The notes under the pieces: generated by a model
Seen by the model: only the letters and a program-made list of their open reading frames with translations
Databases searched by the model: none
Told to the model about the DNA's origin: nothing
Assembly: GCA_000196815.1 (NCBI GenBank)
Contig: FP929003.1
Location: forward strand, 4,239,501-4,303,500
Direction: 5' to 3'
DNA: 64,000 bases
Source of the DNA: Nitrospira defluvii
Lineage (GTDB): Bacteria; Nitrospirota; Nitrospiria; Nitrospirales; Nitrospiraceae
Translations under genes and position numbers: made by a program
In this document: positions 1 through 64,000 of the stretch, in pieces
How the letters are laid out: each line of letters starts with the position of its first letter
How positions within the stretch are numbered: position 1 is the stretch's first letter

Positions 1-563
1 TCGAACTCGACCGCACCTTCGAAGAGCGCACCAACATCAACAGCCAGGTCGTGAATGAGCTGGACAAGGCCACGGAACCATGGGGCGTGAAGGTGCTTCG
101 GTACGAGATCAAGAACATCACGCCACCGAAAGACGTGCTGGCCGCGATGGAAAAGCAGATGCGGGCCGAACGGGAAAAACGCGCGGTGATTCTGACCTCC
201 GAGGGCGAACGCGACGCCGCCATCAACCAGGCGGAAGGCGAGAAGCAACAGGTCATCAAGGCGTCCGAGGCGAAGAAGCAACAGCAGATCAACGAGGCCG
301 AGGGCGCAGCCTCCGCGATTATGGCCATCGCGAGCGCCACGGCAGACGGACTCCGCAAAGTCGCCGAATCCACGCAAATTCCAGGCGGCTACGAAGCCGT
401 GCAGCTGCGCGTCGCCGAGCAGTACATCACCAAGTTCGGGGAACTGGCCAAAGCCAGCAATACCCTTGTACTCCCCGCCAACGTCTCCGACGTCGGCTCG
501 ATGCTGACGCTGGCGATGAACATGATCACGAAACGGTCTTCGCCCACATCTCCGGGAAAGTAA
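1..563 (+). CDS. SPFH/band-7 family protein (paraslipin/QmcA-like), C-terminal part
   Basis: The 5' end lies outside the window; the open frame is already running at base 3. The visible 186 residues open with the end of a band-7 domain ([14 protein letters not shown], then YEIKNITPP) and pass into an alanine/glutamate/glutamine-rich coiled coil with repeated EGE-K-QQ-I units, as in stomatin/paraslipin proteins that form oligomeric membrane scaffolds. A hydrophobic C-terminal patch follows (residues about 155-180 of the visible part). Family membership is clear; the precise role (membrane microdomain organisation, often beside an NfeD protein) is family knowledge, and the partner would lie upstream of the window. 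Confidence 0.85.
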
Positions 564-580
564 GAGGCGTCTGCGGTCGT

Positions 581-609
581 TTGACAGTGACTCGGGGCTT
601 CCCTACAAT
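581..609 (+). promoter_or_regulatory. Sigma-70 type promoter of gmhA
   Basis: TTGACA at 581-586, a 17-base spacer, then TACAAT at 604-609: a near-consensus housekeeping promoter. The gmhA ATG starts at 618, only nine bases after the -10 box, so the predicted transcription start (about 614-618) falls at or just before the start codon and the mRNA would be leaderless or nearly so. Confidence 0.7.
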
Positions 610-617
610 TCCGGACG

Positions 618-1196
618 ATGAAAGAATTTGCCATCAAGGCCTTCGACGACAGCGCCGAGATCAAGCGGCGCTTCGCGCGGGACCATGCCGACCGAATCGT
701 GCTGGTCGCGCAGCTCATCGGCCGCGCGTTTCAAACGGGACATAAAGTCTTGCTCTTCGGCAACGGCGGCAGTGCCACCGATGCCGCGCACATCGCCGCC
801 GAATTTGTCGGCCGCTATAAGCGCGAGCGCGCCCCGTTCCCGGCGATTGCCCTTGCCACCGACATCGCAGCCATCACCTGCATTGCCAACGATTACGGCT
901 TCGAGGAGCTGTTCGCCCGTCAGGTTCACGCACACGGGCAGCGTGGAGATGTGGCGATCGCGATCAGCACCAGCGGCAACTCCCCCAACGTGCTGAAAGG
1001 GGTCGAGGCGGCCACATCGCTGGGACTGACCACCATCGCCTGGACCGGCGGGTCGGGGGGTAAGTTGACCGGCATGGTGGACCACGCCTTCGTCGTGCCT
1101 TCCACGCTGACCGCCCGCATTCAGGAAAGTCACATCACGTTGGGCCATGTACTCTGCGAACTCATTGAGGATCACGTTCTTGCCAACCCGGCGTAA
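618..1196 (+). CDS. gmhA: Phosphoheptose isomerase (sedoheptulose-7-phosphate isomerase)
   Basis: SIS-domain protein of 192 residues, normal length for GmhA, which makes D-glycero-D-manno-heptose 7-phosphate for the LPS inner core. The phosphosugar loop GNGGSATDAAH is at residues 48-58 and STSGNSPNV follows in the middle. Residues equivalent to the zinc/catalytic set are present: H58, E62, and near the C-terminus Q169 and H177 with the same spacing as in the E. coli enzyme. No good ribosome-binding site precedes the ATG; the promoter position suggests a leaderless transcript. rfaE2, a later step of the same pathway, lies about 3 kb downstream on the same strand. Confidence 0.93.
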   Translation: MKEFAIKAFDDSAEIKRRFARDHADRIVLVAQLIGRAFQTGHKVLLFGNGGSATDAAHIAAEFVGRYKRERAPFPAIALATDIAAITCIANDYGFEELFARQVHAHGQRGDVAIAISTSGNSPNVLKGVEAATSLGLTTIAWTGGSGGKLTGMVDHAFVVPSTLTARIQESHITLGHVLCELIEDHVLANPA

Positions 1197-2178
1197 GCGT
1201 CCCACTGTAGCCTCCGCGCCCTCTGCGATCATCCGGCCGATCGATGCATCGCGCCTGAAGACTTATCCGCTCCAGCGTCGGCACAGCAAGGTGCAAGTCT
1301 CCAACTTTGCCAAGGTCTGGACGAAGGGGCGATCGTTCGCGCGTTTTCTGGACTCACTCCCCGATATCCTGGCGGTCAAAACGTTGCGCGAGGTGGCGCA
1401 GGCCATTGCCACAGCCCATCGCAACGGCCGGCCGGTGATCGTCGGAATGGGCGCCCATGTGGTGAAAGTCGGGCTCGGCCCGCTCCTCGTCGATCTGATG
1501 AAACGTGGCATCGTCACCGCGCTCGCCATGAACGGAGCGGTCATCATCCATGACTTCGAACTCGCGTTTATGGGGCACACGTCCGAAGAAGTGGACGCGG
1601 AGATCGACTCCGGCCGATTCGGCATGGCGGAAGAAACCGGCCGCATGCTCAATGAAGCGATCACCCTGGGCCTGAAAGAAGGGCAGGGGCTTGGCGAATC
1701 GCTCGGCTCTTACATCCATCGACGCAAACAGCAATTTCCGCATCGAGTCACCAGCCTGCTGGCCACCGGCTTTCGGCTGGGCCTTCCCGTCACCGTGCAC
1801 GTGGCCGTCGGAACCGACATCATTCACATGCATCCGTCCGCAGACGGCGCCGCGATTGGAGCTGGTTCGCTGCTCGATTTTCGCCGCCTGGCAGCTGTTG
1901 TCTCCGAAATGGAAGGCGGGGTCTATCTCAATCTGGGGTCGGCCGTGATCCTGCCGGAGGTCTTCCTGAAAGCCGTCTCGCTCGGACGCAACCTCGGTCA
2001 TCCGTTGACGAACATCACCACGGTGAATATGGACTTCCTCACGCACTATCGCCCCATGACCAATGTCGTGCGCCGCCCCACCCAGAAGGGCGGCAAGGGA
2101 TACGCATTGACCGGCCATCACGAGATCATGGTGCCGCTGTTGGCCGCCGCAGTCATTGAAGAATTGTCCGGCCGCTGA
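1147..2178 (+). CDS. Deoxyhypusine synthase-like protein
   Basis: A protein of up to 343 residues with the Rossmann-like architecture of the deoxyhypusine synthase family: VIVGMGAHVVKVGLGPLLVD, then AMNGAVIIHDFELAF, later HPSADGAAIG and NLGSAVILPEVFLKA. True eIF5A does not exist in bacteria, so the substrate is unknown; bacterial relatives include homospermidine-synthase-like and wholly uncharacterised proteins. The ATG at 1147 overlaps gmhA by 50 bases and has a poor ribosome-binding site; a TTG at 1180 with GAGG eight bases upstream is an alternative (332 residues). Its place between gmhA and rfaE2 suggests co-expression with heptose synthesis, but no direct role follows from the sequence. 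Confidence 0.75.
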   Translation: MYSANSLRITFLPTRRKRPTVASAPSAIIRPIDASRLKTYPLQRRHSKVQVSNFAKVWTKGRSFARFLDSLPDILAVKTLREVAQAIATAHRNGRPVIVGMGAHVVKVGLGPLLVDLMKRGIVTALAMNGAVIIHDFELAFMGHTSEEVDAEIDSGRFGMAEETGRMLNEAITLGLKEGQGLGESLGSYIHRRKQQFPHRVTSLLATGFRLGLPVTVHVAVGTDIIHMHPSADGAAIGAGSLLDFRRLAAVVSEMEGGVYLNLGSAVILPEVFLKAVSLGRNLGHPLTNITTVNMDFLTHYRPMTNVVRRPTQKGGKGYALTGHHEIMVPLLAAAVIEELSGR

Positions 2179-2233
2179 CCCGGAACGCTGAGCCCTGTCG
2201 CTCATTCGGCATCTGAACCATCCTGTGAGTACC

Positions 2234-2845
2234 ATGTCACCCTCTGCGGAATCGCTCCTCGCCATCTGGGCCGACCTCAACCACCGCTATTTTCAAGGCA
2301 CCTTACCCCCGATTCCCATTGAATGGAGCCGTCGACTGACCTCCTCGGCCGGCATGTTTATCTGCCGGATCGGGCCACGACAGCCGCTCGCGCGCACCAC
2401 CGAGGCACCAACCGGACGACGTTGCATCAGACTGTCGGCGGTGCTGCTTCAACCCAACAGCCCGGAGTCAAGCCACGAAACCGTCATGACCCTGGCGCAC
2501 GAAATGATTCACCAATGGCAGTACGATATCTTGAAGCGTCGCCCGAATCATGGGGCCGATTTTCGTCGCATGATGGTCCGGATGAATCGCGACGGCCTGG
2601 GCATCACGATCTATCACTCGCTGGGCAAAGAAGTAGCTGCGCTGGCCAAATATGCCTGGCGCTGCCAGCACTGCGGCTGCCTCTATCAACGACAACGCCG
2701 GACCATCCAACCGAGACGCCACTTCTGCGGCGCCTGTCGGGGGCCGCTCCGCGAACTGCCTGCCCTGGTACCCGCCTCCACTGCGGAACCGGCCCACAAA
2801 TTTTCCGCAGGTCCTCAGCTCGGCTTTCCCTTCACCACCGTGTAG
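2234..2845 (+). CDS. SprT-like zinc metalloprotein
   Basis: 203 residues from the ATG (a GTG at 2225 is also possible). The zincin signature HEMIH is at residues 89-93, with a likely third ligand H106 in NHGADF, followed by a C-terminal zinc ribbon (CQHC ... CGAC). This matches the SprT-like family, related to the DNA-protein-crosslink protease Spartan and bacterial SprT. It sits seven bases upstream of a Y-family polymerase, and both fit DNA damage handling, although the function of bacterial SprT proteins is poorly established. Confidence 0.85.
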   Translation: MSPSAESLLAIWADLNHRYFQGTLPPIPIEWSRRLTSSAGMFICRIGPRQPLARTTEAPTGRRCIRLSAVLLQPNSPESSHETVMTLAHEMIHQWQYDILKRRPNHGADFRRMMVRMNRDGLGITIYHSLGKEVAALAKYAWRCQHCGCLYQRQRRTIQPRRHFCGACRGPLRELPALVPASTAEPAHKFSAGPQLGFPFTTV

Positions 2846-2852
2846 GACCTCG

Positions 2853-4046
2853 ATGTCCGGACGATGGCCCCGACAAATTCTCTTCGGCGACATCGACGCC
2901 ATGTTTGCCTCTGCTGCCGTTCTCGCTGATCCATCGCTGAGAGGGAAACCGGTGGCCGTCGGCGGGCCTCCGCCACGCGGCATTGTGGCCGCAGCAAGTT
3001 ATGAGGTCCGTCGATTCGGGGTGCGATCGGCGATGCCGACCATTCAGGCCATGCGACTCTGCCCTCAGCTCGTTCTCGTACCGCCGGACCGTCCGTTGTA
3101 CCAGCGTCTGCACCGCCAGCTTCAGGACATCACCGACCGGTTTTTCCCGGAAACCGAGTGGACAAGTATCGATGAGTTTTATGCGGATACGACCAGACTA
3201 CAGACCCGCCATCCGGATCCGCGCGAGTTAGGGCAGGCGCTCAAAACCGACATTACCCGCGTCACGGGCCTGACCTGCACCATTGCCCTGGCGTCCGGCA
3301 AGACCGTCGCCAAAATCGCCGCCGATGCGCATAAGCCCGACGGGCTCGCCGTGATTGAACCGGGCTCGGAAGTGGCATTCCTCGCCCCGCTGCCGATTCG
3401 CTCCTTACCGGGCATGGGCCCCAAATCCACCGAAGCCATCGAGCGTCTGGGCATTCACACTATCGGTGATCTGCTCGAGCCTCGATTGGAACAATCTCTC
3501 CTCCGCCTGCTTGGCTCTCGGCTGGCGGCGTTTCAATCACTCGCGCGCGGCCGTGACTCCGATCCCGTGGTGGCCGATCGCGAAGCCAAAAGCGTGAGCC
3601 ATGAAACCACATTCGATGAAGACACCAACGATCCGGCCTTGCTGGAACCGATCATCCACGGATTTCTCGAAACGTTGACGCACGATCTCCGGCTGGAGGG
3701 TCTGGCCGCCGGGTCATTCACCGTCAAGCTGAAGGATTCCCATTTTCGCATCACCACGCGGCAACGGAAATTCCCGTCACCGGCGAACTACGATCCGGAT
3801 ATGTGGCCGGACATCCGCCTCGCCCTCGCCGAACTGCTGCAGCCGCGATCGCGTTATCGCCTGGTGGGCCTCGGGCTGTCGGATCTGGTTCCTGCTCCTG
3901 AACCCCTGTTCGACCGGCGACAGCGCGACGCGGTCGCCATACTCGACCGGCTGATCGAGCAACATGGCGCAGGGGTGGTTCGACTGGGCGGACTTCCGCA
4001 GGGCGGGAACAATCCGAAGAAGCGAGGACGGCGTACGGAAAACTGA
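2853..4046 (+). CDS. dinB: Y-family DNA polymerase (Pol IV/DinB type)
   Basis: 397 residues from ATG 2853; the longer reading frame from 2652 would overlap the SprT-like gene by about 190 bases and is not credible. Catalytic acidic residues are visible: D13 in FGDIDAMF and the pair D107-E108 in SIDEFYAD. F18 aligns with the steric gate of Pol IV. Palm, fingers, thumb (helix-hairpin-helix SLPGMGPKSTEAIERLG) and little finger domains follow in the usual order. It performs error-prone translesion synthesis. I see no clear C-terminal beta-clamp motif; the tail is basic (NNPKKRGRRTEN). Confidence 0.9.
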   Translation: MSGRWPRQILFGDIDAMFASAAVLADPSLRGKPVAVGGPPPRGIVAAASYEVRRFGVRSAMPTIQAMRLCPQLVLVPPDRPLYQRLHRQLQDITDRFFPETEWTSIDEFYADTTRLQTRHPDPRELGQALKTDITRVTGLTCTIALASGKTVAKIAADAHKPDGLAVIEPGSEVAFLAPLPIRSLPGMGPKSTEAIERLGIHTIGDLLEPRLEQSLLRLLGSRLAAFQSLARGRDSDPVVADREAKSVSHETTFDEDTNDPALLEPIIHGFLETLTHDLRLEGLAAGSFTVKLKDSHFRITTRQRKFPSPANYDPDMWPDIRLALAELLQPRSRYRLVGLGLSDLVPAPEPLFDRRQRDAVAILDRLIEQHGAGVVRLGGLPQGGNNPKKRGRRTEN

Positions 4047-4135
4047 CAACCGGATTGCGGTCAGGCCGTCGTGGATTCGTGGTGGCAGACTTTTTCCACA
4101 TCCTGTTAAGATGACATTTTTGCGACGCACCCACG

Positions 4136-4618
4136 ATGCACACCAAGATCACCACGCGACAAGAGCTTGCCTCACGGCTGGATGAGCGCCGGCGGCAGGG
4201 ACATCGTATCGTCTTCACGAACGGCTGCTTCGACCTGATGCACATCGGCCATACCCGGTATCTGCAAGCGGCCCGCGATCTGGGGGAGGCGCTGGTGGTG
4301 GGCGTGAATTCCGACGAGTCCGTGCGCGCCCTGAATAAAGGCACCGACCGCCCCATCGTGCCCGATACCCAGCGAGCCGAGGTCCTCGCTGCGTTAGCCT
4401 GCGTGGACTATGTGGTGATCTTTTCGGAACCGGACCCCGGCGCCCTCATCGCAACCCTCCAGCCGGATATTCTCGTCAAAGGCGGAGATTGGCCCGTCGA
4501 CCGGATCGTCGGACGGGAAACCGTTGAAGCCCGTGGCGGACGCGTCCAGACCATTCCGCTCGTTCCCGGCGTGTCGACGACCACCCTGGTGCAGCGTATT
4601 CGCTCCACGACAGCCTAA
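4136..4618 (+). CDS. rfaE2: D-glycero-beta-D-manno-heptose 1-phosphate adenylyltransferase
   Basis: 160 residues, matching the stand-alone C-terminal (nucleotidyltransferase) half of HldE. The N-terminal motif TNGCFDLMHIGHTRYL carries the HxGH signature (H36, H39); KGGDW and the C-terminal GVSTTTLVQRI segment are typical of the family. It activates heptose 1-phosphate to ADP-heptose for LPS. The kinase half (RfaE1/HldA) is not in the window. mfd begins eight bases after its stop. Confidence 0.92.
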   Translation: MHTKITTRQELASRLDERRRQGHRIVFTNGCFDLMHIGHTRYLQAARDLGEALVVGVNSDESVRALNKGTDRPIVPDTQRAEVLAALACVDYVVIFSEPDPGALIATLQPDILVKGGDWPVDRIVGRETVEARGGRVQTIPLVPGVSTTTLVQRIRSTTA

Positions 4619-4625
4619 GGATATT

Positions 4626-7600
4626 GTGCCTCCCCTGATCCCCTTACATTTGACCCAGTGGCTCGCGCCTGCGCGAGACGCCCTTCGCAACGGCACGGGC
4701 AAACCCTGCCTCATGGGGTTACATGGCTCGACCGCCGGCTTCGGCCTGGCGCTCCTCACACACAGCCTGCCGTCCCAACCCCTGGCCGACCGGTCCTGGC
4801 TGATCGTCGCCAAAACCGACGACGAAGCGGAGCGTCTCTACCGCGACACACTGTTTTTCAGGACCCTCTGCGGGCAGTCCGGCGACGATCTCGCACTCTT
4901 TCCGAAATGGGAAACGCTGCCCTATGAATCGACGGTCCCCCACATCGATCTGGTAGCCCGCCGCATGCAGACACTCAACCGCCTCTGCACTACGGAGCGC
5001 ACGGTTCTGTTCACCTCCGTCCCGGCGTTAACGCAGCGGGTACTGCCGGCCCTGGTCTTCACCGACGCGATTCTGCAGTTTCGACCGGATGGCTCCTTGG
5101 AACGGGAAGCGCTCGTGTCCAGCCTGTTGCGGTTGGGCTACCGGAAGGGATCGGTGGTGGAAATTCCCGGTGAGTTCAGCATTCGCGGCGGGATCGTCGA
5201 TATCTATTCGACCGCCTATGCCGACCCGCTACGGGTGGAGTTTCTCGGCGACACGATCGAGTCGATCCGCTTCTTCGATCCGGCCACGCAAAAATCGACC
5301 GACAAGATCAAGCAAGCCTGGGTGCTACCGGCCCGCGAATTGATTCGCCCCGAGGACGCACCCGATGCCCTCGCACCCCTGGCCGCCGACGCCGAATGGC
5401 ACGCCCCCTCGGTCTACGGGACCATGGACAGCGTCCTCGACTATTTCCCCCGGCCGCCGGTGCTGGTCCTGGATCAACCCGGCACGCTGAAAGCCCACAC
5501 GGAAGAATGTTGGCAGGCCATCGAAGAAGGATTCCTGCGTCACGAAGATCGCACGGATCCGAATCCCTACCCGACACCGGACAACCTGTACCTCACTTGG
5601 GACCAGGTTCTCACCGCCACCCGAGGCTATGCCACGCTCGCGCTGGAGCCGGTCACCGCACCGGATGCGAGTTGGGGTCCGGTCCTTACGTGTCCGGCCC
5701 AAACACCGGCCAGCGTGGGACTCGGCCAACGCGGCACTGCGTTCAGCCATACGCTGGAGGTGCTTGATCGCTTGCGTGAAGGCGGGCCCGTCGTGCTGGT
5801 GGCCCGAAGCCAGGGCCAGGTCGGCCGTCTACTGGCGTTGTTCGGCGAACATGATCGACCGGCGATGGAATGGAAGCCCTCGGCGCTCTCGGCCGGCGGT
5901 GCGCAAAAGGCCCCGTTTTCGGTCTTGAACGGAGAAGTCTCAGCTGGTTTTCTTTCTCCCGATCTGCGGCTAGTGGTCCTCACCGAAGAAGAACTCTTCG
6001 CGAAGGGCGCCCGCCACAAACCGCAGCCCAAGAGCAAAGCCGCCACCTTTCTCTCCTCGCTGGAAGATCTGAACATCGGTGACTACGTGGTGCACATGCA
6101 ATACGGCATCGCGAAGTATCAGGGGCTTCGCCGGCTCTCGGTGCAGGACTTCGACAGCGACTTTCTGGTGCTGGAATTCGCCGGAACCGACAAGCTGTAT
6201 GTCCCGCTCGATCGGCTCAGCCAGGTCCAACGATACGCGGGAGCGGATGCTCACGTGCCCCGCCTGGACCGCCTGGGCGGCACCAGTTGGGCCAAGACGA
6301 CCGCGCGGGTCAAAAAAGATATCGAAGAAATGGCGCATGAGCTCGTCGATCTCTATGCCAACCGCGAGCTGGTTCATCGCACCTCGTACGGTAAAGACAG
6401 CATGCTCTACCACGAGTTTGAAGCGGCCTTCGAATACGAAGAAACGCCGGATCAGCGCAGGGCGATCGAAGACATTGCAAAGGACCTGGCCTCGACCAAG
6501 CCCATGGATCGCCTCGTGTGCGGCGACGTGGGTTACGGCAAGACCGAAGTTGCCATGCGGGCCGCATTCAAGGCCGTCGAGGAAAACAGACAGGTGGCCG
6601 TGCTGGTGCCGACCACGCTGCTCGCACACCAGCATTACGATAACTTCGCCGAACGGTTTGCGCCCTTTCCGACCCGCGTCGCCCTGCTGTCACGGTTTCA
6701 ATCTCCGAAGGATACGAAAGCGATCATCAAAGAGACGGAAGCCGGCCTGGTCGATGTCCTCATCGGCACCCATCGGCTGCTCCAAAAGGACGTGAAGTTC
6801 CGCAACCTCGGCCTTGTCATCATCGACGAGGAGCAATGGTTCGGCGTGAAGCATAAAGAACGGCTGAAACAGCTGCGCACCCAGGTCGATGTGCTGACTC
6901 TGACGGCGACGCCGATCCCGCGCACATTACAAATGACCATGGCGAGTGTGCGCGACCTCTCGATCATCGATACGCCCCCGTCGGGACGACTGGCGATCCG
7001 CACCCAAGTCCTTCGCTTCAGTGAAAAGGCGATCCGTGAGGCGATTCTTCGCGAACTCGGTCGCGGCGGACAAACCTACTTTGTCCACAATCGGGTGGAG
7101 ACCATGGAGCGGATGGGCGCCTGGCTTCAGGAACTGGTGCCGGAAGCCCGCATCGTGATGGCGCACGGCCAGATGGACTCGAAACCGCTGGAAGCGGTGA
7201 TGCTGAAATTCTTCCACCGGGAAGCGGATATCCTCATTGCCTCCGCCATTATCCAATCGGGCATCGACGTGCCGACCGCCAACACCATCATCGTGAATCG
7301 CGCCGACACCTTCGGCCTCGCACAGCTCTATCAACTCCGTGGCCGGGTCGGCCGGGGCGGCGAACAGGCCTACGCCTACTTCCTGGTGCCGGATGAAGGC
7401 AACCTCTCGGAGGATGCCCAGAAGCGGCTGACCGCCATCCAGCAGTTCACCGAATTGGGATCGGGTTTCCGCATCGCCGCAGCGGATCTTGAAATCCGCG
7501 GCGCCGGGAATCTGCTCGGCAAACAGCAATCGGGCCACATCGCCGCCGTCGGGCTCGATCTCTACCTGCAAATGGTGGAACAGGCCGTCCAACGCCTGAA

Positions 7601-8099
7601 GGGTCAGGTCGTGGAGGAAGAGCCGGATCCCGAGCTGCGCCTCAGCGTCTCCGCCTATATTCCCGAAGAATACGTGGCCGACAGCCACCAGCGCCTGTCG
7701 CTCTACAAACGACTGTCCTCCTGCGGACAACTCGGCGACCTGGCGCTGATGCACGGAGAGATCGAGGACCGCTACGGGCATCCGCCCGATCCGGTCGAGC
7801 GTTTGTTCGAGCTCATGCAAATCCGGCTGCTGGCCAAACAACTCCGGCTGAGCTCCGTGGTCGAGCAACCGCATGCGGTCGTGATCACCTTCGATCCAAA
7901 GGCCACGGTCTCGGAAACCGCCGTGCAGGCCCTGATGGACCGATACAAAAAACGACTGCGGTTTCTGTCTCCGCTGTCTTTTGAACTCCAGATACCGCAT
8001 GAAGACTGGAGTTTGGTCTTTCCAGAACTCAACGCAACCTTGCAAACCCTCCACGTCTGTGGTACCAACAATCAAGGGCCACGCACGGCCTCGACCTGA
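4626..8099 (+). CDS. mfd: Transcription-repair coupling factor
   Basis: 1157 residues from a GTG at 4626, preceded by AAGGA with good spacing; the frame extends upstream into rfaE2 but the GTG start gives the normal Mfd length. Domains in order: UvrB-homology region, CarD-like RNA-polymerase interaction domain (about residues 484-540, DYVVHMQYGIAKY), RecG-like helicase with Walker A GDVGYGKTE (about 632) and DEEQ box (about 732), QLRGRVGRG, and the TRCF C-terminal domain. It removes stalled RNA polymerase and recruits UvrA. The DEEQ box reads DEEQWFGV, with Trp where the well-known Mfd proteins I recall have Arg. Confidence 0.96.
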   Translation: MPPLIPLHLTQWLAPARDALRNGTGKPCLMGLHGSTAGFGLALLTHSLPSQPLADRSWLIVAKTDDEAERLYRDTLFFRTLCGQSGDDLALFPKWETLPYESTVPHIDLVARRMQTLNRLCTTERTVLFTSVPALTQRVLPALVFTDAILQFRPDGSLEREALVSSLLRLGYRKGSVVEIPGEFSIRGGIVDIYSTAYADPLRVEFLGDTIESIRFFDPATQKSTDKIKQAWVLPARELIRPEDAPDALAPLAADAEWHAPSVYGTMDSVLDYFPRPPVLVLDQPGTLKAHTEECWQAIEEGFLRHEDRTDPNPYPTPDNLYLTWDQVLTATRGYATLALEPVTAPDASWGPVLTCPAQTPASVGLGQRGTAFSHTLEVLDRLREGGPVVLVARSQGQVGRLLALFGEHDRPAMEWKPSALSAGGAQKAPFSVLNGEVSAGFLSPDLRLVVLTEEELFAKGARHKPQPKSKAATFLSSLEDLNIGDYVVHMQYGIAKYQGLRRLSVQDFDSDFLVLEFAGTDKLYVPLDRLSQVQRYAGADAHVPRLDRLGGTSWAKTTARVKKDIEEMAHELVDLYANRELVHRTSYGKDSMLYHEFEAAFEYEETPDQRRAIEDIAKDLASTKPMDRLVCGDVGYGKTEVAMRAAFKAVEENRQVAVLVPTTLLAHQHYDNFAERFAPFPTRVALLSRFQSPKDTKAIIKETEAGLVDVLIGTHRLLQKDVKFRNLGLVIIDEEQWFGVKHKERLKQLRTQVDVLTLTATPIPRTLQMTMASVRDLSIIDTPPSGRLAIRTQVLRFSEKAIREAILRELGRGGQTYFVHNRVETMERMGAWLQELVPEARIVMAHGQMDSKPLEAVMLKFFHREADILIASAIIQSGIDVPTANTIIVNRADTFGLAQLYQLRGRVGRGGEQAYAYFLVPDEGNLSEDAQKRLTAIQQFTELGSGFRIAAADLEIRGAGNLLGKQQSGHIAAVGLDLYLQMVEQAVQRLKGQVVEEEPDPELRLSVSAYIPEEYVADSHQRLSLYKRLSSCGQLGDLALMHGEIEDRYGHPPDPVERLFELMQIRLLAKQLRLSSVVEQPHAVVITFDPKATVSETAVQALMDRYKKRLRFLSPLSFELQIPHEDWSLVFPELNATLQTLHVCGTNNQGPRTAST

Positions 8100-8111
8100 C
8101 CTTCGTAGAGG

Positions 8112-9026
8112 ATGCTCCGCCCCGACCGCATGACGCCACCGCGCACACGACAGATTTCATCCTGGCAGACACGATTGACCAGCGCCGCGCTGGGTTTCTG
8201 CGCGCTCGGGTCGTTGGCCGGCTGCACTGAACCACCGCAGGAGGAGCCGGTGATCGCCATGATCAACGGCCGATCCATTACTCAATCCGAATTCGACATC
8301 CGCTGGGAAGACCTGTCGCAGGCCACGCGCGCGCGCTACGAAAAGGAAGGCGGGAAACGCCGTTTTCTGGATGAATTGATCATGCGCGAACTGCTGATGC
8401 AGGAAGCGCGCAAGCAGGGCTTGGATCAGTCGGATGAGATTCGCGAAAAGACCCTGCGCTACCGCGAGCAACTGATTCTGGATGAGTTGCTCAAAGACCG
8501 GATCAAGACCAAGGTCGAAGTCAGCAAAGAGGAACTGGACGCCTATCTGGGGAAACACGCCAATCAGCTCCTGGCTAACCCCAAGGTGCAAGTGTCAATT
8601 ATGCTGCTGCCGAACGTCTATGCGGCGAAAGACCTCAAACGGCAGGTCGAAGCGGGCGGCAACTTCACGCGATTCGCCCTCCGGTATTCAATCGACGAGC
8701 GCAGCCGTGCCAAAGGCGGCGATCTGGGCCCCTATAAGAAAGGCCTGCTGGAACCGGAAGTCGATGCGCTGATTCCATCGCTGCACCCCGGAGTCATCAG
8801 TGATCCGATCAAGACCGCGCAGGGCTATTACCTCGTGAAGGTCAGCCCCCTGGAGCCGGAAATTCTGCAGGCGGACCAAGCCACTCGTGAACGACTCCGC
8901 CAGGAACTGCTGGCCGAGAAGCGCCGGAAACGTCTGGATGACGTGTTTGCGGAACTTCGCACCGGGGCCACAATCCGTTTGGCCGACGCAGCTCGTTACG
9001 TGACCGATGAACCGCCGCGCCCGTAA
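8112..9026 (+). CDS. Peptidyl-prolyl cis-trans isomerase lipoprotein (parvulin/PpiC type)
   Basis: 304 residues (or 298 from ATG 8130; the 8112 start has AGAGG almost touching it). A basic leader and hydrophobic stretch end in lipobox LAGC, so the mature protein is a lipoprotein. A helical SurA-N-like domain (IDGRSITQSEF-like opening, here INGRSITQSEFDIR) precedes a single parvulin domain at about residues 160-245 (SIMLLPN ... GGDLGPYKKG ... GYYLVKV). Likely an envelope folding factor, followed 108 bases later by a second parvulin chaperone. Confidence 0.88.
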   Translation: MLRPDRMTPPRTRQISSWQTRLTSAALGFCALGSLAGCTEPPQEEPVIAMINGRSITQSEFDIRWEDLSQATRARYEKEGGKRRFLDELIMRELLMQEARKQGLDQSDEIREKTLRYREQLILDELLKDRIKTKVEVSKEELDAYLGKHANQLLANPKVQVSIMLLPNVYAAKDLKRQVEAGGNFTRFALRYSIDERSRAKGGDLGPYKKGLLEPEVDALIPSLHPGVISDPIKTAQGYYLVKVSPLEPEILQADQATRERLRQELLAEKRRKRLDDVFAELRTGATIRLADAARYVTDEPPRP

Positions 9027-9134
9027 CCGCCCGCGCGCTCCCCTCCTGCATTCCCTCCGTCTTCACCCGTCCGCGTTTTCATCTCCAGGGCGCTCCCTTT
9101 CTGAAGCTTCGATTGTGTACAATCCAGCAACCCT

Positions 9135-10169
9135 ATGAACGATCAATCGCTGTTCCCCCACACGTGCCTACACGGCTACAGGCTCTTCTCGTCCCTGAGG
9201 GGCACGCCTGCTACCGGACCCGTTCGCAGCGCAACCGGGTTCACGACCACTGGCGCGCTGATTTTCTGCCTCTGCCTGCTCTTCGTCCTGATCTCCAACG
9301 CGGAGGCCGCCAAGCTGGAAGATCGCATTGTCGCGGTCGTCAATTCCGACCTGATCATGCTGTCCGAATTGAAACGCGACCTGCTTCCCGAACAGGACCG
9401 GCTGCGCAAGCTATACAAAGGCGAAGACCTGGAGCGCCGCCTCAAGACGGCTGAGGCCATGGGCGTCACGAAGATGATCGAGCGGAAACTGCAGCTGCAG
9501 GCCGCGAAGAACAAAGGTGTGGATGTGTCCGATCAGGAAGTCGTGCAGGCAGTCGAAGAGATGAAGAAACAGGGCGAGGCCATCGACAGCGCCGACCCGA
9601 ACACCGCGAGGAGTATTCGCGAACAGCTGACCTTGATGCGGGTGGTCGACCGCGAAGTCCGCGGCCTGATTATGGTGGCGGACTCGGAAATGAAACGATA
9701 TTACCAGGAGCACCAGGATCGGTTTGCCTACCCCGAGGAATACCAACTCAGCCAAATCCTGATCAAGCCGCGCACGCCGGACGGCCTCTCCGCCGCGCAC
9801 GGGCGAGCCGAGGCGCTCCTGGCAACCCTCAAGCAAGGTGAACCGTTCGAGGATCTGGCCCTCCGCTTTTCCGACGGAGCGGATGCCTCACGCGGCGGGC
9901 GGCTCGGCCTGGTTCGACAAGGCGAGTTGATTCCCGCGCTGGAACAGGCGCTGACATCCGTGGACGTGGGGAAGATCACGGGCATTGTGGAGACGGCGGA
10001 AGGGCTGCACATCGTGCGGGTCGACGACAAAAAGCCGCGCCAGTTTCGGCCGTTTGAACAGGTGAAGGCCGAAATTCAATCCCTCGTGTTTCAACAGAAG
10101 ACCGAAGATCAGTACCAGATCTGGATGGCCGATCTGAAAAACAAGGCCTACATCGAGATCAAGTTTTAA
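9135..10169 (+). CDS. surA: SurA-type periplasmic chaperone / peptidyl-prolyl isomerase
   Basis: 344 residues with a long N-terminal region, a hydrophobic signal segment at about residues 40-58 (FCLCLLFVLISNAEA), a SurA-N domain beginning LEDRIVAVVNSDLIMLSEL, and one parvulin domain at about 201-300 (LSQILIKPR ... GGRLGLVRQGEL ... GLHIVRVDD). SurA assists outer-membrane protein folding. With one parvulin domain rather than two it resembles the shorter SurA forms outside Proteobacteria. A TACAAT (9118-9123) within GATTGTGTACAATC could be its -10 box. Its last 11 bases overlap the convergent engB gene. Confidence 0.88.
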   Translation: MNDQSLFPHTCLHGYRLFSSLRGTPATGPVRSATGFTTTGALIFCLCLLFVLISNAEAAKLEDRIVAVVNSDLIMLSELKRDLLPEQDRLRKLYKGEDLERRLKTAEAMGVTKMIERKLQLQAAKNKGVDVSDQEVVQAVEEMKKQGEAIDSADPNTARSIREQLTLMRVVDREVRGLIMVADSEMKRYYQEHQDRFAYPEEYQLSQILIKPRTPDGLSAAHGRAEALLATLKQGEPFEDLALRFSDGADASRGGRLGLVRQGELIPALEQALTSVDVGKITGIVETAEGLHIVRVDDKKPRQFRPFEQVKAEIQSLVFQQKTEDQYQIWMADLKNKAYIEIKF

Positions 10170-10761
10170 ACTGCGTACGAATCTCGCCCCACAAGGCGTC
10201 CCGCCCCTCATGCGTTTCAGCCGAGTACAGCACAATCGGCACCTCGGGCCCCAATCCGCAAGCCGTCCGCACGGCTGCGAGGCTGGGCGCCCGCTCACTT
10301 TGCCGCAATTTATCGGCTTTCGTCAGGACGATGATCATGCCGCACCCCAGGGACTGGACCCACTGCACCGTCATCACATCCTGCGGCATCCACACACGTG
10401 CCTCGATCAACAGAATCACAGCCCCGAGAGACTGTCGCTGTTCGAGATACTGCTCGATCATCGGCCCCCATTGCGCCCGCATGGTTTTGGAGACCTTGGC
10501 GTAACCGTATCCGGGCAGGTCGACCAGCGACAGCAGGGAGAGCTTCGGATCCGAGGTGCGGACCGTGAAAAAATTGACGGCGCGTGTTTTCCCCGGCGTC
10601 TTGCTGACCTTGGCCAGCTTCTTCCGGTGAAGCAGAGAATTAATCAGCGAGGACTTCCCGACATTCGATCGGCCGACGAACGCAATCTCCGGCAACCGGT
10701 CGGGTGGAAACTGTTCTGGGGAGACCGAACTTTTGATAAACTCAGCGCTGAGTAATTTCAT
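10159..10761 (-). CDS. engB: Ribosome biogenesis GTPase EngB (YsxC/YihA)
   Basis: 200 residues, standard length. G1 is GRSNVGKSS (about 30-38), the switch region has KTPGKTRAVNFF, G3 is DLPGYGYAKV and G4 is TKAD; G5 is near SAETHEG. EngB is an essential GTPase for 50S subunit assembly. The segment following G3 reads LLIEARVWMPQD, where most homologues have D-x-R, an unusual but conservative change. It stands alone on the minus strand between two plus-strand genes. Confidence 0.94.
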   Translation of the reverse strand: MKLLSAEFIKSSVSPEQFPPDRLPEIAFVGRSNVGKSSLINSLLHRKKLAKVSKTPGKTRAVNFFTVRTSDPKLSLLSLVDLPGYGYAKVSKTMRAQWGPMIEQYLEQRQSLGAVILLIEARVWMPQDVMTVQWVQSLGCGMIIVLTKADKLRQSERAPSLAAVRTACGLGPEVPIVLYSAETHEGRDALWGEIRTQFKT

Positions 10762-10853
10762 GGTGATCCACCGCGTACCGACGTGCGGGATGTACGTTCA
10801 CCTCCGGAGACAGGGGCCGGACCGGTGCCACACCTCGTATCCTCATAGATAGA

Positions 10854-11648
10854 GTGTCGGGAATGAGCAAGTCAACTGGCAGCCTGTTCGGCCGGATGTT
10901 GTTGTGGGCGACCATCCTGGTCGGTCTCCCCGCAGCCGCCTTGGCGTTGTATTGGCTGGTGACGCTGCCGGACGTCTCACACCTGGCCAAACATCACCCC
11001 ACGGAAACGGCCTTGATGGAGGCACGGCGTGCCCAGGCCAAGGAGCACGGCCGCACGCTGCATCCTCAATTCGTCTGGGTGCCGTTGTCCCGCATTGCAC
11101 CGGCGCTCCAGCGCGCCGTGGTCGCCGCCGAAGATGCCTCGTTCTTCGCGCACGAAGGATTCGATTGGGAAGGCATCAAAGATGCGGCGCTCTATAACCT
11201 GGAGGTCGGCGAATTCAAGCGCGGCGGCAGCACCATTACGCAGCAGTTGGCCAAGAATCTGTACCTCTCGTCTGAACGCTCTCTGCTACGGAAGGCCCGC
11301 GAGGCCCTCATCACCCGTTCCCTGGAACATCATTTGACGAAGGAACGGATTCTGGAATTGTATTTGAATGTCGCGGAATGGGGGCAGGGCGTATTCGGCG
11401 CGGAAGCGGCGGCGCGGCACCATTTCGGGAAATCTGCCAAGGAGCTGACGATCGACGAAGCGGCGTTACTGGCAGCGATTCTTCCCTCCCCACGCCGGTA
11501 TGACCCGATCCGCCATACCGCCTACTTAAATCGACGGCAGCACCACATCGTCCGATGGCTGGAACGGGGCAACGGACGGAGAGCCGGCTCACTCTCGACG
11601 AACCGACAGGCACCGGAGCCGCATGACCTCGCCCCGCCTGAAGACTGA
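10854..11648 (+). CDS. mtgA: Monofunctional biosynthetic peptidoglycan transglycosylase
   Basis: 264 residues (GTG 10854; ATG 10863 is equally possible). One N-terminal transmembrane helix is followed by a glycosyltransferase-51 domain: AAEDASFFAHEGFDWEG contains the catalytic Glu, GGSTITQQLAKNLYLS is the second signature, and KERILELYLN the third. No transpeptidase domain is present, so it polymerises lipid II glycan strands only. Confidence 0.93.
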   Translation: MSGMSKSTGSLFGRMLLWATILVGLPAAALALYWLVTLPDVSHLAKHHPTETALMEARRAQAKEHGRTLHPQFVWVPLSRIAPALQRAVVAAEDASFFAHEGFDWEGIKDAALYNLEVGEFKRGGSTITQQLAKNLYLSSERSLLRKAREALITRSLEHHLTKERILELYLNVAEWGQGVFGAEAAARHHFGKSAKELTIDEAALLAAILPSPRRYDPIRHTAYLNRRQHHIVRWLERGNGRRAGSLSTNRQAPEPHDLAPPED

Positions 11649-11695
11649 GGCATAACTTCACAGCACGATCCGCACAATACTGCGGAGAGTAGTCG

Positions 11696-12124
11696 CTACT
11701 CAGCATCCCCGACCGCCGCCACGTCTCGTTCCCCGAAAATCGCCGACTCGTGTCGATAGTATTTAAATTCGAGGAGATTCTGGGAAGGGTCTTGTAGGAA
11801 AAATGTGAGATGTTCGATGCGGGTACCGGCAAACCGCCGCCTGGGCTGCTGGTAAAACGTCAGGCCCTTCGCCTTCGCGCGATCGACCAGCGCCTGCCAT
11901 TCCTCTTCCTGCGTCAACACCAGCCCGAAATGACGCGGATAGACGCCCTTCTGCGGCGCGGTCGACTGGGTGGAGAGATGGGCGACCAACTGGTGCCCGG
12001 CTAATCCGAAGGTGACGGCGGAGGAGGATTCCCGACCCAGCACACAACCGAGACCATTGACGTAAAATTGCTTGGCCGCGGCGAGATCGTGGACAGGAAA
12101 AGCCAGGTGAAAGAGTGCCGGCAT
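11696..12124 (-). CDS. VOC (glyoxalase/dioxygenase) superfamily protein
   Basis: 142 residues with the paired beta-alpha-beta-beta-beta modules of the vicinal oxygen chelate fold: LFHLAFPVHDLAAAKQFY at the N-terminus and HLTFFLQDPSQNLLEFKYY near the C-terminus. Metal ligands are plausibly H6, H65 and E114-type positions, but the substrate cannot be told from sequence. Annotated homologues include glyoxalases, bleomycin resistance proteins and dioxygenases. Confidence 0.85.
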   Translation of the reverse strand: MPALFHLAFPVHDLAAAKQFYVNGLGCVLGRESSSAVTFGLAGHQLVAHLSTQSTAPQKGVYPRHFGLVLTQEEEWQALVDRAKAKGLTFYQQPRRRFAGTRIEHLTFFLQDPSQNLLEFKYYRHESAIFGERDVAAVGDAE

Positions 12125-12164
12125 AGACTGATACCTCTGGTCACTGTATCAGCCTTCTTCGAGA

Positions 12165-13103
12165 CTAGGCAAACCGGCCTTTCACCTGCGGCCGGCCGTC
12201 GCGCCCGATCACACCGGCCACCATGTTCGGCGTACTGTGTCGAATGGCGAACCGGCCATCGGGCGAGAGCACCAGCACCCCGGCCGCGCCGTGAATACGC
12301 TCCACGACCTTCCGCAGTACCCGATTCGCCGACCGCAGCGGACTCCAACCGCTCGCCAATAAATCGCTGATCTCCTTCGCAACGGCCACTCGAATGATGC
12401 TCTCCCCTAATCCCGTCATGGAGACCGCTCCAGCCTCATTATCGGCATAGACCCCGCATCCGATCAACGGCGTATCGCCGACCCGGCCCGGCAACATCAC
12501 ATCCACACCACCGGTCGATGCCCCGGCTGCCACCGTTCCGGCGAGATCCAAGGCCACCGCGCCCACGGTTTCCTTGCCCAAGCTGCGCGCACGGAGGCGG
12601 CCCGTCTGCATGATCGCCTGATGTAAGCGCAACGTGCGCCCCAGCCCGGCCCGCGGCCTCAATTCCTTGGGCCGCGGCCCTGCCGTCTTCTTGGCACGAG
12701 GCGCGCGCTCCAATCCGAAATAGTCCGCAAAGCGGGAAGCTGACTGCCCGACCAGCAACACATGGGCCGTTTTTTCCATCACCAGCCGCGCGGCGGTGAT
12801 GGGATGAACGATACCCTCGATGGAGGCCACAGCCCCCGCCCGCAGATCTCGCCCTTCCATTATCGACGCATCCATGCGCCGCACTCCATCGAGCTGACGG
12901 TTCGAGCCTTGCCCCGCATTGAACAGGCCTGACTCCTCCAGCAGGCGAATAGCTTCTTCCACCACGGACAGCGCCGGGGTGCCGGCCATAAGCAGACGAT
13001 GACCCTCGGCCAGGGCGGCCTCGACGCAGGCCGCTTGAGCGACGGTCATGGCGCGGCGTCCCGCGCCACCGTGAATGAGCAGGATCGGTCGTGACGGTTT
13101 CAA
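12165..13103 (-). CDS. Isoaspartyl peptidase / L-asparaginase, Ntn-hydrolase family
   Basis: 312 residues if started at TTG 13103, which shares bases with the TGA of the upstream gene (aaTTGA), implying translational coupling; the ATG at 13190 would overlap that gene by 91 bases. Typical features: LIHGGAG at the N-terminus, LFNAGQGS, DASIM-G and the autoprocessing site before Thr in KETVGAVALDLAG, followed by ASTGG and GDTPLIGCGVYADN. The enzyme is made as a precursor that cleaves itself before the nucleophilic Thr and removes isoaspartyl or asparagine amide groups. The residue before that Thr is Glu, not the Gly usual in bacterial IaaA. Confidence 0.88.
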   Translation of the reverse strand: MKPSRPILLIHGGAGRRAMTVAQAACVEAALAEGHRLLMAGTPALSVVEEAIRLLEESGLFNAGQGSNRQLDGVRRMDASIMEGRDLRAGAVASIEGIVHPITAARLVMEKTAHVLLVGQSASRFADYFGLERAPRAKKTAGPRPKELRPRAGLGRTLRLHQAIMQTGRLRARSLGKETVGAVALDLAGTVAAGASTGGVDVMLPGRVGDTPLIGCGVYADNEAGAVSMTGLGESIIRVAVAKEISDLLASGWSPLRSANRVLRKVVERIHGAAGVLVLSPDGRFAIRHSTPNMVAGVIGRDGRPQVKGRFA

Positions 13104-13666
13104 TTCAGCAGGAGATCTTTCACGCGGCGGCAGGCAGGATCTTGCATACGATCGAGGTCCGAGCGGACGAACCCCAAGCCGGTCACACACAGCTCAAAGT
13201 TTTCCGACAGCTTCCGGAACAACGGGGAATCCTGCTCAGGGTCGTAGCTGCCGTACTCGGCGACCAACCCGTACGAGCGTTTGCCCGTCTTCACGTAATC
13301 CACCAGGAAATCTTTATGGTAGATGCGGCCTACGCTCTTGAGGCGGCGGAGATATTCTGGAAACAGGCCGGTCATGAAGAGTGTAAAGTCGCCGATATGG
13401 CGATGCACCTCGCGCTCACGCTCGAAGGATTGCGCTTCCAACAGCACTTCGGATTCGAACAGCATCTCGACGACGGAATCAACGGCGCGGCCCTGTGTGT
13501 TCTGGATTTTGTAGAGTTGGTCGGTGTGCGCGAATTCGACGAGCAGGTTGGAGACGTACTCGGTGACATTCAGATCGGGCCACCCGAGGTGTTCGGTGAA
13601 GCTTTTTTCCGTCAACGCTCCGAAGAGCTGTCGGAGTGGATGGCTGCGAGAAACGGGACTTCCCAT
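13100..13666 (-). CDS. Conserved protein of unknown function
   Basis: 188 residues from ATG 13666, which has GGGAGG four bases upstream; a TTG at 13768 overlapping the dtd stop would add 34 residues but lacks a ribosome-binding site. I do not recognise a family. The protein is soluble, rich in charged and aromatic residues (LTEKSFTEHLGWPDLNVTEY, YHKDFLVDYVKTGKRSY) with no signal peptide or cysteine motif; helices predominate by composition. It lies between dtd and the asparaginase gene, whose TTG overlaps its stop codon. Confidence 0.7.
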   Translation of the reverse strand: MGSPVSRSHPLRQLFGALTEKSFTEHLGWPDLNVTEYVSNLLVEFAHTDQLYKIQNTQGRAVDSVVEMLFESEVLLEAQSFEREREVHRHIGDFTLFMTGLFPEYLRRLKSVGRIYHKDFLVDYVKTGKRSYGLVAEYGSYDPEQDSPLFRKLSENFELCVTGLGFVRSDLDRMQDPACRRVKDLLLN

Positions 13667-13701
13667 CTCGACCTCCCGGGCAATCCCTGCCCTTTGAAAA
13701 T

Positions 13702-13707
13702 AGTATA
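13702..13707 (-). promoter_or_regulatory. Possible -10 element upstream of the unknown 188-aa protein
   Basis: On the minus strand the sequence reads CTGCTATACTATTTTC, a good TATACT -10 box about 35 bases before the ATG at 13666. No convincing -35 box is seen at standard spacing, so this is a weak call; it favours the downstream ATG over the TTG at 13768. Confidence 0.3.
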
Positions 13708-13764
13708 GCAGACCATGCTCAACCCAAGCAGACTTTCTCCCTGATTCCTTATCGGCATCCGCGA

Positions 13765-14235
13765 TCAAGACTTGAGAGTCGGAACCGATACTCCTCGCCG
13801 GCTGTCCAACAGGAAGGTCACCGGACCGTCGTTGAGCAATTCCACTTGCATGTGCGCCCCGAAGACCCCGGTTTCTACCGTCAGGCCATCCGCCCGCAAT
13901 CGACCGACCGCCTGCTCGTACAAAGTACGCGCCTCCTCCGGAGGCGCAGCTAGGTCGAACCCTGGACGCCGGCCCTTGCTGGTATCACCGAGCAGCGTAA
14001 ACTGCGAAACGAGCAACAGCGCCCCGCCGGCCTCGATGAGCGTACGATTCATCTTTCCCTGCTCGTCGCCAAAGATCCGCAGGGTCTGCAGCTTCTCAAC
14101 GATATACAGCAGGTCCCGCTCGTCATCACCCTTGGCGACACCCAACAGCACCAGGAGACCTGCACCGATTCGGCCAACGATCCCGCCCTCCACCTCAACT
14201 GACGCGCGTGTGACCCGTTGAATGACGGCCTTCAT
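13765..14235 (-). CDS. dtd: D-aminoacyl-tRNA deacylase
   Basis: 156 residues, standard length. Signature motifs are visible: SQFTLLGD and the cross-subunit Gly-cisPro motif in [11 protein letters not shown]. The enzyme hydrolyses D-amino acids (and glycine mischarged on tRNA-Ala) from tRNA. It is followed on the same strand by the unknown 188-aa protein and the asparaginase, an arrangement compatible with one operon. Confidence 0.95.
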
Positions 14236-14269
14236 GCATCACCCTTCACAGACCGACAACCAGTCACAA

Positions 14270-14776
14270 TCACTGAGCATTCCGCAGTTGACTCAATGTG
14301 CCTTCCAAATTCAGCAGGCGGCGCTTCAACGGCAATCCGCACGAAAATCCGCCTAGCGAACCATCGTGCGAGACGATCCGGTGACAGGGCACTACAATGG
14401 GGACCGGGTTGGCCCCGAGCGCCATCCCCACCGCCCTGGCGTACTGCTTTCCACCCACACGGATGGCCACCCATTGATAGGACCGCACTCGGCCGTAGGG
14501 AATCCGTGTGATCGCCTTCCAGACTTTCCGCTGAAACGGCGTGCCGGCCGAACAATCCACCGGAAAAGAAAACTCGCGACGTGTACCCGCGATATAGGCC
14601 AGAAGCTGCGCGCGCGCCTCCGCCATGATCGATGCGGCTGCGCCGCCGGCCTCAGCAGCCGGTTGCTGCCGGGCACCAGGATCCGACGGCGACAAATCAA
14701 TGGCGGTCACGCCCTTCTCGGAAGCCGTAATCCTGATCAAGCCCCAAGCGGTCTGAAACGTGATTGCGTGCATCAT
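14270..14776 (-). CDS. ogt: Methylated-DNA--[protein]-cysteine S-methyltransferase
   Basis: 168 residues. The active-site motif PCHRIV with the acceptor Cys is present (VVPCHRIVSHDGSLGGFSCG), preceded by the helix-turn-helix region FQRKVWKAITRIPYGRVRSY. It repairs O6-alkylguanine and O4-alkylthymine by irreversible transfer to Cys. The start follows the murJ stop by a single base, so the two are probably co-transcribed. Confidence 0.94.
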   Translation of the reverse strand: MMHAITFQTAWGLIRITASEKGVTAIDLSPSDPGARQQPAAEAGGAAASIMAEARAQLLAYIAGTRREFSFPVDCSAGTPFQRKVWKAITRIPYGRVRSYQWVAIRVGGKQYARAVGMALGANPVPIVVPCHRIVSHDGSLGGFSCGLPLKRRLLNLEGTLSQLRNAQ

Positions 14777-14777
14777 G

Positions 14778-16406
14778 TCAGGCTACCCCAAACTTCTTCG
14801 CGACCCGGCCCAATTTCCGCTTCACCATTCCTAGCACCACGTCCAATTCCTCCGAGCCGAGCATAATATGCACCCCGAGATATCCGATGACACTGATTCC
14901 GATTCCACCAAATAAGGCTGCGGATTTCACGACCCACGCACCGTCCTGGTCCCACAGGGACGCATTCGCGACCCAGAGGCACATCACTGCGACCGGAATG
15001 CAGGCCCCCAGCACTCGAACAGCCGACCGTACAATCGCACCCCAATCGACACGCCCCAGACGCCGGTGCAACACGGCGACCAAAATGCTCCCATTCAGCA
15101 TGGAAGCCAGTGCCGTGGCCAGCGCCAGCCCCGCGGCATCCAGCAGCGTCATCAACCACAGGGACAATAAAATATTCGCCCCGACCGCAATCCCCGCAGT
15201 GACCGCCGGCGTCCTCGTGTCCTGTAGGGAATAAAACGCGGAAACGATAATACGCACTCCGGCAAAGGCCCACAACCCGACGGCATAACAGAGGAGCGCC
15301 GTCGCCGTCGCCAACGTATCGGCTTTGGTGAACGATCCATGCTCGAACACCAGATGCACGATCGGGTGCCGCAAGAGGATCAATCCCACCATCGCCGGAA
15401 GAATGATGAAAAAAATCATTCGAAGGCCGAACCCGATCGTCGTCCGCAATTCATCCAGCGCCCCGCGGGCGGCCTGAGCGGAGAGCGTCGGAAGAATCGC
15501 TGTCGCGAGCGCCACGCCAAAAATGCCGAGTGGAAACTGAATGAGCCGCATGCCGTAAAACAAATAGGTCGGGCCACCGGCAAAATACGAGGCCAGGATC
15601 GTACTCACGGTGATATTGATCTGCGTCACCGACAACCCCAGCAACGATGGCACCATCAGCCACCCGATACGCTTCACGCCCGGATGGCCGGGTCGGAACC
15701 ACAGGCCGAACAACATTCCCCGGCCTTGTAATCCCGGCAACTGCATCGCAAATTGCGCCACCCCTCCCAGGACGATGCCGATCGCCACGCCGATGATGGG
15801 CTCCGGCAACCAGGGCGAGAGGAACATCATGCAGGCAATGGTGAAAATATTGAAAAACACCGGCGAGAATGCCGGCGCCGCAAAGGCGCGCAGCGAGTTG
15901 AGAATCCCCATCGCCAGGGCTGCCAGGCTGATAAAGATCAGATAGGGAAACATCATCTGCGTCAACAGCGTCGTCAGCGCCAGCTTGTCCGGACTTCCCC
16001 GGAAACCCGGGGCAAGGAGCCAGACAATCCCCGGTGCCGCCAGAATGCCCAGCAGGGTCACGGCAGTGACGATTGTCAGCAGCGTGGTGAAGGTGGCGCT
16101 GGCCAGTTCCCAGGCCTCCCGCTTGGTCTTCAGCGTGTGATACTCGGTAAAGACCGGAATGAAAGCGGCGGACATCGACCCTTCGGCGAACAGTTCCCGC
16201 AATAAATTGGGGATACGGTAGGCGACAAAAAACGCGTCTGCCGCGGGGGTCGCGCCAAAGAGTCTCGCCAACACCATGTCGCGGACAAAACCGAGGATAC
16301 GGCTGGAAAAGGTCGCCACGCCGATGAGGCCCGCCGCCTTGACGACGGAACGGGTTTCATCCGGAGCTGGTCGAGATGGTTCAACGGACACGGCGGGATC
16401 CGACAT
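14778..16406 (-). CDS. murJ: Lipid II flippase
   Basis: 542 residues from ATG 16406; a TTG at 16454 would add 16. About 14 hydrophobic segments, with the MviN/MurJ opening TFSSRILGFVRDMVLARLFG and RIPNLLRELFAEGSMSAAFIPVF, which includes the conserved charged positions of the central cavity. It flips lipid II across the inner membrane for peptidoglycan synthesis; mtgA, which uses lipid II, lies 3 kb away but on the other strand. Confidence 0.95.
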   Translation of the reverse strand: MSDPAVSVEPSRPAPDETRSVVKAAGLIGVATFSSRILGFVRDMVLARLFGATPAADAFFVAYRIPNLLRELFAEGSMSAAFIPVFTEYHTLKTKREAWELASATFTTLLTIVTAVTLLGILAAPGIVWLLAPGFRGSPDKLALTTLLTQMMFPYLIFISLAALAMGILNSLRAFAAPAFSPVFFNIFTIACMMFLSPWLPEPIIGVAIGIVLGGVAQFAMQLPGLQGRGMLFGLWFRPGHPGVKRIGWLMVPSLLGLSVTQINITVSTILASYFAGGPTYLFYGMRLIQFPLGIFGVALATAILPTLSAQAARGALDELRTTIGFGLRMIFFIILPAMVGLILLRHPIVHLVFEHGSFTKADTLATATALLCYAVGLWAFAGVRIIVSAFYSLQDTRTPAVTAGIAVGANILLSLWLMTLLDAAGLALATALASMLNGSILVAVLHRRLGRVDWGAIVRSAVRVLGACIPVAVMCLWVANASLWDQDGAWVVKSAALFGGIGISVIGYLGVHIMLGSEELDVVLGMVKRKLGRVAKKFGVA

Positions 16407-16464
16407 TATCGGCGATTGTAGCGAAACAGGATGGAGCCGTCCATTGTCGGGCAAGAACCGGCGA

Positions 16465-17127
16465 TCACGTGTCCTGAATCACCTGATTCGACAGCTCATT
16501 GGGATTGTCGCCGGCACGCACAGGACAGGCGCGCGCAAGGAGCATTCCGCTGGTTTCGATGCCGCAGCAGAGGCCGCCGACCAGATCACCAACCTTCAGT
16601 CGTTCGACGACGACAGCGACAACCTCCTGCCACTCCGCATCCGAGATCCCATCGCGCAACGATTGATCTGCCAACACAGAGACCTGCCGTTCGAGCAGGG
16701 AAACCAGCAGTAGAAGTCCTGTTCGCTCACGGGTCTGCGCGAGACCATGCTGAGCAAACGCCAATTGCGCTCGCAACTGCACCTTCCGATGCATCCGCTC
16801 GCGAGAGGTGAAGAGTCGCAGCACCGGAGGCCATGTCCCGCCCCAGGCTCCGAGGGAATAGGCCAGCGTGGTCACCCCCAGCAACCAGACAGCATTCGCC
16901 GCATGCCACCCCCACGGAAGCCAGGGGGATTCGATCGTCAGCAGGACCGTCAAGGCGAGTACCGCGCTCAGTAGCCCGACACGATGGTGCGCCTCACGAT
17001 ACACACCGGAGCGCCCGACGATCATCGGCACAATTTCGGCGCTGGTCCGTTCCTCGGCCGCCTCCACCGCCGCCTCAACCCGCGCACGCTCTGCCTCTGT
17101 CAGTGCCGGCCGTCTACCAGTCGCCAC
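16465..17127 (-). CDS. TPM-domain membrane protein
   Basis: 220 residues from a GTG at 17127 that sits just behind a GGAGGAGGAGG tract inside the end of the upstream gene; the two overlap by 14 bases. The N-terminus has the opening of a TPM (DUF477) fold (ALTEAERARVEAAVEAAEERTSAEIVP), then two transmembrane helices (about 45-95), then the rest of the domain (LLVSLLERQVSVLAD ... ISDAEWQEVV). The third gene of a LemA-TPM-TPM set; such sets are widespread, and their function is not settled. Confidence 0.8.
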   Translation of the reverse strand: MATGRRPALTEAERARVEAAVEAAEERTSAEIVPMIVGRSGVYREAHHRVGLLSAVLALTVLLTIESPWLPWGWHAANAVWLLGVTTLAYSLGAWGGTWPPVLRLFTSRERMHRKVQLRAQLAFAQHGLAQTRERTGLLLLVSLLERQVSVLADQSLRDGISDAEWQEVVAVVVERLKVGDLVGGLCCGIETSGMLLARACPVRAGDNPNELSNQVIQDT

Positions 17128-18019
17128 TGGCGCCTCCTCCTCCGAAATCGCCTCCACCCCCGGAGAAGCCACCGGATCCTCCGAACGATCCCCCGAGACC
17201 ACCGGACCCCCATCCGCCTTGTTGCGTGCTGAACCAGGTCCCGTCAAACGCACCGCCGTCTCCCCTCCTGCGTGATCCGCTGCTTGGTCCCAACATACCA
17301 AGCAGGCCGACCAGAACCAGGCTCACGGCTCCGGCGATCACTGCCGGTATCACCCATGGAGCAGCCAGAAACGAAAGGCCTCCCCCGACGACGGGCCCCA
17401 GCCCTCGATGAGCGCGTGAGAAGAAGAGACCAACGACGACTCCCAGAATCACCGCGAAGGCCGCAGTGGCGAAGGCATCGCTTGATGAAGGAGTAGCCGC
17501 CGGATGTTCCGGTGCGCGGTAGGTCCCTTCAATGGTTCGCAAGATGGCTTCCACACCGGCCGTCACGCCGGCCGGGACATCTCCGGCTCGAAACCGTGGC
17601 ACAATCTCGTTCCGGATAATCTGAGCCGACCTTGCATCCGTCAGCACCCCTTCCAATCCGTAACCGACCTCTATGCGAACTTTTCGATCCTTGATCGAGA
17701 CGAGAAGGAGGACTCCGTTGTCGGTCCCCTTGCGGCCTAACTTCCAGGCCGTCGCGACACGATGGGAAAAATCAAACAGCGGCTCACCCTCCAACGATGG
17801 AAGGATGAGGACCGCCACCTGATTGGAAGTGTTGGCTTCATGCGCCGCCAGATCGGCTGAAAGTCGCTCTGCGACGGCAGGCGACAGGACATGCGCCTGA
17901 TCGACGATGCGCCCGCTGAGCTGCGGCACATCCAGCGCCGCAGCCGGAAGGCTCGCCACCCCTGTGAGCCAGAGCCACCCGATGAGGAGCCCCCACCCCC
18001 TTCGCCCCAGCAGCCGCAT
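17114..18019 (-). CDS. TPM-domain exported membrane protein (YgcG-like)
   Basis: 301 residues. Signal peptide (WGLLIGWLWLTGVASLPAAA), TPM domain (about 32-170: GRIVDQAHVLSP ... NQVAVLILPSLEG ... GYGLEGVLTDARS), two transmembrane segments (about 188-240) and a glycine-rich tail ending GGGGASGDW. The architecture matches YgcG proteins encoded next to lemA. The Gly-rich tail coding sequence doubles as the purine-rich ribosome-binding site of the next gene. Confidence 0.88.
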   Translation of the reverse strand: MRLLGRRGWGLLIGWLWLTGVASLPAAALDVPQLSGRIVDQAHVLSPAVAERLSADLAAHEANTSNQVAVLILPSLEGEPLFDFSHRVATAWKLGRKGTDNGVLLLVSIKDRKVRIEVGYGLEGVLTDARSAQIIRNEIVPRFRAGDVPAGVTAGVEAILRTIEGTYRAPEHPAATPSSSDAFATAAFAVILGVVVGLFFSRAHRGLGPVVGGGLSFLAAPWVIPAVIAGAVSLVLVGLLGMLGPSSGSRRRGDGGAFDGTWFSTQQGGWGSGGLGGSFGGSGGFSGGGGDFGGGGASGDW

Positions 18020-18050
18020 CGCAATCGCTCCTTGGCTTACGAGACCGTCG

Positions 18051-18653
18051 TCAGAATTTTACTTCGGGCGGCTTGGCCACCGCCTTTTCGTCAGCCACGG
18101 TGAAATTGGCCTTCTCCTCCAGATGCAGGAGAAACTTGGCGGTAAGATTGGTGGGGAAATAGCGAACCATCTTGTTGAATTCTGCAACCTTGTCGATGTA
18201 CCGCTTGCGTGCCACGGTGATGCGATTTTCAGTGCCTTCGAGTTGGCTCTGAAGATCGCGAAACCCTTGATCCGCCTTGAGATTGGGATAATTCTCGGCC
18301 AAGGCAAGCAACCGCCCCAGCGCACTTGAGAGACCCTGCTGCGCCTCTTGGAACTTTTTGAAGGCGGCTTCGTCCTTGAGCAACTCCGGCGTCACCTGAA
18401 CGCTGGTAGCCTTGGCACGCGCTTGCACGACGCTTTCCAACGTATCCTTCTCATGCGCGGCATATCCCTTCACCGTATTCACCAGATTCGGGATTAAATC
18501 GGCCCGCCGCTGATATTGGTTGATCACTTCACTCCAAGCCGCCTTGGTATCCTCATCAAGACCTTGCAAGTCGTTATAGCCGCAGCCGGACAGGGCCAAC
18601 ACTGCCGCAAGCAGCACGACTCCGACCATCGAACGCATCAGTGACATGACCAT
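18051..18653 (-). CDS. lemA: LemA family lipoprotein
   Basis: 200 residues from ATG 18653, preceded by AAGGAGGAGAGC; a longer frame to 18725 is unlikely. The leader ends in LALSGC, a lipobox, so the protein is probably lipid-anchored. The helical LemA core is clear: YNDLQGLDEDTKAAWSEV, NQYQRRADLIPNLVNTVKGY and ENYPNLKADQGFRDLQ. It is the first gene of the LemA-TPM-TPM operon. Function is unknown beyond an envelope location. Confidence 0.92.
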   Translation of the reverse strand: MVMSLMRSMVGVVLLAAVLALSGCGYNDLQGLDEDTKAAWSEVINQYQRRADLIPNLVNTVKGYAAHEKDTLESVVQARAKATSVQVTPELLKDEAAFKKFQEAQQGLSSALGRLLALAENYPNLKADQGFRDLQSQLEGTENRITVARKRYIDKVAEFNKMVRYFPTNLTAKFLLHLEEKANFTVADEKAVAKPPEVKF

Positions 18654-18813
18654 GCTCTCCTCCTTCGCGCCGGTCGCAGCAGACCACGCATTCTTAGGAC
18701 GTAAGGCTTTCACCGACGAAGTCAATCACCGGCGGGACCCGCGAGGTGTCGATTCCCTTATAACCTTGCTATACTTGCCCTCTCTTAGTCGATCAGCCAC
18801 AACGGGAAGCGGC

Positions 18814-19119
18814 ATGGCACTCGATCATTCGACTGATACTCCGGGGGGTTTTCAAGTCCGGCATCGAGCCTTGGGGGTGTTTCAAGGCAGCTCCATCGGG
18901 TTGGCGTTTTGGCATCCATCCTCCCATATGCCGGAGTACGGGCTCTGCCGCTTTGCCACTGAGGCGAAGGCACAAGACTATGTCGATTTTCTCTCCTCAC
19001 CGGCATGCCCTGAACCATTGAACCGAGCAGACCTCATTGTGGAACCCTTCGACCACACCGAACACGACCGCCTCACAACGGAGCATCCCCAAGCCTCCGC
19101 CTGGGAAACTCCACTCTAA
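18814..19119 (+). CDS. Small protein of unknown function
   Basis: 101 residues from ATG 18814 (GGGAAGC upstream); the frame runs back to 18646 but would overlap lemA. A TATACT box at 18770-18775 could be its -10 element. The sequence (ALDHSTDTPGGFQVRHRALG ... LCRFATEAKAQDYVDFLSS) has no signal peptide or known motif. Divergent from lemA. I do not recognise the family. Confidence 0.55.
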   Translation: MALDHSTDTPGGFQVRHRALGVFQGSSIGLAFWHPSSHMPEYGLCRFATEAKAQDYVDFLSSPACPEPLNRADLIVEPFDHTEHDRLTTEHPQASAWETPL

Positions 19120-19253
19120 CAGAACATTGAAGAGAACGCTGTCCGGCACTCAGCAAGTCGGCCGCTGTCGTCCGAGCAGACTTACCCGTAATTGGGCATG
19201 ACTCTGGGCAAACCGGAGCGAGACACCTGAGGAAGTAGGGGGAGTGGGCGCAG

Positions 19254-19754
19254 CTAGCTGGAGGAACCTGCTCCGGAAGATTCAGTTTTGGCATGCACAA
19301 ACGCGAGCAGCCGCTTGTTTTCTTGGGCCGACCGAAGAAATTTGAACGCAATGCCGCGGGAACTCACGGACCGGACCATCGCAGCCACTTCGAGCGGCGT
19401 CTGGTCATTCTCAAGCGCGATTTGAAGATAAAAAATATCATCCACGTGGACCGGAGCTTGGCTCTCGATAATGCACCCGCCCATCGAAATGTCCAAGACG
19501 GTTCCCTCTCCCCTCACTTTGCCGCCAGAGAAAGACAAAAACAGGCGCACAGGAATACGCAGATGTTTTCGCCGATCCAGCATCTGCGCCTGATAACGGC
19601 GTCCCAGTCGGAAAGCGTGAAAATGGAAGCTACAAGACTGACAATGGAACGGCGCAATGCAGGCAAGCGACTGCAACCTCTCCATCAGCGTGGAGCAGCG
19701 TGAACGAAACACATTGTCTTGGCCACACTGCGGACACGTGAGGGGTTGGGTCAT
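19254..19754 (-). CDS. PilZ-domain protein with N-terminal zinc ribbon
   Basis: 166 residues. An N-terminal ribbon (CPQCGQDNVFRSRC, then CQSC) is followed at about residue 60 by a PilZ domain with the c-di-GMP-binding signature RRKHLRIPV and, after about 30 residues, the D-x-S-x-x-G motif in DISMGGCII. It should bind cyclic di-GMP; the effector target is unknown. Confidence 0.88.
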   Translation of the reverse strand: MTQPLTCPQCGQDNVFRSRCSTLMERLQSLACIAPFHCQSCSFHFHAFRLGRRYQAQMLDRRKHLRIPVRLFLSFSGGKVRGEGTVLDISMGGCIIESQAPVHVDDIFYLQIALENDQTPLEVAAMVRSVSSRGIAFKFLRSAQENKRLLAFVHAKTESSGAGSSS

Positions 19755-20338
19755 GCTGAACGATCGGCGGTGTTAGCGCCGCTCTCCCGAATACAAGATA
19801 TTCTGTCGGACGCCGGTCGCGGCTCCACCTGAATACTCGCCACAGATGGTCATGAGGAAAAACCGACCGCGGGCACAGATCACAGCAACCTTCGACCGTC
19901 TGTGCGCCACCGACCCTAAGAGCAGTGGAATAGCACTGTCAGTTCAATCGATAAAGGATGGGGGAAGTTCTGTCAAGAAACTCAACGGTTCTTTCCAGAG
20001 GGAAGGCAGATTTACTGATTGGCCCGTCTCTTTTCAAGGACCAGTCCGCTGTAGTTCTGCCGATTCTGTTGCTCACCCCAATGACCCTGTGATCTTTTAT
20101 CTTCGGAGCGTGCATCGCCGCCACATCTCTCCGCGCATATCTCATTTTGTACAGAACGCTTCCCCTTCGCTCCGAATTTGTCCAACTGCGAAACGTGAAC
20201 GCCCTGATATTTCGACATAATCAGGATTAAATGGTTCTAACGTCTCACTAACACCTCTTTAATCTCGCGTTGCTACTCTCTCCTCACATGGGCACGGCCT
20301 TTAGATCATAAGGGCGCAATCCTAAGGAGGTGGGAACC
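19755..20338. other. Intergenic stretch without a convincing gene
   Basis: About 580 bases with lower GC than the surroundings. A 124-codon frame on the plus strand (19846-20220) has no ribosome-binding site and an unconvincing composition. I see no tRNA, known riboswitch motif or repeat here. It probably contains the promoter of the small zinc-ribbon gene that follows. Confidence 0.5.
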
Positions 20339-20518
20339 ATGACATGCGGACGATGCAAAGGGTTAATGGTCGATGAGTGGAGACCGGACTTTTCCCCGGA
20401 AACGTTTGTGTGGCGTTGCATTAATTGCGGATCAATAGTCGATCCATTGATTGAACAAAACCGCCGAACTCGACTCGCTGAACAACTGTTACTGGAGCCA
20501 GTCGAAGTATTGCAGTGA
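20339..20518 (+). CDS. Small zinc-ribbon protein
   Basis: 59 residues from ATG 20339, with AAGGAGG at 20324-20330, an ideal ribosome-binding site. Four cysteines in two CxxC knuckles (CGRC at residues 3-6 and CINC in WRCINCGSIVD) followed by a basic helix (EQNRRTRLAEQL). No DNA-binding domain other than the ribbon. Role unknown; such proteins can regulate transcription or bind RNA. Confidence 0.72.
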   Translation: MTCGRCKGLMVDEWRPDFSPETFVWRCINCGSIVDPLIEQNRRTRLAEQLLLEPVEVLQ

Positions 20519-20581
20519 TCGGGGAGCCGCAGGAGCGTCCTGACAAATGCCCCGGTTCTGCGGCAGTGGTGGACGAGTAGA

Positions 20582-20619
20582 ATCGTCGCTGCGGCCTTCA
20601 AACCTGCCGCAGCGACGAT
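20582..20619. terminator. Perfect 14-bp stem-loop after the zinc-ribbon gene
   Basis: Bases 20582-20595 are the exact reverse complement of 20606-20619, with a 10-base loop. It lies 64 bases after the stop of the zinc-ribbon gene and 92 bases before the convergent xthA stop. No T-tract follows on either strand, so it may be a bidirectional transcript-end stabiliser rather than a classical intrinsic terminator. Confidence 0.6.
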
Positions 20620-20710
20620 GACGATAGATAGAGAGCACTGATTACCTACTTAGTAGGTTTAACGTCCGAACGAGACGAAGGACGATCCGGCAAGCCTGTT
20701 CAATGCATTG

Positions 20711-21484
20711 CTAGGTGGAGAACTCGGCCCAGAGGACAGTGTGATCAGAGGGATCGGTCGCACGGCGTGGCTCTAAATCGACATCAACCCGGCGACACCT
20801 CTGAGCCAAGGGCGGCGTTGCCAGGATATGGTCGATCCGCCACCCTTTATTGGCGGCAAGGGCACTGGGTGCACGGTAGTCAAAAAACGTGAACTGCTGG
20901 CGATCTGGATACAGTCTGCAGAACACATCTTCGAAGCCCCACGCAACCGTCTTCCCATAGGCATTGCGCGCGTCTTCGTGGTAACAGACATGTTTCAGAT
21001 GTTTCTCCGGGCTGTGGACATCAATGGGTCTTGGGGCCACATTCATGTCTCCACACCAGATCGCCGGCTCCTTCGGGGAGAGATGAGTTTCGAAATGCTT
21101 CCGTAACCGGTCGTACCAACCCAGTTTGTATTGGTACTTGGGCGAATCGATCTCGAAACCCTGAGGAACATACGTGTTGATGATCGGGATGCCCTGAATC
21201 ACCACTCGCAGAAGACGTGCTTCTTCCCTCTCGCCCCCGTCATCGAATCCATACGAGATTGCTTCCGGCTTCGTGCGGCTGAGAATCGCAACGCCATTGT
21301 AGGCTTTCATGCCCCGGAAGGTGATCTCATAGCCGGAGGTCGCGAGCGCAGTCAGGGGGAATTCGCTGTCCTGAACTTTTGTTTCCTGCAAACAGAGCAC
21401 ATCAGGCTGATGGCGTTCGAGCCACTGAAGCACGATAGGGAGGCGCTTGCGCAGCGAGTTAACGTTGAAGGTGGCGATTTTCAT
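20711..21484 (-). CDS. xthA: Exodeoxyribonuclease III
   Basis: 257 residues, standard length. The exonuclease-endonuclease-phosphatase fold is clear: N7 in FNVNSLRKR, E34 in LQETKVQD, GDMNVAP in the middle, and the C-terminal DHTVLWAEF. It acts on abasic sites and 3' ends in base-excision repair. Confidence 0.95.
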   Translation of the reverse strand: MKIATFNVNSLRKRLPIVLQWLERHQPDVLCLQETKVQDSEFPLTALATSGYEITFRGMKAYNGVAILSRTKPEAISYGFDDGGEREEARLLRVVIQGIPIINTYVPQGFEIDSPKYQYKLGWYDRLRKHFETHLSPKEPAIWCGDMNVAPRPIDVHSPEKHLKHVCYHEDARNAYGKTVAWGFEDVFCRLYPDRQQFTFFDYRAPSALAANKGWRIDHILATPPLAQRCRRVDVDLEPRRATDPSDHTVLWAEFST

Positions 21485-21625
21485 ACGGCGGGGATTCTAG
21501 CAGAGCCCACCCGCCGCAACAACTGAAGCATTCAGAACACCAGGGCCTGTGACCGGACGTTTCCCGATCACAGGCCGCTATTGTCGAATATCAGCGCTAT
21601 CCAGCTCTCAGCCAACCGGCCGACC

Positions 21626-22030
21626 TTAGTTCCGCATCACCCCCGTCACGTCGTTCTTCATCCCGCCGGCCTCGTGAGCCGCATCGTCGGCCACACTCCT
21701 CGCTTCTGCCGCCTTAGCACGAGCCGCATCTTTCTTGGCCTTGACCTTAGCCTTCATATGCTCCTTCTTCGCCTTCAAGTCGGCCTTCGCTTGCTTTTTC
21801 TTCGCTTTCGCCTCGTCCCGCTTCGCCTTCATCTCGCTCTTCACCGATTCCTTCTTGGCTTTCAAGTCACTCGCCAGGTCTTCCTTTTGAGCGCTCAGGT
21901 CGTTCGACAGTCCGCTCATGTCCTGTTTCATCCCCTCGGACATCTGACCCAGCCCCATATCATCGGCCACGGCGAACGAACTCATTCCCACAAATGCGAC
22001 GGCGACCAACACAGCAATTGACCTTCTCAT
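21626..22030 (-). CDS. Exported Lys/Ala/Glu-rich coiled-coil protein
   Basis: 134 residues from ATG 22030, with GGGGGAG six bases upstream; the frame to 22204 has no better start. A signal peptide (MRRSIAVLVAVAFVGMSSFAVA) precedes a continuous charged helix built of repeated KAKKE/MKAKRDEAKAKKK units. The body is extremely lysine-rich. Likely periplasmic; resembles histone-like or apolipoprotein-like repeats only by composition. Function unknown. Confidence 0.75.
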   Translation of the reverse strand: MRRSIAVLVAVAFVGMSSFAVADDMGLGQMSEGMKQDMSGLSNDLSAQKEDLASDLKAKKESVKSEMKAKRDEAKAKKKQAKADLKAKKEHMKAKVKAKKDAARAKAAEARSVADDAAHEAGGMKNDVTGVMRN

Positions 22031-22230
22031 CAACAACTCCCCCTTGGTTGAAATATGGTGCCCGGCTCTATGGCGAACCAGCCGGCATGCAGGACTCATC
22101 AATACCGTGAAGGGGCGAGTTTGCCAATTGTTTTGCCTGTTTTTGCCGAGACCGTGAATCCAAGCAGGACAAGCCGGCGGCAGAGGCTTCATAAAATTCG
22201 GCAAGAGACTGGAAGGATCGTCGCAAGACC

Positions 22231-23055
22231 TTAGGGCCGCACGGCGATGAGGTAGCGCCTGAGAATGGCTTGTTCGACCCGCGAACGACCGCGGTCGGGG
22301 GCCGGAAACCTGAGCACCAGATGAATACGTCCTGCCTCAGGGAGCTGGATGGTAATACGTGGCTCAGGAGACGGCGCTTCCAGCAGGTTTCGCTGTTCCA
22401 GCAATTTCATCTGCCGGCCCATTTGATCCATGAAGGAGGCGCACTCGACTTTTGCGGCATTGAGCAAAGCTTGCTCAGCGGCTTGCCAGTCGTCCGTGCT
22501 CTGAAGCGGAACCGACAAAACATAGAGGCCGTATTCCTGCGACGGGCTCTCCTTGATCAAGGGATTTCCAAACAGAAGACTGTTGGGGAAGACCACGGTT
22601 CGACCGGTATAGAGGTGCGACGTCTGACCCGGCCCGATTTCCAACAGCTTCGTCGCAAAGACATCGTATTCCAGGACAACGCCCCGATACGTGCCTAACT
22701 GGATACGATCGCCCACACCATACACACCCCCGCCGACACGCAACGCTGCACCGCTCCAGCAGAGAATCAATTCCTTTGTCGCCAGCACCACGGTGGCCGC
22801 CAGCGCGACCAGCGACACAGCAAACGCTTCCAACTCGTGGGCCCAGATCACGACGAGCCCCACGAAGAGCCCCAGCACCATGCTGTTCCGAGCCGTGACG
22901 ATCCATCGTCGCTTCGCATCGATGGTCAGCGTCTGATTGCCTTTGATCCAGCGGACCAGAACCGTGCGTGCGATGAGCAGAATGAGGAGGAGGAGGATGG
23001 ACTTGAGCAGGTCGAAGAAAACGCTCGATCCGATCACCGGCAACAGTTCGCGCAT
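22231..23055 (-). CDS. Small-conductance mechanosensitive channel (MscS family)
   Basis: 274 residues with three N-terminal transmembrane segments, the third pore-lining helix rich in Ala/Gly/Leu (SLVALAATVVLATKELI), then the MscS beta domain (VGDRIQLGTYRGVVLEYDVFATKLLEIG ... VVFPNSLLFGNPLIK). It should release osmolytes on hypo-osmotic shock. It starts 17 bases downstream of a lipoprotein gene stop on the same strand. Confidence 0.9.
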   Translation of the reverse strand: MRELLPVIGSSVFFDLLKSILLLLILLIARTVLVRWIKGNQTLTIDAKRRWIVTARNSMVLGLFVGLVVIWAHELEAFAVSLVALAATVVLATKELILCWSGAALRVGGGVYGVGDRIQLGTYRGVVLEYDVFATKLLEIGPGQTSHLYTGRTVVFPNSLLFGNPLIKESPSQEYGLYVLSVPLQSTDDWQAAEQALLNAAKVECASFMDQMGRQMKLLEQRNLLEAPSPEPRITIQLPEAGRIHLVLRFPAPDRGRSRVEQAILRRYLIAVRP

Positions 23056-23072
23056 AACGTCGTGTGTCCGCC

Positions 23073-23519
23073 TTATTGGGATGCGTTCTCATCCTCACTG
23101 GCGCGAGGAACACATTCTTCCCGTTTCCAGTCCTTCAACAGCTTGGCCTCATCAAACGACAGCGTATATCGATAACAATAGAGCGGCTCCCGGTACGGTT
23201 CGTCATTACCGGCCAGGCTCTTACCGAACGGCGAGGGCGAGGGCGGGGCTTTGGTCTTCTTGCCGGCCGTCAGGCTACCGGGATCCCAGGGATGCACCTC
23301 TCGATCCCCCATGGGTACGCGATAGGTCCAGACGGTGTCACCCCCCAGCACCGGTGTCTTAGCGGTACTTGGAGGACCGAATTTTTCTGCAATATCGTCC
23401 TGCGTGAGCTTCTTCACTCCCTTATCCAAATACCGGTCACGCCAAGGCCCGCCACAACCGGCTAGCACGACGACGCAGAAAAGGAGCAGGAGAGTACTCC
23501 ATCGACCAGGGCACACCAT
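23073..23519 (-). CDS. Lipoprotein of unknown function
   Basis: 148 residues from ATG 23519 (ACGGAGAAG upstream). The leader ends in VVLAGC, a lipobox. The mature protein begins GGPWRDRYLDKGVKKLTQDDIAEKFG, similar in style to SmpA/OmlA-like lipoproteins that track genes of outer-membrane proteins, but I cannot assign it. It contains a proline-rich linker (KAPPSPSPFG). Confidence 0.72.
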   Translation of the reverse strand: MVCPGRWSTLLLLFCVVVLAGCGGPWRDRYLDKGVKKLTQDDIAEKFGPPSTAKTPVLGGDTVWTYRVPMGDREVHPWDPGSLTAGKKTKAPPSPSPFGKSLAGNDEPYREPLYCYRYTLSFDEAKLLKDWKREECVPRASEDENASQ

Positions 23520-23547
23520 CGTCTTCTCCGTCTCGCGTCTCAACCGG

Positions 23548-23763
23548 CTACCGTTCCGAATCACGCTGCTCCCGAACCCGCCGAATGGAGCAATACATCG
23601 CATAACCTTGCGCCATCATCCCGGTGACAAGCAGCCCCAACGCAGTTTGAAGCCACATGCTGTTGGGAAATTCCAACCCGTAAATACCAAGCATGAAGCC
23701 CCCGGCAATGAAGACAATGCCCATGCCGCGCGCAATCAATGCATTGGTCCGCCAATCAGACAT
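23548..23763 (-). CDS. Small membrane protein
   Basis: 71 residues, two transmembrane helices (ARGMGIVFIAGGFMLGIYGL and WLQTALGLLVTGMMAQGYAMY) with a basic C-terminus (RRVREQR). Upstream in the same orientation as the lipoprotein and MscS genes. No assigned function. Confidence 0.6.
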   Translation of the reverse strand: MSDWRTNALIARGMGIVFIAGGFMLGIYGLEFPNSMWLQTALGLLVTGMMAQGYAMYCSIRRVREQRDSER

Positions 23764-23840
23764 CGTTCGTCCTCAAGCCCTTACGAATCTGTACGCTACA
23801 CCGGCGCATCCCATCGGTTCAACTCTGCACCTCTCCGTCA

Positions 23841-24524
23841 TCACGATTTCGGTTTTCCCCGAATCGCGCCTGCCCTCCGCTCGAGCCCCTCCGCCTCTGC
23901 GACCCGACCTACCTTGCGCAACGCACTCGCATAGTCATCAAGATTTTTGGCCACATCCGGATGGTCGGGCCCCAAATGTTTCTCCCGCACCGCCAAGGCC
24001 CGCGCAAATAACGCCCCTGCTTGCTCCCCATCGCCTTGCGCCAGATACATCGCGGCCAAATTGCTCAGGGCCAGCGCCACCTCCGGATGGTCCGGTCCCA
24101 GGAGCTTCTCCTTGATCGAGAGCGCCCGCGTCAGGAGCCGCTGCGCATCGGCATATTGTCCGTGCTTCCGATGCAAAACACCAAGGTTATTCAACATGGC
24201 CGCCACATCGAGATGGGTCTCACCATGCACATCCTGGTAAATCTTGAGTGCCTCCAGATACACCGGTTCAGCCTCGACGAATTTCCCCTGCGCGCTGTAG
24301 GCTTGGGCCAAATGGGCCAAGGTCACCGCCACCCGGCGATCATGCAGGCCGAACTCTTCCGCTTTAGGCACGGCGGCAGAGAAAATTTTTTCGGCCTGCT
24401 CATACTGCCCTCGCTGCAACGCCGATTCGCCCGCCTGCATCGCAGCCTCCCACGTCTGTTGCCCGCAGGCCAGAGTCACCAGGAGCAGAAGCGCCGACGC
24501 ACCGGCGGCAACGGTTCGTGTCAT
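23841..24524 (-). CDS. Tetratricopeptide-repeat lipoprotein
   Basis: 227 residues. The leader ends in LVTLAC, a lipobox. At least four TPR units of the kinesin-light-chain style follow (AVTLAHLAQAYSAQGKFVEAEPVYLEALKI, then AAMLNNLGVLHRKHGQYADA, ALALSNLAAMYLAQGDGEQA). A protein-interaction role in the envelope is likely. The start overlaps the stop of the upstream flavin reductase by four bases (ATGA). Confidence 0.87.
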   Translation of the reverse strand: MTRTVAAGASALLLLVTLACGQQTWEAAMQAGESALQRGQYEQAEKIFSAAVPKAEEFGLHDRRVAVTLAHLAQAYSAQGKFVEAEPVYLEALKIYQDVHGETHLDVAAMLNNLGVLHRKHGQYADAQRLLTRALSIKEKLLGPDHPEVALALSNLAAMYLAQGDGEQAGALFARALAVREKHLGPDHPDVAKNLDDYASALRKVGRVAEAEGLERRAGAIRGKPKS

Positions 24525-25930
24525 GCTCGCCCCATCTGCTCGACAATGGACTCCGCCGGATACGTCACGATCTCCGCCAGCGTCGGATGATAGTGGGGAA
24601 TGCGCAGCAGGTCCTGTGCGGTGCCGTGAAAATACATCACCGCGATCAGCTCATGGATCAGTTCCCCCGCCTCCGGCCCCACAATCTGGGCACCCAGCAA
24701 TGCGCCGTCGTCCGGGCGACAGAGCAGCTTCACAAATCCATGCACGGCGCCCAGACACATGGCCTTCCCATGATCGGCAAACGGATAGGACGCCGTCAGA
24801 TACGGAATCGCCTTTTCGCGGCACTGCCGTTCACTCATTCCCGCGACCGCAACCTGAGGTTCGGTGAACACGACTTCGGCATCCAGCCGGTGATCGATCA
24901 CCCGCGCAGGCTCATTCGGATGCGTCGCGTTAAACCCAGCCGTTTCGCCTTGTTCAATCGCCAGATGCACAATGGGAGTGAGATCGTTGACGTCACCCAC
25001 GGCAAAGATGTGCGGCTGAGAAGTCCGCATATCGCCGCCGACCACCAATCGACCATCGACCACACATACTCCGGCGGCCTTCAGATTGAGCCCGTTCAGG
25101 TTGGGACGACGACCGAGGGCTTGAAAAATGACCTCGGCCGATCGCGTGTGGACAGCCCCGCCCTGTATAAAATGCACGATCTTCTCAGACGAGCCTGAGC
25201 TCACACGTTGGAAGGACACGCCGGTCATCACCTCGATCCCCTCATCCCGAAAGGCCGCCGCCAGCGCGTGACCGATGTCTCCGTCCATGTCCGATAACAA
25301 GGTCGTGCCACGCTGTAGCATGGTGACCTTGGTGCCGATTCGGGCAAAAAATTGCGCGAACTCAACGGCGACCAGGCCGCCTCCCAACACCAGGAGTGAC
25401 GCCGGTTGACGACGAACATCGAGCATCTCATCGCTGGTCAGGTAGCCGGCCTCGTCCAACCCCGGGATGGCCACCTCAGCCGCACTCGACCCGGTGGCAA
25501 TGACGAATGCCCCACCTCGAATTCGACCATCCCCGGCACGAAGTTCGTGGGGCGAGAGAAATTCGGCGCGGGACTCATACAAGGTAAACCGCGGGTCTCG
25601 CAGCGCGGCGATGCGGTAGTCGGCGAACTCCTGAACCAATCGGTTCTTGCGATCGACGATGGCCGACAGATCCGCCTGGGCGGTGACCGGGTTCAGCCCG
25701 AACTCGCGCGCGCGCTTCATCAGCGCCATGATCTCAGCCGACCGCAGAATCGTTTTGGTCGGCATGCAACCCCGCAGGATGCACAACCCCCCGAGCGGAC
25801 CCTGATCGACGATGGCCACATCGGCACCCGCGTCGCGAGCCGTTCGCGCGGCGGCATACCCGGCCGACCCCCCGCCGATCACTACAACATCGTGCCGCCG
25901 CTCAGGTATGTGAGAGAGTTGTGATGACAT
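24521..25930 (-). CDS. Pyridine nucleotide-disulfide oxidoreductase (MerA/Lpd-like)
   Basis: 469 residues from ATG 25930. FAD motif VVIGGGSAGYAAA, redox-active disulfide CILRGC followed by MPTK, NAD-binding GGGLVAVEFAQFFARIG, and second FAD site FAVGDVND. The C-terminal dimerisation domain has HYHPTLAEIVTYP with the His of the Lpd/MerA class. There is no N-terminal HMA domain and no C-terminal Cys pair, so mercuric reduction is not supported. Substrate unknown. Translationally coupled (ATGA) to the TPR lipoprotein downstream. Confidence 0.88.
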   Translation of the reverse strand: MSSQLSHIPERRHDVVVIGGGSAGYAAARTARDAGADVAIVDQGPLGGLCILRGCMPTKTILRSAEIMALMKRAREFGLNPVTAQADLSAIVDRKNRLVQEFADYRIAALRDPRFTLYESRAEFLSPHELRAGDGRIRGGAFVIATGSSAAEVAIPGLDEAGYLTSDEMLDVRRQPASLLVLGGGLVAVEFAQFFARIGTKVTMLQRGTTLLSDMDGDIGHALAAAFRDEGIEVMTGVSFQRVSSGSSEKIVHFIQGGAVHTRSAEVIFQALGRRPNLNGLNLKAAGVCVVDGRLVVGGDMRTSQPHIFAVGDVNDLTPIVHLAIEQGETAGFNATHPNEPARVIDHRLDAEVVFTEPQVAVAGMSERQCREKAIPYLTASYPFADHGKAMCLGAVHGFVKLLCRPDDGALLGAQIVGPEAGELIHELIAVMYFHGTAQDLLRIPHYHPTLAEIVTYPAESIVEQMGRA

Positions 25931-25979
25931 TCCCGGTCCGATAGACTGTCTCGTAGGCATGAACCCGCAAGGATACACT

Positions 25980-26198
25980 ATGATGAAACCTGGTCGCTAT
26001 CGTCACTACAAAGGGAAGGACTATGAGGTGTTGGGCGTGGCTCGGCACTCCGAAACCGAGGAGGAGTATGTCGTGTATCGGCAGCTCTATGGGGGAGGCG
26101 GACTGTGGATCAGACCGCTGGAAATGTTTCTCGAAGCGGTGACTATCGGCGAAACCGTCGTCCCGCGATTCCGACGGTTAGAGGAAGGTCCAGCGTGA
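25980..26198 (+). CDS. DUF1653 family protein
   Basis: 72 residues from ATG 25980, with AAGGA seven bases upstream (an ATG at 25959 is also in frame). The DUF1653 signature is almost complete: KPGRYRHYKGKDYEVLGVARHSETEEEYVVY, then LWIRPLEMFLE and PRFRRL. A small SH3-like fold of unknown role, widely distributed. Its last 21 bases overlap the convergent MEKHLA gene. Confidence 0.9.
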   Translation: MMKPGRYRHYKGKDYEVLGVARHSETEEEYVVYRQLYGGGGLWIRPLEMFLEAVTIGETVVPRFRRLEEGPA

Positions 26199-26651
26199 GA
26201 AGGTCGCGGCCTGTCCCTGACGGCGCCCGGCTTGGTCGATCACACTCCACACAATCGCGTTTTCGATCAGGAACCGTCGTCCCCTGTTCGAAATTCTGAC
26301 CCCGCGGTAATTGTCCACATACCCCTGCACGCGGGCCCGTTCAAGCATCCACTCTCGCTCGGCACGATTCACGGGTTCTGCAGTCAGGCGGGATGGCGTC
26401 TGCAGGAGCTGCTCCCATGTCGTCTCCCATAAGGTGAGGGCGAGGTGCGATCCGTAATTAAGGATCGGATCCTCCTGCGCACCGTGGGAGACCACCACAA
26501 ACGGCGCCATGAACAACGCATGGGCTTGCTCGTCAGGCCCGCCGGTCCGTGGCATCAAATCCCGCCCGACCCAGTGGCGATAACTGTTCAATAGCAGCTG
26601 GGACCATTCGACGACCGACGGCTGACTCCACACCTGATTCGGATCGTCCAT
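26178..26651 (-). CDS. MEKHLA-domain protein (PAS-like)
   Basis: 157 residues from ATG 26651 (GAGGGGG upstream); the frame extends to 26732. The MEKHLA domain spans nearly the whole protein: FMAPFVVVSHGAQEDPILNYG, LALTLWETTWEQLLQTPSRLTAEP, RGVRISNRGRRFLIENAIVW and GQAATFSRW. In plants this domain ends HD-ZIP III factors and resembles PAS sensors. Here it stands alone, so ligand or partner is unknown. Confidence 0.86.
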   Translation of the reverse strand: MDDPNQVWSQPSVVEWSQLLLNSYRHWVGRDLMPRTGGPDEQAHALFMAPFVVVSHGAQEDPILNYGSHLALTLWETTWEQLLQTPSRLTAEPVNRAEREWMLERARVQGYVDNYRGVRISNRGRRFLIENAIVWSVIDQAGRRQGQAATFSRWTFL

Positions 26652-26742
26652 GGCCCCCTCGGCGGAATAGGTCGATGCGTTGTACCCGACGCATGACTGA
26701 CGTGCCGGTAGTAGCACGCCTCCCTGCTCCATGCCAAGCGGG

Positions 26743-27294
26743 TTATGCGGCCTGCTTTCTCAAATGACGGACAAACAGCCCCTGCCCGTGGCTTCCCATC
26801 AAGGTCATCACCAGATCGCCGCGTTGCGGCATGATTTGATCTCCCGTGCCCTCGGGATCTTTCGTAATGACCCTGCAGCTCCAGGTTTCCACCGTCTCAT
26901 CGTGCTCCTTTGTCTTGAGGACGACACGGCCTTTTCCTTCGACTCGATAGGTCATGTCCAACGGCACCGCCTCAAACAGCTGGTCGGGATCGCCGGAGAG
27001 CCGCTGGAGCGAGTGGGCCGATTTGACGCCACCCCGCTGCGAGTATTGAAAGGCTTGGTGAGGAAACAGATACGGGGCCTGTGGGTTTCGGAACCGATAG
27101 GATGAGTCGAAGGCAACCAGTTGCCAATTTCCAGGGAGATCATCGGCCGCGCAGGCCCGGGAAAACTGCCCGTGAGTGGCGAGGCCGGTTCGCGTCAGCG
27201 ACTTTGCCACAGCATGGTCCTTCGCCTCGGCCGGACACCAACCGGCCACACCAAGGCAACCGGCTAACACGAATACCCCGAGCCATCGTGCCAT
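26743..27294 (-). CDS. Exported protein of unknown function
   Basis: 183 residues from ATG 27294, with GGAGG at good distance. A signal peptide (MARWLGVFVLAGCLGVAG ... AEA) precedes a soluble domain with GNWQLVAFDSSYRF and a beta-rich C-terminal half ending in GDLVMTLMGSHGQGLFVRHLRK. The pattern recalls a lipocalin-like beta barrel, but that is a guess. Two cysteines may form a disulfide. Confidence 0.68.
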   Translation of the reverse strand: MARWLGVFVLAGCLGVAGWCPAEAKDHAVAKSLTRTGLATHGQFSRACAADDLPGNWQLVAFDSSYRFRNPQAPYLFPHQAFQYSQRGGVKSAHSLQRLSGDPDQLFEAVPLDMTYRVEGKGRVVLKTKEHDETVETWSCRVITKDPEGTGDQIMPQRGDLVMTLMGSHGQGLFVRHLRKQAA

Positions 27295-27394
27295 GCGATC
27301 CTCCGTTTCAGAAATGTCTCTCCAGACCCATGCCCGGAACCTGCCTGAAGACAAGCCTGGCTGAGGTTCGGAGATTCTCAGACATTCAACGAGG

Positions 27395-27628
27395 TTAGGG
27401 TTCTTTTCGTACGTCTGCCGCCGGGGACGGGGCGGGAAGCGCTTTGGGAGCGCGCGGCAGCACTCGATACTCGATCAACCGGCAAGTACAGAACGAAACC
27501 TGCCGCCATTCGGCGGTAATTTTCACGATCGCCGATCCGCAGATCGTACAACCCAGCGCCCGGGGATCGCGCTTGATCGTCCAGCGGGGAATCGTGATGC
27601 GTTCGGCGTCGACCGGTTCCTGTTCCAT
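27395..27628 (-). CDS. Small Cys-containing protein
   Basis: 77 residues. CTIC at residues 27-30 and CTC at about 47-49 may form a zinc site (GCTICGSAIVKITAEWRQVSFCTC). A Pro/Ala-rich tail follows. No recognised family; position between an exported protein and leuC gives no clue. Confidence 0.55.
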   Translation of the reverse strand: MEQEPVDAERITIPRWTIKRDPRALGCTICGSAIVKITAEWRQVSFCTCRLIEYRVLPRAPKALPAPSPAADVRKEP

Positions 27629-27693
27629 GCCAACCTTATCGGTCCCCGGTTTTAAAATCTAAAGAGGCAATTTCTTCCGGCCCCCCTTTGCCC

Positions 27694-27724
27694 TTGATGC
27701 CATAGGGCTGCTCGCATATATAAT
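27694..27724 (+). promoter_or_regulatory. Likely promoter of leuC-leuD
   Basis: Perfect -10 box TATAAT at 27719-27724; TTGATG at 27694-27699 may be the -35 box, although the 19-base spacer is long. About 60 bases of leader precede the leuC start. I see no leader peptide or T-box in that stretch. Confidence 0.5.
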
Positions 27725-27788
27725 AGGCACGCATCGCTCCTGCGCCTTCAATCACTTGCAACGGCGCGGGTCTACAAGGAGTATCGCC

Positions 27789-29192
27789 ATGGCTGCACAG
27801 ACATTATTCGAAAAAATCTGGAACGACCACGTGGTTCGGGCGGAACCGGACGGGACCACGTTGCTCTATATCGACCGCCATTTAGTCCATGAAGTGACCT
27901 CGCCGCAGGCCTTCGAAGGGTTGGCCGTGGCAGGCCGGACTCCTCGAAGACCGGGCGCCGCGCTGGCCGTCCCCGACCATAACGTCCCGACGACCGACCG
28001 CCGCGTGGCCATCGCCGACCCGATCAGCGCAAAACAAATTCAGACGCTGGACGACAACTGCAAGACGTTCGGCATCACGATGTTCGGTATGAACGATATT
28101 CGGCAGGGGGTGGTCCATGTCATCGGCCCTGAGCAGGGGTTCACGCTGCCGGGCATGACGATAGTCTGCGGCGATTCGCACACCTCGACCCATGGAGCCT
28201 TCGGTGCGCTGGCGTTCGGCATCGGCACCAGCGAGGTCGAACATGTCCTGGCCACACAATGCCTGGTTCAGAAACGCCCCAAGACTATGGAGGTCCGCGT
28301 CGAGGGGCGCTTGTCCCCCCGCTGTTCCGCCAAAGATGTCATTCTGGCCATCATCGGAAAAATCGGCACGGCCGGCGGAACCGGATACGTGATTGAGTAC
28401 ACCGGATCGGCCATTCGCGCACTCAGCATGGAAGGCCGCATGACGCTCTGCAACATGTCGATCGAAGGTGGAGCCCGCGCCGGCATGGTGGCACCCGACG
28501 ATACGACCTTTGCCTATATCAAAGGCCGCCCGATGGCCCCGAAGGGCGCTCTCTGGGATCAAGCCGTGACGGCCTGGCGGCAACTCGTCACCGATCCCGG
28601 CGCGAAGTATGACGCCGTCGTGGAGCTACAAGCGGAAACGATCGCTCCGCAGGTTACCTGGGGCACCAGCCCGGGGATGGTCACCGGCGTGGACGGCGTC
28701 GTTCCCGACCCCCGTACCATGGGGGATGAAAAACTCCGCCAGGCGACCGAGCGCGCCATCGAGTACATGGCACTCACGCCCGGCATGCCGATCCGCGACA
28801 TCAAGATCGACAAGGTCTTCATCGGATCCTGTACCAATTCACGGATTGAAGACCTCCGCCTCGCCGCCTCGTTTGCCAAGGGTAAAAAAGTCGCTGGCAC
28901 CGTGCATGCCATGGTGGTCCCCGGATCGGGACTCGTGAAGCAGCAGGCGGAACAAGAGGGCCTGGATCGTATCTTCAAGGAGTCGGGATTCGAATGGCGG
29001 GAAGCGGGCTGCAGTATGTGCCTGGCGATGAACGCCGACGTTCTACAGCCGGGGGAACGATGCGCGTCAACCAGTAACCGGAACTTCGAAGGGCGTCAGG
29101 GAGCCGGCGGACGAACTCATCTGGTATCGCCGGCAATGGCCGTGGCTGCCGCCGTCGAAGGACATTTCGTCGATATCCGTCACTGGTCGTAA
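27789..29192 (+). CDS. leuC: 3-isopropylmalate dehydratase large subunit
   Basis: 467 residues from ATG 27789, with AAGGAG seven bases upstream. Aconitase-family protein: the 4Fe-4S ligands are the Cys in IGSCTNSR and the CxxC in [38 protein letters not shown] is typical of LeuC (only parts quoted: [26 protein letters not shown]). With LeuD it isomerises 2-isopropylmalate to 3-isopropylmalate in leucine synthesis. leuD follows 86 bases later. Confidence 0.97.
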
Positions 29193-29278
29193 GCCAGGAC
29201 CCATTCAGGAACTGCCAGCGGCGCAATTGAGTCGGCGCCCGTCAGGCACGAAGCCAAAGAGGACACACGAGGACATCT

Positions 29279-29899
29279 ATGGACGCATTCACAACACTCA
29301 CAGGACTGGTCGCTCCGTTGGACCGGCTCAATGTCGACACCGATCAGATCATTCCCAAACAGTTCTTGAAGACCATCAAGCGGACGGGCCTGCGGGAAGG
29401 ACTGTTCTACGATTGGCGTCGGCTCAAGGATGGCTCGCAGGACCCCGCCTTCTTCCTGAACCAGCCCCGCTATCAGAACGCCACGATTCTGCTGGCGCGG
29501 GACAACTTCGGCTGCGGGTCGTCGCGCGAGCATGCCCCCTGGGCCTTGCTCGACCAAGGGTTCCGCTGCGTCCTCGCCCCCAGCTTCGCGGACATCTTCT
29601 ACAACAACTGCTTTCAAAACGGCATTCTCCCGGTGGTGCTGAAGGGATCGGAAGTCCAAGCCCTATTCGAGGGCGTCACGGCCCGTGAAGGCTATCAATT
29701 GACGGTGGACCTGGCAGCGCAGCAGGTCACCACACCGGACGGTACTGCCTATCATTTTGAGATTGATCCGTTTCGAAAGGATTGCCTCTACCGAGGATTG
29801 GACGCCATCGGCCTCACGCTCCAACATGCCGGTCGGATCACGGAATACGAGCAACGCCGCCGCACACAAGCCCCCTGGCTGTTTCAAGACGTCCGCTAA
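29279..29899 (+). CDS. leuD: 3-isopropylmalate dehydratase small subunit
   Basis: 206 residues. The aconitase swivel-domain signature is clear: [19 protein letters not shown] at the N-terminus and [15 protein letters not shown] in the middle. Partner of LeuC. GAGGA stands a few bases before the ATG. Confidence 0.97.
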
Positions 29900-29922
29900 C
29901 CGTCGGGAAAGGAGCGCTCCCT

Positions 29923-30312
29923 ATGACGTGGTGGGACACCATTCTGTTTCCGGTAGCCTGGCTGTGGAGACCGAAACTTCTCTTCACGTTGCTCTTTTTC
30001 GGCGGGGCCGCTTATTTGCTGATCATCTTCAACTGGAGTTATTCCGACGGAGACCGCGTGGGCTATCTCCAGAAGCTTTCTCGGAAAGGGTGGATTTGCA
30101 AGACCCAGGAAGGCGAACTCGCGATGACGACTGTGCCCGGCGTCGCACCGGTATTATGGAGTTTCAGCGTGTGGGATGATGCCGTGGCCAAGAAACTCGA
30201 CGGGCAGATGGGGAAACGAGTGGTCCTCCATTATAAGGAATTCCGCTATATCCCCACCACCTGCTTCGGGGAGACCGCCTACTTTGTGGATCGCGCCGAA
30301 GTCTTGGATTGA
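29923..30312 (+). CDS. Small inner-membrane protein of unknown function
   Basis: 129 residues from ATG 29923 (GAAAGGAGC upstream). One N-terminal transmembrane helix (LLFTLLFFGGAAYLLIIF) and a soluble domain with GYLQKLSRKGWICKTQEGELAM and an ending CFGETAYFVDRAEVLD. Proteins of this type occur in many phyla, and from memory some carry the misleading label 6-phosphogluconate dehydrogenase; no such domain is present here. It is 23 bases from leuD and may share its transcript. Confidence 0.75.
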   Translation: MTWWDTILFPVAWLWRPKLLFTLLFFGGAAYLLIIFNWSYSDGDRVGYLQKLSRKGWICKTQEGELAMTTVPGVAPVLWSFSVWDDAVAKKLDGQMGKRVVLHYKEFRYIPTTCFGETAYFVDRAEVLD

Positions 30313-30332
30313 CGGCCCCATTCTGCACGCCA

Positions 30333-31397
30333 TCACAGCCACTTCTTTTGCTTAAAAAAATACAGCATGGCCAGCCCGGTTGCGGCCATGACACCCAGCA
30401 CGGCCGGGTAGCCCCAGGGCGATTTCAATTCAGGCATGTGCTCGAAGTTCATCCCGTAGATGCTGGCGATAAAGCTGAGCGGCATGAAGATGGTCGTAAT
30501 GATCGTCAACACTTTCATCACGCCGTTCAAGCGATAACTCACGCTGGAGAGATACACTTCCATCATCGACGACACCATTTCGCGCAAGGTCTCGATCGTA
30601 TCGCCGATCTGAATGATGTGGTCATAGACATCGCGAAAAAACACCTTCGTCGAACCCTGCAGAAATTGACCGTCCGAGCGCGACAGGTTGTTCATCACGT
30701 CCCGAAGCGGCCAGACGGAGCGACGCAAAAACAACAGTTGCCGCTTGAGGCCGTGGATATCGCGCAAGGTCTCCGGACCGGGACTCCTGACGCACAAATC
30801 CTGAAGCGCTTCAATTCTTTCTCCCAGCGTCTCCAGAATGACGAAATACCGGTCCACAATCGAGTCCATCAGGGCGTACAAGAGATAATCCGCGCCGGCA
30901 TGGCGTAACCGGCCTTTTCCGTTCCGCAGCCGCTCTTTCACACCTTGAAAGACATCGCCGCCGTTCTCTTGAAACGACAGGAGAAAGTTCTCACCGAATA
31001 CCAGGCTGACCTGCTCGACGTTGATGTCTCCCTCCCGGTCCCCTTCATACAGCATCTTGAGCACGACATAGCCGTATGAGCCATAGTCGTCGAGTTTCGG
31101 ACGTTGGTCGGTATTCGCGATATCTTCCAGGAGCAAGGGATGGAGGCTGAACATTTTCCCGAAACTCTCCAACACCTCCATTTTGTGGATGCCGCCGACG
31201 TCCACCCATCGGACCGTCGGTTCACCCGTCATCGCGATCTCATCCGGCTTCGACACCGTTCGCTCTTGGAACTGTCCCTCGCCGTATTCGTACACCGAGA
31301 TTGTGACCGTCTCGGACTTTTTTTCGCCGATATGGACCAGTGTGCCGGGCGGCAACCCCGCCTTGCGGGAATGTTTGTGCTTCAACTTCATCGTCAT
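30333..31397 (-). CDS. corA: Magnesium/cobalt transport protein CorA
   Basis: 354 residues. Long acidic N-terminal cytoplasmic domain, a coiled stalk helix, and two C-terminal transmembrane helices separated by the YGMN selectivity motif (IYGMNFEHMPELKSPWGYP). It forms a pentameric divalent-cation channel. Ends with a basic tail KQKKWL. Convergent with the small membrane protein gene, 20 bases away. Confidence 0.95.
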   Translation of the reverse strand: MTMKLKHKHSRKAGLPPGTLVHIGEKKSETVTISVYEYGEGQFQERTVSKPDEIAMTGEPTVRWVDVGGIHKMEVLESFGKMFSLHPLLLEDIANTDQRPKLDDYGSYGYVVLKMLYEGDREGDINVEQVSLVFGENFLLSFQENGGDVFQGVKERLRNGKGRLRHAGADYLLYALMDSIVDRYFVILETLGERIEALQDLCVRSPGPETLRDIHGLKRQLLFLRRSVWPLRDVMNNLSRSDGQFLQGSTKVFFRDVYDHIIQIGDTIETLREMVSSMMEVYLSSVSYRLNGVMKVLTIITTIFMPLSFIASIYGMNFEHMPELKSPWGYPAVLGVMAATGLAMLYFFKQKKWL

Positions 31398-31535
31398 TCC
31401 AGCTTGTACGCGGAACCGGCAGAAGGGTCAAGAGCCGGGGGCGGTGCCACGCCACTCCGGGCTTTGTTCCCGAACCAAGACCTGGTACGGTGAAGACATG
31501 CAGCCAGCACAGTTCTCTACGAACCCGGAGCCCGC

Positions 31536-32354
31536 GTGACGATGGATCATGAACTCAGCATCGTGTCGGAAGCCATAAAGCGAGCCGGGCATGAAGCACT
31601 CCGATTGGCGGCCGTCGGATTCGACACCTACACCAAGCCGGATCAGTCACCCGTCACCTCTGTCGACCTGGCGGTCAATCAGATCCTTCGGGACCATTTG
31701 TCGGCGGCATTTCCGGAGGACGGCTGGTTGTCAGAGGAAACCGAAGACACTCACCATCGCCTGACCAGATCACGAGTCTGGATCGTCGATCCGATCGATG
31801 GGACGCGCTCGTTCGTGCGAGGCCTGCCGGAATTCTGCCTCTCGGTGGCGCTCGTCGAGCAGGGCATACCGGCCGTTGCAGCCATCTTCAATCCCGCGAC
31901 CGGTGAATTTTTCTCGGCGATCCGCGGCCGGGGCATCCGCGTCGAGCGCCGGGCAGAAGCCGGCCAGGCTCCGTTCACCGCGCCGGAGCGCCCACTCGCG
32001 CTCGTGAATCCATGGGAGCTTCGGGTCGGCCGCTTTCAGACCCTGGAGTCCCATCTCCATTGCCGTCCGATCGGATCGATCGCGTATGCCCTCGCCCTGG
32101 TCGCAGCCGGGCAAGCCGATGCGGTCGTGACGTTGGACGGAGGCAATGAATGGGACATCGCCGCCGGCGTCCTGTTGATCGAAGAAAGCGGAGGGCGCGC
32201 CACCACGGCCGCAGGCGATCCGTTTGCGTTCAACCGCGCCGATCCCAGGGTGAAGGGCACCCTGGCCATCGGCACAGACCTGACCACACCGACGCGCACA
32301 CACCTCATTCAACTCAGTGCCGCAAGTAGAGATCTTCGCGCCCCTCTCCCTTGA
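31536..32354 (+). CDS. Inositol monophosphatase / CysQ-family phosphatase
   Basis: 272 residues (GTG 31536, GGAG upstream; ATG 31542 possible). Metal-binding motifs of the family: LSEETED, DPIDGTRSFVRGLPEF and WDIAAGVLLIEESGG. It is a Mg-dependent, Li-sensitive phosphatase; substrates in the family include inositol phosphates, 3'-phosphoadenosine 5'-phosphate and histidinol phosphate, and the sequence does not decide between them. Confidence 0.87.
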   Translation: MTMDHELSIVSEAIKRAGHEALRLAAVGFDTYTKPDQSPVTSVDLAVNQILRDHLSAAFPEDGWLSEETEDTHHRLTRSRVWIVDPIDGTRSFVRGLPEFCLSVALVEQGIPAVAAIFNPATGEFFSAIRGRGIRVERRAEAGQAPFTAPERPLALVNPWELRVGRFQTLESHLHCRPIGSIAYALALVAAGQADAVVTLDGGNEWDIAAGVLLIEESGGRATTAAGDPFAFNRADPRVKGTLAIGTDLTTPTRTHLIQLSAASRDLRAPLP

Positions 32355-32417
32355 CCCTTTCAACCGCCGACGCTTCTCTGTACGATGTCCGACTCGCGTA
32401 GAGGATGGAGGTTACCC

Positions 32418-33287
32418 ATGAACGTGGCCTTGTTAGGCACTGGATTGCTGGGGCAGGCAGTGGCGGAGCGGCTGCATGCCACCGGTCATCACCTGTCGGC
32501 TTATAATCGTACCCCTGACAAGACCCTGTCGCTGCGGCAACAGGGTATTCACATCGCCTCGACTGCGGCAGAAGCCATCGCCTCGGCAGAGGTCGTCATG
32601 CTCCTGCTGGCAGACGCGGCGGCCATCCGTGCGGTACTGCTCGATCCCTCTACAAGCCAGGCGCTTCGCGGACGCGCCACCATCCAAATGGGCACGATCG
32701 GCCCGTCGGAAAGCTGCTCGATCGGAGAGGAGATCGAGCGCTTGGGGGGACAGTACCTGGAAGCGCCGGTGCTGGGGAGCATCGCCGAAGCCAAAGCGGG
32801 CACCCTCCTGATCATGGTCGGGGCGACTCCGGAGCGTTATGCCACATGGTCACCGCTTCTTCATGCCCTCAGTTCAGACGTGCGCCTGATCGGCCCGGTC
32901 GGAAAAGCCGCCGTGATGAAGCTTGCCCTGAATCAGCTCATTGCCGCAGAAACGGCAGCGTTTGCCCTCAGTCTGGGACTCATTCGCCGTGGCGGGGTCG
33001 ATGTGGAGAATTTTATGGCGGTGTTACGCAAGAGTGCGCTCTATGCGCCCACGTTCGATAAGAAACTGGCTCGATTGGCGGAACGCAACTATGCCCAGCC
33101 GAACTTTTCGGCCCGACACCTGCTGAAAGATGTGGAGTTGACCCTCGCCGCCGCAGACAGTGCCCGGCTCTCTCCCGGCGGACTTCCGGGCGTCCGATCA
33201 CTGCTCATCGACACGATTGCCCTGGGGCTGGGAGATGTGGACTACTCAGCGCTCTATGAACGGGTGGACCCCGTCACCGGGACATGA
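32418..33287 (+). CDS. NAD(P)-dependent beta-hydroxyacid dehydrogenase-like oxidoreductase
   Basis: 289 residues from ATG 32418, with GGAGG nearby. Rossmann motif GTGLLGQAVAERL, NRTPDKT after the second strand (the Arg suggests NADP preference), and the catalytic Lys in VGKAAVMKLALNQ. The family includes 3-hydroxyisobutyrate dehydrogenase, tartronate semialdehyde reductase and succinic-semialdehyde reductases. The substrate is unassigned. Confidence 0.87.
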   Translation: MNVALLGTGLLGQAVAERLHATGHHLSAYNRTPDKTLSLRQQGIHIASTAAEAIASAEVVMLLLADAAAIRAVLLDPSTSQALRGRATIQMGTIGPSESCSIGEEIERLGGQYLEAPVLGSIAEAKAGTLLIMVGATPERYATWSPLLHALSSDVRLIGPVGKAAVMKLALNQLIAAETAAFALSLGLIRRGGVDVENFMAVLRKSALYAPTFDKKLARLAERNYAQPNFSARHLLKDVELTLAAADSARLSPGGLPGVRSLLIDTIALGLGDVDYSALYERVDPVTGT

Positions 33288-33296
33288 CTCTGGTCT

Positions 33297-33782
33297 CTAC
33301 TGGGATGCGCGCGCGCCGGGCACAGGCTGGTTCTCGACAATCGATTGCACCTTCATCACGTGGAACGTCCCACCGGCCTTGGTCGGCGCGGCATCACTCT
33401 CGATGCGTGTGTACCACCAACGACCTTCGCCTTCCGAGTAATCGGGCGACAGTGTGATCTCGAATCCGCCTTCCCGATCGTTTTCCCGTTGAGCCCAGGC
33501 CCCGGCCCAACGGTGATCGGTGAGGACATCTGTCCGAAACCGTCCGTCCTTAAAGTCATAGGAGCCGTTGCCGAATCGATCCAATCTCAACGGCACGACC
33601 ATCCCGCTTTCCTCATATTCCCATTCACCCGCAAGGACTGCGTGTTCAGCCCGATGGAGGGAGATTTCCCCCGACACCGGCTCCGCCCAGGAAGCCTCCT
33701 GGGGCCGTGGCGCATGGCTGCAGGCCTGCAATACCAACGCACCGACGCAGATCGATAAGAACGACAGACGCTTCAACTTCAT
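33297..33782 (-). CDS. Lipoprotein of unknown function
   Basis: 161 residues from ATG 33782. The leader KLKRLSFLSICVGALVLQAC ends in a lipobox. The mature part has repeated short beta strands (LAGEWEYEESGMVVPLRLD, GSYDFKDGRFRTD, GRWWYTRIES), suggesting a small beta-sandwich or barrel. Convergent with the dehydrogenase gene. Confidence 0.7.
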   Translation of the reverse strand: MKLKRLSFLSICVGALVLQACSHAPRPQEASWAEPVSGEISLHRAEHAVLAGEWEYEESGMVVPLRLDRFGNGSYDFKDGRFRTDVLTDHRWAGAWAQRENDREGGFEITLSPDYSEGEGRWWYTRIESDAAPTKAGGTFHVMKVQSIVENQPVPGARASQ

Positions 33783-34227
33783 CGTGTGAATCCCTAATGT
33801 TTCTGTAGGCACTCTTTACTCCGCATTTCCTCGAAACTATTTACATACCATGCATGCCCGCCTGCCTCAAGGCTCCTGAGAATTTTGGCTCATTTCAGCC
33901 AGTTGCAGCCATTGTCTCAGATTACGCCACTAGCCGACCGCGCAACCATTTCCAGGCCAGCGGGTACGCCCGCGGGAATGTCACGCCTAACCCGACCTTC
34001 TCCTGTCTAGGCCCGATTCGCTACCCTGGATCGTCTTAACCGAAAGGGAGACGGCAGGTGTGAAAATGATCGGATTGTGTGGCTGGATAGTCCGAAATAA
34101 GGCTGCCCGGTGGCGATGACGAGGACCGTGTCCCGGCAGAGTCGGTAACGCGCAAACGGGCCTGCCCAGCCGGAGGCAGCGTCGGGCGAGACCGCCGCCG
34201 ACCGCCTACTAGCGGAATCCAGCTAGC
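33783..34227. other. Intergenic region, possible structured RNA
   Basis: 445 bases between two minus-strand genes with no credible reading frame. The part from about 34050 to 34215 is dense in short complementary arms (for example CTGCC at 34102-34106 against GGCAG at 34135-34139). I could not match it to RNase P RNA, tmRNA, SRP RNA or any riboswitch consensus I know. Confidence 0.35.
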
Positions 34228-35382
34228 TCATGACTTGAATCGTTCAATGGCCTGACTGGCTCGCTCCAGATCTGTGTCGGTCTTCGCCATACAAAATCGC
34301 ATAAACCGACTCCCCTCCGGCCCCTCGAAGAACGCTTCGCCCGGCACGCCCGCCACACCGGTCTTATCCAATAGATACAGCGCGCGTTCGCGACTCGTCT
34401 TTCCCGGAAGTCGGGACACATCCGCCAGCACATAATAGGCGCCCTGCGGTACGGCCGGCGGCAGTCCCGCTTTGGCCAACGCGCCGCAGAACCGATCGCG
34501 CTTCTGCTGATGCTCCTTCGTCAGATCGCTGTAAAACGAGGGGCCGAGCGCACGAATCCCGGCGGCAACGCCATGCTGCAGCGGGGTGGGCGCGCAGACA
34601 TACAACACATCACTCATCGCGCCGATGGCCTTCGCCCACGTGGCCTCCGCCACGCTGTAGCCGATGCGCCAACCGGTGATACTGAACGTTTTCGAGTACC
34701 CCCCGATGGTAATCGTCCGGTCGGCCATACCGGGGAGAGACGCCATGCTCACATGCTCCCGTCCATCGAACACAAAATATTCATAAATTTCGTCCGTGAT
34801 CACCATCACGTCATGGCGGCAGGCCATCTCCGCAATCTGTTCCAACTCCCGCCGTGTGAAGACTTTTCCAGAGGGATTTCCCGGAGTGTTCACCACGATT
34901 GCCTTGGTCCTGGAGGTGATCGCCTGCTCGAGGCCTTTGAAATCCACCGTCCAATCCGGCGGTCGCATCGACACACAGCGAGGCACGGCCTCGACCGCAA
35001 CGATCGCCTGAATGTGATAGGCATAAAAGGGCTCAAAGAGAATCACTTCGTCGCCGGGATTCAGCAACGCCATGCAGGTGGCCTGAAACGATCCGGTGGC
35101 GCCGGCGCTCACGGTAATATTGACGTCCGAATCCGCGGTGATTCGATTGTACGCAGCGAGTTTGCCGGCAATGGCCTGTCGCAATTCCGGAATGCCGTCA
35201 AAGCGTGAATAGATGTTGTGCCCCTGGGCCATCGCCTGTTGCGCGCCCTGCACCACGACAGGAGGCACGGGGGTATCGCAAACGCCCTGAGACATGTTGA
35301 TCCCGTTCACCTTGGCGCAGGCGAGGGTCATGGCACGGATATCCGATTGAGCCAAACGAGCGGTCCGATCGCTTTTCTTCAT
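34228..35382 (-). CDS. PLP-dependent aminotransferase, class I/II
   Basis: 384 residues from ATG 35382, with GAGGATAG upstream. The PLP lysine lies in GGYSKTFSITGWRIGY; upstream are NTPGNPSGKVFTRRE and DEIYEYFVFDG, and the substrate Arg is in SRFMRFCMAK. The order is that of fold type I aspartate-aminotransferase-like enzymes; specificity (aspartate, aromatic, methionine or kynurenine type) cannot be fixed. Confidence 0.9.
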   Translation of the reverse strand: MKKSDRTARLAQSDIRAMTLACAKVNGINMSQGVCDTPVPPVVVQGAQQAMAQGHNIYSRFDGIPELRQAIAGKLAAYNRITADSDVNITVSAGATGSFQATCMALLNPGDEVILFEPFYAYHIQAIVAVEAVPRCVSMRPPDWTVDFKGLEQAITSRTKAIVVNTPGNPSGKVFTRRELEQIAEMACRHDVMVITDEIYEYFVFDGREHVSMASLPGMADRTITIGGYSKTFSITGWRIGYSVAEATWAKAIGAMSDVLYVCAPTPLQHGVAAGIRALGPSFYSDLTKEHQQKRDRFCGALAKAGLPPAVPQGAYYVLADVSRLPGKTSRERALYLLDKTGVAGVPGEAFFEGPEGSRFMRFCMAKTDTDLERASQAIERFKS

Positions 35383-35541
35383 CACTATCCTCAAAAATCG
35401 TGGTCTGGTTTCCACCGGCTTAGCCGCCGGCGGCCGTTGCGCCGCGTTTGCGCGAACCAGAATCCCGTACCCGTTCCTAGCGGAAAATGCAACCGGCGCC
35501 GCATGCCCGCAGCCGGGTCGCGATCGATTCGCAGAGCGCCT

Positions 35542-36159
35542 TCACGGGCGCACCCGCGGGGAAGTCAGGAACGCCTCGCCGCTGGATTCACGCGTGAGGG
35601 AATGCCCAGCCGTCTGATGGGCCTCCGCACGGAATCGATGGTAATGACCCAGCACGCGTTCGACATAGAGCTGCGTCGCGGGAAGCGCCGGCGTACCGAG
35701 CGTCTGCCTGACTCGCGTCTCACCGACATGATATGCAGCCAGCGCCAACGAAAGGTCCCCGTCGAATCGGTTCAGGAGCCGTCGAAGCAGCGCCGCACCC
35801 GCATGGATATTATCTTTCGGATCGAACGGATCCAGTACATGGAGCGCCGCCGCGGTCAGTGGCATGAGCTGCATCAACCCGATGGCCCCTTTCGACGACA
35901 CGGCGTCCGAATTGAAATTCGACTCGACCTTGATCACGGCCTGCAGGAGAGCGGGGTCCAGCCCGTATTGCGCGGCGGAGCGTGCAATAAGCGAGGTGAT
36001 CGATTCGGACGCGCGAGGAAACGGAACGTCGCGCAGGCCGGGATCGATCGCGACCCGGCTCACCGGAGGCATCAGGACCACCAGGCAGCCCGCCACCACA
36101 AACGGGCAGAGCACGCGGGCGACACGCTCCCAACGAGAATTCCATTCCGGTTCTTGCAT
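35542..36159 (-). CDS. Lytic transglycosylase, SLT domain
   Basis: 205 residues. An N-terminal membrane anchor or signal (LCPFVVAGCLVVLMPPVS) precedes an SLT domain: catalytic Glu in VIKVESNFNSDA, GAIGLMQLMP, DPFDPKDNIHAGAALLRRLL, and LALAAYHVGE. It cleaves peptidoglycan glycan strands with anhydro-product formation. The usual AAYNAG motif reads AAYHVG here. Confidence 0.9.
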   Translation of the reverse strand: MQEPEWNSRWERVARVLCPFVVAGCLVVLMPPVSRVAIDPGLRDVPFPRASESITSLIARSAAQYGLDPALLQAVIKVESNFNSDAVSSKGAIGLMQLMPLTAAALHVLDPFDPKDNIHAGAALLRRLLNRFDGDLSLALAAYHVGETRVRQTLGTPALPATQLYVERVLGHYHRFRAEAHQTAGHSLTRESSGEAFLTSPRVRP

Positions 36160-36198
36160 GATCGCGCGAGGACTCGAGCGGCGTGGCCCTGGCTCGTC

Positions 36199-36588
36199 CT
36201 ACCGGGCCTCCTCATCGAGGCTTCTGATGAGCACGGCCCGGCCTTGCCGGTCGAACCAGGATTGGATGCGATCGCCCACATGAGCCGGCCGATCGATCCG
36301 CGTGTTTTGATCATGGGGGATGCGATATTCCTGCCCGCGAACATCGCGGACCAGATACGCTCCGCCTTCCACGGCTTGCACCTGACCGACCAACGAGCCG
36401 CCTGGCTGGTCACCGGCCGTGGCCGCCGTAACCGGAATTTGCGCTCCGAGCGTTCCCGTCACGATGCCCATGCCAAGGTTTTCTTGCGGAGAGGGTGCCT
36501 GCAGGGCCGACTGAGTACAGCCCATCACCGAGAATCCCATGGAAAGGACGAACAACAAACGACCGCACACCGTGAGCAAGGGCATCAT
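36199..36588 (-). CDS. Small lipoprotein
   Basis: 129 residues. The leader ends in FSVMGC (lipobox). The mature part includes a low-complexity linker and a small beta domain (GQVQAVEGGAYLVRDVRGQEYRIPHDQNTRID ... VGDRIQSWFDRQGRAVLI, quoted in parts), reminiscent of OB-fold-like envelope lipoproteins. Function unknown. Confidence 0.7.
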   Translation of the reverse strand: MMPLLTVCGRLLFVLSMGFSVMGCTQSALQAPSPQENLGMGIVTGTLGAQIPVTAATAGDQPGGSLVGQVQAVEGGAYLVRDVRGQEYRIPHDQNTRIDRPAHVGDRIQSWFDRQGRAVLIRSLDEEAR

Positions 36589-36738
36589 GGCTGTGACCTC
36601 CAGGGGATGGTTGGTTGGGAAGCCGGTGCAAGAAAGGCCTGCGCACCGTCATGTCACTATTCCATGGAGAAGCGGAATGCTCAAGAAAATGACAGAAATC
36701 GGCTCGGAGGGAAATCGATGGACCGTGCGGGAACTCGG

Positions 36739-37179
36739 TCACCGGGTAACAGGACGCGACACGGTGATGGGACGTTGGTGATGCCACAAGTAGAACGAAT
36801 AGAGCGTTGCCGTCAGCACAACGCTCATCAGCAGCATGAGGCACAACACCGCGAGGGCGCCACCCGTGGCATTGTGGTAGGTCCCGTAAATCACGTGCAA
36901 CGGCTGGTCGGTGAAGGGACTGAAGTGGGACAGCCATCCAAAGATCAATCCTCCGCATCCGACGATGGCCCAGAACAGGGGCCCGACAACCCCTCTGCGG
37001 GACAGCCGTACTCCCACTCCGATCACGAGGTAGATGGCGGCAACGACGAGCACAAACCCAACCGATTGCCCATCAAGCGGCCAGTGGAAGTCTCCTCGAA
37101 TCATATGGTCGAGCGTATGCACCCCATTCAGCCAGGCAATAACCAGGATCAGGCGGAGCAGGAAACGATCCACAGTCAT
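36739..37179 (-). CDS. Four-helix membrane protein of unknown function
   Basis: 146 residues with four transmembrane segments (LRLILVIAWLNGV; FVLVVAAIYLVIGVGV; LFWAIVGCGGLIFGWLS; ALAVLCLMLLMSVVLTATLYSFYL). His residues H21, H25 and H96 or so sit near membrane edges and could bind metal or heme, but that is speculative. Its start overlaps the upstream CoA-binding gene by four bases. Confidence 0.72.
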   Translation of the reverse strand: MTVDRFLLRLILVIAWLNGVHTLDHMIRGDFHWPLDGQSVGFVLVVAAIYLVIGVGVRLSRRGVVGPLFWAIVGCGGLIFGWLSHFSPFTDQPLHVIYGTYHNATGGALAVLCLMLLMSVVLTATLYSFYLWHHQRPITVSRPVTR

Positions 37180-37622
37180 ACGTTCGCCGGCCTGACACCC
37201 GGGCCCTCCTCACTGACGCAACGCATATGCTCCTTCAGCCAGCAACGATCCATCACCACCTGCAACCCGGCCCGGCGCGCACGCTCAGCCGCCGCCTCGT
37301 TAATCACGCCCTCCTGGAGCCAGACCGCCTTGGCCTTGATCCGGATGGCTTCATCGACGACCGCGCCCGCCTCTTCAGATCGTCGGAAAATAGTCACCAT
37401 CTCGACCGGACCGGGCACAGCAGAGAGTGCCGGATAAGCCCGCTCCCCCAACACGTTCGACTCTCGCGGATTGACCGGAACCACCACCTTGCCCTGCTGC
37501 TGCATGTAGGCGGCCACGCGGTATGACGGTCGTGCCGGATTCGACGACAGTCCCACCACGGCAATCGTCCGGCATTCTCGGATCAGCCTCGCGAGCCACT
37601 CCTGCGACTCGTCACCTGTCAT
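37176..37622 (-). CDS. CoA-binding domain protein
   Basis: 148 residues, a single CoA-binding Rossmann domain: IAVVGLSSNPARPSYRVAAYMQQQG, then VVPVNPRESNVLGERAYPAL, and KAVWLQEGVINEAAAERAR. Family members bind CoA or act as small regulators of acylation; none is biochemically clear. Overlaps neighbours by four bases on both sides (ATGA), so it is translated from an msrA-CoA-binding-membrane protein operon. Confidence 0.9.
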   Translation of the reverse strand: MTGDESQEWLARLIRECRTIAVVGLSSNPARPSYRVAAYMQQQGKVVVPVNPRESNVLGERAYPALSAVPGPVEMVTIFRRSEEAGAVVDEAIRIKAKAVWLQEGVINEAAAERARRAGLQVVMDRCWLKEHMRCVSEEGPGVRPANV

Positions 37623-38242
37623 GGAGCCCCCCAGAGATCTTCCAATCGCTGCGCCCGCCCGCAGTTGTATTTGTAGAATTTGTACCGGACCGGATTCTTC
37701 TTATAAAAATCCTGGTGATAGTCCTCGGCCGGATAAAACGTCGAAGCCAGGGTGAGCTCCGTAACAATCCTCCCCGGGAGCCGCGCGGATTGCTCGATGG
37801 CGCCTTTCGACTCCTCCGCCAGGCGTTTCTCTTCGTCGCCCAGATAAAAGATCACGGCCCGGTATTGGCTGCCATGGTCGCAAAACTGTGCATTCGGCGT
37901 GACCGGGTCCACATTGCGCCAAAAGGCATCGAGTAAGGCGGTGTAACTCACCTTGGCTGGATCGTAGACCACTTCTACCGACTCGGCATGACCCGTTCCA
38001 CCAGCGGAGACCTGTTCATAGGTGGGATGTTCGACCCGCCCACCCATATATCCGCTGGTCACCGATGTGACACCCGGCACTTTCTCGAACACTTCCTCCA
38101 TGCACCAGAAACACCCTCCGGCGAAATACGCTTTCGCCGTACCGGCAGGACCGGCGGCCTGCCCGGCCGAGGCCAGTGAACCTGCCAGCACCATCGCCAA
38201 AACCAGCCACGTATAAATGCCTCTACCCGTCACGATGTTCAT
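37619..38242 (-). CDS. msrA: Exported peptide-methionine (S)-S-oxide reductase
   Basis: 207 residues with an N-terminal signal (LVLAMVLAGSLASAGQAAG) followed by a full MsrA domain: catalytic Cys in GGCFWCMEEVF, GYMGG, GTGHAESVEV, and TFYPAEDYHQDF. The export signal indicates repair of oxidised methionine in the periplasm. No MsrB domain or gene is adjacent. Confidence 0.93.
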   Translation of the reverse strand: MNIVTGRGIYTWLVLAMVLAGSLASAGQAAGPAGTAKAYFAGGCFWCMEEVFEKVPGVTSVTSGYMGGRVEHPTYEQVSAGGTGHAESVEVVYDPAKVSYTALLDAFWRNVDPVTPNAQFCDHGSQYRAVIFYLGDEEKRLAEESKGAIEQSARLPGRIVTELTLASTFYPAEDYHQDFYKKNPVRYKFYKYNCGRAQRLEDLWGAP

Positions 38243-38419
38243 AGAATGAATCCTCCCTGCAACTGACCCTGCTCCTCGCTGTTCATCTTACCAAAGCACA
38301 TGAGCGGCTGCGATCGCGGTGCCGGTCATTTTCCCGTTAGGCGGCGGACCGACTCCATGGTTGCGCAACAGAGCGGCTCAGCTCACACGCGATGTCGGCA
38401 TTCCACTTCTCTGCTGGAC

Positions 38420-38654
38420 GTGCCAAAAGGCTGTCCGGCAAGGCCGCAGCGATGCAAGGAGACGAGGCAACATTTTTCTTACCCGCCCACCCCAAGCCTG
38501 CCGAGACAGGCTCCTTTCCCGCGTACGGTACGTTGAGATTCAGCGGTTCATGACGCGCTGAATACAGCGCGTCACGTTAGTGAACGCCGCCGAGATAGTG
38601 AGGCTGCCGTGTCTTGCGAGAACGCCGCTGGCGGCCTTTTTCCGCATCCTGCCA
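38420..38654. repeat. Dispersed structured repeat, type 1, copy A
   Basis: About 235 bases. The left end (TGCCAAAAGGCTGTCCGGC, from 38421) pairs imperfectly with the right end (GCTGGCGGCCTTTTTCCGCA, to 38646). It contains the shared blocks CGGCAAGGCCGCAGCGA (38437-38453), GTACGGTACGTTGAG (38523-38537) and GCGAGAACGCCGCTGGCGG (38616-38634). It is one of the two long copies and carries a 47-base inner block (38567-38613) also found in copy C. Confidence 0.8.
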
Positions 38655-38703
38655 GTATCTACGAGCGTCGCAATCGACTGGATGTTTCTGTATGATAGGC
38701 GGG

Positions 38704-39177
38704 ATGAGACGACTGATTTCGTGTGCGGGATTGATGGCGGCGCTGATGCTTTCCGGATGCGCCTTCTGGTTCATGAAAGGGGAGGCACCGGAAGTCCTGG
38801 TGACCAACGTCACGCCGCTGGAGGCGAGTGCCTTCGAACAGCGACTTCAGGTGGATCTTCGTATTCGGAACCCCAATGACTTTGATCTCGCCGTCACCGG
38901 CATCGACTTCCGGCTCGATCTCAATGGTAGCCGATTGGTCCGTGGGCTCGGCAATAAGGAACTGGTCGTCCCCAGGCTGAGCGATTCCGTCACATCGGTC
39001 GAAACAAGTACCTCGACCTTACAGGTCGTCCGCCAGCTACTATCCTTCTCCGGCGACCAGCCGCTCATCTACCACGTCACAGGTGTGCTGCACACCAAGG
39101 AAGGCCGCCTCCCGTTCGATAGCTCCGGGGTGCTGCTGGACAAGGGTGCCCTCTCCCGTTCTCCCTCTGCCCAGTAG
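38704..39177 (+). CDS. LEA14/WHy-domain lipoprotein
   Basis: 157 residues from ATG 38704 (38692 also possible). The leader ends in LMLSGC (lipobox). The mature part fits the water-stress/hypersensitive-response (WHy, LEA type 2) beta-sandwich: LRIRNPNDFDLAVTGIDFRLDLNG and a C-terminal IYHVTGVLHTKEGRLPFD. Bacterial members are linked to desiccation or envelope stress; the role here is inferred from family only. Confidence 0.83.
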   Translation: MRRLISCAGLMAALMLSGCAFWFMKGEAPEVLVTNVTPLEASAFEQRLQVDLRIRNPNDFDLAVTGIDFRLDLNGSRLVRGLGNKELVVPRLSDSVTSVETSTSTLQVVRQLLSFSGDQPLIYHVTGVLHTKEGRLPFDSSGVLLDKGALSRSPSAQ

Positions 39178-39204
39178 CAGATCTCAACGTACTGCTGGTA
39201 AGAG

Positions 39205-39330
39205 ACAGGTGGCTCAAACAGCCTATCCAGCAAGGCCGCAGCAATGCGAACAGACGAGGCGTACCCCTGCGGTACGTTGAGTCTGAGAACGGTGCAAGAA
39301 CGAAGCTGGGAGACTGTTTCAGCCGCCTGT
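39205..39330. repeat. Dispersed structured repeat, type 1, copy B
   Basis: 126 bases with terminal inverted repeats: 39205-39221 matches the reverse complement of 39314-39330 at 15 of 17 positions. It shares CAGCAAGGCCGCAGC and CGGTACGTTGAG with the other copies, the latter being half of a small hairpin (GTACC / GGTAC). It fills the space between the convergent LEA14-like and TIGR00725-like genes. Confidence 0.85.
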
Positions 39331-39860
39331 TAGACGCCCCAGGAGCGCGCGCCTTGGACCAGATCCGGTTGCTGCTGTTCGAACTGCTTCAGCATGAGTC
39401 CAATGGCTTCTTCCGGACTGTCCACAGAAGCGATCAGCCGCCCGCCGAGTTTCTTGAAAAATTTCTCCTCAGCCGGCGTGGCTCCGACCAGAATCACCGG
39501 CTTTCCCGCCTTGAGCGCAAGCGCCACCTCCGACACAGTGCCGGCCCCCATCAGCCCGCAGACCACCACCACATTGCTGGACATGACGTTAACGTTGTTG
39601 CGGGCATTGCCCATTTCGGTGATGATGGCCAGATCGACATACTTGGACACACGTTCACGAGCCGAAGGCAGCACCCCGATCGTCAGGCTGCCGGGAACCT
39701 TCTTGGCGCCCTGACAGGCGGCATCCATCACGCCGACGTCACGACCACCGGTCAGCACCACCCACTCGCGTCGCGCAATCAATTCACCCAGCACGCGAGC
39801 ATTGTCGACATCTTTTTTCCTGGCCTTGGCCGGCCCCATGACTCCTACAATGTATCGCAT
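39330..39860 (-). CDS. TIGR00725-like Rossmann-fold protein (LOG-related)
   Basis: 176 residues from ATG 39860 (AAGGATAGG upstream); the frame continues to 40298 only through the neighbouring methyltransferase gene. Features: IVGVMGPAKA at the N-terminus, LTGGRDVGVMDAACQGAK, NVMSSNVVVVCGLMGAGTVSE and ALKAGKPVILVG. It resembles lysine-decarboxylase-like/LOG proteins, but lacks the PGGxGTxxE motif of cytokinin phosphoribohydrolases, having GAGTVSE instead. Function unknown. Two bases after the methyltransferase stop. Confidence 0.82.
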   Translation of the reverse strand: MRYIVGVMGPAKARKKDVDNARVLGELIARREWVVLTGGRDVGVMDAACQGAKKVPGSLTIGVLPSARERVSKYVDLAIITEMGNARNNVNVMSSNVVVVCGLMGAGTVSEVALALKAGKPVILVGATPAEEKFFKKLGGRLIASVDSPEEAIGLMLKQFEQQQPDLVQGARSWGV

Positions 39861-39862
39861 AC

Positions 39863-40684
39863 CTATCCTTGGGTTCGCCCGCCGCATTGCGGCTGCCACC
39901 AGCCGGTCACCGCCACCGTCGCGTAATAAATGGCCCAGAAGTCCGGATCGTCGGCAAGCCTCCCATACTGCTCCATATCGGACTCGGTCACTAATCCTGT
40001 CGCCACATACTTCGCTTGAAGCTGCTCGGCAGACAATTTCATCATCTGCGGAATCAGATCGCCGCCGGCGGATAAATGTCCCTCGTGTTCCACCGTCACC
40101 TGGTCCAGGTGATGGCGCCGGAACAACACGGGCAACTTCGCACCTAACGCATGGTCCATCCCGAGGGACCTGAACATCCGTTCGATCGCCTCGCTCACTC
40201 GCCCGAATGCCGCCCGGGCCTCGTCCGGTCCAGCCACGGCGCGAGCCGCTTGAAAATCCGGTTCTTCGATCACGACCCAACCGCCCGGTTTGACGCACCG
40301 CAGCATCCGCTCAAACGCCGTCTGATAGTCCGCAATATGAATCATCACATACCGCGCATGCACCAGATCGAACGCGGCGGGCGGAAGCTCCATGTCACAG
40401 ATATCCCCTTGCAGGATTTCGATGGTCGAGCTGCCGCTCCCGCGCAGGAACCTCGGGTTCGTGTCGACAGCGACCACCTTGCCGGATGGCCCGACCCGCT
40501 GCTCCAACCAACGCACGATGGAGCCGGCGCCTGCCCCCACTTCGAGGCAGTGCCACCCGGTCGTCAATCCGGTGGCTAACATGCGTCGTTGCGTGCCCGG
40601 ATCGAAGATCCGTTCCAGCATCTGCAACCGTTCCAATTCACGTGCCTCTTCAGTGGCATGAAACACGTAATCCGTCTTCAGCAT
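39863..40684 (-). CDS. SAM-dependent methyltransferase
   Basis: 273 residues from ATG 40684 (AAAGGATAC upstream). Class I methyltransferase with the GxGxG motif in CLEVGAGAGSIVRWL, acidic end of strand 2 in VVAVDTNPRFL, QGDICDMEL and FDLVHARYVMIHI. The opening RMLATGLTTGWHCLEVG is typical of methyltransferases of type 11/25. The substrate is unknown. Confidence 0.87.
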   Translation of the reverse strand: MLKTDYVFHATEEARELERLQMLERIFDPGTQRRMLATGLTTGWHCLEVGAGAGSIVRWLEQRVGPSGKVVAVDTNPRFLRGSGSSTIEILQGDICDMELPPAAFDLVHARYVMIHIADYQTAFERMLRCVKPGGWVVIEEPDFQAARAVAGPDEARAAFGRVSEAIERMFRSLGMDHALGAKLPVLFRRHHLDQVTVEHEGHLSAGGDLIPQMMKLSAEQLQAKYVATGLVTESDMEQYGRLADDPDFWAIYYATVAVTGWWQPQCGGRTQG

Positions 40685-40740
40685 TTTGTATCCTTTGTCC
40701 GGCACATCGAGGGGCTCCGGGGCCGATCCGGCGCGGAACT

Positions 40741-42375
40741 CTAAAATCGAGACGCCGTCAATGTCACGTCGGCCTGTGCCCATGCGGCACGAAACCGGGC
40801 TTCTTCCTGGGTCGCATCCTTGTTCTGAGCCCGCAGGCTCTGCATCAGCCCGTGCAACGCCCATCCATTCTCGGGGTTGAGGCGCAAGTCTTCTCGATAC
40901 ACGGCTTCAGCCTCGGCCGGACGTTCCGCCAGCAGCAGCACCGCTCCCAGGTTGTGGCGAACCGGCTGAACCCAGAACGGCGGCTCGCTGTAGGGCAACG
41001 ACGCCTCCAACTGCAGCGCCTCGCGCAAGGCCTGAATTCCGGCCTCGTATTGCCCGCGTCGCGCGGCCATTTCCCCGACCAGGATCCGTTCGGCCACCTT
41101 CAATATCGTGCGACTGATCCTGCCTTCCGAGGTCTTGGCACGAGCGAAGGGCTTCATCGCCTTCCGGAGATTCGACAATTCCCCCTCGGCGCTTCCGAAT
41201 CGTGTGGTCGCGGCAAAGGCCAACCCGCGCGAAAAATGCCAGAGACCCGTAGTAAGCCGCAGACTCTTGGACGGCGGCGGATGCCTGATCAACTCCCCCC
41301 ACTGACCGAAGCGGGCCATGGTCAGCAGCACGGTCGGCGCATACCATTCCAGCGACGGCTCCTTGGCAATCTCGTCGGCCGGAACCTTCGCCAGCAGATC
41401 CCGCGCGACTTGTAGGGCTTCTGCGCTTCGGCCTTCCATCATCAAGGAGGCATTCAGGAAATGGAGATTGTGCGCATAGTATCCCGATGCGTAGTTGCCC
41501 TCAAGGGGGTGACGGGACAAATACTCATGATCCACCATCGCGGCGGTCGCATTGCGCTCCGACGCCTCGCGATAACGCCCCAGCCGCATGTAGATATGCG
41601 CCGGCATATGCACGAGATGTCCGGCACCCGGCATCAGCGAGGGTAACCGCTTCGCACAGTCGAGCGCGCGCTGAGGGTCGGGTGAGGCTTCGACCGCATG
41701 AATGTAGTAGTGACAGGCACCCGGATGATCCGGGTGCTCCCGCAGCGCCGCTTCCAAGATGGCCACAATCTCCTCCGTCCCCGGTTGAGGCCGTCCATCC
41801 GCGCGCCAGTAGTCCCATGGCCGGAGCACCATCATGGCTTCAGCCGCTATGGTCGCGGCATCGGCATCATCGGGAGCATCCCGCGCCACCTGCCGCATCG
41901 CTTTGGCATAGGCGTCGTCCTTCGCCTTGCGGGTGACTGATTTCTTGACTGAGTAGCGAACGGCAAGGGCCTCCACATAGGCTCGCTCCCTGGCGGTGGC
42001 CTGCGACAGACGCGCAGTAGCCTTCTGCACCGCCTCCACGGCGCGGGGCTCAAGCTTGGGATCCATGGCCGCGTTGATGTTCGGCCCCAGGCTCAACGCC
42101 AGACCCCAATAAGGCATGGGCGCATCGGGATCGAGACGGGAGGCCTCGGTGAACGCCGCAAGCGCTTCCTCGTGATTGAAGGCATAGACCAGCCGGAGCC
42201 CTTGATCGAAAAATTTTTGCGCGAGGTCTGAGCTCGTAGTGATCTGATGATGTAGAGAACCGAGATTCTCGAACAGCGTGACCTCTGCCCGCGCGACTCC
42301 ACCCGAAACAGGCCACGCCAACCCCGCGACCATCAAGCCGTGAACCAGCGCCCTCGCATATCGCCCCTGTATCAT
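40741..42375 (-). CDS. TPR-repeat exported protein
   Basis: 544 residues from ATG 42375 (GGAGAGGGACG upstream). A signal peptide (ALVHGLMVAGLAWPVSGGVARA) is followed by several TPR helices: FFDQGLRLVYAFNHEEALAAFTEA, PGACHYYIHAVEASPDPQRAL, and a C-terminal HNLGAVLLLAERPAEAEAVYRED. The conserved HYYIHAVE and GHLVHMPAHIYMRLGRY segments are typical of a TPR family seen in many environmental genomes without assigned function. Confidence 0.84.
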   Translation of the reverse strand: MIQGRYARALVHGLMVAGLAWPVSGGVARAEVTLFENLGSLHHQITTSSDLAQKFFDQGLRLVYAFNHEEALAAFTEASRLDPDAPMPYWGLALSLGPNINAAMDPKLEPRAVEAVQKATARLSQATARERAYVEALAVRYSVKKSVTRKAKDDAYAKAMRQVARDAPDDADAATIAAEAMMVLRPWDYWRADGRPQPGTEEIVAILEAALREHPDHPGACHYYIHAVEASPDPQRALDCAKRLPSLMPGAGHLVHMPAHIYMRLGRYREASERNATAAMVDHEYLSRHPLEGNYASGYYAHNLHFLNASLMMEGRSAEALQVARDLLAKVPADEIAKEPSLEWYAPTVLLTMARFGQWGELIRHPPPSKSLRLTTGLWHFSRGLAFAATTRFGSAEGELSNLRKAMKPFARAKTSEGRISRTILKVAERILVGEMAARRGQYEAGIQALREALQLEASLPYSEPPFWVQPVRHNLGAVLLLAERPAEAEAVYREDLRLNPENGWALHGLMQSLRAQNKDATQEEARFRAAWAQADVTLTASRF

Positions 42376-42534
42376 CGTCCCTCTCCTGCTCGGGTCATCG
42401 TGTGTCAGACGGACCGCGCCGTCATCCCGCACCGACTCCACCGCCCCACAGAACGGCACAAATTAGCAGTCCCGTCGAGAAGTTGCTAGTCGGAGCACGT
42501 CGACAAGAGAAGATCGGTTGAACTAGCTCGAATG

Positions 42535-42762
42535 CAGGGCGCTCAAAACGGTCGTCCAGCGAGGCCGCAGCGAGGTCCACGGCGCGAAGAATAATGAGCG
42601 CCACGTTTGTGGACGCCGGCGAGACGGTGAGGCGGCCGTGTCATAGCTGCGGCGTTATGTGCGTACCCGACCGCACCGTCCAAGACAGACCTTTTCCCAA
42701 TTGGGTACGTTGAGGTTCTGAACGATGCGAGAACAAAGCTGGCGGTCGTTTTGAGCGTCCTG
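42535..42762. repeat. Dispersed structured repeat, type 1, copy C
   Basis: 228 bases. The left end CAGGGCGCTCAAAACG (42535-42550) matches the reverse complement of the right end CGTTTTGAGCGTCCTG (42747-42762) at 15 of 16 positions. It contains CAGCGAGGCCGCAGCGAGG, GGGTACGTTGAGG and GCGAGAACAAAGCTGGCGG, and the same inner 47-base block as copy A at 42596-42642. A long copy, between the TPR protein and the coiled-coil gene. Confidence 0.85.
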
Positions 42763-42777
42763 CTCGATCGACAGGAA

Positions 42778-43485
42778 TCAGGCGTTGAGGTAGGGAGTCT
42801 GGGATGCTTCGGTAGAAGCCTCCCGTCGGTCTCTCGAAGATTTCTTGTCACGGTCACGATACGGAATCGCGCGTGACGGCACGAGGGAGAGCTGCAGCTC
42901 GGCAGGCTGCGCCAGCTCCATGTCCTTGCCCATGTACATCAAGACCTTCTGCTGGGAGGTCACCAGAGCCCGCAAATCTTGCAACTGCGCCGTCAACTCT
43001 TCGACCTGGACCTGTTGAGTCGACACCTGTTCCCGCAATTGATCGACTTCCGCCTGGGTGGACCGGGTATGTTCGATGACCCACTCCTTGAGCTCACGCG
43101 CCTGCGCGGTCAGTGCACGCTGTACAAAGCCCGCACGGTCGCGCAACCGGAAAATGAGATCACCGACGGCGCCATCCCACCGACGGGCGGGAAGCAGCCC
43201 ATGTTCCGCCTGGACCTCATGCTCGATATGACGCGCGACAGGAGCCCCCAGCCATTTCGAGACCCGTTGTCCCAGAGGCTGTTCCGTCCGGTCCTCAGAG
43301 CTGCCGTACTGGCACCAATCCTCGAACCGCTCGGTCATATCTTCCAGCTTGACGAACACCTTTCCGATCGCCGCGCGCAACGGCGAGGGCGCAAACGGAT
43401 TCGCCGCTCCTTTGTCACCCTTGTCAGGAGCGAACGTCAGGAGATGAATCGGTTTTTCGGCTAACCGCTGCTGTTTACGCTTCAT
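42778..43485 (-). CDS. Coiled-coil protein of unknown function
   Basis: 235 residues. No signal peptide. The first half has SPLRAAIGKVFVKLEDMTERFEDW and WDGAVGDLIFRLRDRAGF; the second (about 130-185) is a heptad-rich coiled coil (EVDQLREQVSTQQVQVEELTAQLQ in parts), then a basic tail (YRDRDKKSSRDRREAS). Features are vaguely like phasin-type or PHA-associated coiled-coil proteins, but no family was recognised. Confidence 0.6.
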   Translation of the reverse strand: MKRKQQRLAEKPIHLLTFAPDKGDKGAANPFAPSPLRAAIGKVFVKLEDMTERFEDWCQYGSSEDRTEQPLGQRVSKWLGAPVARHIEHEVQAEHGLLPARRWDGAVGDLIFRLRDRAGFVQRALTAQARELKEWVIEHTRSTQAEVDQLREQVSTQQVQVEELTAQLQDLRALVTSQQKVLMYMGKDMELAQPAELQLSLVPSRAIPYRDRDKKSSRDRREASTEASQTPYLNA

Positions 43486-43610
43486 AGGGACACCGGCATC
43501 TTATCGGTCGGTACTCGTTCATTCATTACTCTTTCCACTAGTCCGAGTCAATGGCCGGAACAGGTTTTTTGCCCTCCGGAGCCCCCGGATTCCCGTGACC
43601 ATGACCAGGC

Positions 43611-44957
43611 CTAGAATCGAGTGACGCTTGAAAAATTAAAGTCGTGGATCCTCATGGCAGGCACCAGTGCCTTACCGGTTTCCGACGTGACCGCTTCGAC
43701 CGGGGCGGTGTAGGTCTCCACCTGGTTAAAGGCCCGTAGGGGGCTTTCGTGAAACCGGAAGTTTCGGACGGCCGACGTGATCTCCCCGTTTTCAATGAGG
43801 AAGGTGCCATCCCGCGTCATGCCGGTGAGTGTCAGATCGGACGGATTGACGGGGCGGATATACCAGAAATTCGTCACCAGGATGCCTCGCTGGGTCGTGC
43901 GGATCAGATCGTCCACCCTTGTGCCGACGGGACGTTCACCGGACAAGTAGGGCGACTCCAGCGTCGTCAGTGGATCGATCCCATGTTCCTGCGCGGTATA
44001 CCGGTCGTGCAACAACCGGTTGAGCACCCCCGCCTCAATCCAACTGGATTCGATGACCGGGAGCCCTTCACTCGTAAATCCATGGCCGAGCAGGTCGGCA
44101 TGGGCCGGTTGATTGAACAGGGACAACCGACGGTCAAGGATCCGGGTATTCAATTTTCTGCTGAACGGACTCGTCCCCTTGTAAAAGGATTTCGCATCCA
44201 GCATCCAGATCATCCAGCTCAGCAGCCCGGCCACGGCGGCCGGTTCCAGGATCACCGTATACCGGCCCGGCGGCAATTCTTGCGGCTCGTCCGCCCCCCG
44301 TTTAGCTTTGATGATGGCCGCCAGTGTGCGCTCCTGCACATGTAAACGATCGATAGAGCGATGGGCCGCCGCCGACCAGCCCGTGGCTTCGCCGGCCTGC
44401 ACCGTCAGGCTGAACCGTGCCTCGGTGCGTTCCTCGTAGGCCCTCAAACCCGTGTCAGCCGCCAGACCCACGATGGCCGTGCCGGACGACACCGTCCCGG
44501 CCGCGTTCAAATTTTCCATCTTACATTGGCCGATGGCCTCACGCGCATAGTCGAGCCGCCGTGCCGGTCCGGCTGCGCTCGTTTCGGGACGCGAGGTCGG
44601 CAGCGATAGATAGGTCTGCGGCCCGACGGGGGGAAGGTATTCGGGATCTTCAGGAGAGACGCGGGCGATGCACTCGGCCTGCTTCAGCGTTTCCCGCACC
44701 GCGCCGGCAGTGAAATCCGTCGTGCTCGCTGTGCCATGTTGTCGGCCGAAGGCCACCGTGATCGACAGGGCGCCACGCCGCTGATTCACATTCTGAATGA
44801 CCTGATTGTTCGCAAAGCGAGTCGTTCCGCCATGAACGTCGCGCAATGACAGTTGGGTATGGTCCCCGGTCGAATGGCTCATCACCAGATCGGCCAGGAA
44901 CTCGAATTCCTGCCGGCCGGTCAACTTGGGCCAGGATGGGGTGATCGACGACGTCAT
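43611..44957 (-). CDS. pmbA: TldD/PmbA family metalloprotease, PmbA-type subunit
   Basis: 448 residues from ATG 44957, overlapping the tldD stop by four bases. It lacks the HExxxH zinc motif, as PmbA/TldE proteins do, and has the family C-terminus (LTLTGMTRDGTFLIENGEITSAVRNFRF). With TldD it forms a heterodimeric protease that, in E. coli, degrades unfolded peptides and matures microcin B17 and the antitoxin CcdA. No peptide precursor gene is obvious nearby. Confidence 0.92.
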   Translation of the reverse strand: MTSSITPSWPKLTGRQEFEFLADLVMSHSTGDHTQLSLRDVHGGTTRFANNQVIQNVNQRRGALSITVAFGRQHGTASTTDFTAGAVRETLKQAECIARVSPEDPEYLPPVGPQTYLSLPTSRPETSAAGPARRLDYAREAIGQCKMENLNAAGTVSSGTAIVGLAADTGLRAYEERTEARFSLTVQAGEATGWSAAAHRSIDRLHVQERTLAAIIKAKRGADEPQELPPGRYTVILEPAAVAGLLSWMIWMLDAKSFYKGTSPFSRKLNTRILDRRLSLFNQPAHADLLGHGFTSEGLPVIESSWIEAGVLNRLLHDRYTAQEHGIDPLTTLESPYLSGERPVGTRVDDLIRTTQRGILVTNFWYIRPVNPSDLTLTGMTRDGTFLIENGEITSAVRNFRFHESPLRAFNQVETYTAPVEAVTSETGKALVPAMRIHDFNFSSVTRF

Positions 44958-46417
44958 TCGTTGGCCTTCGCTTCTCCGGCAATGACATCCACACGCCTGA
45001 ACCGGGCATGGGAGGCGGCATGGGTCATCCAGCCCGATTGGCCCGGTTGGCCTTTGCCGCAGGTAATGAATCCATACCGGCGACGATGGCTGCGATCGGC
45101 GACGCCGTCGCATCGGCCCCAAAACTCCGGGGTAATGCCATGATAGATCACATCCCGCACCATGTGGGTGCGGCGACCGTTCTCAATCAGCCAGAACGCA
45201 TCGCCCCCGAACTGAAAATTGTATCGTCGCTGATCGATACTATAGGAGCCGTGACCTTCGATGTAGATGCCCCGCTTCACATCGGCCAGGAGTTCATCGA
45301 GCGTCGCCGTGCCCGGCTCCAGCCCGATGTTCGCGATACGCACCATCGGCACGCTCCCCCAACTATCGGCCCGGTTCGACCCGCGTGAACGCTCCTCGTT
45401 GATACGCGGCGCTACCTCGCGGTTCGTGCAGTACCCGACGAAGAGTCCCTCCCGCACAATGTCCCACTTCTGGCAACTGACTCCGTCGTCGTCGTACCCC
45501 GTCGCCGCCAACGTCTGCGGTTCGGTGTTATCGGCCACCAGGTTCACGTGAGACGAACCGTACCGGTAGGTGCCGCGTTTATCCGGTGTCAGAAAACTGG
45601 TGCCGGCATAGTTCGCCTCATAACCGAGCGCGCGATCCAATTCACTGGGATGTCCACAGGACTCGTGCATCGTCAGCGACAGATGCTCCGGATCGAGCAC
45701 CAGATCGTATCGCCCGGCCTCGATCACCGGGGCCCGCACCTTTTCCACGGCCTGTTCGGCGATACGCGCCCCTTCGCGGGCAAAGTCGGTATCGCGGATC
45801 AATTCATACCCCATGCGCAAATGCGGGCTATTAAATGAACGCGTGGCAAACCGTCCGTCCTGAACCGCCGTGGCGCTGCACTCGCCCTGCACCGCCAGCA
45901 GCGTGAACTCAAGATGAGAGCCTTCCGTGGAGGCGAACAGTTTACGGTCGCGTTGGGCCCAGAAACCGGCCTGGCTTCTGGCGATGCCCGGGTGTCGCTG
46001 AATCACATCCATGGTGGTCAGCAGCAACGACGTCTGTTCTTCCAGAGGAACCGCAAAGGGATCCAGGCGACAGGGAGTGACGATACGATCGCGATGCACC
46101 GGCTCAGGCGCCAGATACACCTTCGTGATGGCGAGCGAGGCCGATCCTTTGGCAATTTCTACGGCAAGGTCCGCGACACGTGGAATTTCTTCGAGGGAAA
46201 TGATGGAGCTGGCCGCAAATCCCCAGGCACCGCGATGCAGCACCCGAATGCCGAATCCGCGATCGGTGCCCTCGCGAATGTGAGCGATGCGCCGATCTTC
46301 ACCCGTGATCGTCCGCGTCGTGGTATCGAGCAGACGGATATCCGCATACTCGACCCCGGCCGCGCGGAGGCGAGACAACGCCAGCTCGGCCAACTCGTCC
46401 CACGGCGGTCCACTCAT
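44954..46417 (-). CDS. tldD: TldD family metalloprotease, catalytic subunit
   Basis: 487 residues from ATG 46417. The zinc motif HESCGH (about residue 250, in LTMHESCGHPSELDR) is the HExxxH signature of TldD. The C-terminal half contains the family segments GSVPMVRIANIGLEPG and YNFQFGGDAFWLIENG. Coupled by ATGA to pmbA, it provides the catalytic site of the heterodimer. Confidence 0.93.
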   Translation of the reverse strand: MSGPPWDELAELALSRLRAAGVEYADIRLLDTTTRTITGEDRRIAHIREGTDRGFGIRVLHRGAWGFAASSIISLEEIPRVADLAVEIAKGSASLAITKVYLAPEPVHRDRIVTPCRLDPFAVPLEEQTSLLLTTMDVIQRHPGIARSQAGFWAQRDRKLFASTEGSHLEFTLLAVQGECSATAVQDGRFATRSFNSPHLRMGYELIRDTDFAREGARIAEQAVEKVRAPVIEAGRYDLVLDPEHLSLTMHESCGHPSELDRALGYEANYAGTSFLTPDKRGTYRYGSSHVNLVADNTEPQTLAATGYDDDGVSCQKWDIVREGLFVGYCTNREVAPRINEERSRGSNRADSWGSVPMVRIANIGLEPGTATLDELLADVKRGIYIEGHGSYSIDQRRYNFQFGGDAFWLIENGRRTHMVRDVIYHGITPEFWGRCDGVADRSHRRRYGFITCGKGQPGQSGWMTHAASHARFRRVDVIAGEAKANE

Positions 46418-46531
46418 AGCAGCATCTCTCGTTGCGGAAGCAGGCTTGGGCAGTCTCGCGTAGTATAACAAGATCGCGGGGGCTGATTCCTGCCTTTTCA
46501 TCGGCAGGCCGTTCTCCTAAGATACCCACTG

Positions 46532-46843
46532 ATGATGTCACCCGGACTGACACCACGACGGCGGATCATCGAGCTGTTGACCGGTACCCTGTTGTCTTCT
46601 CACCAACTGGCGCAACGGCTCGGCATGCCGGAACGGCAGGTGGAAGACCATTTGACGCATATCGTGAAAACCCTGTCTCGCGATCCCGCGCGGACATTCC
46701 TGCTCGAACCCTCGGAATGTCAGGATTGCACGTACGCCTTCCGCGAACGGACCAGACTGACCCGTCCCAGCCGTTGCCCGCGTTGCCGTAGTGAAGCCAT
46801 CACCTCTCCGCGATACGGCATCCGCGAGAAAGACCGCGCGTAA
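46532..46843 (+). CDS. HTH/zinc-ribbon transcriptional regulator (COG3357-like)
   Basis: 103 residues. An N-terminal winged helix (RRRIIELLTGTLLSSHQLAQRLGMPERQVEDHLTHIV, in parts) is followed by a zinc ribbon with CQDC and CPRC knuckles (SECQDCTYAF ... SRCPRCRSEAI). Predicted DNA-binding regulator; target unknown. Divergent from tldD-pmbA. Confidence 0.84.
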   Translation: MMSPGLTPRRRIIELLTGTLLSSHQLAQRLGMPERQVEDHLTHIVKTLSRDPARTFLLEPSECQDCTYAFRERTRLTRPSRCPRCRSEAITSPRYGIREKDRA

Positions 46844-46959
46844 TATGACATGACGGAACAGGACTGCCTTCTTGTAACCACTGATGTCTTGAGCGAGACT
46901 ACGCAAATGCCTCAACCCATCACGACATTGCGCGACACGTCGGCCGAAAGGACCACCGC

Positions 46960-47184
46960 ATGAAGAGAGTCGCTGCCTGGATGATCCCGAGTCTCCTCCT
47001 GGTCCTGACCGCCTGTGGTCCCGACCAGGCTGCGCAGCTGCTTGAGACGGCCCAGTTCGAAGAACGCCAGACCAATAAGGCCCACGCCAGGGAACTGTAC
47101 GAAGAAATTCTCCGTCACTACCCGGACAGCCCCGCCGCCAAAACGGCGCGTACACGACTGACCGAGCTGGCCGACAAACCGTAG
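46960..47184 (+). CDS. Small TPR-like lipoprotein
   Basis: 74 residues. The leader ends in LVLTAC (lipobox), then a helical pair with a TPR-like consensus (QTNKAHARELYEEILRHYPDSPAAKTA). The size suggests a single repeat that pairs with another TPR protein such as YbgF/BamD-like partners, which is inference. Confidence 0.7.
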   Translation: MKRVAAWMIPSLLLVLTACGPDQAAQLLETAQFEERQTNKAHARELYEEILRHYPDSPAAKTARTRLTELADKP

Positions 47185-47212
47185 CCGCAGCCATTTATCC
47201 CCTTGTGTCGCC

Positions 47213-47337
47213 GGAGGATGCGCAAAAACTTCGCCCGGCAAGGCCGCAGCGATCAGAGAGGCGAATCGTACTCTTGTGGTACGGTGAGCCTCGACGAGAA
47301 GCGAGAACGCCACTGGCGGACTTTCTTGGCATCCTGC
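47213..47337. repeat. Dispersed structured repeat, type 1, copy D
   Basis: 125 bases. AGGATGC (47215-47221) and GCATCCT (47329-47335) form the outer arms; the inner blocks GGCAAGGCCGCAGCGA (47237-47252), GGTACGGTGAG and GCGAGAACGCCACTGGCGG are shared with copies A and E. It abuts the type 2 element that starts at 47337. Confidence 0.82.
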
Positions 47338-47517
47338 TAATCCGGATTATTCATGAATGCCGTCGCGAGGCGTTCGAGACGGAAGCCCGCCGAGGCGGCT
47401 CGCACGTAAGGCCGACGCAGGCGTACTGGCAGTCCGTCGAGGAGGCCGAACGAGAACCGCTTCGCCGGGCGAAAGGATCGGACGCCGGAGCAGGTATTCA
47501 TGAATAGGCCGGGTTAA
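47337..47517. repeat. Palindromic element, type 2, copy 1
   Basis: 181 bases bounded by a 22-base inverted repeat (47337-47358 against 47496-47517; 18 of 22 match) centred on ATTCATGAAT, itself a palindrome. The right arm covers the TAA stop of the minus-strand DUF1295 gene (47514-47516). No open reading frame inside; a MITE-like or extended REP-like element. Confidence 0.8.
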
Positions 47518-48314
47518 AGCCGTCGCGGAAACCAGGGAACGAACGCGTTGGTCGTTCGCCGATACTCCGCATACTCCTCACCACGGCTCGCCATGCTCTG
47601 CGCTTCCGTCCAGGGAATGCCGGTGACCTTCAGCAGAGCTACGCCCATGACCATCGGACCGATCAGCGTTAGGCCCCAACCTCCCGTAGGAATCCCCAGC
47701 GACATCCACACATAACTCCACCAATGCAGCCATTCGAAAAAATAGTTGGGATGGCGTGAATAGCGCCACAGACCGATCCGGCACACACGACCGGTATTCC
47801 ACGGCTTGCTGCGAAATGCTGCCAGCTGCCAATCGGCCACAGCCTCACCCGTGACCGCGATAGTCCACCAGAAAAATCCAATCAGGTCCCAAAAATGAAA
47901 CGGCGGATGGGGGTTCTGCATGACGATGAGGGGAGGAAGCGAAAACATCGCGAGGGCGGCGGCCTGGAGCTGGAAATACCAGAACATGCGCGAGGACTCG
48001 TGCGCGCTCCAGTGATGACGCAACGCCCGATATCGCCCATCCTCCTGCTTGCGCCACACCCGATCGACGAACACGTGTGTGCCGAGGCGGAGGGCATAGA
48101 GAGAGATCATCAACGCCACCAGCAAGCGCCTGGCCGGTTCTCCCGCGACGGAGCCTGCGTACCACCACACCACCAACGTCAACCCGTAACACCAGCCCAC
48201 ATCGGCGATGGACGCGTTACGTATGCGGCGATCGATCAGCCAGAGCAGGACCATCAAGGCTGCGGAAGCGGCCCAGGCCGTTAGGAGGAGAGACAGCGGA
48301 TCTCGCATTGTCAT
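47514..48314 (-). CDS. DUF1295 membrane protein (steroid-reductase/ICMT-like)
   Basis: 266 residues with about six transmembrane helices. The C-terminal region has the family signature RIGLWRYSRHPNYFFEWLHWW with Arg-His-Pro-Asn-Tyr, shared by 3-oxo-5-alpha-steroid 4-dehydrogenase-like and isoprenylcysteine methyltransferase-like proteins; GKPWNTGRVC precedes it in modified form (RSKPWNTGRVC). Probably a lipid reductase or methyltransferase; substrate unknown. Its stop codon is supplied from within the type 2 repeat. Confidence 0.87.
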   Translation of the reverse strand: MTMRDPLSLLLTAWAASAALMVLLWLIDRRIRNASIADVGWCYGLTLVVWWYAGSVAGEPARRLLVALMISLYALRLGTHVFVDRVWRKQEDGRYRALRHHWSAHESSRMFWYFQLQAAALAMFSLPPLIVMQNPHPPFHFWDLIGFFWWTIAVTGEAVADWQLAAFRSKPWNTGRVCRIGLWRYSRHPNYFFEWLHWWSYVWMSLGIPTGGWGLTLIGPMVMGVALLKVTGIPWTEAQSMASRGEEYAEYRRTTNAFVPWFPRRL

Positions 48315-48498
48315 GCGATCAGCGACCGGAGGTGGACCGACAACGAATCGTCTTCACCGCACAGAGTCTGCAATTGTACTATGGCGGTCAACCTCAAGAC
48401 AGGGCCGCCGGCAGCGAATGGATTTGCGATTCAGAGGCGGGTATGATTCCGGACATACACTGCGGCACGCACCGTCGCATCACACCGGAGGGACCGTT

Positions 48499-48855
48499 AT
48501 GAACATGGGTTTCGTCAACGTGTTGATCCTTGCGATAGCCTTCGCGGCTGCGCTCCCGATGCAATCCGAGGCCGGTGAGAATGCTTCCCCGAAGGCGGCT
48601 CACCCTGCAAAGGGTAAGACGCTCTTCATCAAACACTGCGCCGGATGTCACGGAGTCGAAGGCAAAGGGGATGGATACAAACTACTGGGGCCCGATCCAG
48701 CGAATCTCACGGCACCGGCCACCAGAAAGAAACCCGACAGCGCCCTGCTGGCAACCATCCACGAGGGCAAGCCGAACATGCCGTCCTGGAAAGGCCTTCT
48801 CTCCGAACGAGACATTCGGAATGTGCTGGCCTACATTCGCACCTTGCCTCACTGA
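48499..48855 (+). CDS. Class I c-type cytochrome, periplasmic
   Basis: 118 residues from ATG 48499, with GGAGGGACC upstream. A signal peptide (VLILAIAFAAALPMQSEA) precedes a monoheme domain with the CAGCH attachment site (HCAGCHGVEGKGDG) and a likely axial Met in GKPNMPSWKG. Small soluble electron carrier. The last seven bases overlap the convergent SDR gene. Confidence 0.92.
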   Translation: MNMGFVNVLILAIAFAAALPMQSEAGENASPKAAHPAKGKTLFIKHCAGCHGVEGKGDGYKLLGPDPANLTAPATRKKPDSALLATIHEGKPNMPSWKGLLSERDIRNVLAYIRTLPH

Positions 48856-49721
48856 CCTGTGTCCCAGGGATCGTCGCTGAGCGATGCGTCATTGCTGAGC
48901 CACTGACGGAAACCGGGCAGGCGGAACGACAGCAGCACCTGCATCTTGTCGCTTCGCATCGAGAGGTCCGGAGGACGGAGCGGACCATGATAGTCGGCCA
49001 CTGATCCGGGCTGAATGCAGGGCCGGAGTTCCGGATAGCGCCTCGCCAGCAACTCACCGATTTCCCATCGAGACAACCGTTCGCTCCCCCCCAGGTGATA
49101 GAGGCCCGATCGCGGGTGAGCGGCAAACTCCCACAAGGCGCGCACCAATGGTCCGGCCGGAATGGGGCAGCGATACTCGTCGGTGAAGAGCGTCAGCTTC
49201 GTCCCTTTGGCCGCCGCCCGCAACATGTCTTCGACAAAACTCCGGTCGTGAGTCGGCGAGGTGCCCGCCGTCAGGGCGATGCGAACGATCGAATGAGCCG
49301 GATTCTCGAGCACCACCTGCTCCGCATCTGCCTTCGTCTGTCCATACACATTCAGGGGATGCACGGCATCCGATTCGACATACCAGCCCTTCGTGCCGTC
49401 GAACACCTGATCGGTAGACAGAAAGATAAAGGGAATGTCGCGCGCCAATCCCGCAAGCCGTTCCGTCGCCTCCACGTTGATACGTCGGGCCCGCGCCGGG
49501 TCCTGTTCGCACGCGCCCGTGCGACTCAGAGCCGCGCAGTGGATCACCAGAGCGGGAGTCGATCGGCGCCAGAGTTCCTGCACCTGCATTGGGTCGGTCA
49601 CATCTGTCTCGGCCCTGGTGACTCCGTGCACATTCCACTGCGGGGCCCATCGAGCGGCCGTGCTGACGAGGTACCCGCCGATCAGCCCGCCGGCCCCGGT
49701 AATCAACACGGTCGGTTTCAT
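48849..49721 (-). CDS. RmlD-like NAD(P)-dependent sugar reductase (extended SDR)
   Basis: 290 residues. Nucleotide motif LITGAGGLIGGYLV; H-C-A-A in VIHCAALSRTGACE; STDQVFDGTKGWYVESD; catalytic YxxxK in NVYGQTKADAEQ. These match RmlD (dTDP-4-dehydrorhamnose reductase)/MAT2B-like proteins. No other rml genes are nearby, so dTDP-rhamnose synthesis is not proven. Overlaps the next gene upstream by four bases. Confidence 0.87.
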   Translation of the reverse strand: MKPTVLITGAGGLIGGYLVSTAARWAPQWNVHGVTRAETDVTDPMQVQELWRRSTPALVIHCAALSRTGACEQDPARARRINVEATERLAGLARDIPFIFLSTDQVFDGTKGWYVESDAVHPLNVYGQTKADAEQVVLENPAHSIVRIALTAGTSPTHDRSFVEDMLRAAAKGTKLTLFTDEYRCPIPAGPLVRALWEFAAHPRSGLYHLGGSERLSRWEIGELLARRYPELRPCIQPGSVADYHGPLRPPDLSMRSDKMQVLLSFRLPGFRQWLSNDASLSDDPWDTGQ

Positions 49722-50392
49722 GCGTGGCTCCGGCCGAGGCGACGGATCTCCGGCACTTCTATCACCCGACTAACCGACGGTGGCTGTTCAATCGCCCATG
49801 TCATCGCAATGAGCATCTCCTGAATTGTCACCAAACCCAGCCTCCGAGCGGCGGCTTTCGTTCCCGGGAACAGCTCCATCAGCCGATAGATCGGCTGCAG
49901 CGCCAATGGCCACCAATGCCCAGGGCCGAGAATATACCAGGGCCTGAAGATCGTCGCGAGCACCCGCGCGGCTGTAATCGCCGCTTCGCACTCGCTGCGC
50001 ACGGCAATGTAGTCCCGCATGACAGGAGCCGGATGCGCCACGCTGACATAGACCATATGTCGCACGCCGGCTTCGCGGGCGGCACGGATCGCTGCCATGG
50101 CCGAAGGCCCGTCGATGGCGCGGAACTGCGAACCTTTCCAGGGTGCGGGTTTCGGCACACCCACTAGTTGCACGAGGGTATCGGCGCCTCGCACCTGCTC
50201 AACGAACGTGCCGCTCTCCAGCGGATTGCCGACGACGACCTCACACCCGGACGGGACAGCCCCGGCGGATGCCTGGCGGGTCAATGCGGTGACGTGGTGC
50301 CCGCGCGCAAGCAATCGTGGAATGAGCCGCACGCCGAGATAGCCGGTTGCGCCGGTCACAAACACTCGCCGGGATTGGAGAGGCGTCGTCAT
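49718..50392 (-). CDS. NAD(P)-binding atypical SDR (NmrA/epimerase-like)
   Basis: 224 residues. FVTGATGYLGVRLIPRLLARGHHV is the dinucleotide-binding start; VYVSVAHPAPVMRDYIAVRSECEAAI follows the YVS signature of atypical SDRs, without a clean YxxxK. Resembles NDUFA9-like or SDR_a5 proteins. It links by four-base overlaps to the RmlD-like gene downstream and the patatin gene upstream, so the three are one translation unit. Confidence 0.83.
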   Translation of the reverse strand: MTTPLQSRRVFVTGATGYLGVRLIPRLLARGHHVTALTRQASAGAVPSGCEVVVGNPLESGTFVEQVRGADTLVQLVGVPKPAPWKGSQFRAIDGPSAMAAIRAAREAGVRHMVYVSVAHPAPVMRDYIAVRSECEAAITAARVLATIFRPWYILGPGHWWPLALQPIYRLMELFPGTKAAARRLGLVTIQEMLIAMTWAIEQPPSVSRVIEVPEIRRLGRSHA

Positions 50393-51645
50393 GGATGCGT
50401 GCGAAGTGCGGGCCGGGCGCTCATGAACTCAGCCCACCCGTCCGCTTGATGCATCTCCTCGTGGCCCTTCGCCACGAGCCGGGCCGCGGCGGTCACGAGG
50501 GCCGCCTGATCTTCTGCCGACAACCCGAGATTGGTCTTGATGTGGGTCACGCGATCGCCCAATGGATCGCTGTCCGGCAGCTGGCGTAATGCAATGTGCC
50601 AGAAGCGACAGGTCCCGCCGTTTCCGTTCATGCCGACCTGAAAGGTGCCGAACATCGACGCATCCTGCAGTGACACAGGAATCCCGGCCAGCTCCAGCAC
50701 GTTGCGCCGATGGCCTCTGAGCAGCGCCGCAGCGGCGGAGAGCGGTGTGCGCTGCTCATTGAGTTGACGACCTGTCGCATCGATAGACACGACCAGGCAC
50801 CCGCGGGGAAACCGGTCCGCTACCGATTGCTCCGACAACGCGTCGTTCACCACCTGCATCAGTGTCCGGATACCGAGATTGTCTGCAGCCCCGCCGTCGT
50901 AGGCCAACAGCGGGGGCTGCCCGGATGGCGCGCCCTCTGCCTGCCCATAAGGAATCGCCAGCGGCTCCAGCACGCCGGGATACGCCGCGGACATATACAC
51001 CGCGCGCGCGATACTGAAAGAAGCGAGGGGCCGGCCCAGCTCCGCGAACCGTTCGTCGGAAATGACGAGCGGGTCGCCGGTGAGGGCATCGGTGGCATTC
51101 AGCAGGAGAATCGGTTGCGAGGGATTGAGATCGGCAAAGGTCGCGCCGCGAAAAAGGCGGTCGTCGAGGACCCGAATGACCGGTTCGGGAGGAATCCGAT
51201 CTCTCAATGCATACCGGAGCGCGTTCTGAGGCAGGGTGTACCAGGGGCCCAGGATGGCCCCCTGAAAATCGCGGCCCACCAGCTCCACGAAGCCGTTTTG
51301 AAAACTGAAATCGCGATACCCCTCCAGCGCATAGGACGCCGCAGGCAGGGCACCCCCCGACACCGCCGAGAGGACATCGACCTGCGGCAACAGCCCCACA
51401 CGGTCGAGTTCTTTCATCACCGCTGCCCCGAACACGGCTGCTCGGCTCCCTCCCCCGGAGAAGGCCAGTCCGACGAACCGGCCGTCCGCCAGTTCCTTTT
51501 CTCCCAAGTGGAGAGTGGCTCTGGTGTGGGAGACACGAGGCTCAAGTGATTGAGACGAGGGAGGAGCGAGCGATGTGCAAGAGACAGAGACCAGGGCAAG
51601 CACCGCCAACCAGCGGCTTAGAGTAGGTCCCCGTAACATGCTCAT
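50389..51645 (-). CDS. Patatin-like phospholipase, lipoprotein
   Basis: 418 residues from ATG 51645. The leader (WLAVLALVSVSC) ends in a lipobox-like Cys. The patatin domain has the oxyanion loop FSGGGSRA, the nucleophile Ser in LSAVSGGALPA and the Asp of the dyad in YDGGAADNLGI. Likely a lipid acyl hydrolase in the envelope. It is the first gene of a patatin-SDR-SDR operon joined by ATGA overlaps. Confidence 0.88.
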   Translation of the reverse strand: MSMLRGPTLSRWLAVLALVSVSCTSLAPPSSQSLEPRVSHTRATLHLGEKELADGRFVGLAFSGGGSRAAVFGAAVMKELDRVGLLPQVDVLSAVSGGALPAASYALEGYRDFSFQNGFVELVGRDFQGAILGPWYTLPQNALRYALRDRIPPEPVIRVLDDRLFRGATFADLNPSQPILLLNATDALTGDPLVISDERFAELGRPLASFSIARAVYMSAAYPGVLEPLAIPYGQAEGAPSGQPPLLAYDGGAADNLGIRTLMQVVNDALSEQSVADRFPRGCLVVSIDATGRQLNEQRTPLSAAAALLRGHRRNVLELAGIPVSLQDASMFGTFQVGMNGNGGTCRFWHIALRQLPDSDPLGDRVTHIKTNLGLSAEDQAALVTAAARLVAKGHEEMHQADGWAEFMSARPALRTHP

Positions 51646-51794
51646 GGATGAATCTACGACCGAATGCGGAAAATGGATGTGCCTCTCGTAAGGAATCCTG
51701 GCTTTGGCGCGGACGCTAACAAGATGCTGACACCGTACGGACATACAGCAGCCATGTGATTCTCAAAGACTCACAGACTCGCGTAGTGGCCGTC

Positions 51795-51920
51795 GCAGGC
51801 TGTTCAAACAGGCTGTCCGGGAAGGCCGCAGCCAGCGGAGAGGCTCCACGTACCTTCTGCGGTACGTGGAGCCTCTTCGCGCCGCGAGAACGCCGCCGGC
51901 AGCCCTTTTCAACAACCGGC
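51795..51920. repeat. Dispersed structured repeat, type 1, copy E
   Basis: 126 bases. The ends GCAGGCTGTTCAAACAGGCTG (51795 on) and CAGCCCTTTTCAACAACCGGC (to 51920) are imperfect inverted repeats. The centre is a perfect 15-bp hairpin, 51840-51854 against 51861-51875 with a 6-base loop, carrying GTACC/GGTAC. Shares GAAGGCCGCAGC and GCGAGAACGCCGCCGGCAG with other copies. Abuts type 2 copy 2. Confidence 0.87.
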
Positions 51921-52115
51921 TAGCCCGCATGATTCATGACGGTTCGTCGCGAAATCGCCGAGTCGCGTTGCGAGACCGGCGCGCGGAGCCGGGAGGACCC
52001 GAAGCGTACTCGTGCAGTACGTTGAGGGTCCGAGGGGCGAGCCCGCTGGCCGAAGGCTCGTCGTAGCAGTGAATCGGCGATTGCAGCAGAAGTGCTCATG
52101 AATCATGGGGGCTAG
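51920..52115. repeat. Palindromic element, type 2, copy 2
   Basis: 196 bases with 20-base terminal inverted repeats matching at 19 of 20 positions (51920-51939 against 52096-52115), containing CATGATTCATGA. Inner arms (AATCGCCGA at 51953-51961 and TCGGCGATT at 52074-52082) are also complementary. The right arm covers the TAG stop of the minus-strand ABC-F gene at 52112-52114. No gene inside. Confidence 0.85.
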
Positions 52116-53794
52116 TTCCTGGTCAGTTTGCGATAGCGTATGCGATGCGGCTGGTCGGCTTCCTTGCCGAGCCGTTTTTTACGATCGGCTTCGTATTCGC
52201 TGTAGTTGCCCTCGTACCACACCACTTTGCTATCGCCTTCGAAGGCCATGATGTGCGTGGCGACGCGGTCCAGGAACCATCGGTCGTGGCTGCTGATGAC
52301 CGCGCAGCCGGCAAATCCTTCCAATCCTTCTTCCAAGGCGCGAAGCGTGTTCACGTCGAGGTCGTTGGTCGGCTCGTCGAGGATGATCAGGTTCGCACCT
52401 TCTTTCAGCATGCGAGCCAGGTGCACGCGGTTGCGTTCCCCGCCCGACAGATCCTTGACCTTCTTTTGCTGATCGGTCCCGGCGAAGTTGAAGCGGGCAC
52501 AGTAGCCGCGAGCATTGACCTCGGCCTTGCCCAGCATGATCGTGTCTTGTCCCTCGGAAATGACTTCATACACCGTCTTGTTGGGATCGAGCGTACGGTC
52601 CTGATCGACGTAGCCGAGCTTCACTGTTTCGCCGATCCGGATTGTTCCGCTGTCCGGCTTCTCCTTGCCGATGATCATGCGGAACATGGTGGTCTTGCCT
52701 GCACCGTTGGGACCGACGACGCCGACGATGCCGCCCTTCGGCAAGCTGAATTCGACATTTTCATAGAGTACGTTGTCGCCGAATGCCTTGCTGATGCCCT
52801 TGGCCTCGACCACCAAATCCCCGAGCCGCGGTCCGGGCGGAATATAGATTTCCAGATCGGCGGCCAGCTGGTCCTGCTTCTGATTGACCAATTCCTCATA
52901 CCGGTTGAGACGCGCCTTGCCCTTCGACTGCCGGGCCTTCGGCGACATACGAATCCATTCCAACTCATGCTCAAGCGTTTTCTTGCGCTTGGATTCGGCC
53001 TTCTCTTCCTTCTCCAACCGATCCTGCTTCTGTTCGAGCCACGCCGTGTAGTTGCCTTGGAAGGGAATGCCGGAGCCGCGATCGAGTTCCAGAATCCAGC
53101 CCGCCACGTTGTCGAGAAAATAGCGGTCGTGCGTCACGGCGATGACCGTGCCCTTGTACTGTTGCAGGTGCTGCTCCAGCCATTGCACGGATTCGGCATC
53201 GAGATGATTGGTCGGCTCGTCGAGCAGCAGAATGTCCGGCTCCTGGATCATGAGGCGGCAGAGGGCCACGCGGCGCTTTTCACCGCCGGAAAGCACGCTG
53301 ATCTTCTGATCGGCGGGGGGACAGCGCAGCGCATCCATGGCGATCTCCAGTTCGCTTTCGAGTTCCCAGCCGTTGGCCGCTTCGATTTTTTCCTGCAGCT
53401 GCGCCTGCTTGTCGATGAGTTTTTCCATCTCATCGGGGCCGGCCTCGCCCATGCTGTTGCTGACCGCTTCATACTCATGCAGCAGCGCTACCAGCTCTTT
53501 CTTCCCTTCTTCGACGACCTCTTTGACCGTCTTGTTGGGATCGAGCTGCGGCTCTTGTTCGAGCAGTCCGACGCTGTAGCCTTTCGAGCGAGTGATCTCA
53601 CCGACATAATTGGGATCGGTTCCGGCAATAATCTTGAGTAATGAGCTTTTTCCGGATCCGTTCAACCCCAGCACGCCGATCTTGGCGCCATAATAAAAAC
53701 CGAGATAGATATCCCGCAGAACCTGCTTCTTGGGCGGGTAGACTTTCCCCACCCCGACCAGTGAAAAAATGACTTGCTTATCGTTCGTCGCCAT
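52112..53794 (-). CDS. ettA: Energy-dependent translational throttle protein EttA (ABC-F)
   Basis: 560 residues from ATG 53794 (GAGGATGGCT upstream). Two ABC domains: GLNGSGKSS and [15 protein letters not shown], then GPNGAGKTT and [15 protein letters not shown], with Walker [12 protein letters not shown] and [11 protein letters not shown]. The linker between the domains is the basic P-site tRNA-interaction motif ([22 protein letters not shown] in parts). EttA-type spacing and [21 protein letters not shown] fit the EttA group. It binds the ribosomal E site and senses ATP/ADP. Confidence 0.95.
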
Positions 53795-53895
53795 AGCCAT
53801 CCTCAATAGAGTGTGAACCTGCTGTTCGATCGTGCAATCGGTCACCATAACAAAGCGCGGTGGGATTCACAACCGCGCCAGGAGCACTCATTGAC

Positions 53896-54618
53896 ATGAT
53901 TCGGAACCACGCAACCCAAAGCCGATCCTGCCCGACCATTATAGCGGTGCTGTTCTTCACCCTGTCCGTCTGGATGGGCACCAACTCCGTCTTTGCGGAC
54001 GATCGCGAGCAGCGCGATCTGGTGGATCAGTCGCGCATGACCCTCGCCAACTTTCTGGCCGACTCCAACATGACCTGGTTTCGCGACCACATCCAAGACG
54101 CCAAGGGCCTGTTCATTGTGCCGCAATACATGAAGGGCGCGTTGATCTACGGGGCAGCCGGCGGCAGCGGCGTCTTCGTGGCCAAGGACGAGAAGACCGG
54201 CGAATGGAGCGAGCCGGCCTTCTTCACGATAGGGGCGGCCAGCTTCGGCTTCCAGTTCGGCGCGCAGATGTCGGAAGTCGTGTTGCTGATCCTGACGCAG
54301 CGCGGAGTCGATTCACTGCTGCTGGGTAATTTCAAACTGGGGGCGGATGGATCGGTCGCCGTTGGACCGGTGGGCGCGGGCATCTCCGGTGCGACCACGC
54401 CCAACCTCAGCGCGGATCTCTTGTCGTTCGTGCGGGCCAAGGGCCTGTTCGCAGGCGTGTCGTTGGAAGGAGCGGTCTTGATCAGCCGGGATGAATGGAG
54501 TCGAGCCTATTACGGCAAACCGGTCACTCCAACCGACATCGTCATCCGCCGCGAGGTCAAGAATCCGCATTCTGAGACGCTGCGCGGAGAGATCCGGAAG
54601 GCGATCGAGGGGAAATAA
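53896..54618 (+). CDS. SYLF-domain (Ysc84/DUF500) exported protein
   Basis: 240 residues from ATG 53896. A signal peptide (IIAVLFFTLSVWMGTNSVFA) precedes a SYLF lipid-binding domain: KGLFIVPQYMKGALIYGAAGGSGVFVAKD, FFTIGAASFGFQFGAQMSEVV, GVDSLLLGNFKLGADGSVAVGPVG and LFAGVSLEGAVLISR (quoted in pieces). It binds phospholipids or phosphoinositides in eukaryotes; bacterial exported members are uncharacterised. Confidence 0.9.
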   Translation: MIRNHATQSRSCPTIIAVLFFTLSVWMGTNSVFADDREQRDLVDQSRMTLANFLADSNMTWFRDHIQDAKGLFIVPQYMKGALIYGAAGGSGVFVAKDEKTGEWSEPAFFTIGAASFGFQFGAQMSEVVLLILTQRGVDSLLLGNFKLGADGSVAVGPVGAGISGATTPNLSADLLSFVRAKGLFAGVSLEGAVLISRDEWSRAYYGKPVTPTDIVIRREVKNPHSETLRGEIRKAIEGK

Positions 54619-54674
54619 CCCTCGGACCTCTGCCCGGAATCAAACCCGTTACGTGCGGCGGCTCACGCGTGCAA

Positions 54675-55517
54675 TCAGAGGGAATGTAGTACCTGGACGC
54701 CTGCCCTCGCCTTCGCGGCCAGGTCGGCCAGACCGGCGCAGGCCTCTTCCGCATTACGCACCGGATCGGTGAAGGCGAATCGTCCGCCCTGCATACGGTC
54801 GGGTGTTCTTACCCGCATATGAAATCCCAATCGGTCCATCGTCGTGATACTCGCCTGTTCGGCATCCAGCTTGCCACATTCACGGGCGAGCAGCAGGAGT
54901 GTCTCCTGTTGCTGTGTATTGATCTCGCGGATGAGGTCCGAAGCGGTCTCTGCCAAGGGATCGACCGCCGCCGCCATGTGGTCGGCCGGTGCTACCCATC
55001 CCATCGATCCGAACCCGCCGACGAAATAGATATCCGCGATCGCCATGCGAAAAAAACCGAAGTCGTTGAAGTCCACCCAATAGGCCGCATTGGCATGCCG
55101 GGCCAGATACCGTTCGCGAACCGGACCGCTCTCTTCTTTCGGGACGCGTGTCACCGACCCCATCAACGTGACCCGGGCGGCACCCAGAGGATCGGTTCTG
55201 CTTTCCGGCGGCGTGACGAGCAAACTGGCACGCGGATCGCCGAGGAGGTTTTGCGTGTGCATCGCCATGGTGCTGATGAGAAACAGCGGCTGTCCCTGGT
55301 CGTCCAATCCGTAGGGCATGACGGACCCGAAAGGCCAACCCGGTTGCTTGCGCGAAATGGTCGAGAGCCCGCCTGTATGCTGCAAATAGACCAGCGTCTT
55401 CGCCCGCTCGGCGTGGGAGGGTTCAGGAACCTCCGGACCGTCGGAATCCGGCCCGCTGTTGTGTTGCTGCGTTGATGACAAGGATGCCTCTTTTCTGCGC
55501 AATAAACTGCGCGCCAC
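54675..55517 (-). CDS. HugZ-like pyridoxamine-phosphate-oxidase-fold protein
   Basis: 280 residues. The flavin-type split beta barrel at about 40-180 (YLQHTGGLSTISRKQPGWPFGSVMPY, quoted in parts; LLGDPRASLLVTP; AARVTLMGSVTRVP) is followed by a DUF2470 C-terminal domain (EINTQQQETLLLLARECGK ... MDRLGFHMRVRTPD). This is the layout of HugZ-type heme-degrading or heme-binding proteins. Heme use is inference from family. Confidence 0.87.
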   Translation of the reverse strand: MARSLLRRKEASLSSTQQHNSGPDSDGPEVPEPSHAERAKTLVYLQHTGGLSTISRKQPGWPFGSVMPYGLDDQGQPLFLISTMAMHTQNLLGDPRASLLVTPPESRTDPLGAARVTLMGSVTRVPKEESGPVRERYLARHANAAYWVDFNDFGFFRMAIADIYFVGGFGSMGWVAPADHMAAAVDPLAETASDLIREINTQQQETLLLLARECGKLDAEQASITTMDRLGFHMRVRTPDRMQGGRFAFTDPVRNAEEACAGLADLAAKARAGVQVLHSL

Positions 55518-55592
55518 CTTACCTGGATGCTACCGGAATTTCCACTGAGCGCGAGAAGGAACGAGAGCCCGGGCAACGCCGGGCCATTACCC

Positions 55593-55760
55593 CTAGATGC
55601 CGAGATCTTCGGTGAGCCGCACTTCGGATTCATCGAGGATGTCTTCCAGGCAGGTAAAACAGGTGAATGGAAACTGACTGACCGGAATCGCGCACACTTC
55701 GCCGACCGGCGATTCATCCAGCGCCGGACCGCCGCATTCTTTATGGATCAGGACCAGCAT
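55593..55760 (-). CDS. 55-residue Cys-rich protein
   Basis: Reading frame ATG 55760 to TAG 55593. It starts MLVLIHKECGGPALDE and contains a CFTC pair near residue 34 plus C9 and C23, which could bind one metal ion. Acidic C-terminus (LEDILDESEVRLTEDLGI). GTGGGG precedes the ATG. It begins ten bases after the upstream hydrolase stop and ends 75 bases before the HugZ-like start, so it belongs to that transcription unit. Sequence is clearly gene-like but no family is recognised. Confidence 0.65.
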   Translation of the reverse strand: MLVLIHKECGGPALDESPVGEVCAIPVSQFPFTCFTCLEDILDESEVRLTEDLGI

Positions 55761-55770
55761 GGGCACCCCA

Positions 55771-56517
55771 CTATCGTGATCGAGTCACCAGCTGCCTGAA
55801 CGTCTCCAAATGGTCGGGACTGCTCAGGCGGTGATCGCCGGTTTTGAATAGGACTTCAATGGGAAATTCAGGATCCTGTGACAGCACCTGCTGCACGAAG
55901 GCCCAGCTGCCGTCGGGCTTGATCACCACATCCTGTAGTCCATGCAGGATGGTTGTCTTAACGCGACGCGGCATGGTGAGGCGACGGTTCCAGAGCGTCT
56001 GGCTGTCCTCGACCCAATGCCAGGGAATCGGCGCCTCTCTGTGCATGGGCTCGTCGTCCCATGGCATGGAGCCGGTCGCCTGCCACTGTTCACGCCGCTC
56101 GTCGGAAATCTGAGCCGCCCGCAGATCCATCATATTGAACGCCGGGGCGATGAGAATCAATTCTTCCACCGCCGGTTGCTCCTGCGCGACCAACCAGGCG
56201 AGCCATCCGCCGAGAGAGTTGCCGACGATCGTCACCGGCGGCCCATCAGCCAACAGATTCGTGACAGCTTCTGCGTCCTCCAGCCATTGCAGCAAACGAT
56301 ACTCACCCCACGCGCCGCCCGAGTCACCCCATCCGCGAAAGTCGAAACAGCAAAAACCCCAGCCCCGGTCCTGACACCATTGCGCCAACGCCTTGCTCTT
56401 GTTGCCCCACCGCTTGGAGAGAAACCCGGTGATGAAGAGAAGCTGGCGTTCCTTGCCGACGACACGATCGCCACGTAGACTCGTGCCGTCCGCACCCATG
56501 AGTGTAAACGCATCCAT
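55771..56517 (-). CDS. Alpha/beta hydrolase
   Basis: 248 residues. LLFITGFLSKRWGNKSKAL and CFDFRGWGDSGG lead to the nucleophile elbow GNSLGGW; an acid in HGLQDVVIK and the His in KTGDHRLSSPDH complete a triad. The layout resembles ABHD10/YheT-like acyl hydrolases. Substrate unknown. Confidence 0.87.
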   Translation of the reverse strand: MDAFTLMGADGTSLRGDRVVGKERQLLFITGFLSKRWGNKSKALAQWCQDRGWGFCCFDFRGWGDSGGAWGEYRLLQWLEDAEAVTNLLADGPPVTIVGNSLGGWLAWLVAQEQPAVEELILIAPAFNMMDLRAAQISDERREQWQATGSMPWDDEPMHREAPIPWHWVEDSQTLWNRRLTMPRRVKTTILHGLQDVVIKPDGSWAFVQQVLSQDPEFPIEVLFKTGDHRLSSPDHLETFRQLVTRSR

Positions 56518-56524
56518 CCCGCGC

Positions 56525-57238
56525 CTATCTGACGGCCTTCAAGAGAAAACTGCCCAGCTTGCGCAACACCGGCTCCGGAATTTCATGGCCGCCCCGAAAC
56601 GGCTGCCAATCCACCGACACACCGGCCTGCAGAAATTCATCCCGCAACCGTTCTGCCATCGCGTAGGGCAAGATGGGGTCTTGCGTGCCGTGGCTCTGAA
56701 ACAGCGGCAGGCCTTTGCGTTTCGTCAGCAACGGCGCCCACTCCTGTTTCGCCACCAGGGTCCCGGAGAGCTGGATGAGTCCGGCATAGGGCTGAGTGCT
56801 GTGGAGCAGTGCGTCACAGGACAACATCGCCCCCTGTGAAAAGCCGCCTAACACCGTGCGCTTGGGATCGGCGCCGAGTTTCTTGTGTATCTCCTCCAGC
56901 AACGCTGTCATGCGCTCGCGCGCTTCGGTCAGCCCGCGCGGGATTTCGCCGGACATGTCCCGGACTTTGCCCGCCGCTCGATCGGCTTGGATACGAGCCA
57001 TATCGATCATCCACCAGGCGCGCGAATCGCCGAACCCCATCGGTATGGAAATCGGTGCTTCAGGAAAGAGAAAGCGTGTCCCGGTGGGCGCATCGAGATA
57101 TTCGCTGAGCGGCACGAGATCATCGCCCGGCGCACCGAACCCATGGAGCAGCACCACCAGCGGGCCGTTGCCCCCGCCCTTATCGTCAGTGCCGCCCCTC
57201 AGGCGAACCGTGAGGCCGCCCAGTTTATCTACACGCAT
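56525..57238 (-). CDS. Phospholipase/carboxylesterase family serine hydrolase
   Basis: 237 residues from ATG 57238 (GGAG upstream). LLHGFGAPGDDLVPL, nucleophile in GGFSQGAMLSCD, Asp in SHGTQDPILPY and His in GGHEIPEPVLRK: the triad of the YpfH/acyl-protein-thioesterase-like family. Seven bases upstream of the other hydrolase gene, both minus strand, so probably one operon. Confidence 0.9.
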   Translation of the reverse strand: MRVDKLGGLTVRLRGGTDDKGGGNGPLVVLLHGFGAPGDDLVPLSEYLDAPTGTRFLFPEAPISIPMGFGDSRAWWMIDMARIQADRAAGKVRDMSGEIPRGLTEARERMTALLEEIHKKLGADPKRTVLGGFSQGAMLSCDALLHSTQPYAGLIQLSGTLVAKQEWAPLLTKRKGLPLFQSHGTQDPILPYAMAERLRDEFLQAGVSVDWQPFRGGHEIPEPVLRKLGSFLLKAVR

Positions 57239-57306
57239 ACATTCGCATCTCCGTGAGCCGAGTGTTTCTCTGGGAGGGTTCGTAGATATCGCAGGAAGGC
57301 GAGACC

Positions 57307-60300
57307 CTATTGACCCAGATACCAATATTGCAGGAAGGCCAGCGCGGCGACCAACGTCGCTTGGACGACCGGCTGCTGGTAGAAGGGAACAAAGGCACCC
57401 TGTTGCACAGCCTCGATCTCGTTGATGATCTCCCGCAGGTGATCACTCGACGGTCCCGAATCCACGCCCGGTTCGGCACACTCCTGCCGAGTCAGGGCAC
57501 GATCGAGTTTTAGCTGAAGCGGCGCAAGCACCTTCCGCTTGGCTCCTACTGCGGCCAGATATAACATGCAGGCGCTGGCGAGAGCCACCAGGCTGTTCAC
57601 CGTCAGAACAAGAATCAAGGCCGGGGGAAAATCCCAATTGTCGAAGTAATGACTTCGAGCCCCGATGATCAGGAATAACGACAAGAAGGGATAGAGGATC
57701 CTGCGGTTGACGACCCTCGTCCGTTCGATCATGAGGCGAACCTGCCTCATGGGGTCAAGACCGGTTGCCGACGGCATTTCCTGAATCCACTTGGTGCAAA
57801 GGATCACCGCATCCAACACGGCCAGGTTCAAGATGATCAACGAAAACGCGCTCAGAAAGGTGAGCACCGCGTCGGCGCCGCAGCTGGACTCTCCCCGGCA
57901 GGGAACATACAACCGCCATTCGCCGTCATTCATGAACCTCCACACCGGGAGGACCATCATCAAGTACAGGAGCAGCCACAGCGCGATCCTAACCGTGCGT
58001 TGAGGCCATGTATGGGCTTGGGAGTATCGGGCCCAGAGTCTGCTCGCTTCGCCGGGGTGCTCCTGCTTTGATCCGTGGAACATCCAGTCCACATTCGTCC
58101 AGAACCCCTCCAGATTTCTCCGCCTCCCCTCTCCCACTCCTGCCAGAATTTCCCGTGGAAAGAATTTCTCGGTGAGTTCTTCTGTGTTCACGACCAGATC
58201 GGCACGGGCCTTCATCAGAAAAATAACTGACAAGAGGGTGGCGAACAGCCGGAGTAATTCCGTCGGCCAGATGCTCACGCCGTCGGACCAGGAAAAGGGC
58301 TCATCTTCGATATACTTAAAGTGCAGGACGTGACACCACAAAAACACGATCGCGAGAATCACCAGCGGCACCCAGACCGGCCGAAGTATGCGCCTGAACT
58401 TCTGCAGGCCTCGATCTCGCTCATTCCGAGCCGTCAGCCAGTTCCAGAACCTGGCATGCCCCCATAGCGCCAGAAAACCAAGGATCGTCATGGTAATCCA
58501 GAGCGGACCGATCCGCGCCGGCATTTTGAATGTGACAGCCCCATCTGTTACATCCTGTCGAGTCGGATGGATACTCCTGATCTTCTCGACTGAATCGTCC
58601 ACACTGAGGTCAACTGCGCCATGCCGTCCGATCTCAAAAAGGCGAGGGAGAATCACCCCGCTATACTCCGACGCACCGCCATTACGGCCGTGCAGCAGAT
58701 ATCTGGAAGACTGGTTTTTCTGATTGGACTCCTGCGGGCGATCACTCACCTGGTCGATCGCCCGCAAGACGGCAAAGAAAGTGGACGTTTGAAGAGAGCT
58801 GCGGAAGGGCGGGATGGCCTGCTGAAAGGAAGGATCGAGTTGCAGCCCGAAATGTGACACGACGATCAAGTTGCGAGTCCATTTCTGCTCATCTTCATGG
58901 AAATACCGCGCATCCAGATCCGTGGCAAAGAACAGTACGTTCGGAAACTGCTCCCGGACCGCCTGAAGGATCAGCAGCGCGTCATAGGCATCCCGCCCCA
59001 GGATTCCGATGGCCTTGACCTTGCCTTGCTGTTCCACTTCACCCCGAGTGCCGACACGTTCATTCTCCTGCTCCTCTGCCTTAATTCGAGCGACGAGCCG
59101 TCGGACGTAGTCGAGTTGTGAAGGCCCTTCAGGCCGTTCATACGAAGCAATATCGCGCAGCTTGGCCTGGCCGGCTTCCCTCTTATCCTTGTCCTCCTCT
59201 TTGGGCTTGGATGGGAGCGACTGATCCACCGACACTTCCCCATCCAAGCCGCTCAGGTAGCTATACTGCCTGATATTGAGGGTCCGGGGGGACAAGGTCC
59301 CCGCGCGAAGTCGATCCACCCCGTCGTCCATGGTCGGACAGCGACCGGTGTAACGACACGCCACCGCACTGAATGTGATTGGAAGCGAGCGGGCATAGAA
59401 GGAATCCCACTCTCCGATCAGGGCAATCGCATCTGTGCCGACCCTGACCCGCCTTCGATTGAATTCGCGGAACAGAGACTCGAACAGCACCTCGTCGCTG
59501 TCGATGCTGTATTGAAGAATGAGGCCGGCATCTGACAACAGGTCGAAAAATACCTTTTTGCACATGCCATACGATTCGCACCCCACATCTTGTTGCTGAC
59601 TTCTACTCTTCATTCCGTAGGAAAGTAGTCCGGGCATCGCCGTGGCCCAGGGAGAATACAGTTCGATGGACGCACGATCTTTTCGCCGAGCGTCCTGCCC
59701 CTTCTGCTTTCCCTTTTCAAGCCCTCCAGGCTTACCCTGCTTCTCAATCTCCTGAAGCAAGCTCCGAAATTCGGACGAACTACGAGGGCCCACAAGCTTT
59801 GCGGTGATGTGCGCCTTGAGCTTAGACGGACGAATTTCTGAGAGCAGCGCGTCGATGCGTGCCAGGATAGACTGTTCGGACTCTTCTGCCGCTATCCAAA
59901 GCACAAGCACATGACGGGATTGTTCGGTTCCCGGCGTTTCATCGAATGTCCGGCAGGATGCGAGTGCGCCTCGCCTGTACCATTCATAGGGAGTGGGCAC
60001 AGGCACGCTCAACTCAGGCTTCTGGGGGCCGAAACTCCAGGTGAAGTAGGACAGGGATTGCGTCAGCTCCGGGACATAACATCCGACCTCCAGCGCCGCC
60101 CCGACGGCATAACGGTCCCGGATGCGCGCCTCGCTGTCTTCAACTGAAGACCCTCCCCCTGTCATGACGACCAGTGCCGTGACCAGGCCATTTCGTGTGG
60201 CAATTTCCTCGATCTTTGCTTTGAGACTGCGCAGCCCCTGCTCATCGTGCTGGTCTGCCGTGGTCACAGAGAGTGTCACCTTGCCTGCTTTTTGCAATGT

Positions 60301-60531
60301 GACAGACACCTGCTTTCGGCCCGCTTGATCCCTCCGGACCGCCGCAAACGGGTCCTCCCAGAGCCTCGCCCGGGCCTTCAGTTCACTGGCCGCTCCTTCC
60401 AGACCGACCCCATTCCCGTTCGGCCGCGAACTCTTGAGCGGCTCCTTTACAAACACCATAGCCGCCACGGCGAGGGCCAGGGTCACTGTGGTGGCCAATG
60501 AAAAGGTGGAATCGTCGCCCTTGAAGGCCAT
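57307..60531 (-). CDS. Large membrane protein of unknown function with a receptor-like soluble region
   Basis: 1074 residues from ATG 60531 (TTG 60537 also in frame). One N-terminal transmembrane helix (TVTLALAVAAMVFV, about 15-30), a soluble region of about 640 residues, then roughly eight transmembrane helices (about 672 to the end). Around 507-560 the segment AIGILGRDAYDALLILQAVR, then FPNVLFFATDLDARYF and NLIVVSHFGLQL looks like a Rossmann-type periplasmic-binding or receptor fold; the rest is not recognised. A charged linker (KPKEEDKDKREAG) precedes it. No kinase, nuclease or GGDEF motif is visible. It stands alone between an esterase gene and selO. Confidence 0.75.
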   Translation of the reverse strand: MAFKGDDSTFSLATTVTLALAVAAMVFVKEPLKSSRPNGNGVGLEGAASELKARARLWEDPFAAVRRDQAGRKQVSVTLQKAGKVTLSVTTADQHDEQGLRSLKAKIEEIATRNGLVTALVVMTGGGSSVEDSEARIRDRYAVGAALEVGCYVPELTQSLSYFTWSFGPQKPELSVPVPTPYEWYRRGALASCRTFDETPGTEQSRHVLVLWIAAEESEQSILARIDALLSEIRPSKLKAHITAKLVGPRSSSEFRSLLQEIEKQGKPGGLEKGKQKGQDARRKDRASIELYSPWATAMPGLLSYGMKSRSQQQDVGCESYGMCKKVFFDLLSDAGLILQYSIDSDEVLFESLFREFNRRRVRVGTDAIALIGEWDSFYARSLPITFSAVACRYTGRCPTMDDGVDRLRAGTLSPRTLNIRQYSYLSGLDGEVSVDQSLPSKPKEEDKDKREAGQAKLRDIASYERPEGPSQLDYVRRLVARIKAEEQENERVGTRGEVEQQGKVKAIGILGRDAYDALLILQAVREQFPNVLFFATDLDARYFHEDEQKWTRNLIVVSHFGLQLDPSFQQAIPPFRSSLQTSTFFAVLRAIDQVSDRPQESNQKNQSSRYLLHGRNGGASEYSGVILPRLFEIGRHGAVDLSVDDSVEKIRSIHPTRQDVTDGAVTFKMPARIGPLWITMTILGFLALWGHARFWNWLTARNERDRGLQKFRRILRPVWVPLVILAIVFLWCHVLHFKYIEDEPFSWSDGVSIWPTELLRLFATLLSVIFLMKARADLVVNTEELTEKFFPREILAGVGEGRRRNLEGFWTNVDWMFHGSKQEHPGEASRLWARYSQAHTWPQRTVRIALWLLLYLMMVLPVWRFMNDGEWRLYVPCRGESSCGADAVLTFLSAFSLIILNLAVLDAVILCTKWIQEMPSATGLDPMRQVRLMIERTRVVNRRILYPFLSLFLIIGARSHYFDNWDFPPALILVLTVNSLVALASACMLYLAAVGAKRKVLAPLQLKLDRALTRQECAEPGVDSGPSSDHLREIINEIEAVQQGAFVPFYQQPVVQATLVAALAFLQYWYLGQ

Positions 60532-60674
60532 GGGCAATCCCTGTCTTCAGGCGTCGGGTTCGTTGACGTACCCTGTTACCACTAAGGTGATTCAGCATGG
60601 AATGTGCCACTTTCGGGATGGTTGAACCCAAGCGAAATCGGCCGTTTCTGACACAGTCCTGCGAACTGTACGTA

Positions 60675-60721
60675 GGATAATGTATCGGCGTGGATACAGC
60701 GCGTATCCAAATGGATAATGT
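60675..60721. promoter_or_regulatory. Operator-like repeats upstream of the 1074-aa protein gene
   Basis: GGATAATGT occurs at 60675-60683 and again at 60713-60721, flanking a perfect inverted repeat TGGATAC-AGCGC-GTATCCA (60691-60709). The block lies between the selO stop and the start of the unknown membrane protein gene, about 150-190 bases upstream of the latter, where a regulator could bind. Confidence 0.4.
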
Positions 60722-60741
60722 GGATGAAGGACAACGAGAGG

Positions 60742-62217
60742 CTACGACGAGCAGCTGACGCTGAGGTGTTTGCCCCAGTTCGGAGGCGCGGCGGCGTAGG
60801 AGTCCATGCCGGGCTGCTCGGTATACGGCTGCTGGAGCAACGTCAACAACCGTTCGATCTCAGAATAATCTTTCTGCTGGGCCTTCTCGATAGCCCCTTG
60901 GGCGAGATAGTTGCGCAGGATGTATTTAGGATTCACGCGATCCATGCGAATCCGGCGCTCTTCGTCGCGACTCTGCTCGCCCTGTAGCCGGTCGCGATAC
61001 TGGCCGGCCCAGGCATCGAACCGTTCCGGATTCAGGAAATGCTCGCGCAGCCGTTCGTTCTTCGCCCCCGCGTCGGATGAAAACGTGCCCAGTTCTCGCC
61101 AGAAGATCGTGTAATCGACGCGGCTGCCGACCATGAGCGATTTCAATTCTTGCAGGAGGGCTTCATCCTCCGCACGGTCTTCCACCAACCCCAATTTGGC
61201 GCGCATGTTGTTGTGATAGTGCCGATCCACGCTGGTCTGGTAGCCATCGAGCGCCGCTTTTAATTCTTCCTTGGGCGCAAACGGCAGCAGGGTTTGCGCC
61301 AGGCAACTCAGGTTCCAGAGTCCGATGTAGGGCTGCTGGTTGAAGGCGTAGCGCCCGTTATAGTCCGAGTGGTTACAGATAAAGCCGGGGTCGTAGTCGT
61401 CCATGAAGCCATAGGGGCCATAATCCAGCGTCAGGCCGAGGATCGACATGTTGTCGGTATTCAACACGCCATGCGACCAGCCCACCGCCTGCCAGTGCGC
61501 AATCAGTTTCGCCGTGCGCTCGACCACCCCGGCAAAGAAGCGGGCATACTTGTCGGCGGCCGGTGCAAGGTCGGGGAAATGCATCTCGATCACGTAATCG
61601 GCCAGCCGCTGCAGATGTTCATGCTGCTTCCGGTAGTAGAAAATTTCGAACGTGCCGAAGCGTACATGCGACGGAGCCATCCGGACGATCGTCGCCCCGG
61701 TTTCGACCTGCTCGCGGTAGACCTTGTCGTCGCTACCGACCAGGCACAGCGCACGTGTCGTCGGGATGCCGAGTCCATGCATCGCTTCGCAACAGAGATA
61801 TTCACGGATAGCCGAACGAAGCACCGAGCGGCCATCGCCGTCGCGAGAAAACGGCGTCATGCCCGCGCCCTTCAAATGCAGATCCCAACGCTCCCCTCGC
61901 CCGTTCTTCACTTCCGCGAGCAGAATCGCGCGGCCATCGCCGAGTTGCGGCACATAGACGCCGAACTGGTGGCCGGAGTAGAGCATGGCGAGCGGTTCCA
62001 TGCCGGGTATCAGCAGGCTCCCGCCGAACACCCCGGCGAACTCCGGTCGCGCCGCTTCAGTCGGATCGAGATCCAACAATTCCATCGCGGCCCGGTTCGC
62101 GCTGATGAGAAACGGCGCGGCCGAGAAGGGCGTCGGGTTCACCTTGGCGTAGAAGGCCTCCGGCAGACGCGCGTAACTGTTATCGAACGTGAGCGTTTCG
62201 AGACTGTGAGCTGTCAT
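60742..62217 (-). CDS. selO: Protein adenylyltransferase SelO
   Basis: 491 residues, standard for bacterial SelO/YdiU. Pseudokinase-type nucleotide site: HLKGAGMTPFSRDGDGRSVLRSAIREYL (in pieces), GVLNTDNMSILGLTLDYGPYGFMDDYDP containing the metal-binding N and D. The C-terminus ends WGKHLSVSCSS, with Cys at the position that is selenocysteine in eukaryotes. It transfers AMP to Ser/Thr/Tyr of redox proteins. Confidence 0.96.
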   Translation of the reverse strand: MTAHSLETLTFDNSYARLPEAFYAKVNPTPFSAAPFLISANRAAMELLDLDPTEAARPEFAGVFGGSLLIPGMEPLAMLYSGHQFGVYVPQLGDGRAILLAEVKNGRGERWDLHLKGAGMTPFSRDGDGRSVLRSAIREYLCCEAMHGLGIPTTRALCLVGSDDKVYREQVETGATIVRMAPSHVRFGTFEIFYYRKQHEHLQRLADYVIEMHFPDLAPAADKYARFFAGVVERTAKLIAHWQAVGWSHGVLNTDNMSILGLTLDYGPYGFMDDYDPGFICNHSDYNGRYAFNQQPYIGLWNLSCLAQTLLPFAPKEELKAALDGYQTSVDRHYHNNMRAKLGLVEDRAEDEALLQELKSLMVGSRVDYTIFWRELGTFSSDAGAKNERLREHFLNPERFDAWAGQYRDRLQGEQSRDEERRIRMDRVNPKYILRNYLAQGAIEKAQQKDYSEIERLLTLLQQPYTEQPGMDSYAAAPPNWGKHLSVSCSS

Positions 62218-62238
62218 CCTGCTTCGTGATCCTGAGGG

Positions 62239-62607
62239 CTACCGGAAATTGGCTTCGATGTCGGATTCCAACGTGAAGACAAAAATGCGCTCCCCGACGA
62301 CGGTGTCGATGTCGGTAAACAGCGCCGTCACTTTCGCGCCGATCAGATCCATCACCTGTTCACAAAGGCGCTCCCGACCTTGCGCGATGAGGTTCTGCCG
62401 GAGTCGTTTCACCATGTCGATACCTTCGGCCGTCTTGGCCAGTTGCCGTTCTGCGGGTGTCAGCACCCCCTTCAACCGCACGACGAGCATGTCCCGCACA
62501 ATGAAGACCCGAACCTCATCCGGGCCGCGGCCCAGAAATTCCTGCTCGAATTTGATGATGGCCGTCCGGACAGCCGCTTCCTTCTCTCCCTTGCTCGCCA
62601 CAGGCAA
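62239..62607 (-). CDS. DUF2294 family protein
   Basis: 122 residues from TTG 62607 (AAGGG five bases upstream; GTG 62601 is also possible). The frame runs to 62751, but a promoter at 62650-62679 lies inside that extension and the DUF2294 domain starts after it: AIIKFEQEFLGRGPDEVRVFIV, LKGVLTPAERQLAKTAEG and DTVVGERIFVFTL. Unknown function; compact alpha-beta domain. Divergent from the NuoL/DabB-like gene. Confidence 0.83.
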   Translation of the reverse strand: MPVASKGEKEAAVRTAIIKFEQEFLGRGPDEVRVFIVRDMLVVRLKGVLTPAERQLAKTAEGIDMVKRLRQNLIAQGRERLCEQVMDLIGAKVTALFTDIDTVVGERIFVFTLESDIEANFR

Positions 62608-62649
62608 TGTGACCCTTCCCCAATGGTTGATACCGATCACGCGCGGCCG

Positions 62650-62679
62650 ATTATAATCACCGCCATGGACAGACTCCAA
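62650..62679 (-). promoter_or_regulatory. Promoter of the DUF2294 gene
   Basis: On the minus strand, TTGGAG (complement of 62674-62679), an 18-base spacer and a perfect TATAAT (complement of 62650-62655). Transcription would begin near 62643, about 36 bases before the TTG start codon. Confidence 0.6.
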
Positions 62680-62779
62680 CCCCCCTGCAACCACTGTCGG
62701 CAAACGGGCCGGCACGACGCCGGCGACCAGGCCCATCGGTCTTGTCACCAAGCCCTGCGACGCTGACTTTTCACTTGCA

Positions 62780-62935
62780 ATTACAAAGGCGCGCGGCTAC
62801 ATCTACCGTAGTTTTCCGGTGGTGCCGCCGAGAGGCCGTGAATCGCGCGTGGCCCGGACCCACCACATGGATGTGATGAGACAGGCAGTAGGGTCTTGCC
62901 GGTGTTTCCCTTCAGGGAAAGGTCGGGGACAGTGC
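62780..62935 (+). ncRNA. Candidate structured leader RNA ahead of the NuoL/DabB-like gene
   Basis: The stretch between the divergent DUF2294 promoter and the terminator at 62936 has no reading frame with coding character, but holds several short hairpins, including TTTCCC-TTCA-GGGAAA at 62905-62920 and CACAT-GG-ATGTG near 62863. It is followed directly by an intrinsic terminator and the start codon, the order expected of an attenuator or riboswitch. It does not match a riboswitch consensus known to me. No clear promoter was found. Confidence 0.4.
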
Positions 62936-62988
62936 AGGCCAGTCGTTGGCTCCTTGTTTCAAGGACCGTCGGCTGGCCTTTTTCTTTT
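62936..62988 (+). terminator. Intrinsic terminator just upstream of the NuoL/DabB-like gene
   Basis: AGGCCAGTCG (62936-62945) pairs with CGGCTGGCCT (62970-62979) over ten positions with one G-U; an inner hairpin (GG-TCCTT against AAGGA-CC) closes the loop; the stem is followed by TTTTTCTTTT. Only 21 bases separate the end of the T-tract from ATG 63010, too few for another promoter. Confidence 0.8.
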
Positions 62989-63009
62989 CATGAGTGCCAT
63001 GGGGTCGGC

Positions 63010-64000
63010 ATGTCGTTTCTAGCGCTCGTCCCGCTGTTGCCGTTGTTGACGGCCTTCATTGTGATGACCGGCGATCGTGCGGAGCAGGACCAGAATGCCA
63101 GAGCCGGGTTGCTCCCCGTCGCGGCGGCATTTCTCGGGTCTCTCATCGCCCTGGTTGCGGTCACCTCCGGAGATCCGGTCACCATCCAGTTCTACGATAC
63201 GGCCTCCGTCGCCAATCTTGCCTTCCCGATCGGGTTCTATATCGACCGGCTCAGCGCGGTCATGATGGTCCTCATCACCGGCGTGACCATGCTCATCTAC
63301 CGCTATTCCATGGGCTACATGTATCAGGATCGCGGATATCGCCGGTATCTCGGGATGCTCGGCATCACGACCGCGGTGCTCCTCTGCATGGTGTCCAGCG
63401 CCAACCTGGTGATGTTATTTGTCTTCTGGCAGATCCTCTCGTGGCTGCTGTTTTTGCTTGCGCACAACCACGGCCATGCCGCCACCCTGTCCGGCGCGGC
63501 GAACACGTTTACGATGTTGCGGCTCAGCGATGCGGCGTTTCTGGTCGGTATCGTCCTGGCCTACTCGCTGTACGGCACATTTGAGTTCCAGACATTGTTT
63601 GCCCGCGCCGCGGACACGCCCGTCACCCTGTCCCTCTGGCCGGACCTCGGCTGGGAGATGAACGGCGTCACAGCGGTCACGTTGCTCATTTTCGTCGGGG
63701 CCATGGGCAAGTCGGCACAATTTCCGATCCACACCTGGCTGCCGCGCTCCCTCTATGCGCCGACGCCCATCCACGCACTGCTGCACGCCGGCATCATCAA
63801 CGCCGGGGGATTCCTCTTGAACCGTCTGGCCCCGCTCTACGGACTGAGTCCGGCCACCCTTCACGTGGTCTTTGTCATCGGCATGCTCACGGCGATGCTC
63901 GGCGCCACCATGATGTTGACGCAGAACGACATCAAGAAGACGCTCGGCTTTTCGACGATCGGCCAGATGGGCTACATGATTATGGAATGCGGGCTGGGCG
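63010..64000 (+). CDS. NuoL/MrpA-like proton-conducting membrane protein (DabB type), partial
   Basis: Runs off the window with 330 residues visible, all in one open frame. Multi-helix protein with the complex-I antiporter signature: GFYIDRLSAVMMVLITGV, FVFWQILSWLLFLLA, GAMGKSAQFPIHTWLPRSL, ALLHAGIINAGGFLLNRLAPL and KKTLGFSTIGQMGYMI, the last two holding the key Lys/His of the proton path. Stand-alone genes of this type usually pair with a DUF2309 (DabA) partner as an energy-coupled inorganic-carbon pump; whether that holds depends on the next gene, outside the window. Confidence 0.88.
   Translation, partial: MSFLALVPLLPLLTAFIVMTGDRAEQDQNARAGLLPVAAAFLGSLIALVAVTSGDPVTIQFYDTASVANLAFPIGFYIDRLSAVMMVLITGVTMLIYRYSMGYMYQDRGYRRYLGMLGITTAVLLCMVSSANLVMLFVFWQILSWLLFLLAHNHGHAATLSGAANTFTMLRLSDAAFLVGIVLAYSLYGTFEFQTLFARAADTPVTLSLWPDLGWEMNGVTAVTLLIFVGAMGKSAQFPIHTWLPRSLYAPTPIHALLHAGIINAGGFLLNRLAPLYGLSPATLHVVFVIGMLTAMLGATMMLTQNDIKKTLGFSTIGQMGYMIMECGLG

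Follow-up and report, generated by a model that had tools for sequence, protein, structure and literature searches.

Why a strong intrinsic terminator should lie directly in front of a gene for inorganic-carbon uptake is the question raised by the far end of the window, by which is meant the whole stretch of 64,000 nucleotides analysed here (C1:4239501-4303500 of the single-contig Nitrospira defluvii genome, 4,317,083 bases). The gene concerned begins at position 63010 on the forward strand, continues beyond the window end at 64000 and encodes 564 amino acids in total. It is the first gene downstream of the leader and is dabB-like, belonging to the NuoL family by Pfam and NCBIfam, with Pfam identifying it as a Proton_antipo_N/M protein. 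The next genes, read from the ORFs of locus L004, encode a NuoM-like protein (NCBIfam) and then DabA, which matches PF10070 with an E value of 6.8e-258. A divergent gene with an MpsC domain (PF10057, E 5e-36) is located upstream of the leader at 62239-62751 on the reverse strand. A DAB system is recognised by a PF10070 DabA together with a NuoL-like DabB, and the domain matches show that both are present, making this a DAB/Mps-type inorganic-carbon uptake locus. DAB2 has been described as a PMF-driven, carbonic-anhydrase-like CO2 uptake complex (PMC13144422).

The terminator is composed of a stem (62936-62979, forward strand) and a T-tract (62979-62988) reading TTTTTCTTTT, and its end is separated by 21 nt from the dabB ATG, with a probable ribosome-binding GGGG inferred from sequence at 63001-63004. 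The 53-nt segment 62936-62988 folds with -29.3 kcal/mol compared with -12.3 (sd 2.85) for its shuffles (z -5.95), and none of 200 shuffles was as good. Taken as a whole, the 231-nt stretch stands out less than the terminator, with a z of -2.31 and 4 of 200 shuffles as good. An intrinsic terminator is expected to feature a stable GC-rich stem followed by a U-run, and this is met here (UUUUUCUUUU, with a covarying stem). A consensus scanner run over 62600-63100 returned three terminator-like sites against 0.6 expected, recording the 62936-62979 stem only as a 6-bp version, and a single promoter-like site at 62627-62654, upstream of the leader. The preliminary description of this locus had reported a terminator 21 bases before a NuoL/DabB-like start codon, and that claim held in all its parts: stem, T-tract, spacing to the ATG and gene families.

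The reading favoured here, with a probability of about 0.7, is that the leader represents a new class of cis-acting structured RNA, found so far only in the Nitrospirales, which terminates transcription before inorganic-carbon genes and is most likely a ligand-controlled on-switch riboswitch. The ligand, the promoter, the sign of control and direct sensing by the RNA are inferred. Ahead of P1 lies a promoter-like stretch (62766-62803, forward strand as for all features that follow) that is conserved in the genus and consists of the box GAcTTTtnnCTTGCA, TTGCAA (62775-62780), 17 nt and TACATC (62798-62803). TTGCAA and TACATC are putative -35 and -10 elements by inference only; the sigma-70 scanner did not list them, and there is no mapped promoter. 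The 5' domain is a predicted hairpin with an internal loop, P1 (62815-62871), supported by the fold and by genus identity; hairpins resembling P1 were seen, by eye only, at a similar place in many of 60 printed diverged copies (of 103). The 5' strand of the core (62880-62894) is defined by copy tallies and is made up of GAC-A-GGC, the antiterminator strand of P2, followed by GUA and GGGU. The P3 hairpin (62899-62929; CCGG...UCGG in the window copy), supported by compensatory changes, reaches as far as the R pairing with Y, and the 3' strand CAG-UGC-AG-GCC (62930-62940) is near-invariant across copies. The last GCC (62938-62940) is common to P2 and to the start of the terminator 5' arm. The consensus therefore reads P1, linker, GGC-N(1-3)-GUA-GGGY-NN-P3-NNR-CAG-URC-NN-GCC-A, with GCC opening the terminator.

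Conservation within the genus was assessed in 29 genomes, including that of the window, contained in a set made up of this genome and 60 relatives searched with both DNA and protein. An orthologue of dabB (at least 78% identity) is found in 27 of the 29, and the leader is present in all 27; the DNA and protein searches of the same 61 genomes agree on this co-presence. The two exceptions, G006 and G012, have at best paralogues of 46-47% identity and no leader, and both still have DabA. Mean pairwise identity among the 27 congeners is 91.4% for the core (62877-62937), 91.7% for the terminator with its T-tract, 86.9% for P1 (62816-62863) and 86.4% for the promoter-like box (62766-62783), and falls to 76.8% in 62784-62815, 59.4% in the linker (62864-62876), 61.7% in the 19-nt spacer following the terminator and 41.5% in the DNA on the mpsC side. 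The first 52 nt of dabB show 82.3% identity overall and 68.6% at third codon positions. The core of the leader is thus held more tightly in these congeners than the start of the gene behind it.

Beyond the genus, a covariance model built from the 27 genus copies (R1) matched 46 of 197 genomes and recovered diverged copies upstream of orthologues in nine non-genus loci. With E values up to 1 it identified no copy in eight loci with homologues of 50-54% identity, nor in four loci with paralogues. A second model, R2, was built from 23 non-genus copies and at an E value of 0.01 or better matched 129 of 395 Nitrospirota genomes, with up to five matches per genome, 117 of these genomes falling within the order Nitrospirales. 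Outside the order, 12 genomes matched, with E values from 3.8e-9 to 0.0095; only two of these matches were read (L272 in G248 and L273 in G414), and both lack the core. Core letters were checked only in the fetched loci and not in every R2 match. DabA is encoded in 169 of the 395 genomes. Among the 134 DabA genomes of the order, 115 have an R2 match and 19 do not, and R2 also matches two genomes of the order that have no DabA; among the 35 DabA genomes outside it no more than three are matched, none with an E value better than 0.001. In the genus part of this sample DabA is present in 22 genomes and the motif in 20, the exceptions again being G006 and G012. The RNA is accordingly one order's means of controlling some DAB loci and not all. 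The window genome itself has a second DabA locus with a DabB-like protein of 47% identity (C1:1678168-1683005, the L083 region; DabA at C1:1679922-1683005), which lacks the leader and gave no model match.

A search for the exact core pattern in a collection of 84,980 species returned 76 stretches, of which all but two have Nitrospir* titles. The remaining two are labelled Nitrosospira; for L164 this is probably a label error, the sequence apparently coming from the genus of the window, and the label of L152 is unchecked. The listed elements number 179, and removal of the 13 without a core and of repeats left 118 distinct cores. The presence of coreless elements in the list means that model score alone is no proof. 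The 13, which include L272, L273, L259 and L238, were rejected, being interpreted either as terminators alone or as copies in decay, and isocitrate dehydrogenase is not claimed for the gene set, as the element preceding such a gene (L272) has no core. Three stretches upstream of dabA keep a terminator-like arm and have lost the core (L246:1181-1304, L162:5191-5313 and L134:3732-3859); these are perhaps decayed copies as well.

Covariation was measured in two alignments. The smaller comprises 23 of the 25 non-genus copies, one duplicate locus and L128 being excluded, and 93.9% of its cells pair. Nine of its 22 pairs changed on both sides, a number reached by 5 of 500 shuffles, and its covariation score of 0.278 was reached by none of 500 (0.174, sd 0.012), with slid controls at or below 0.104. 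The count of further pair types in this alignment (23 versus 21.0) does not rise above the shuffles, 80 of 500 being as high. The larger alignment consists of 104 distinct rows, fitted to the model, from 110 matches in 100 chosen loci. Here the score is 0.394 compared with 0.213 (sd 0.006) for the shuffles, again with 0 of 500 as high and slid controls at or below 0.113, and compensatory change is found in 18 of 22 pairs. Pairs of P3 exhibit compensatory changes in both alignments. The internal loop, which is unpaired in the model, also changes jointly: for the first G and the base facing it, 93 of the 104 rows have G.G, 5 have A.A, 3 C/A, 2 U/G and 1 G/A, and the second G stands opposite A in every row.

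Pair tallies rest on a strict letter pattern, which 109 distinct copies satisfy and 23 elements failed (13 failed a looser one). Since the strict pattern admits only certain letters, these tallies cannot reveal other mismatches. In 101 of the 109, GUA is preceded at a distance of 1-3 nt by GG[CU], which the other eight lack. The Y-R pair is U-A in 65 copies, U-G in 23, C-G in 19 and U-U in 2, and the G3-C pair is G-C in 104, A-U in 4 and G-U in 1. The GGC/GCC pairing of P2 itself shows no covariation, GCC being near-invariant. Core covariation together with joint changes in the internal loop is what a folded core, and not a mere terminator, would show, and one of the features by which a riboswitch is recognised, a conserved aptamer-like core with covariation, is therefore present. 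Five copies (L265:827-929, L249:728-831, L266, L268 and L264) contain a variant core, GUAAG[AG]U...UAAUAC in place of GUAGGGU...CAGUAC, in which G.G has become A.A in all five and G-C has become A-U in four. These variants precede four SulP genes and one dabB gene, and a changed ligand or affinity is possible.

A second feature of riboswitches, a mutually exclusive expression platform, is met by computed folds only. When the window RNA was cut at four points before the terminator 3' arm, the minimum free energy structure was the P2/P3 core each time, and in the longer cuts GAC.GGC.GUA is paired to UGC..GCC.GUC. The full RNA forms the terminator at -78.1 kcal/mol versus -69.7 kcal/mol with P2 enforced. 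P2 and the terminator exclude each other because GCC also starts the terminator 5' arm. Scripted folds were obtained for 87 of the 118 copies, starting 12 nt before GGC and leaving P1 outside; of the 31 not folded, 23, most of them from the genus, have a terminator that the script's pattern did not recognise, and eight lack GG[CU]. The nascent folds contain GGC/GCC in 73 of the 87 and GUA/URC in 79, leaving 14 without P2, and the full-length folds contain the terminator in all 87 and GGC/GCC in none.

The genes behind the copies were assigned by blastp against reference proteins from these loci, with Pfam applied to representatives only and with the downstream-ORF script examining only the element's own strand. 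The 118 distinct copies precede dabB (77), Mrp operons headed by MnhE (14), SulP genes (12), dabA (9), an LCIB carbonic anhydrase, a CsoSCA-like gene and an unknown 797-aa protein (one each), and three were left unassigned by the script. These three are also dabB loci, bringing dabB to 80: L163 and L124 (continued in L069) are cut by contig ends, and L006 shares 98% identity with the window locus, the script having taken another frame. In the case of L124 and L069 (G034, contigs C23 and C24) the assembly breaks inside the leader, and the two contig ends share a stretch of about 110 nt. An ORF of an assigned kind, the 797-aa orphan included, follows on the same strand in 115 of the 118 copies, its start lying between -11 and +224 nt from the end of the model, with a median of 18. 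A cis-regulatory leader is expected to covary and to stand before related functions, and 114 of the 118 copies precede a transporter, antiporter or carbonic-anhydrase-like family. Since most copies were picked up by scans that took no account of genes, the functions found downstream count as evidence that is largely independent.

Pfam supports the representatives with LCIB_C_CA (E 5e-53, L118), DabA (L115), MNHE and MnhB (L121) and SulP PF00916 in four loci. The CsoSCA_cat match of L200 is weak (E 3e-5 in Pfam; 28 bits against an NCBIfam cut-off of 241). For the SulP protein the best solved relative is 6ki1, named there a low-affinity sulfate transporter, which we take to be the bicarbonate transporter BicA. 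The NCBIfam matches of this protein to SulP, DauA and BicA all fall below the curated cut-offs, and for this reason its substrate remains open. One cluster (L237) unites several of these genes in the order motif-SulP, MpsC gene, motif-dabA and motif-mrp, the mrp operon ending in a dabB-like gene. The common theme of the downstream genes is inorganic carbon, and the carbonic anhydrases, though few, speak against a pure sodium or pH role.

Locus L171 contains a core copy before the 797-aa protein (L171:4013-6600) and a second copy (7337) that precedes dabB. The 797-aa protein has no Pfam or NCBIfam match and is possibly a new carbon-uptake gene product. The same locus has an ORF adjoining a SelO-like ORF, with an N-terminus that by eye resembles that of a 1076-aa ORF in the window (57307-60537, reverse strand), which has no Pfam family and also lies beside SelO.

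In the proposed mechanism, transcription would start upstream, near 62810, and P1 and the aptamer-like P2/P3 core would fold first, with GGC pairing to GCC in P2. Left unassisted, the full RNA would rearrange into the stronger terminator and the genes would be off. Stabilisation of the core, for which a small molecule or ion is the most likely agent, would keep the terminator from forming and let transcription read through into the carbon-uptake genes. Conservation, covariation, position, gene set and competing folds are shown by computation; the promoter, the sign of control and the choice of a ligand over a protein as the stabiliser of the core are inferred. If the on-switch logic is valid, an increase of the signal under carbon limitation is to be expected, unless it is bicarbonate or CO2 that acts, with the opposite sign and through another rearrangement.

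No known family was identified for the element. The window gave no match to Rfam 15 at the gathering threshold, the leader gave only two chance-level matches with E values allowed up to 10 (4.7 and 8.8), and 12 diverged loci gave four matches at E up to 1 (0.16-0.95), none of which lies on the element. The Na+-I (DUF1646) riboswitch was not matched in these searches of window, leader and diverged loci, though inclusion of its model was not confirmed by name. The leader resembles Na+-I in having a compact conserved core beside an intrinsic terminator, a layout in which the held core precludes the terminator, and transporter genes downstream; Na+-I is an on-switch in which cation binding precludes the terminator (PMC9337991). 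The fluoride, ZTP and adenine pbuE riboswitches have the same on-switch layout. The leader differs from such switches in having no Rfam 15 match, in its inorganic-carbon gene set and in being seen only in Nitrospirales so far, and is thus placed as a new class within a known kind of terminator-controlled leaders. Guanidine riboswitches, known RNA switches that have been sought in Nitrospirales genomes (PMC12342949, PMC11410670), belong to other RNA families and other genes. The genes behind the leader are of the same kind as other DAB/MpsAB systems (DabA PF10070 with NuoL-like DabB), but the literature searched contained nothing on a leader RNA or on RNA-level control of DAB or other inorganic-carbon uptake genes, and no paper joining Nitrospira with DabA and DabB. 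Most subscription papers lay outside the scope of this search, and an earlier description of the element in a 2017 survey of 224 candidate RNAs is not excluded.

With these results the remaining claims of the preliminary description can be judged. Its proposal that the gene is attenuated through the leader is supported by conservation, covariation and competing folds, in the absence of a mapped promoter and of data on a response to CO2, and its view that the leader fits no known riboswitch held for Rfam 15 in the window and the 12 diverged loci. It had also suggested that a carbon or redox signal may be sensed if the gene is part of a CO2/bicarbonate pump; the carbon part is supported by the gene set, sensing by the RNA being inferred and no ligand identified. 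The covariation check that it proposed came out in favour by score, which exceeds both shuffles and slid controls, but not by the further-pair-type count of the 23-copy alignment. It had named orthologues lacking leader and terminator as a possible refutation, and all 27 genus orthologues keep both; an independent small RNA, named as another, is disfavoured by the copies upstream of different inorganic-carbon genes. Only one gene had been seen in that description, and the element is now found before a wider set.

The alternative closest to the favoured reading is a protein-dependent attenuator, with the same competing folds but with a Nitrospirales RNA-binding protein stabilising P2/P3 and preventing termination. 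The apparent restriction of the element to one order suits a lineage-specific RNA-binding protein, and several copies within one gene set are, by inference, what protein-read leaders would show. Against it stand the non-helical contacts and the joint G.G/A.A changes in the internal loop, which an aptamer fold would be expected to show; they could equally arise at a protein site, and the protein-dependent attenuator is regarded as unlikely without being ruled out. Less credible still is a known riboswitch in disguise, above all one for Na+, on the grounds that cation coupling is conceivable for Mrp, SulP and DAB alike. Mrp antiporters are indeed among the downstream genes, and the on-switch logic of Na+-I (PMC9337991) is alike. 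Opposed to this are the lack of any Rfam 15 match in the window or the 12 diverged loci and the carbonic anhydrases (LCIB in L118 and, weakly, CsoSCA in L200), which are not sodium genes. Sensing of Na+ by a new fold is not excluded.

Two explanations that dispense with a sensing leader also find little support. An independent small RNA gene could end at the terminator, the operon being expressed separately, and the strong terminator, the conserved body and the upstream promoter-like box would be compatible with this. Distinct copies nevertheless stand directly upstream of different inorganic-carbon genes, with an ORF of an assigned kind behind 115 of 118, and the 21 nt after the terminator leave scant room for a promoter, making this explanation very improbable. 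Leader-peptide attenuation, in which translation of a short ORF chooses between the folds, could draw on start-like codons in the leader, one of which, the GTG at 62838, begins a short ORF in 20 of the 27 congeners. A conserved short ORF would be expected, yet the best shared start-stop pair is found in only 7 of 27, and there is very little reason to prefer this model.

A bolder form of the riboswitch reading is that this is the first class of inorganic-carbon riboswitch, sensing bicarbonate or CO2 directly or else a metabolite of carbon starvation. There are no ligand data, and this form is held to be possible but clearly less likely than not. For the order as a whole, a 2025 comparative genomics study (PMC12342949) noted that lineage IV has additional nuoL/nuoM genes next to Mnh/Mrp, with a possible role in saline and alkaline settings; the terms 'inorganic carbon', 'bicarbonate' and 'carbonic anhydrase' are absent from its main text. 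The shared RNA suggests that some of these clusters belong to carbon uptake.

A single compact RNA of about 110-180 nt, common to DAB, SulP, Mrp and carbonic anhydrase genes, makes a carbon-limitation signal testable in vitro. It also ties genes of unproven function, namely the SulP genes, the Mrp operons and the 797-aa orphan, to one carbon gene set. Should the ligand prove to be bicarbonate or CO2, the leader would represent a novel type of RNA sensor, and, if the reading is true, an inorganic-carbon riboswitch would govern the whole carbon-concentrating gene set in globally important nitrifiers.
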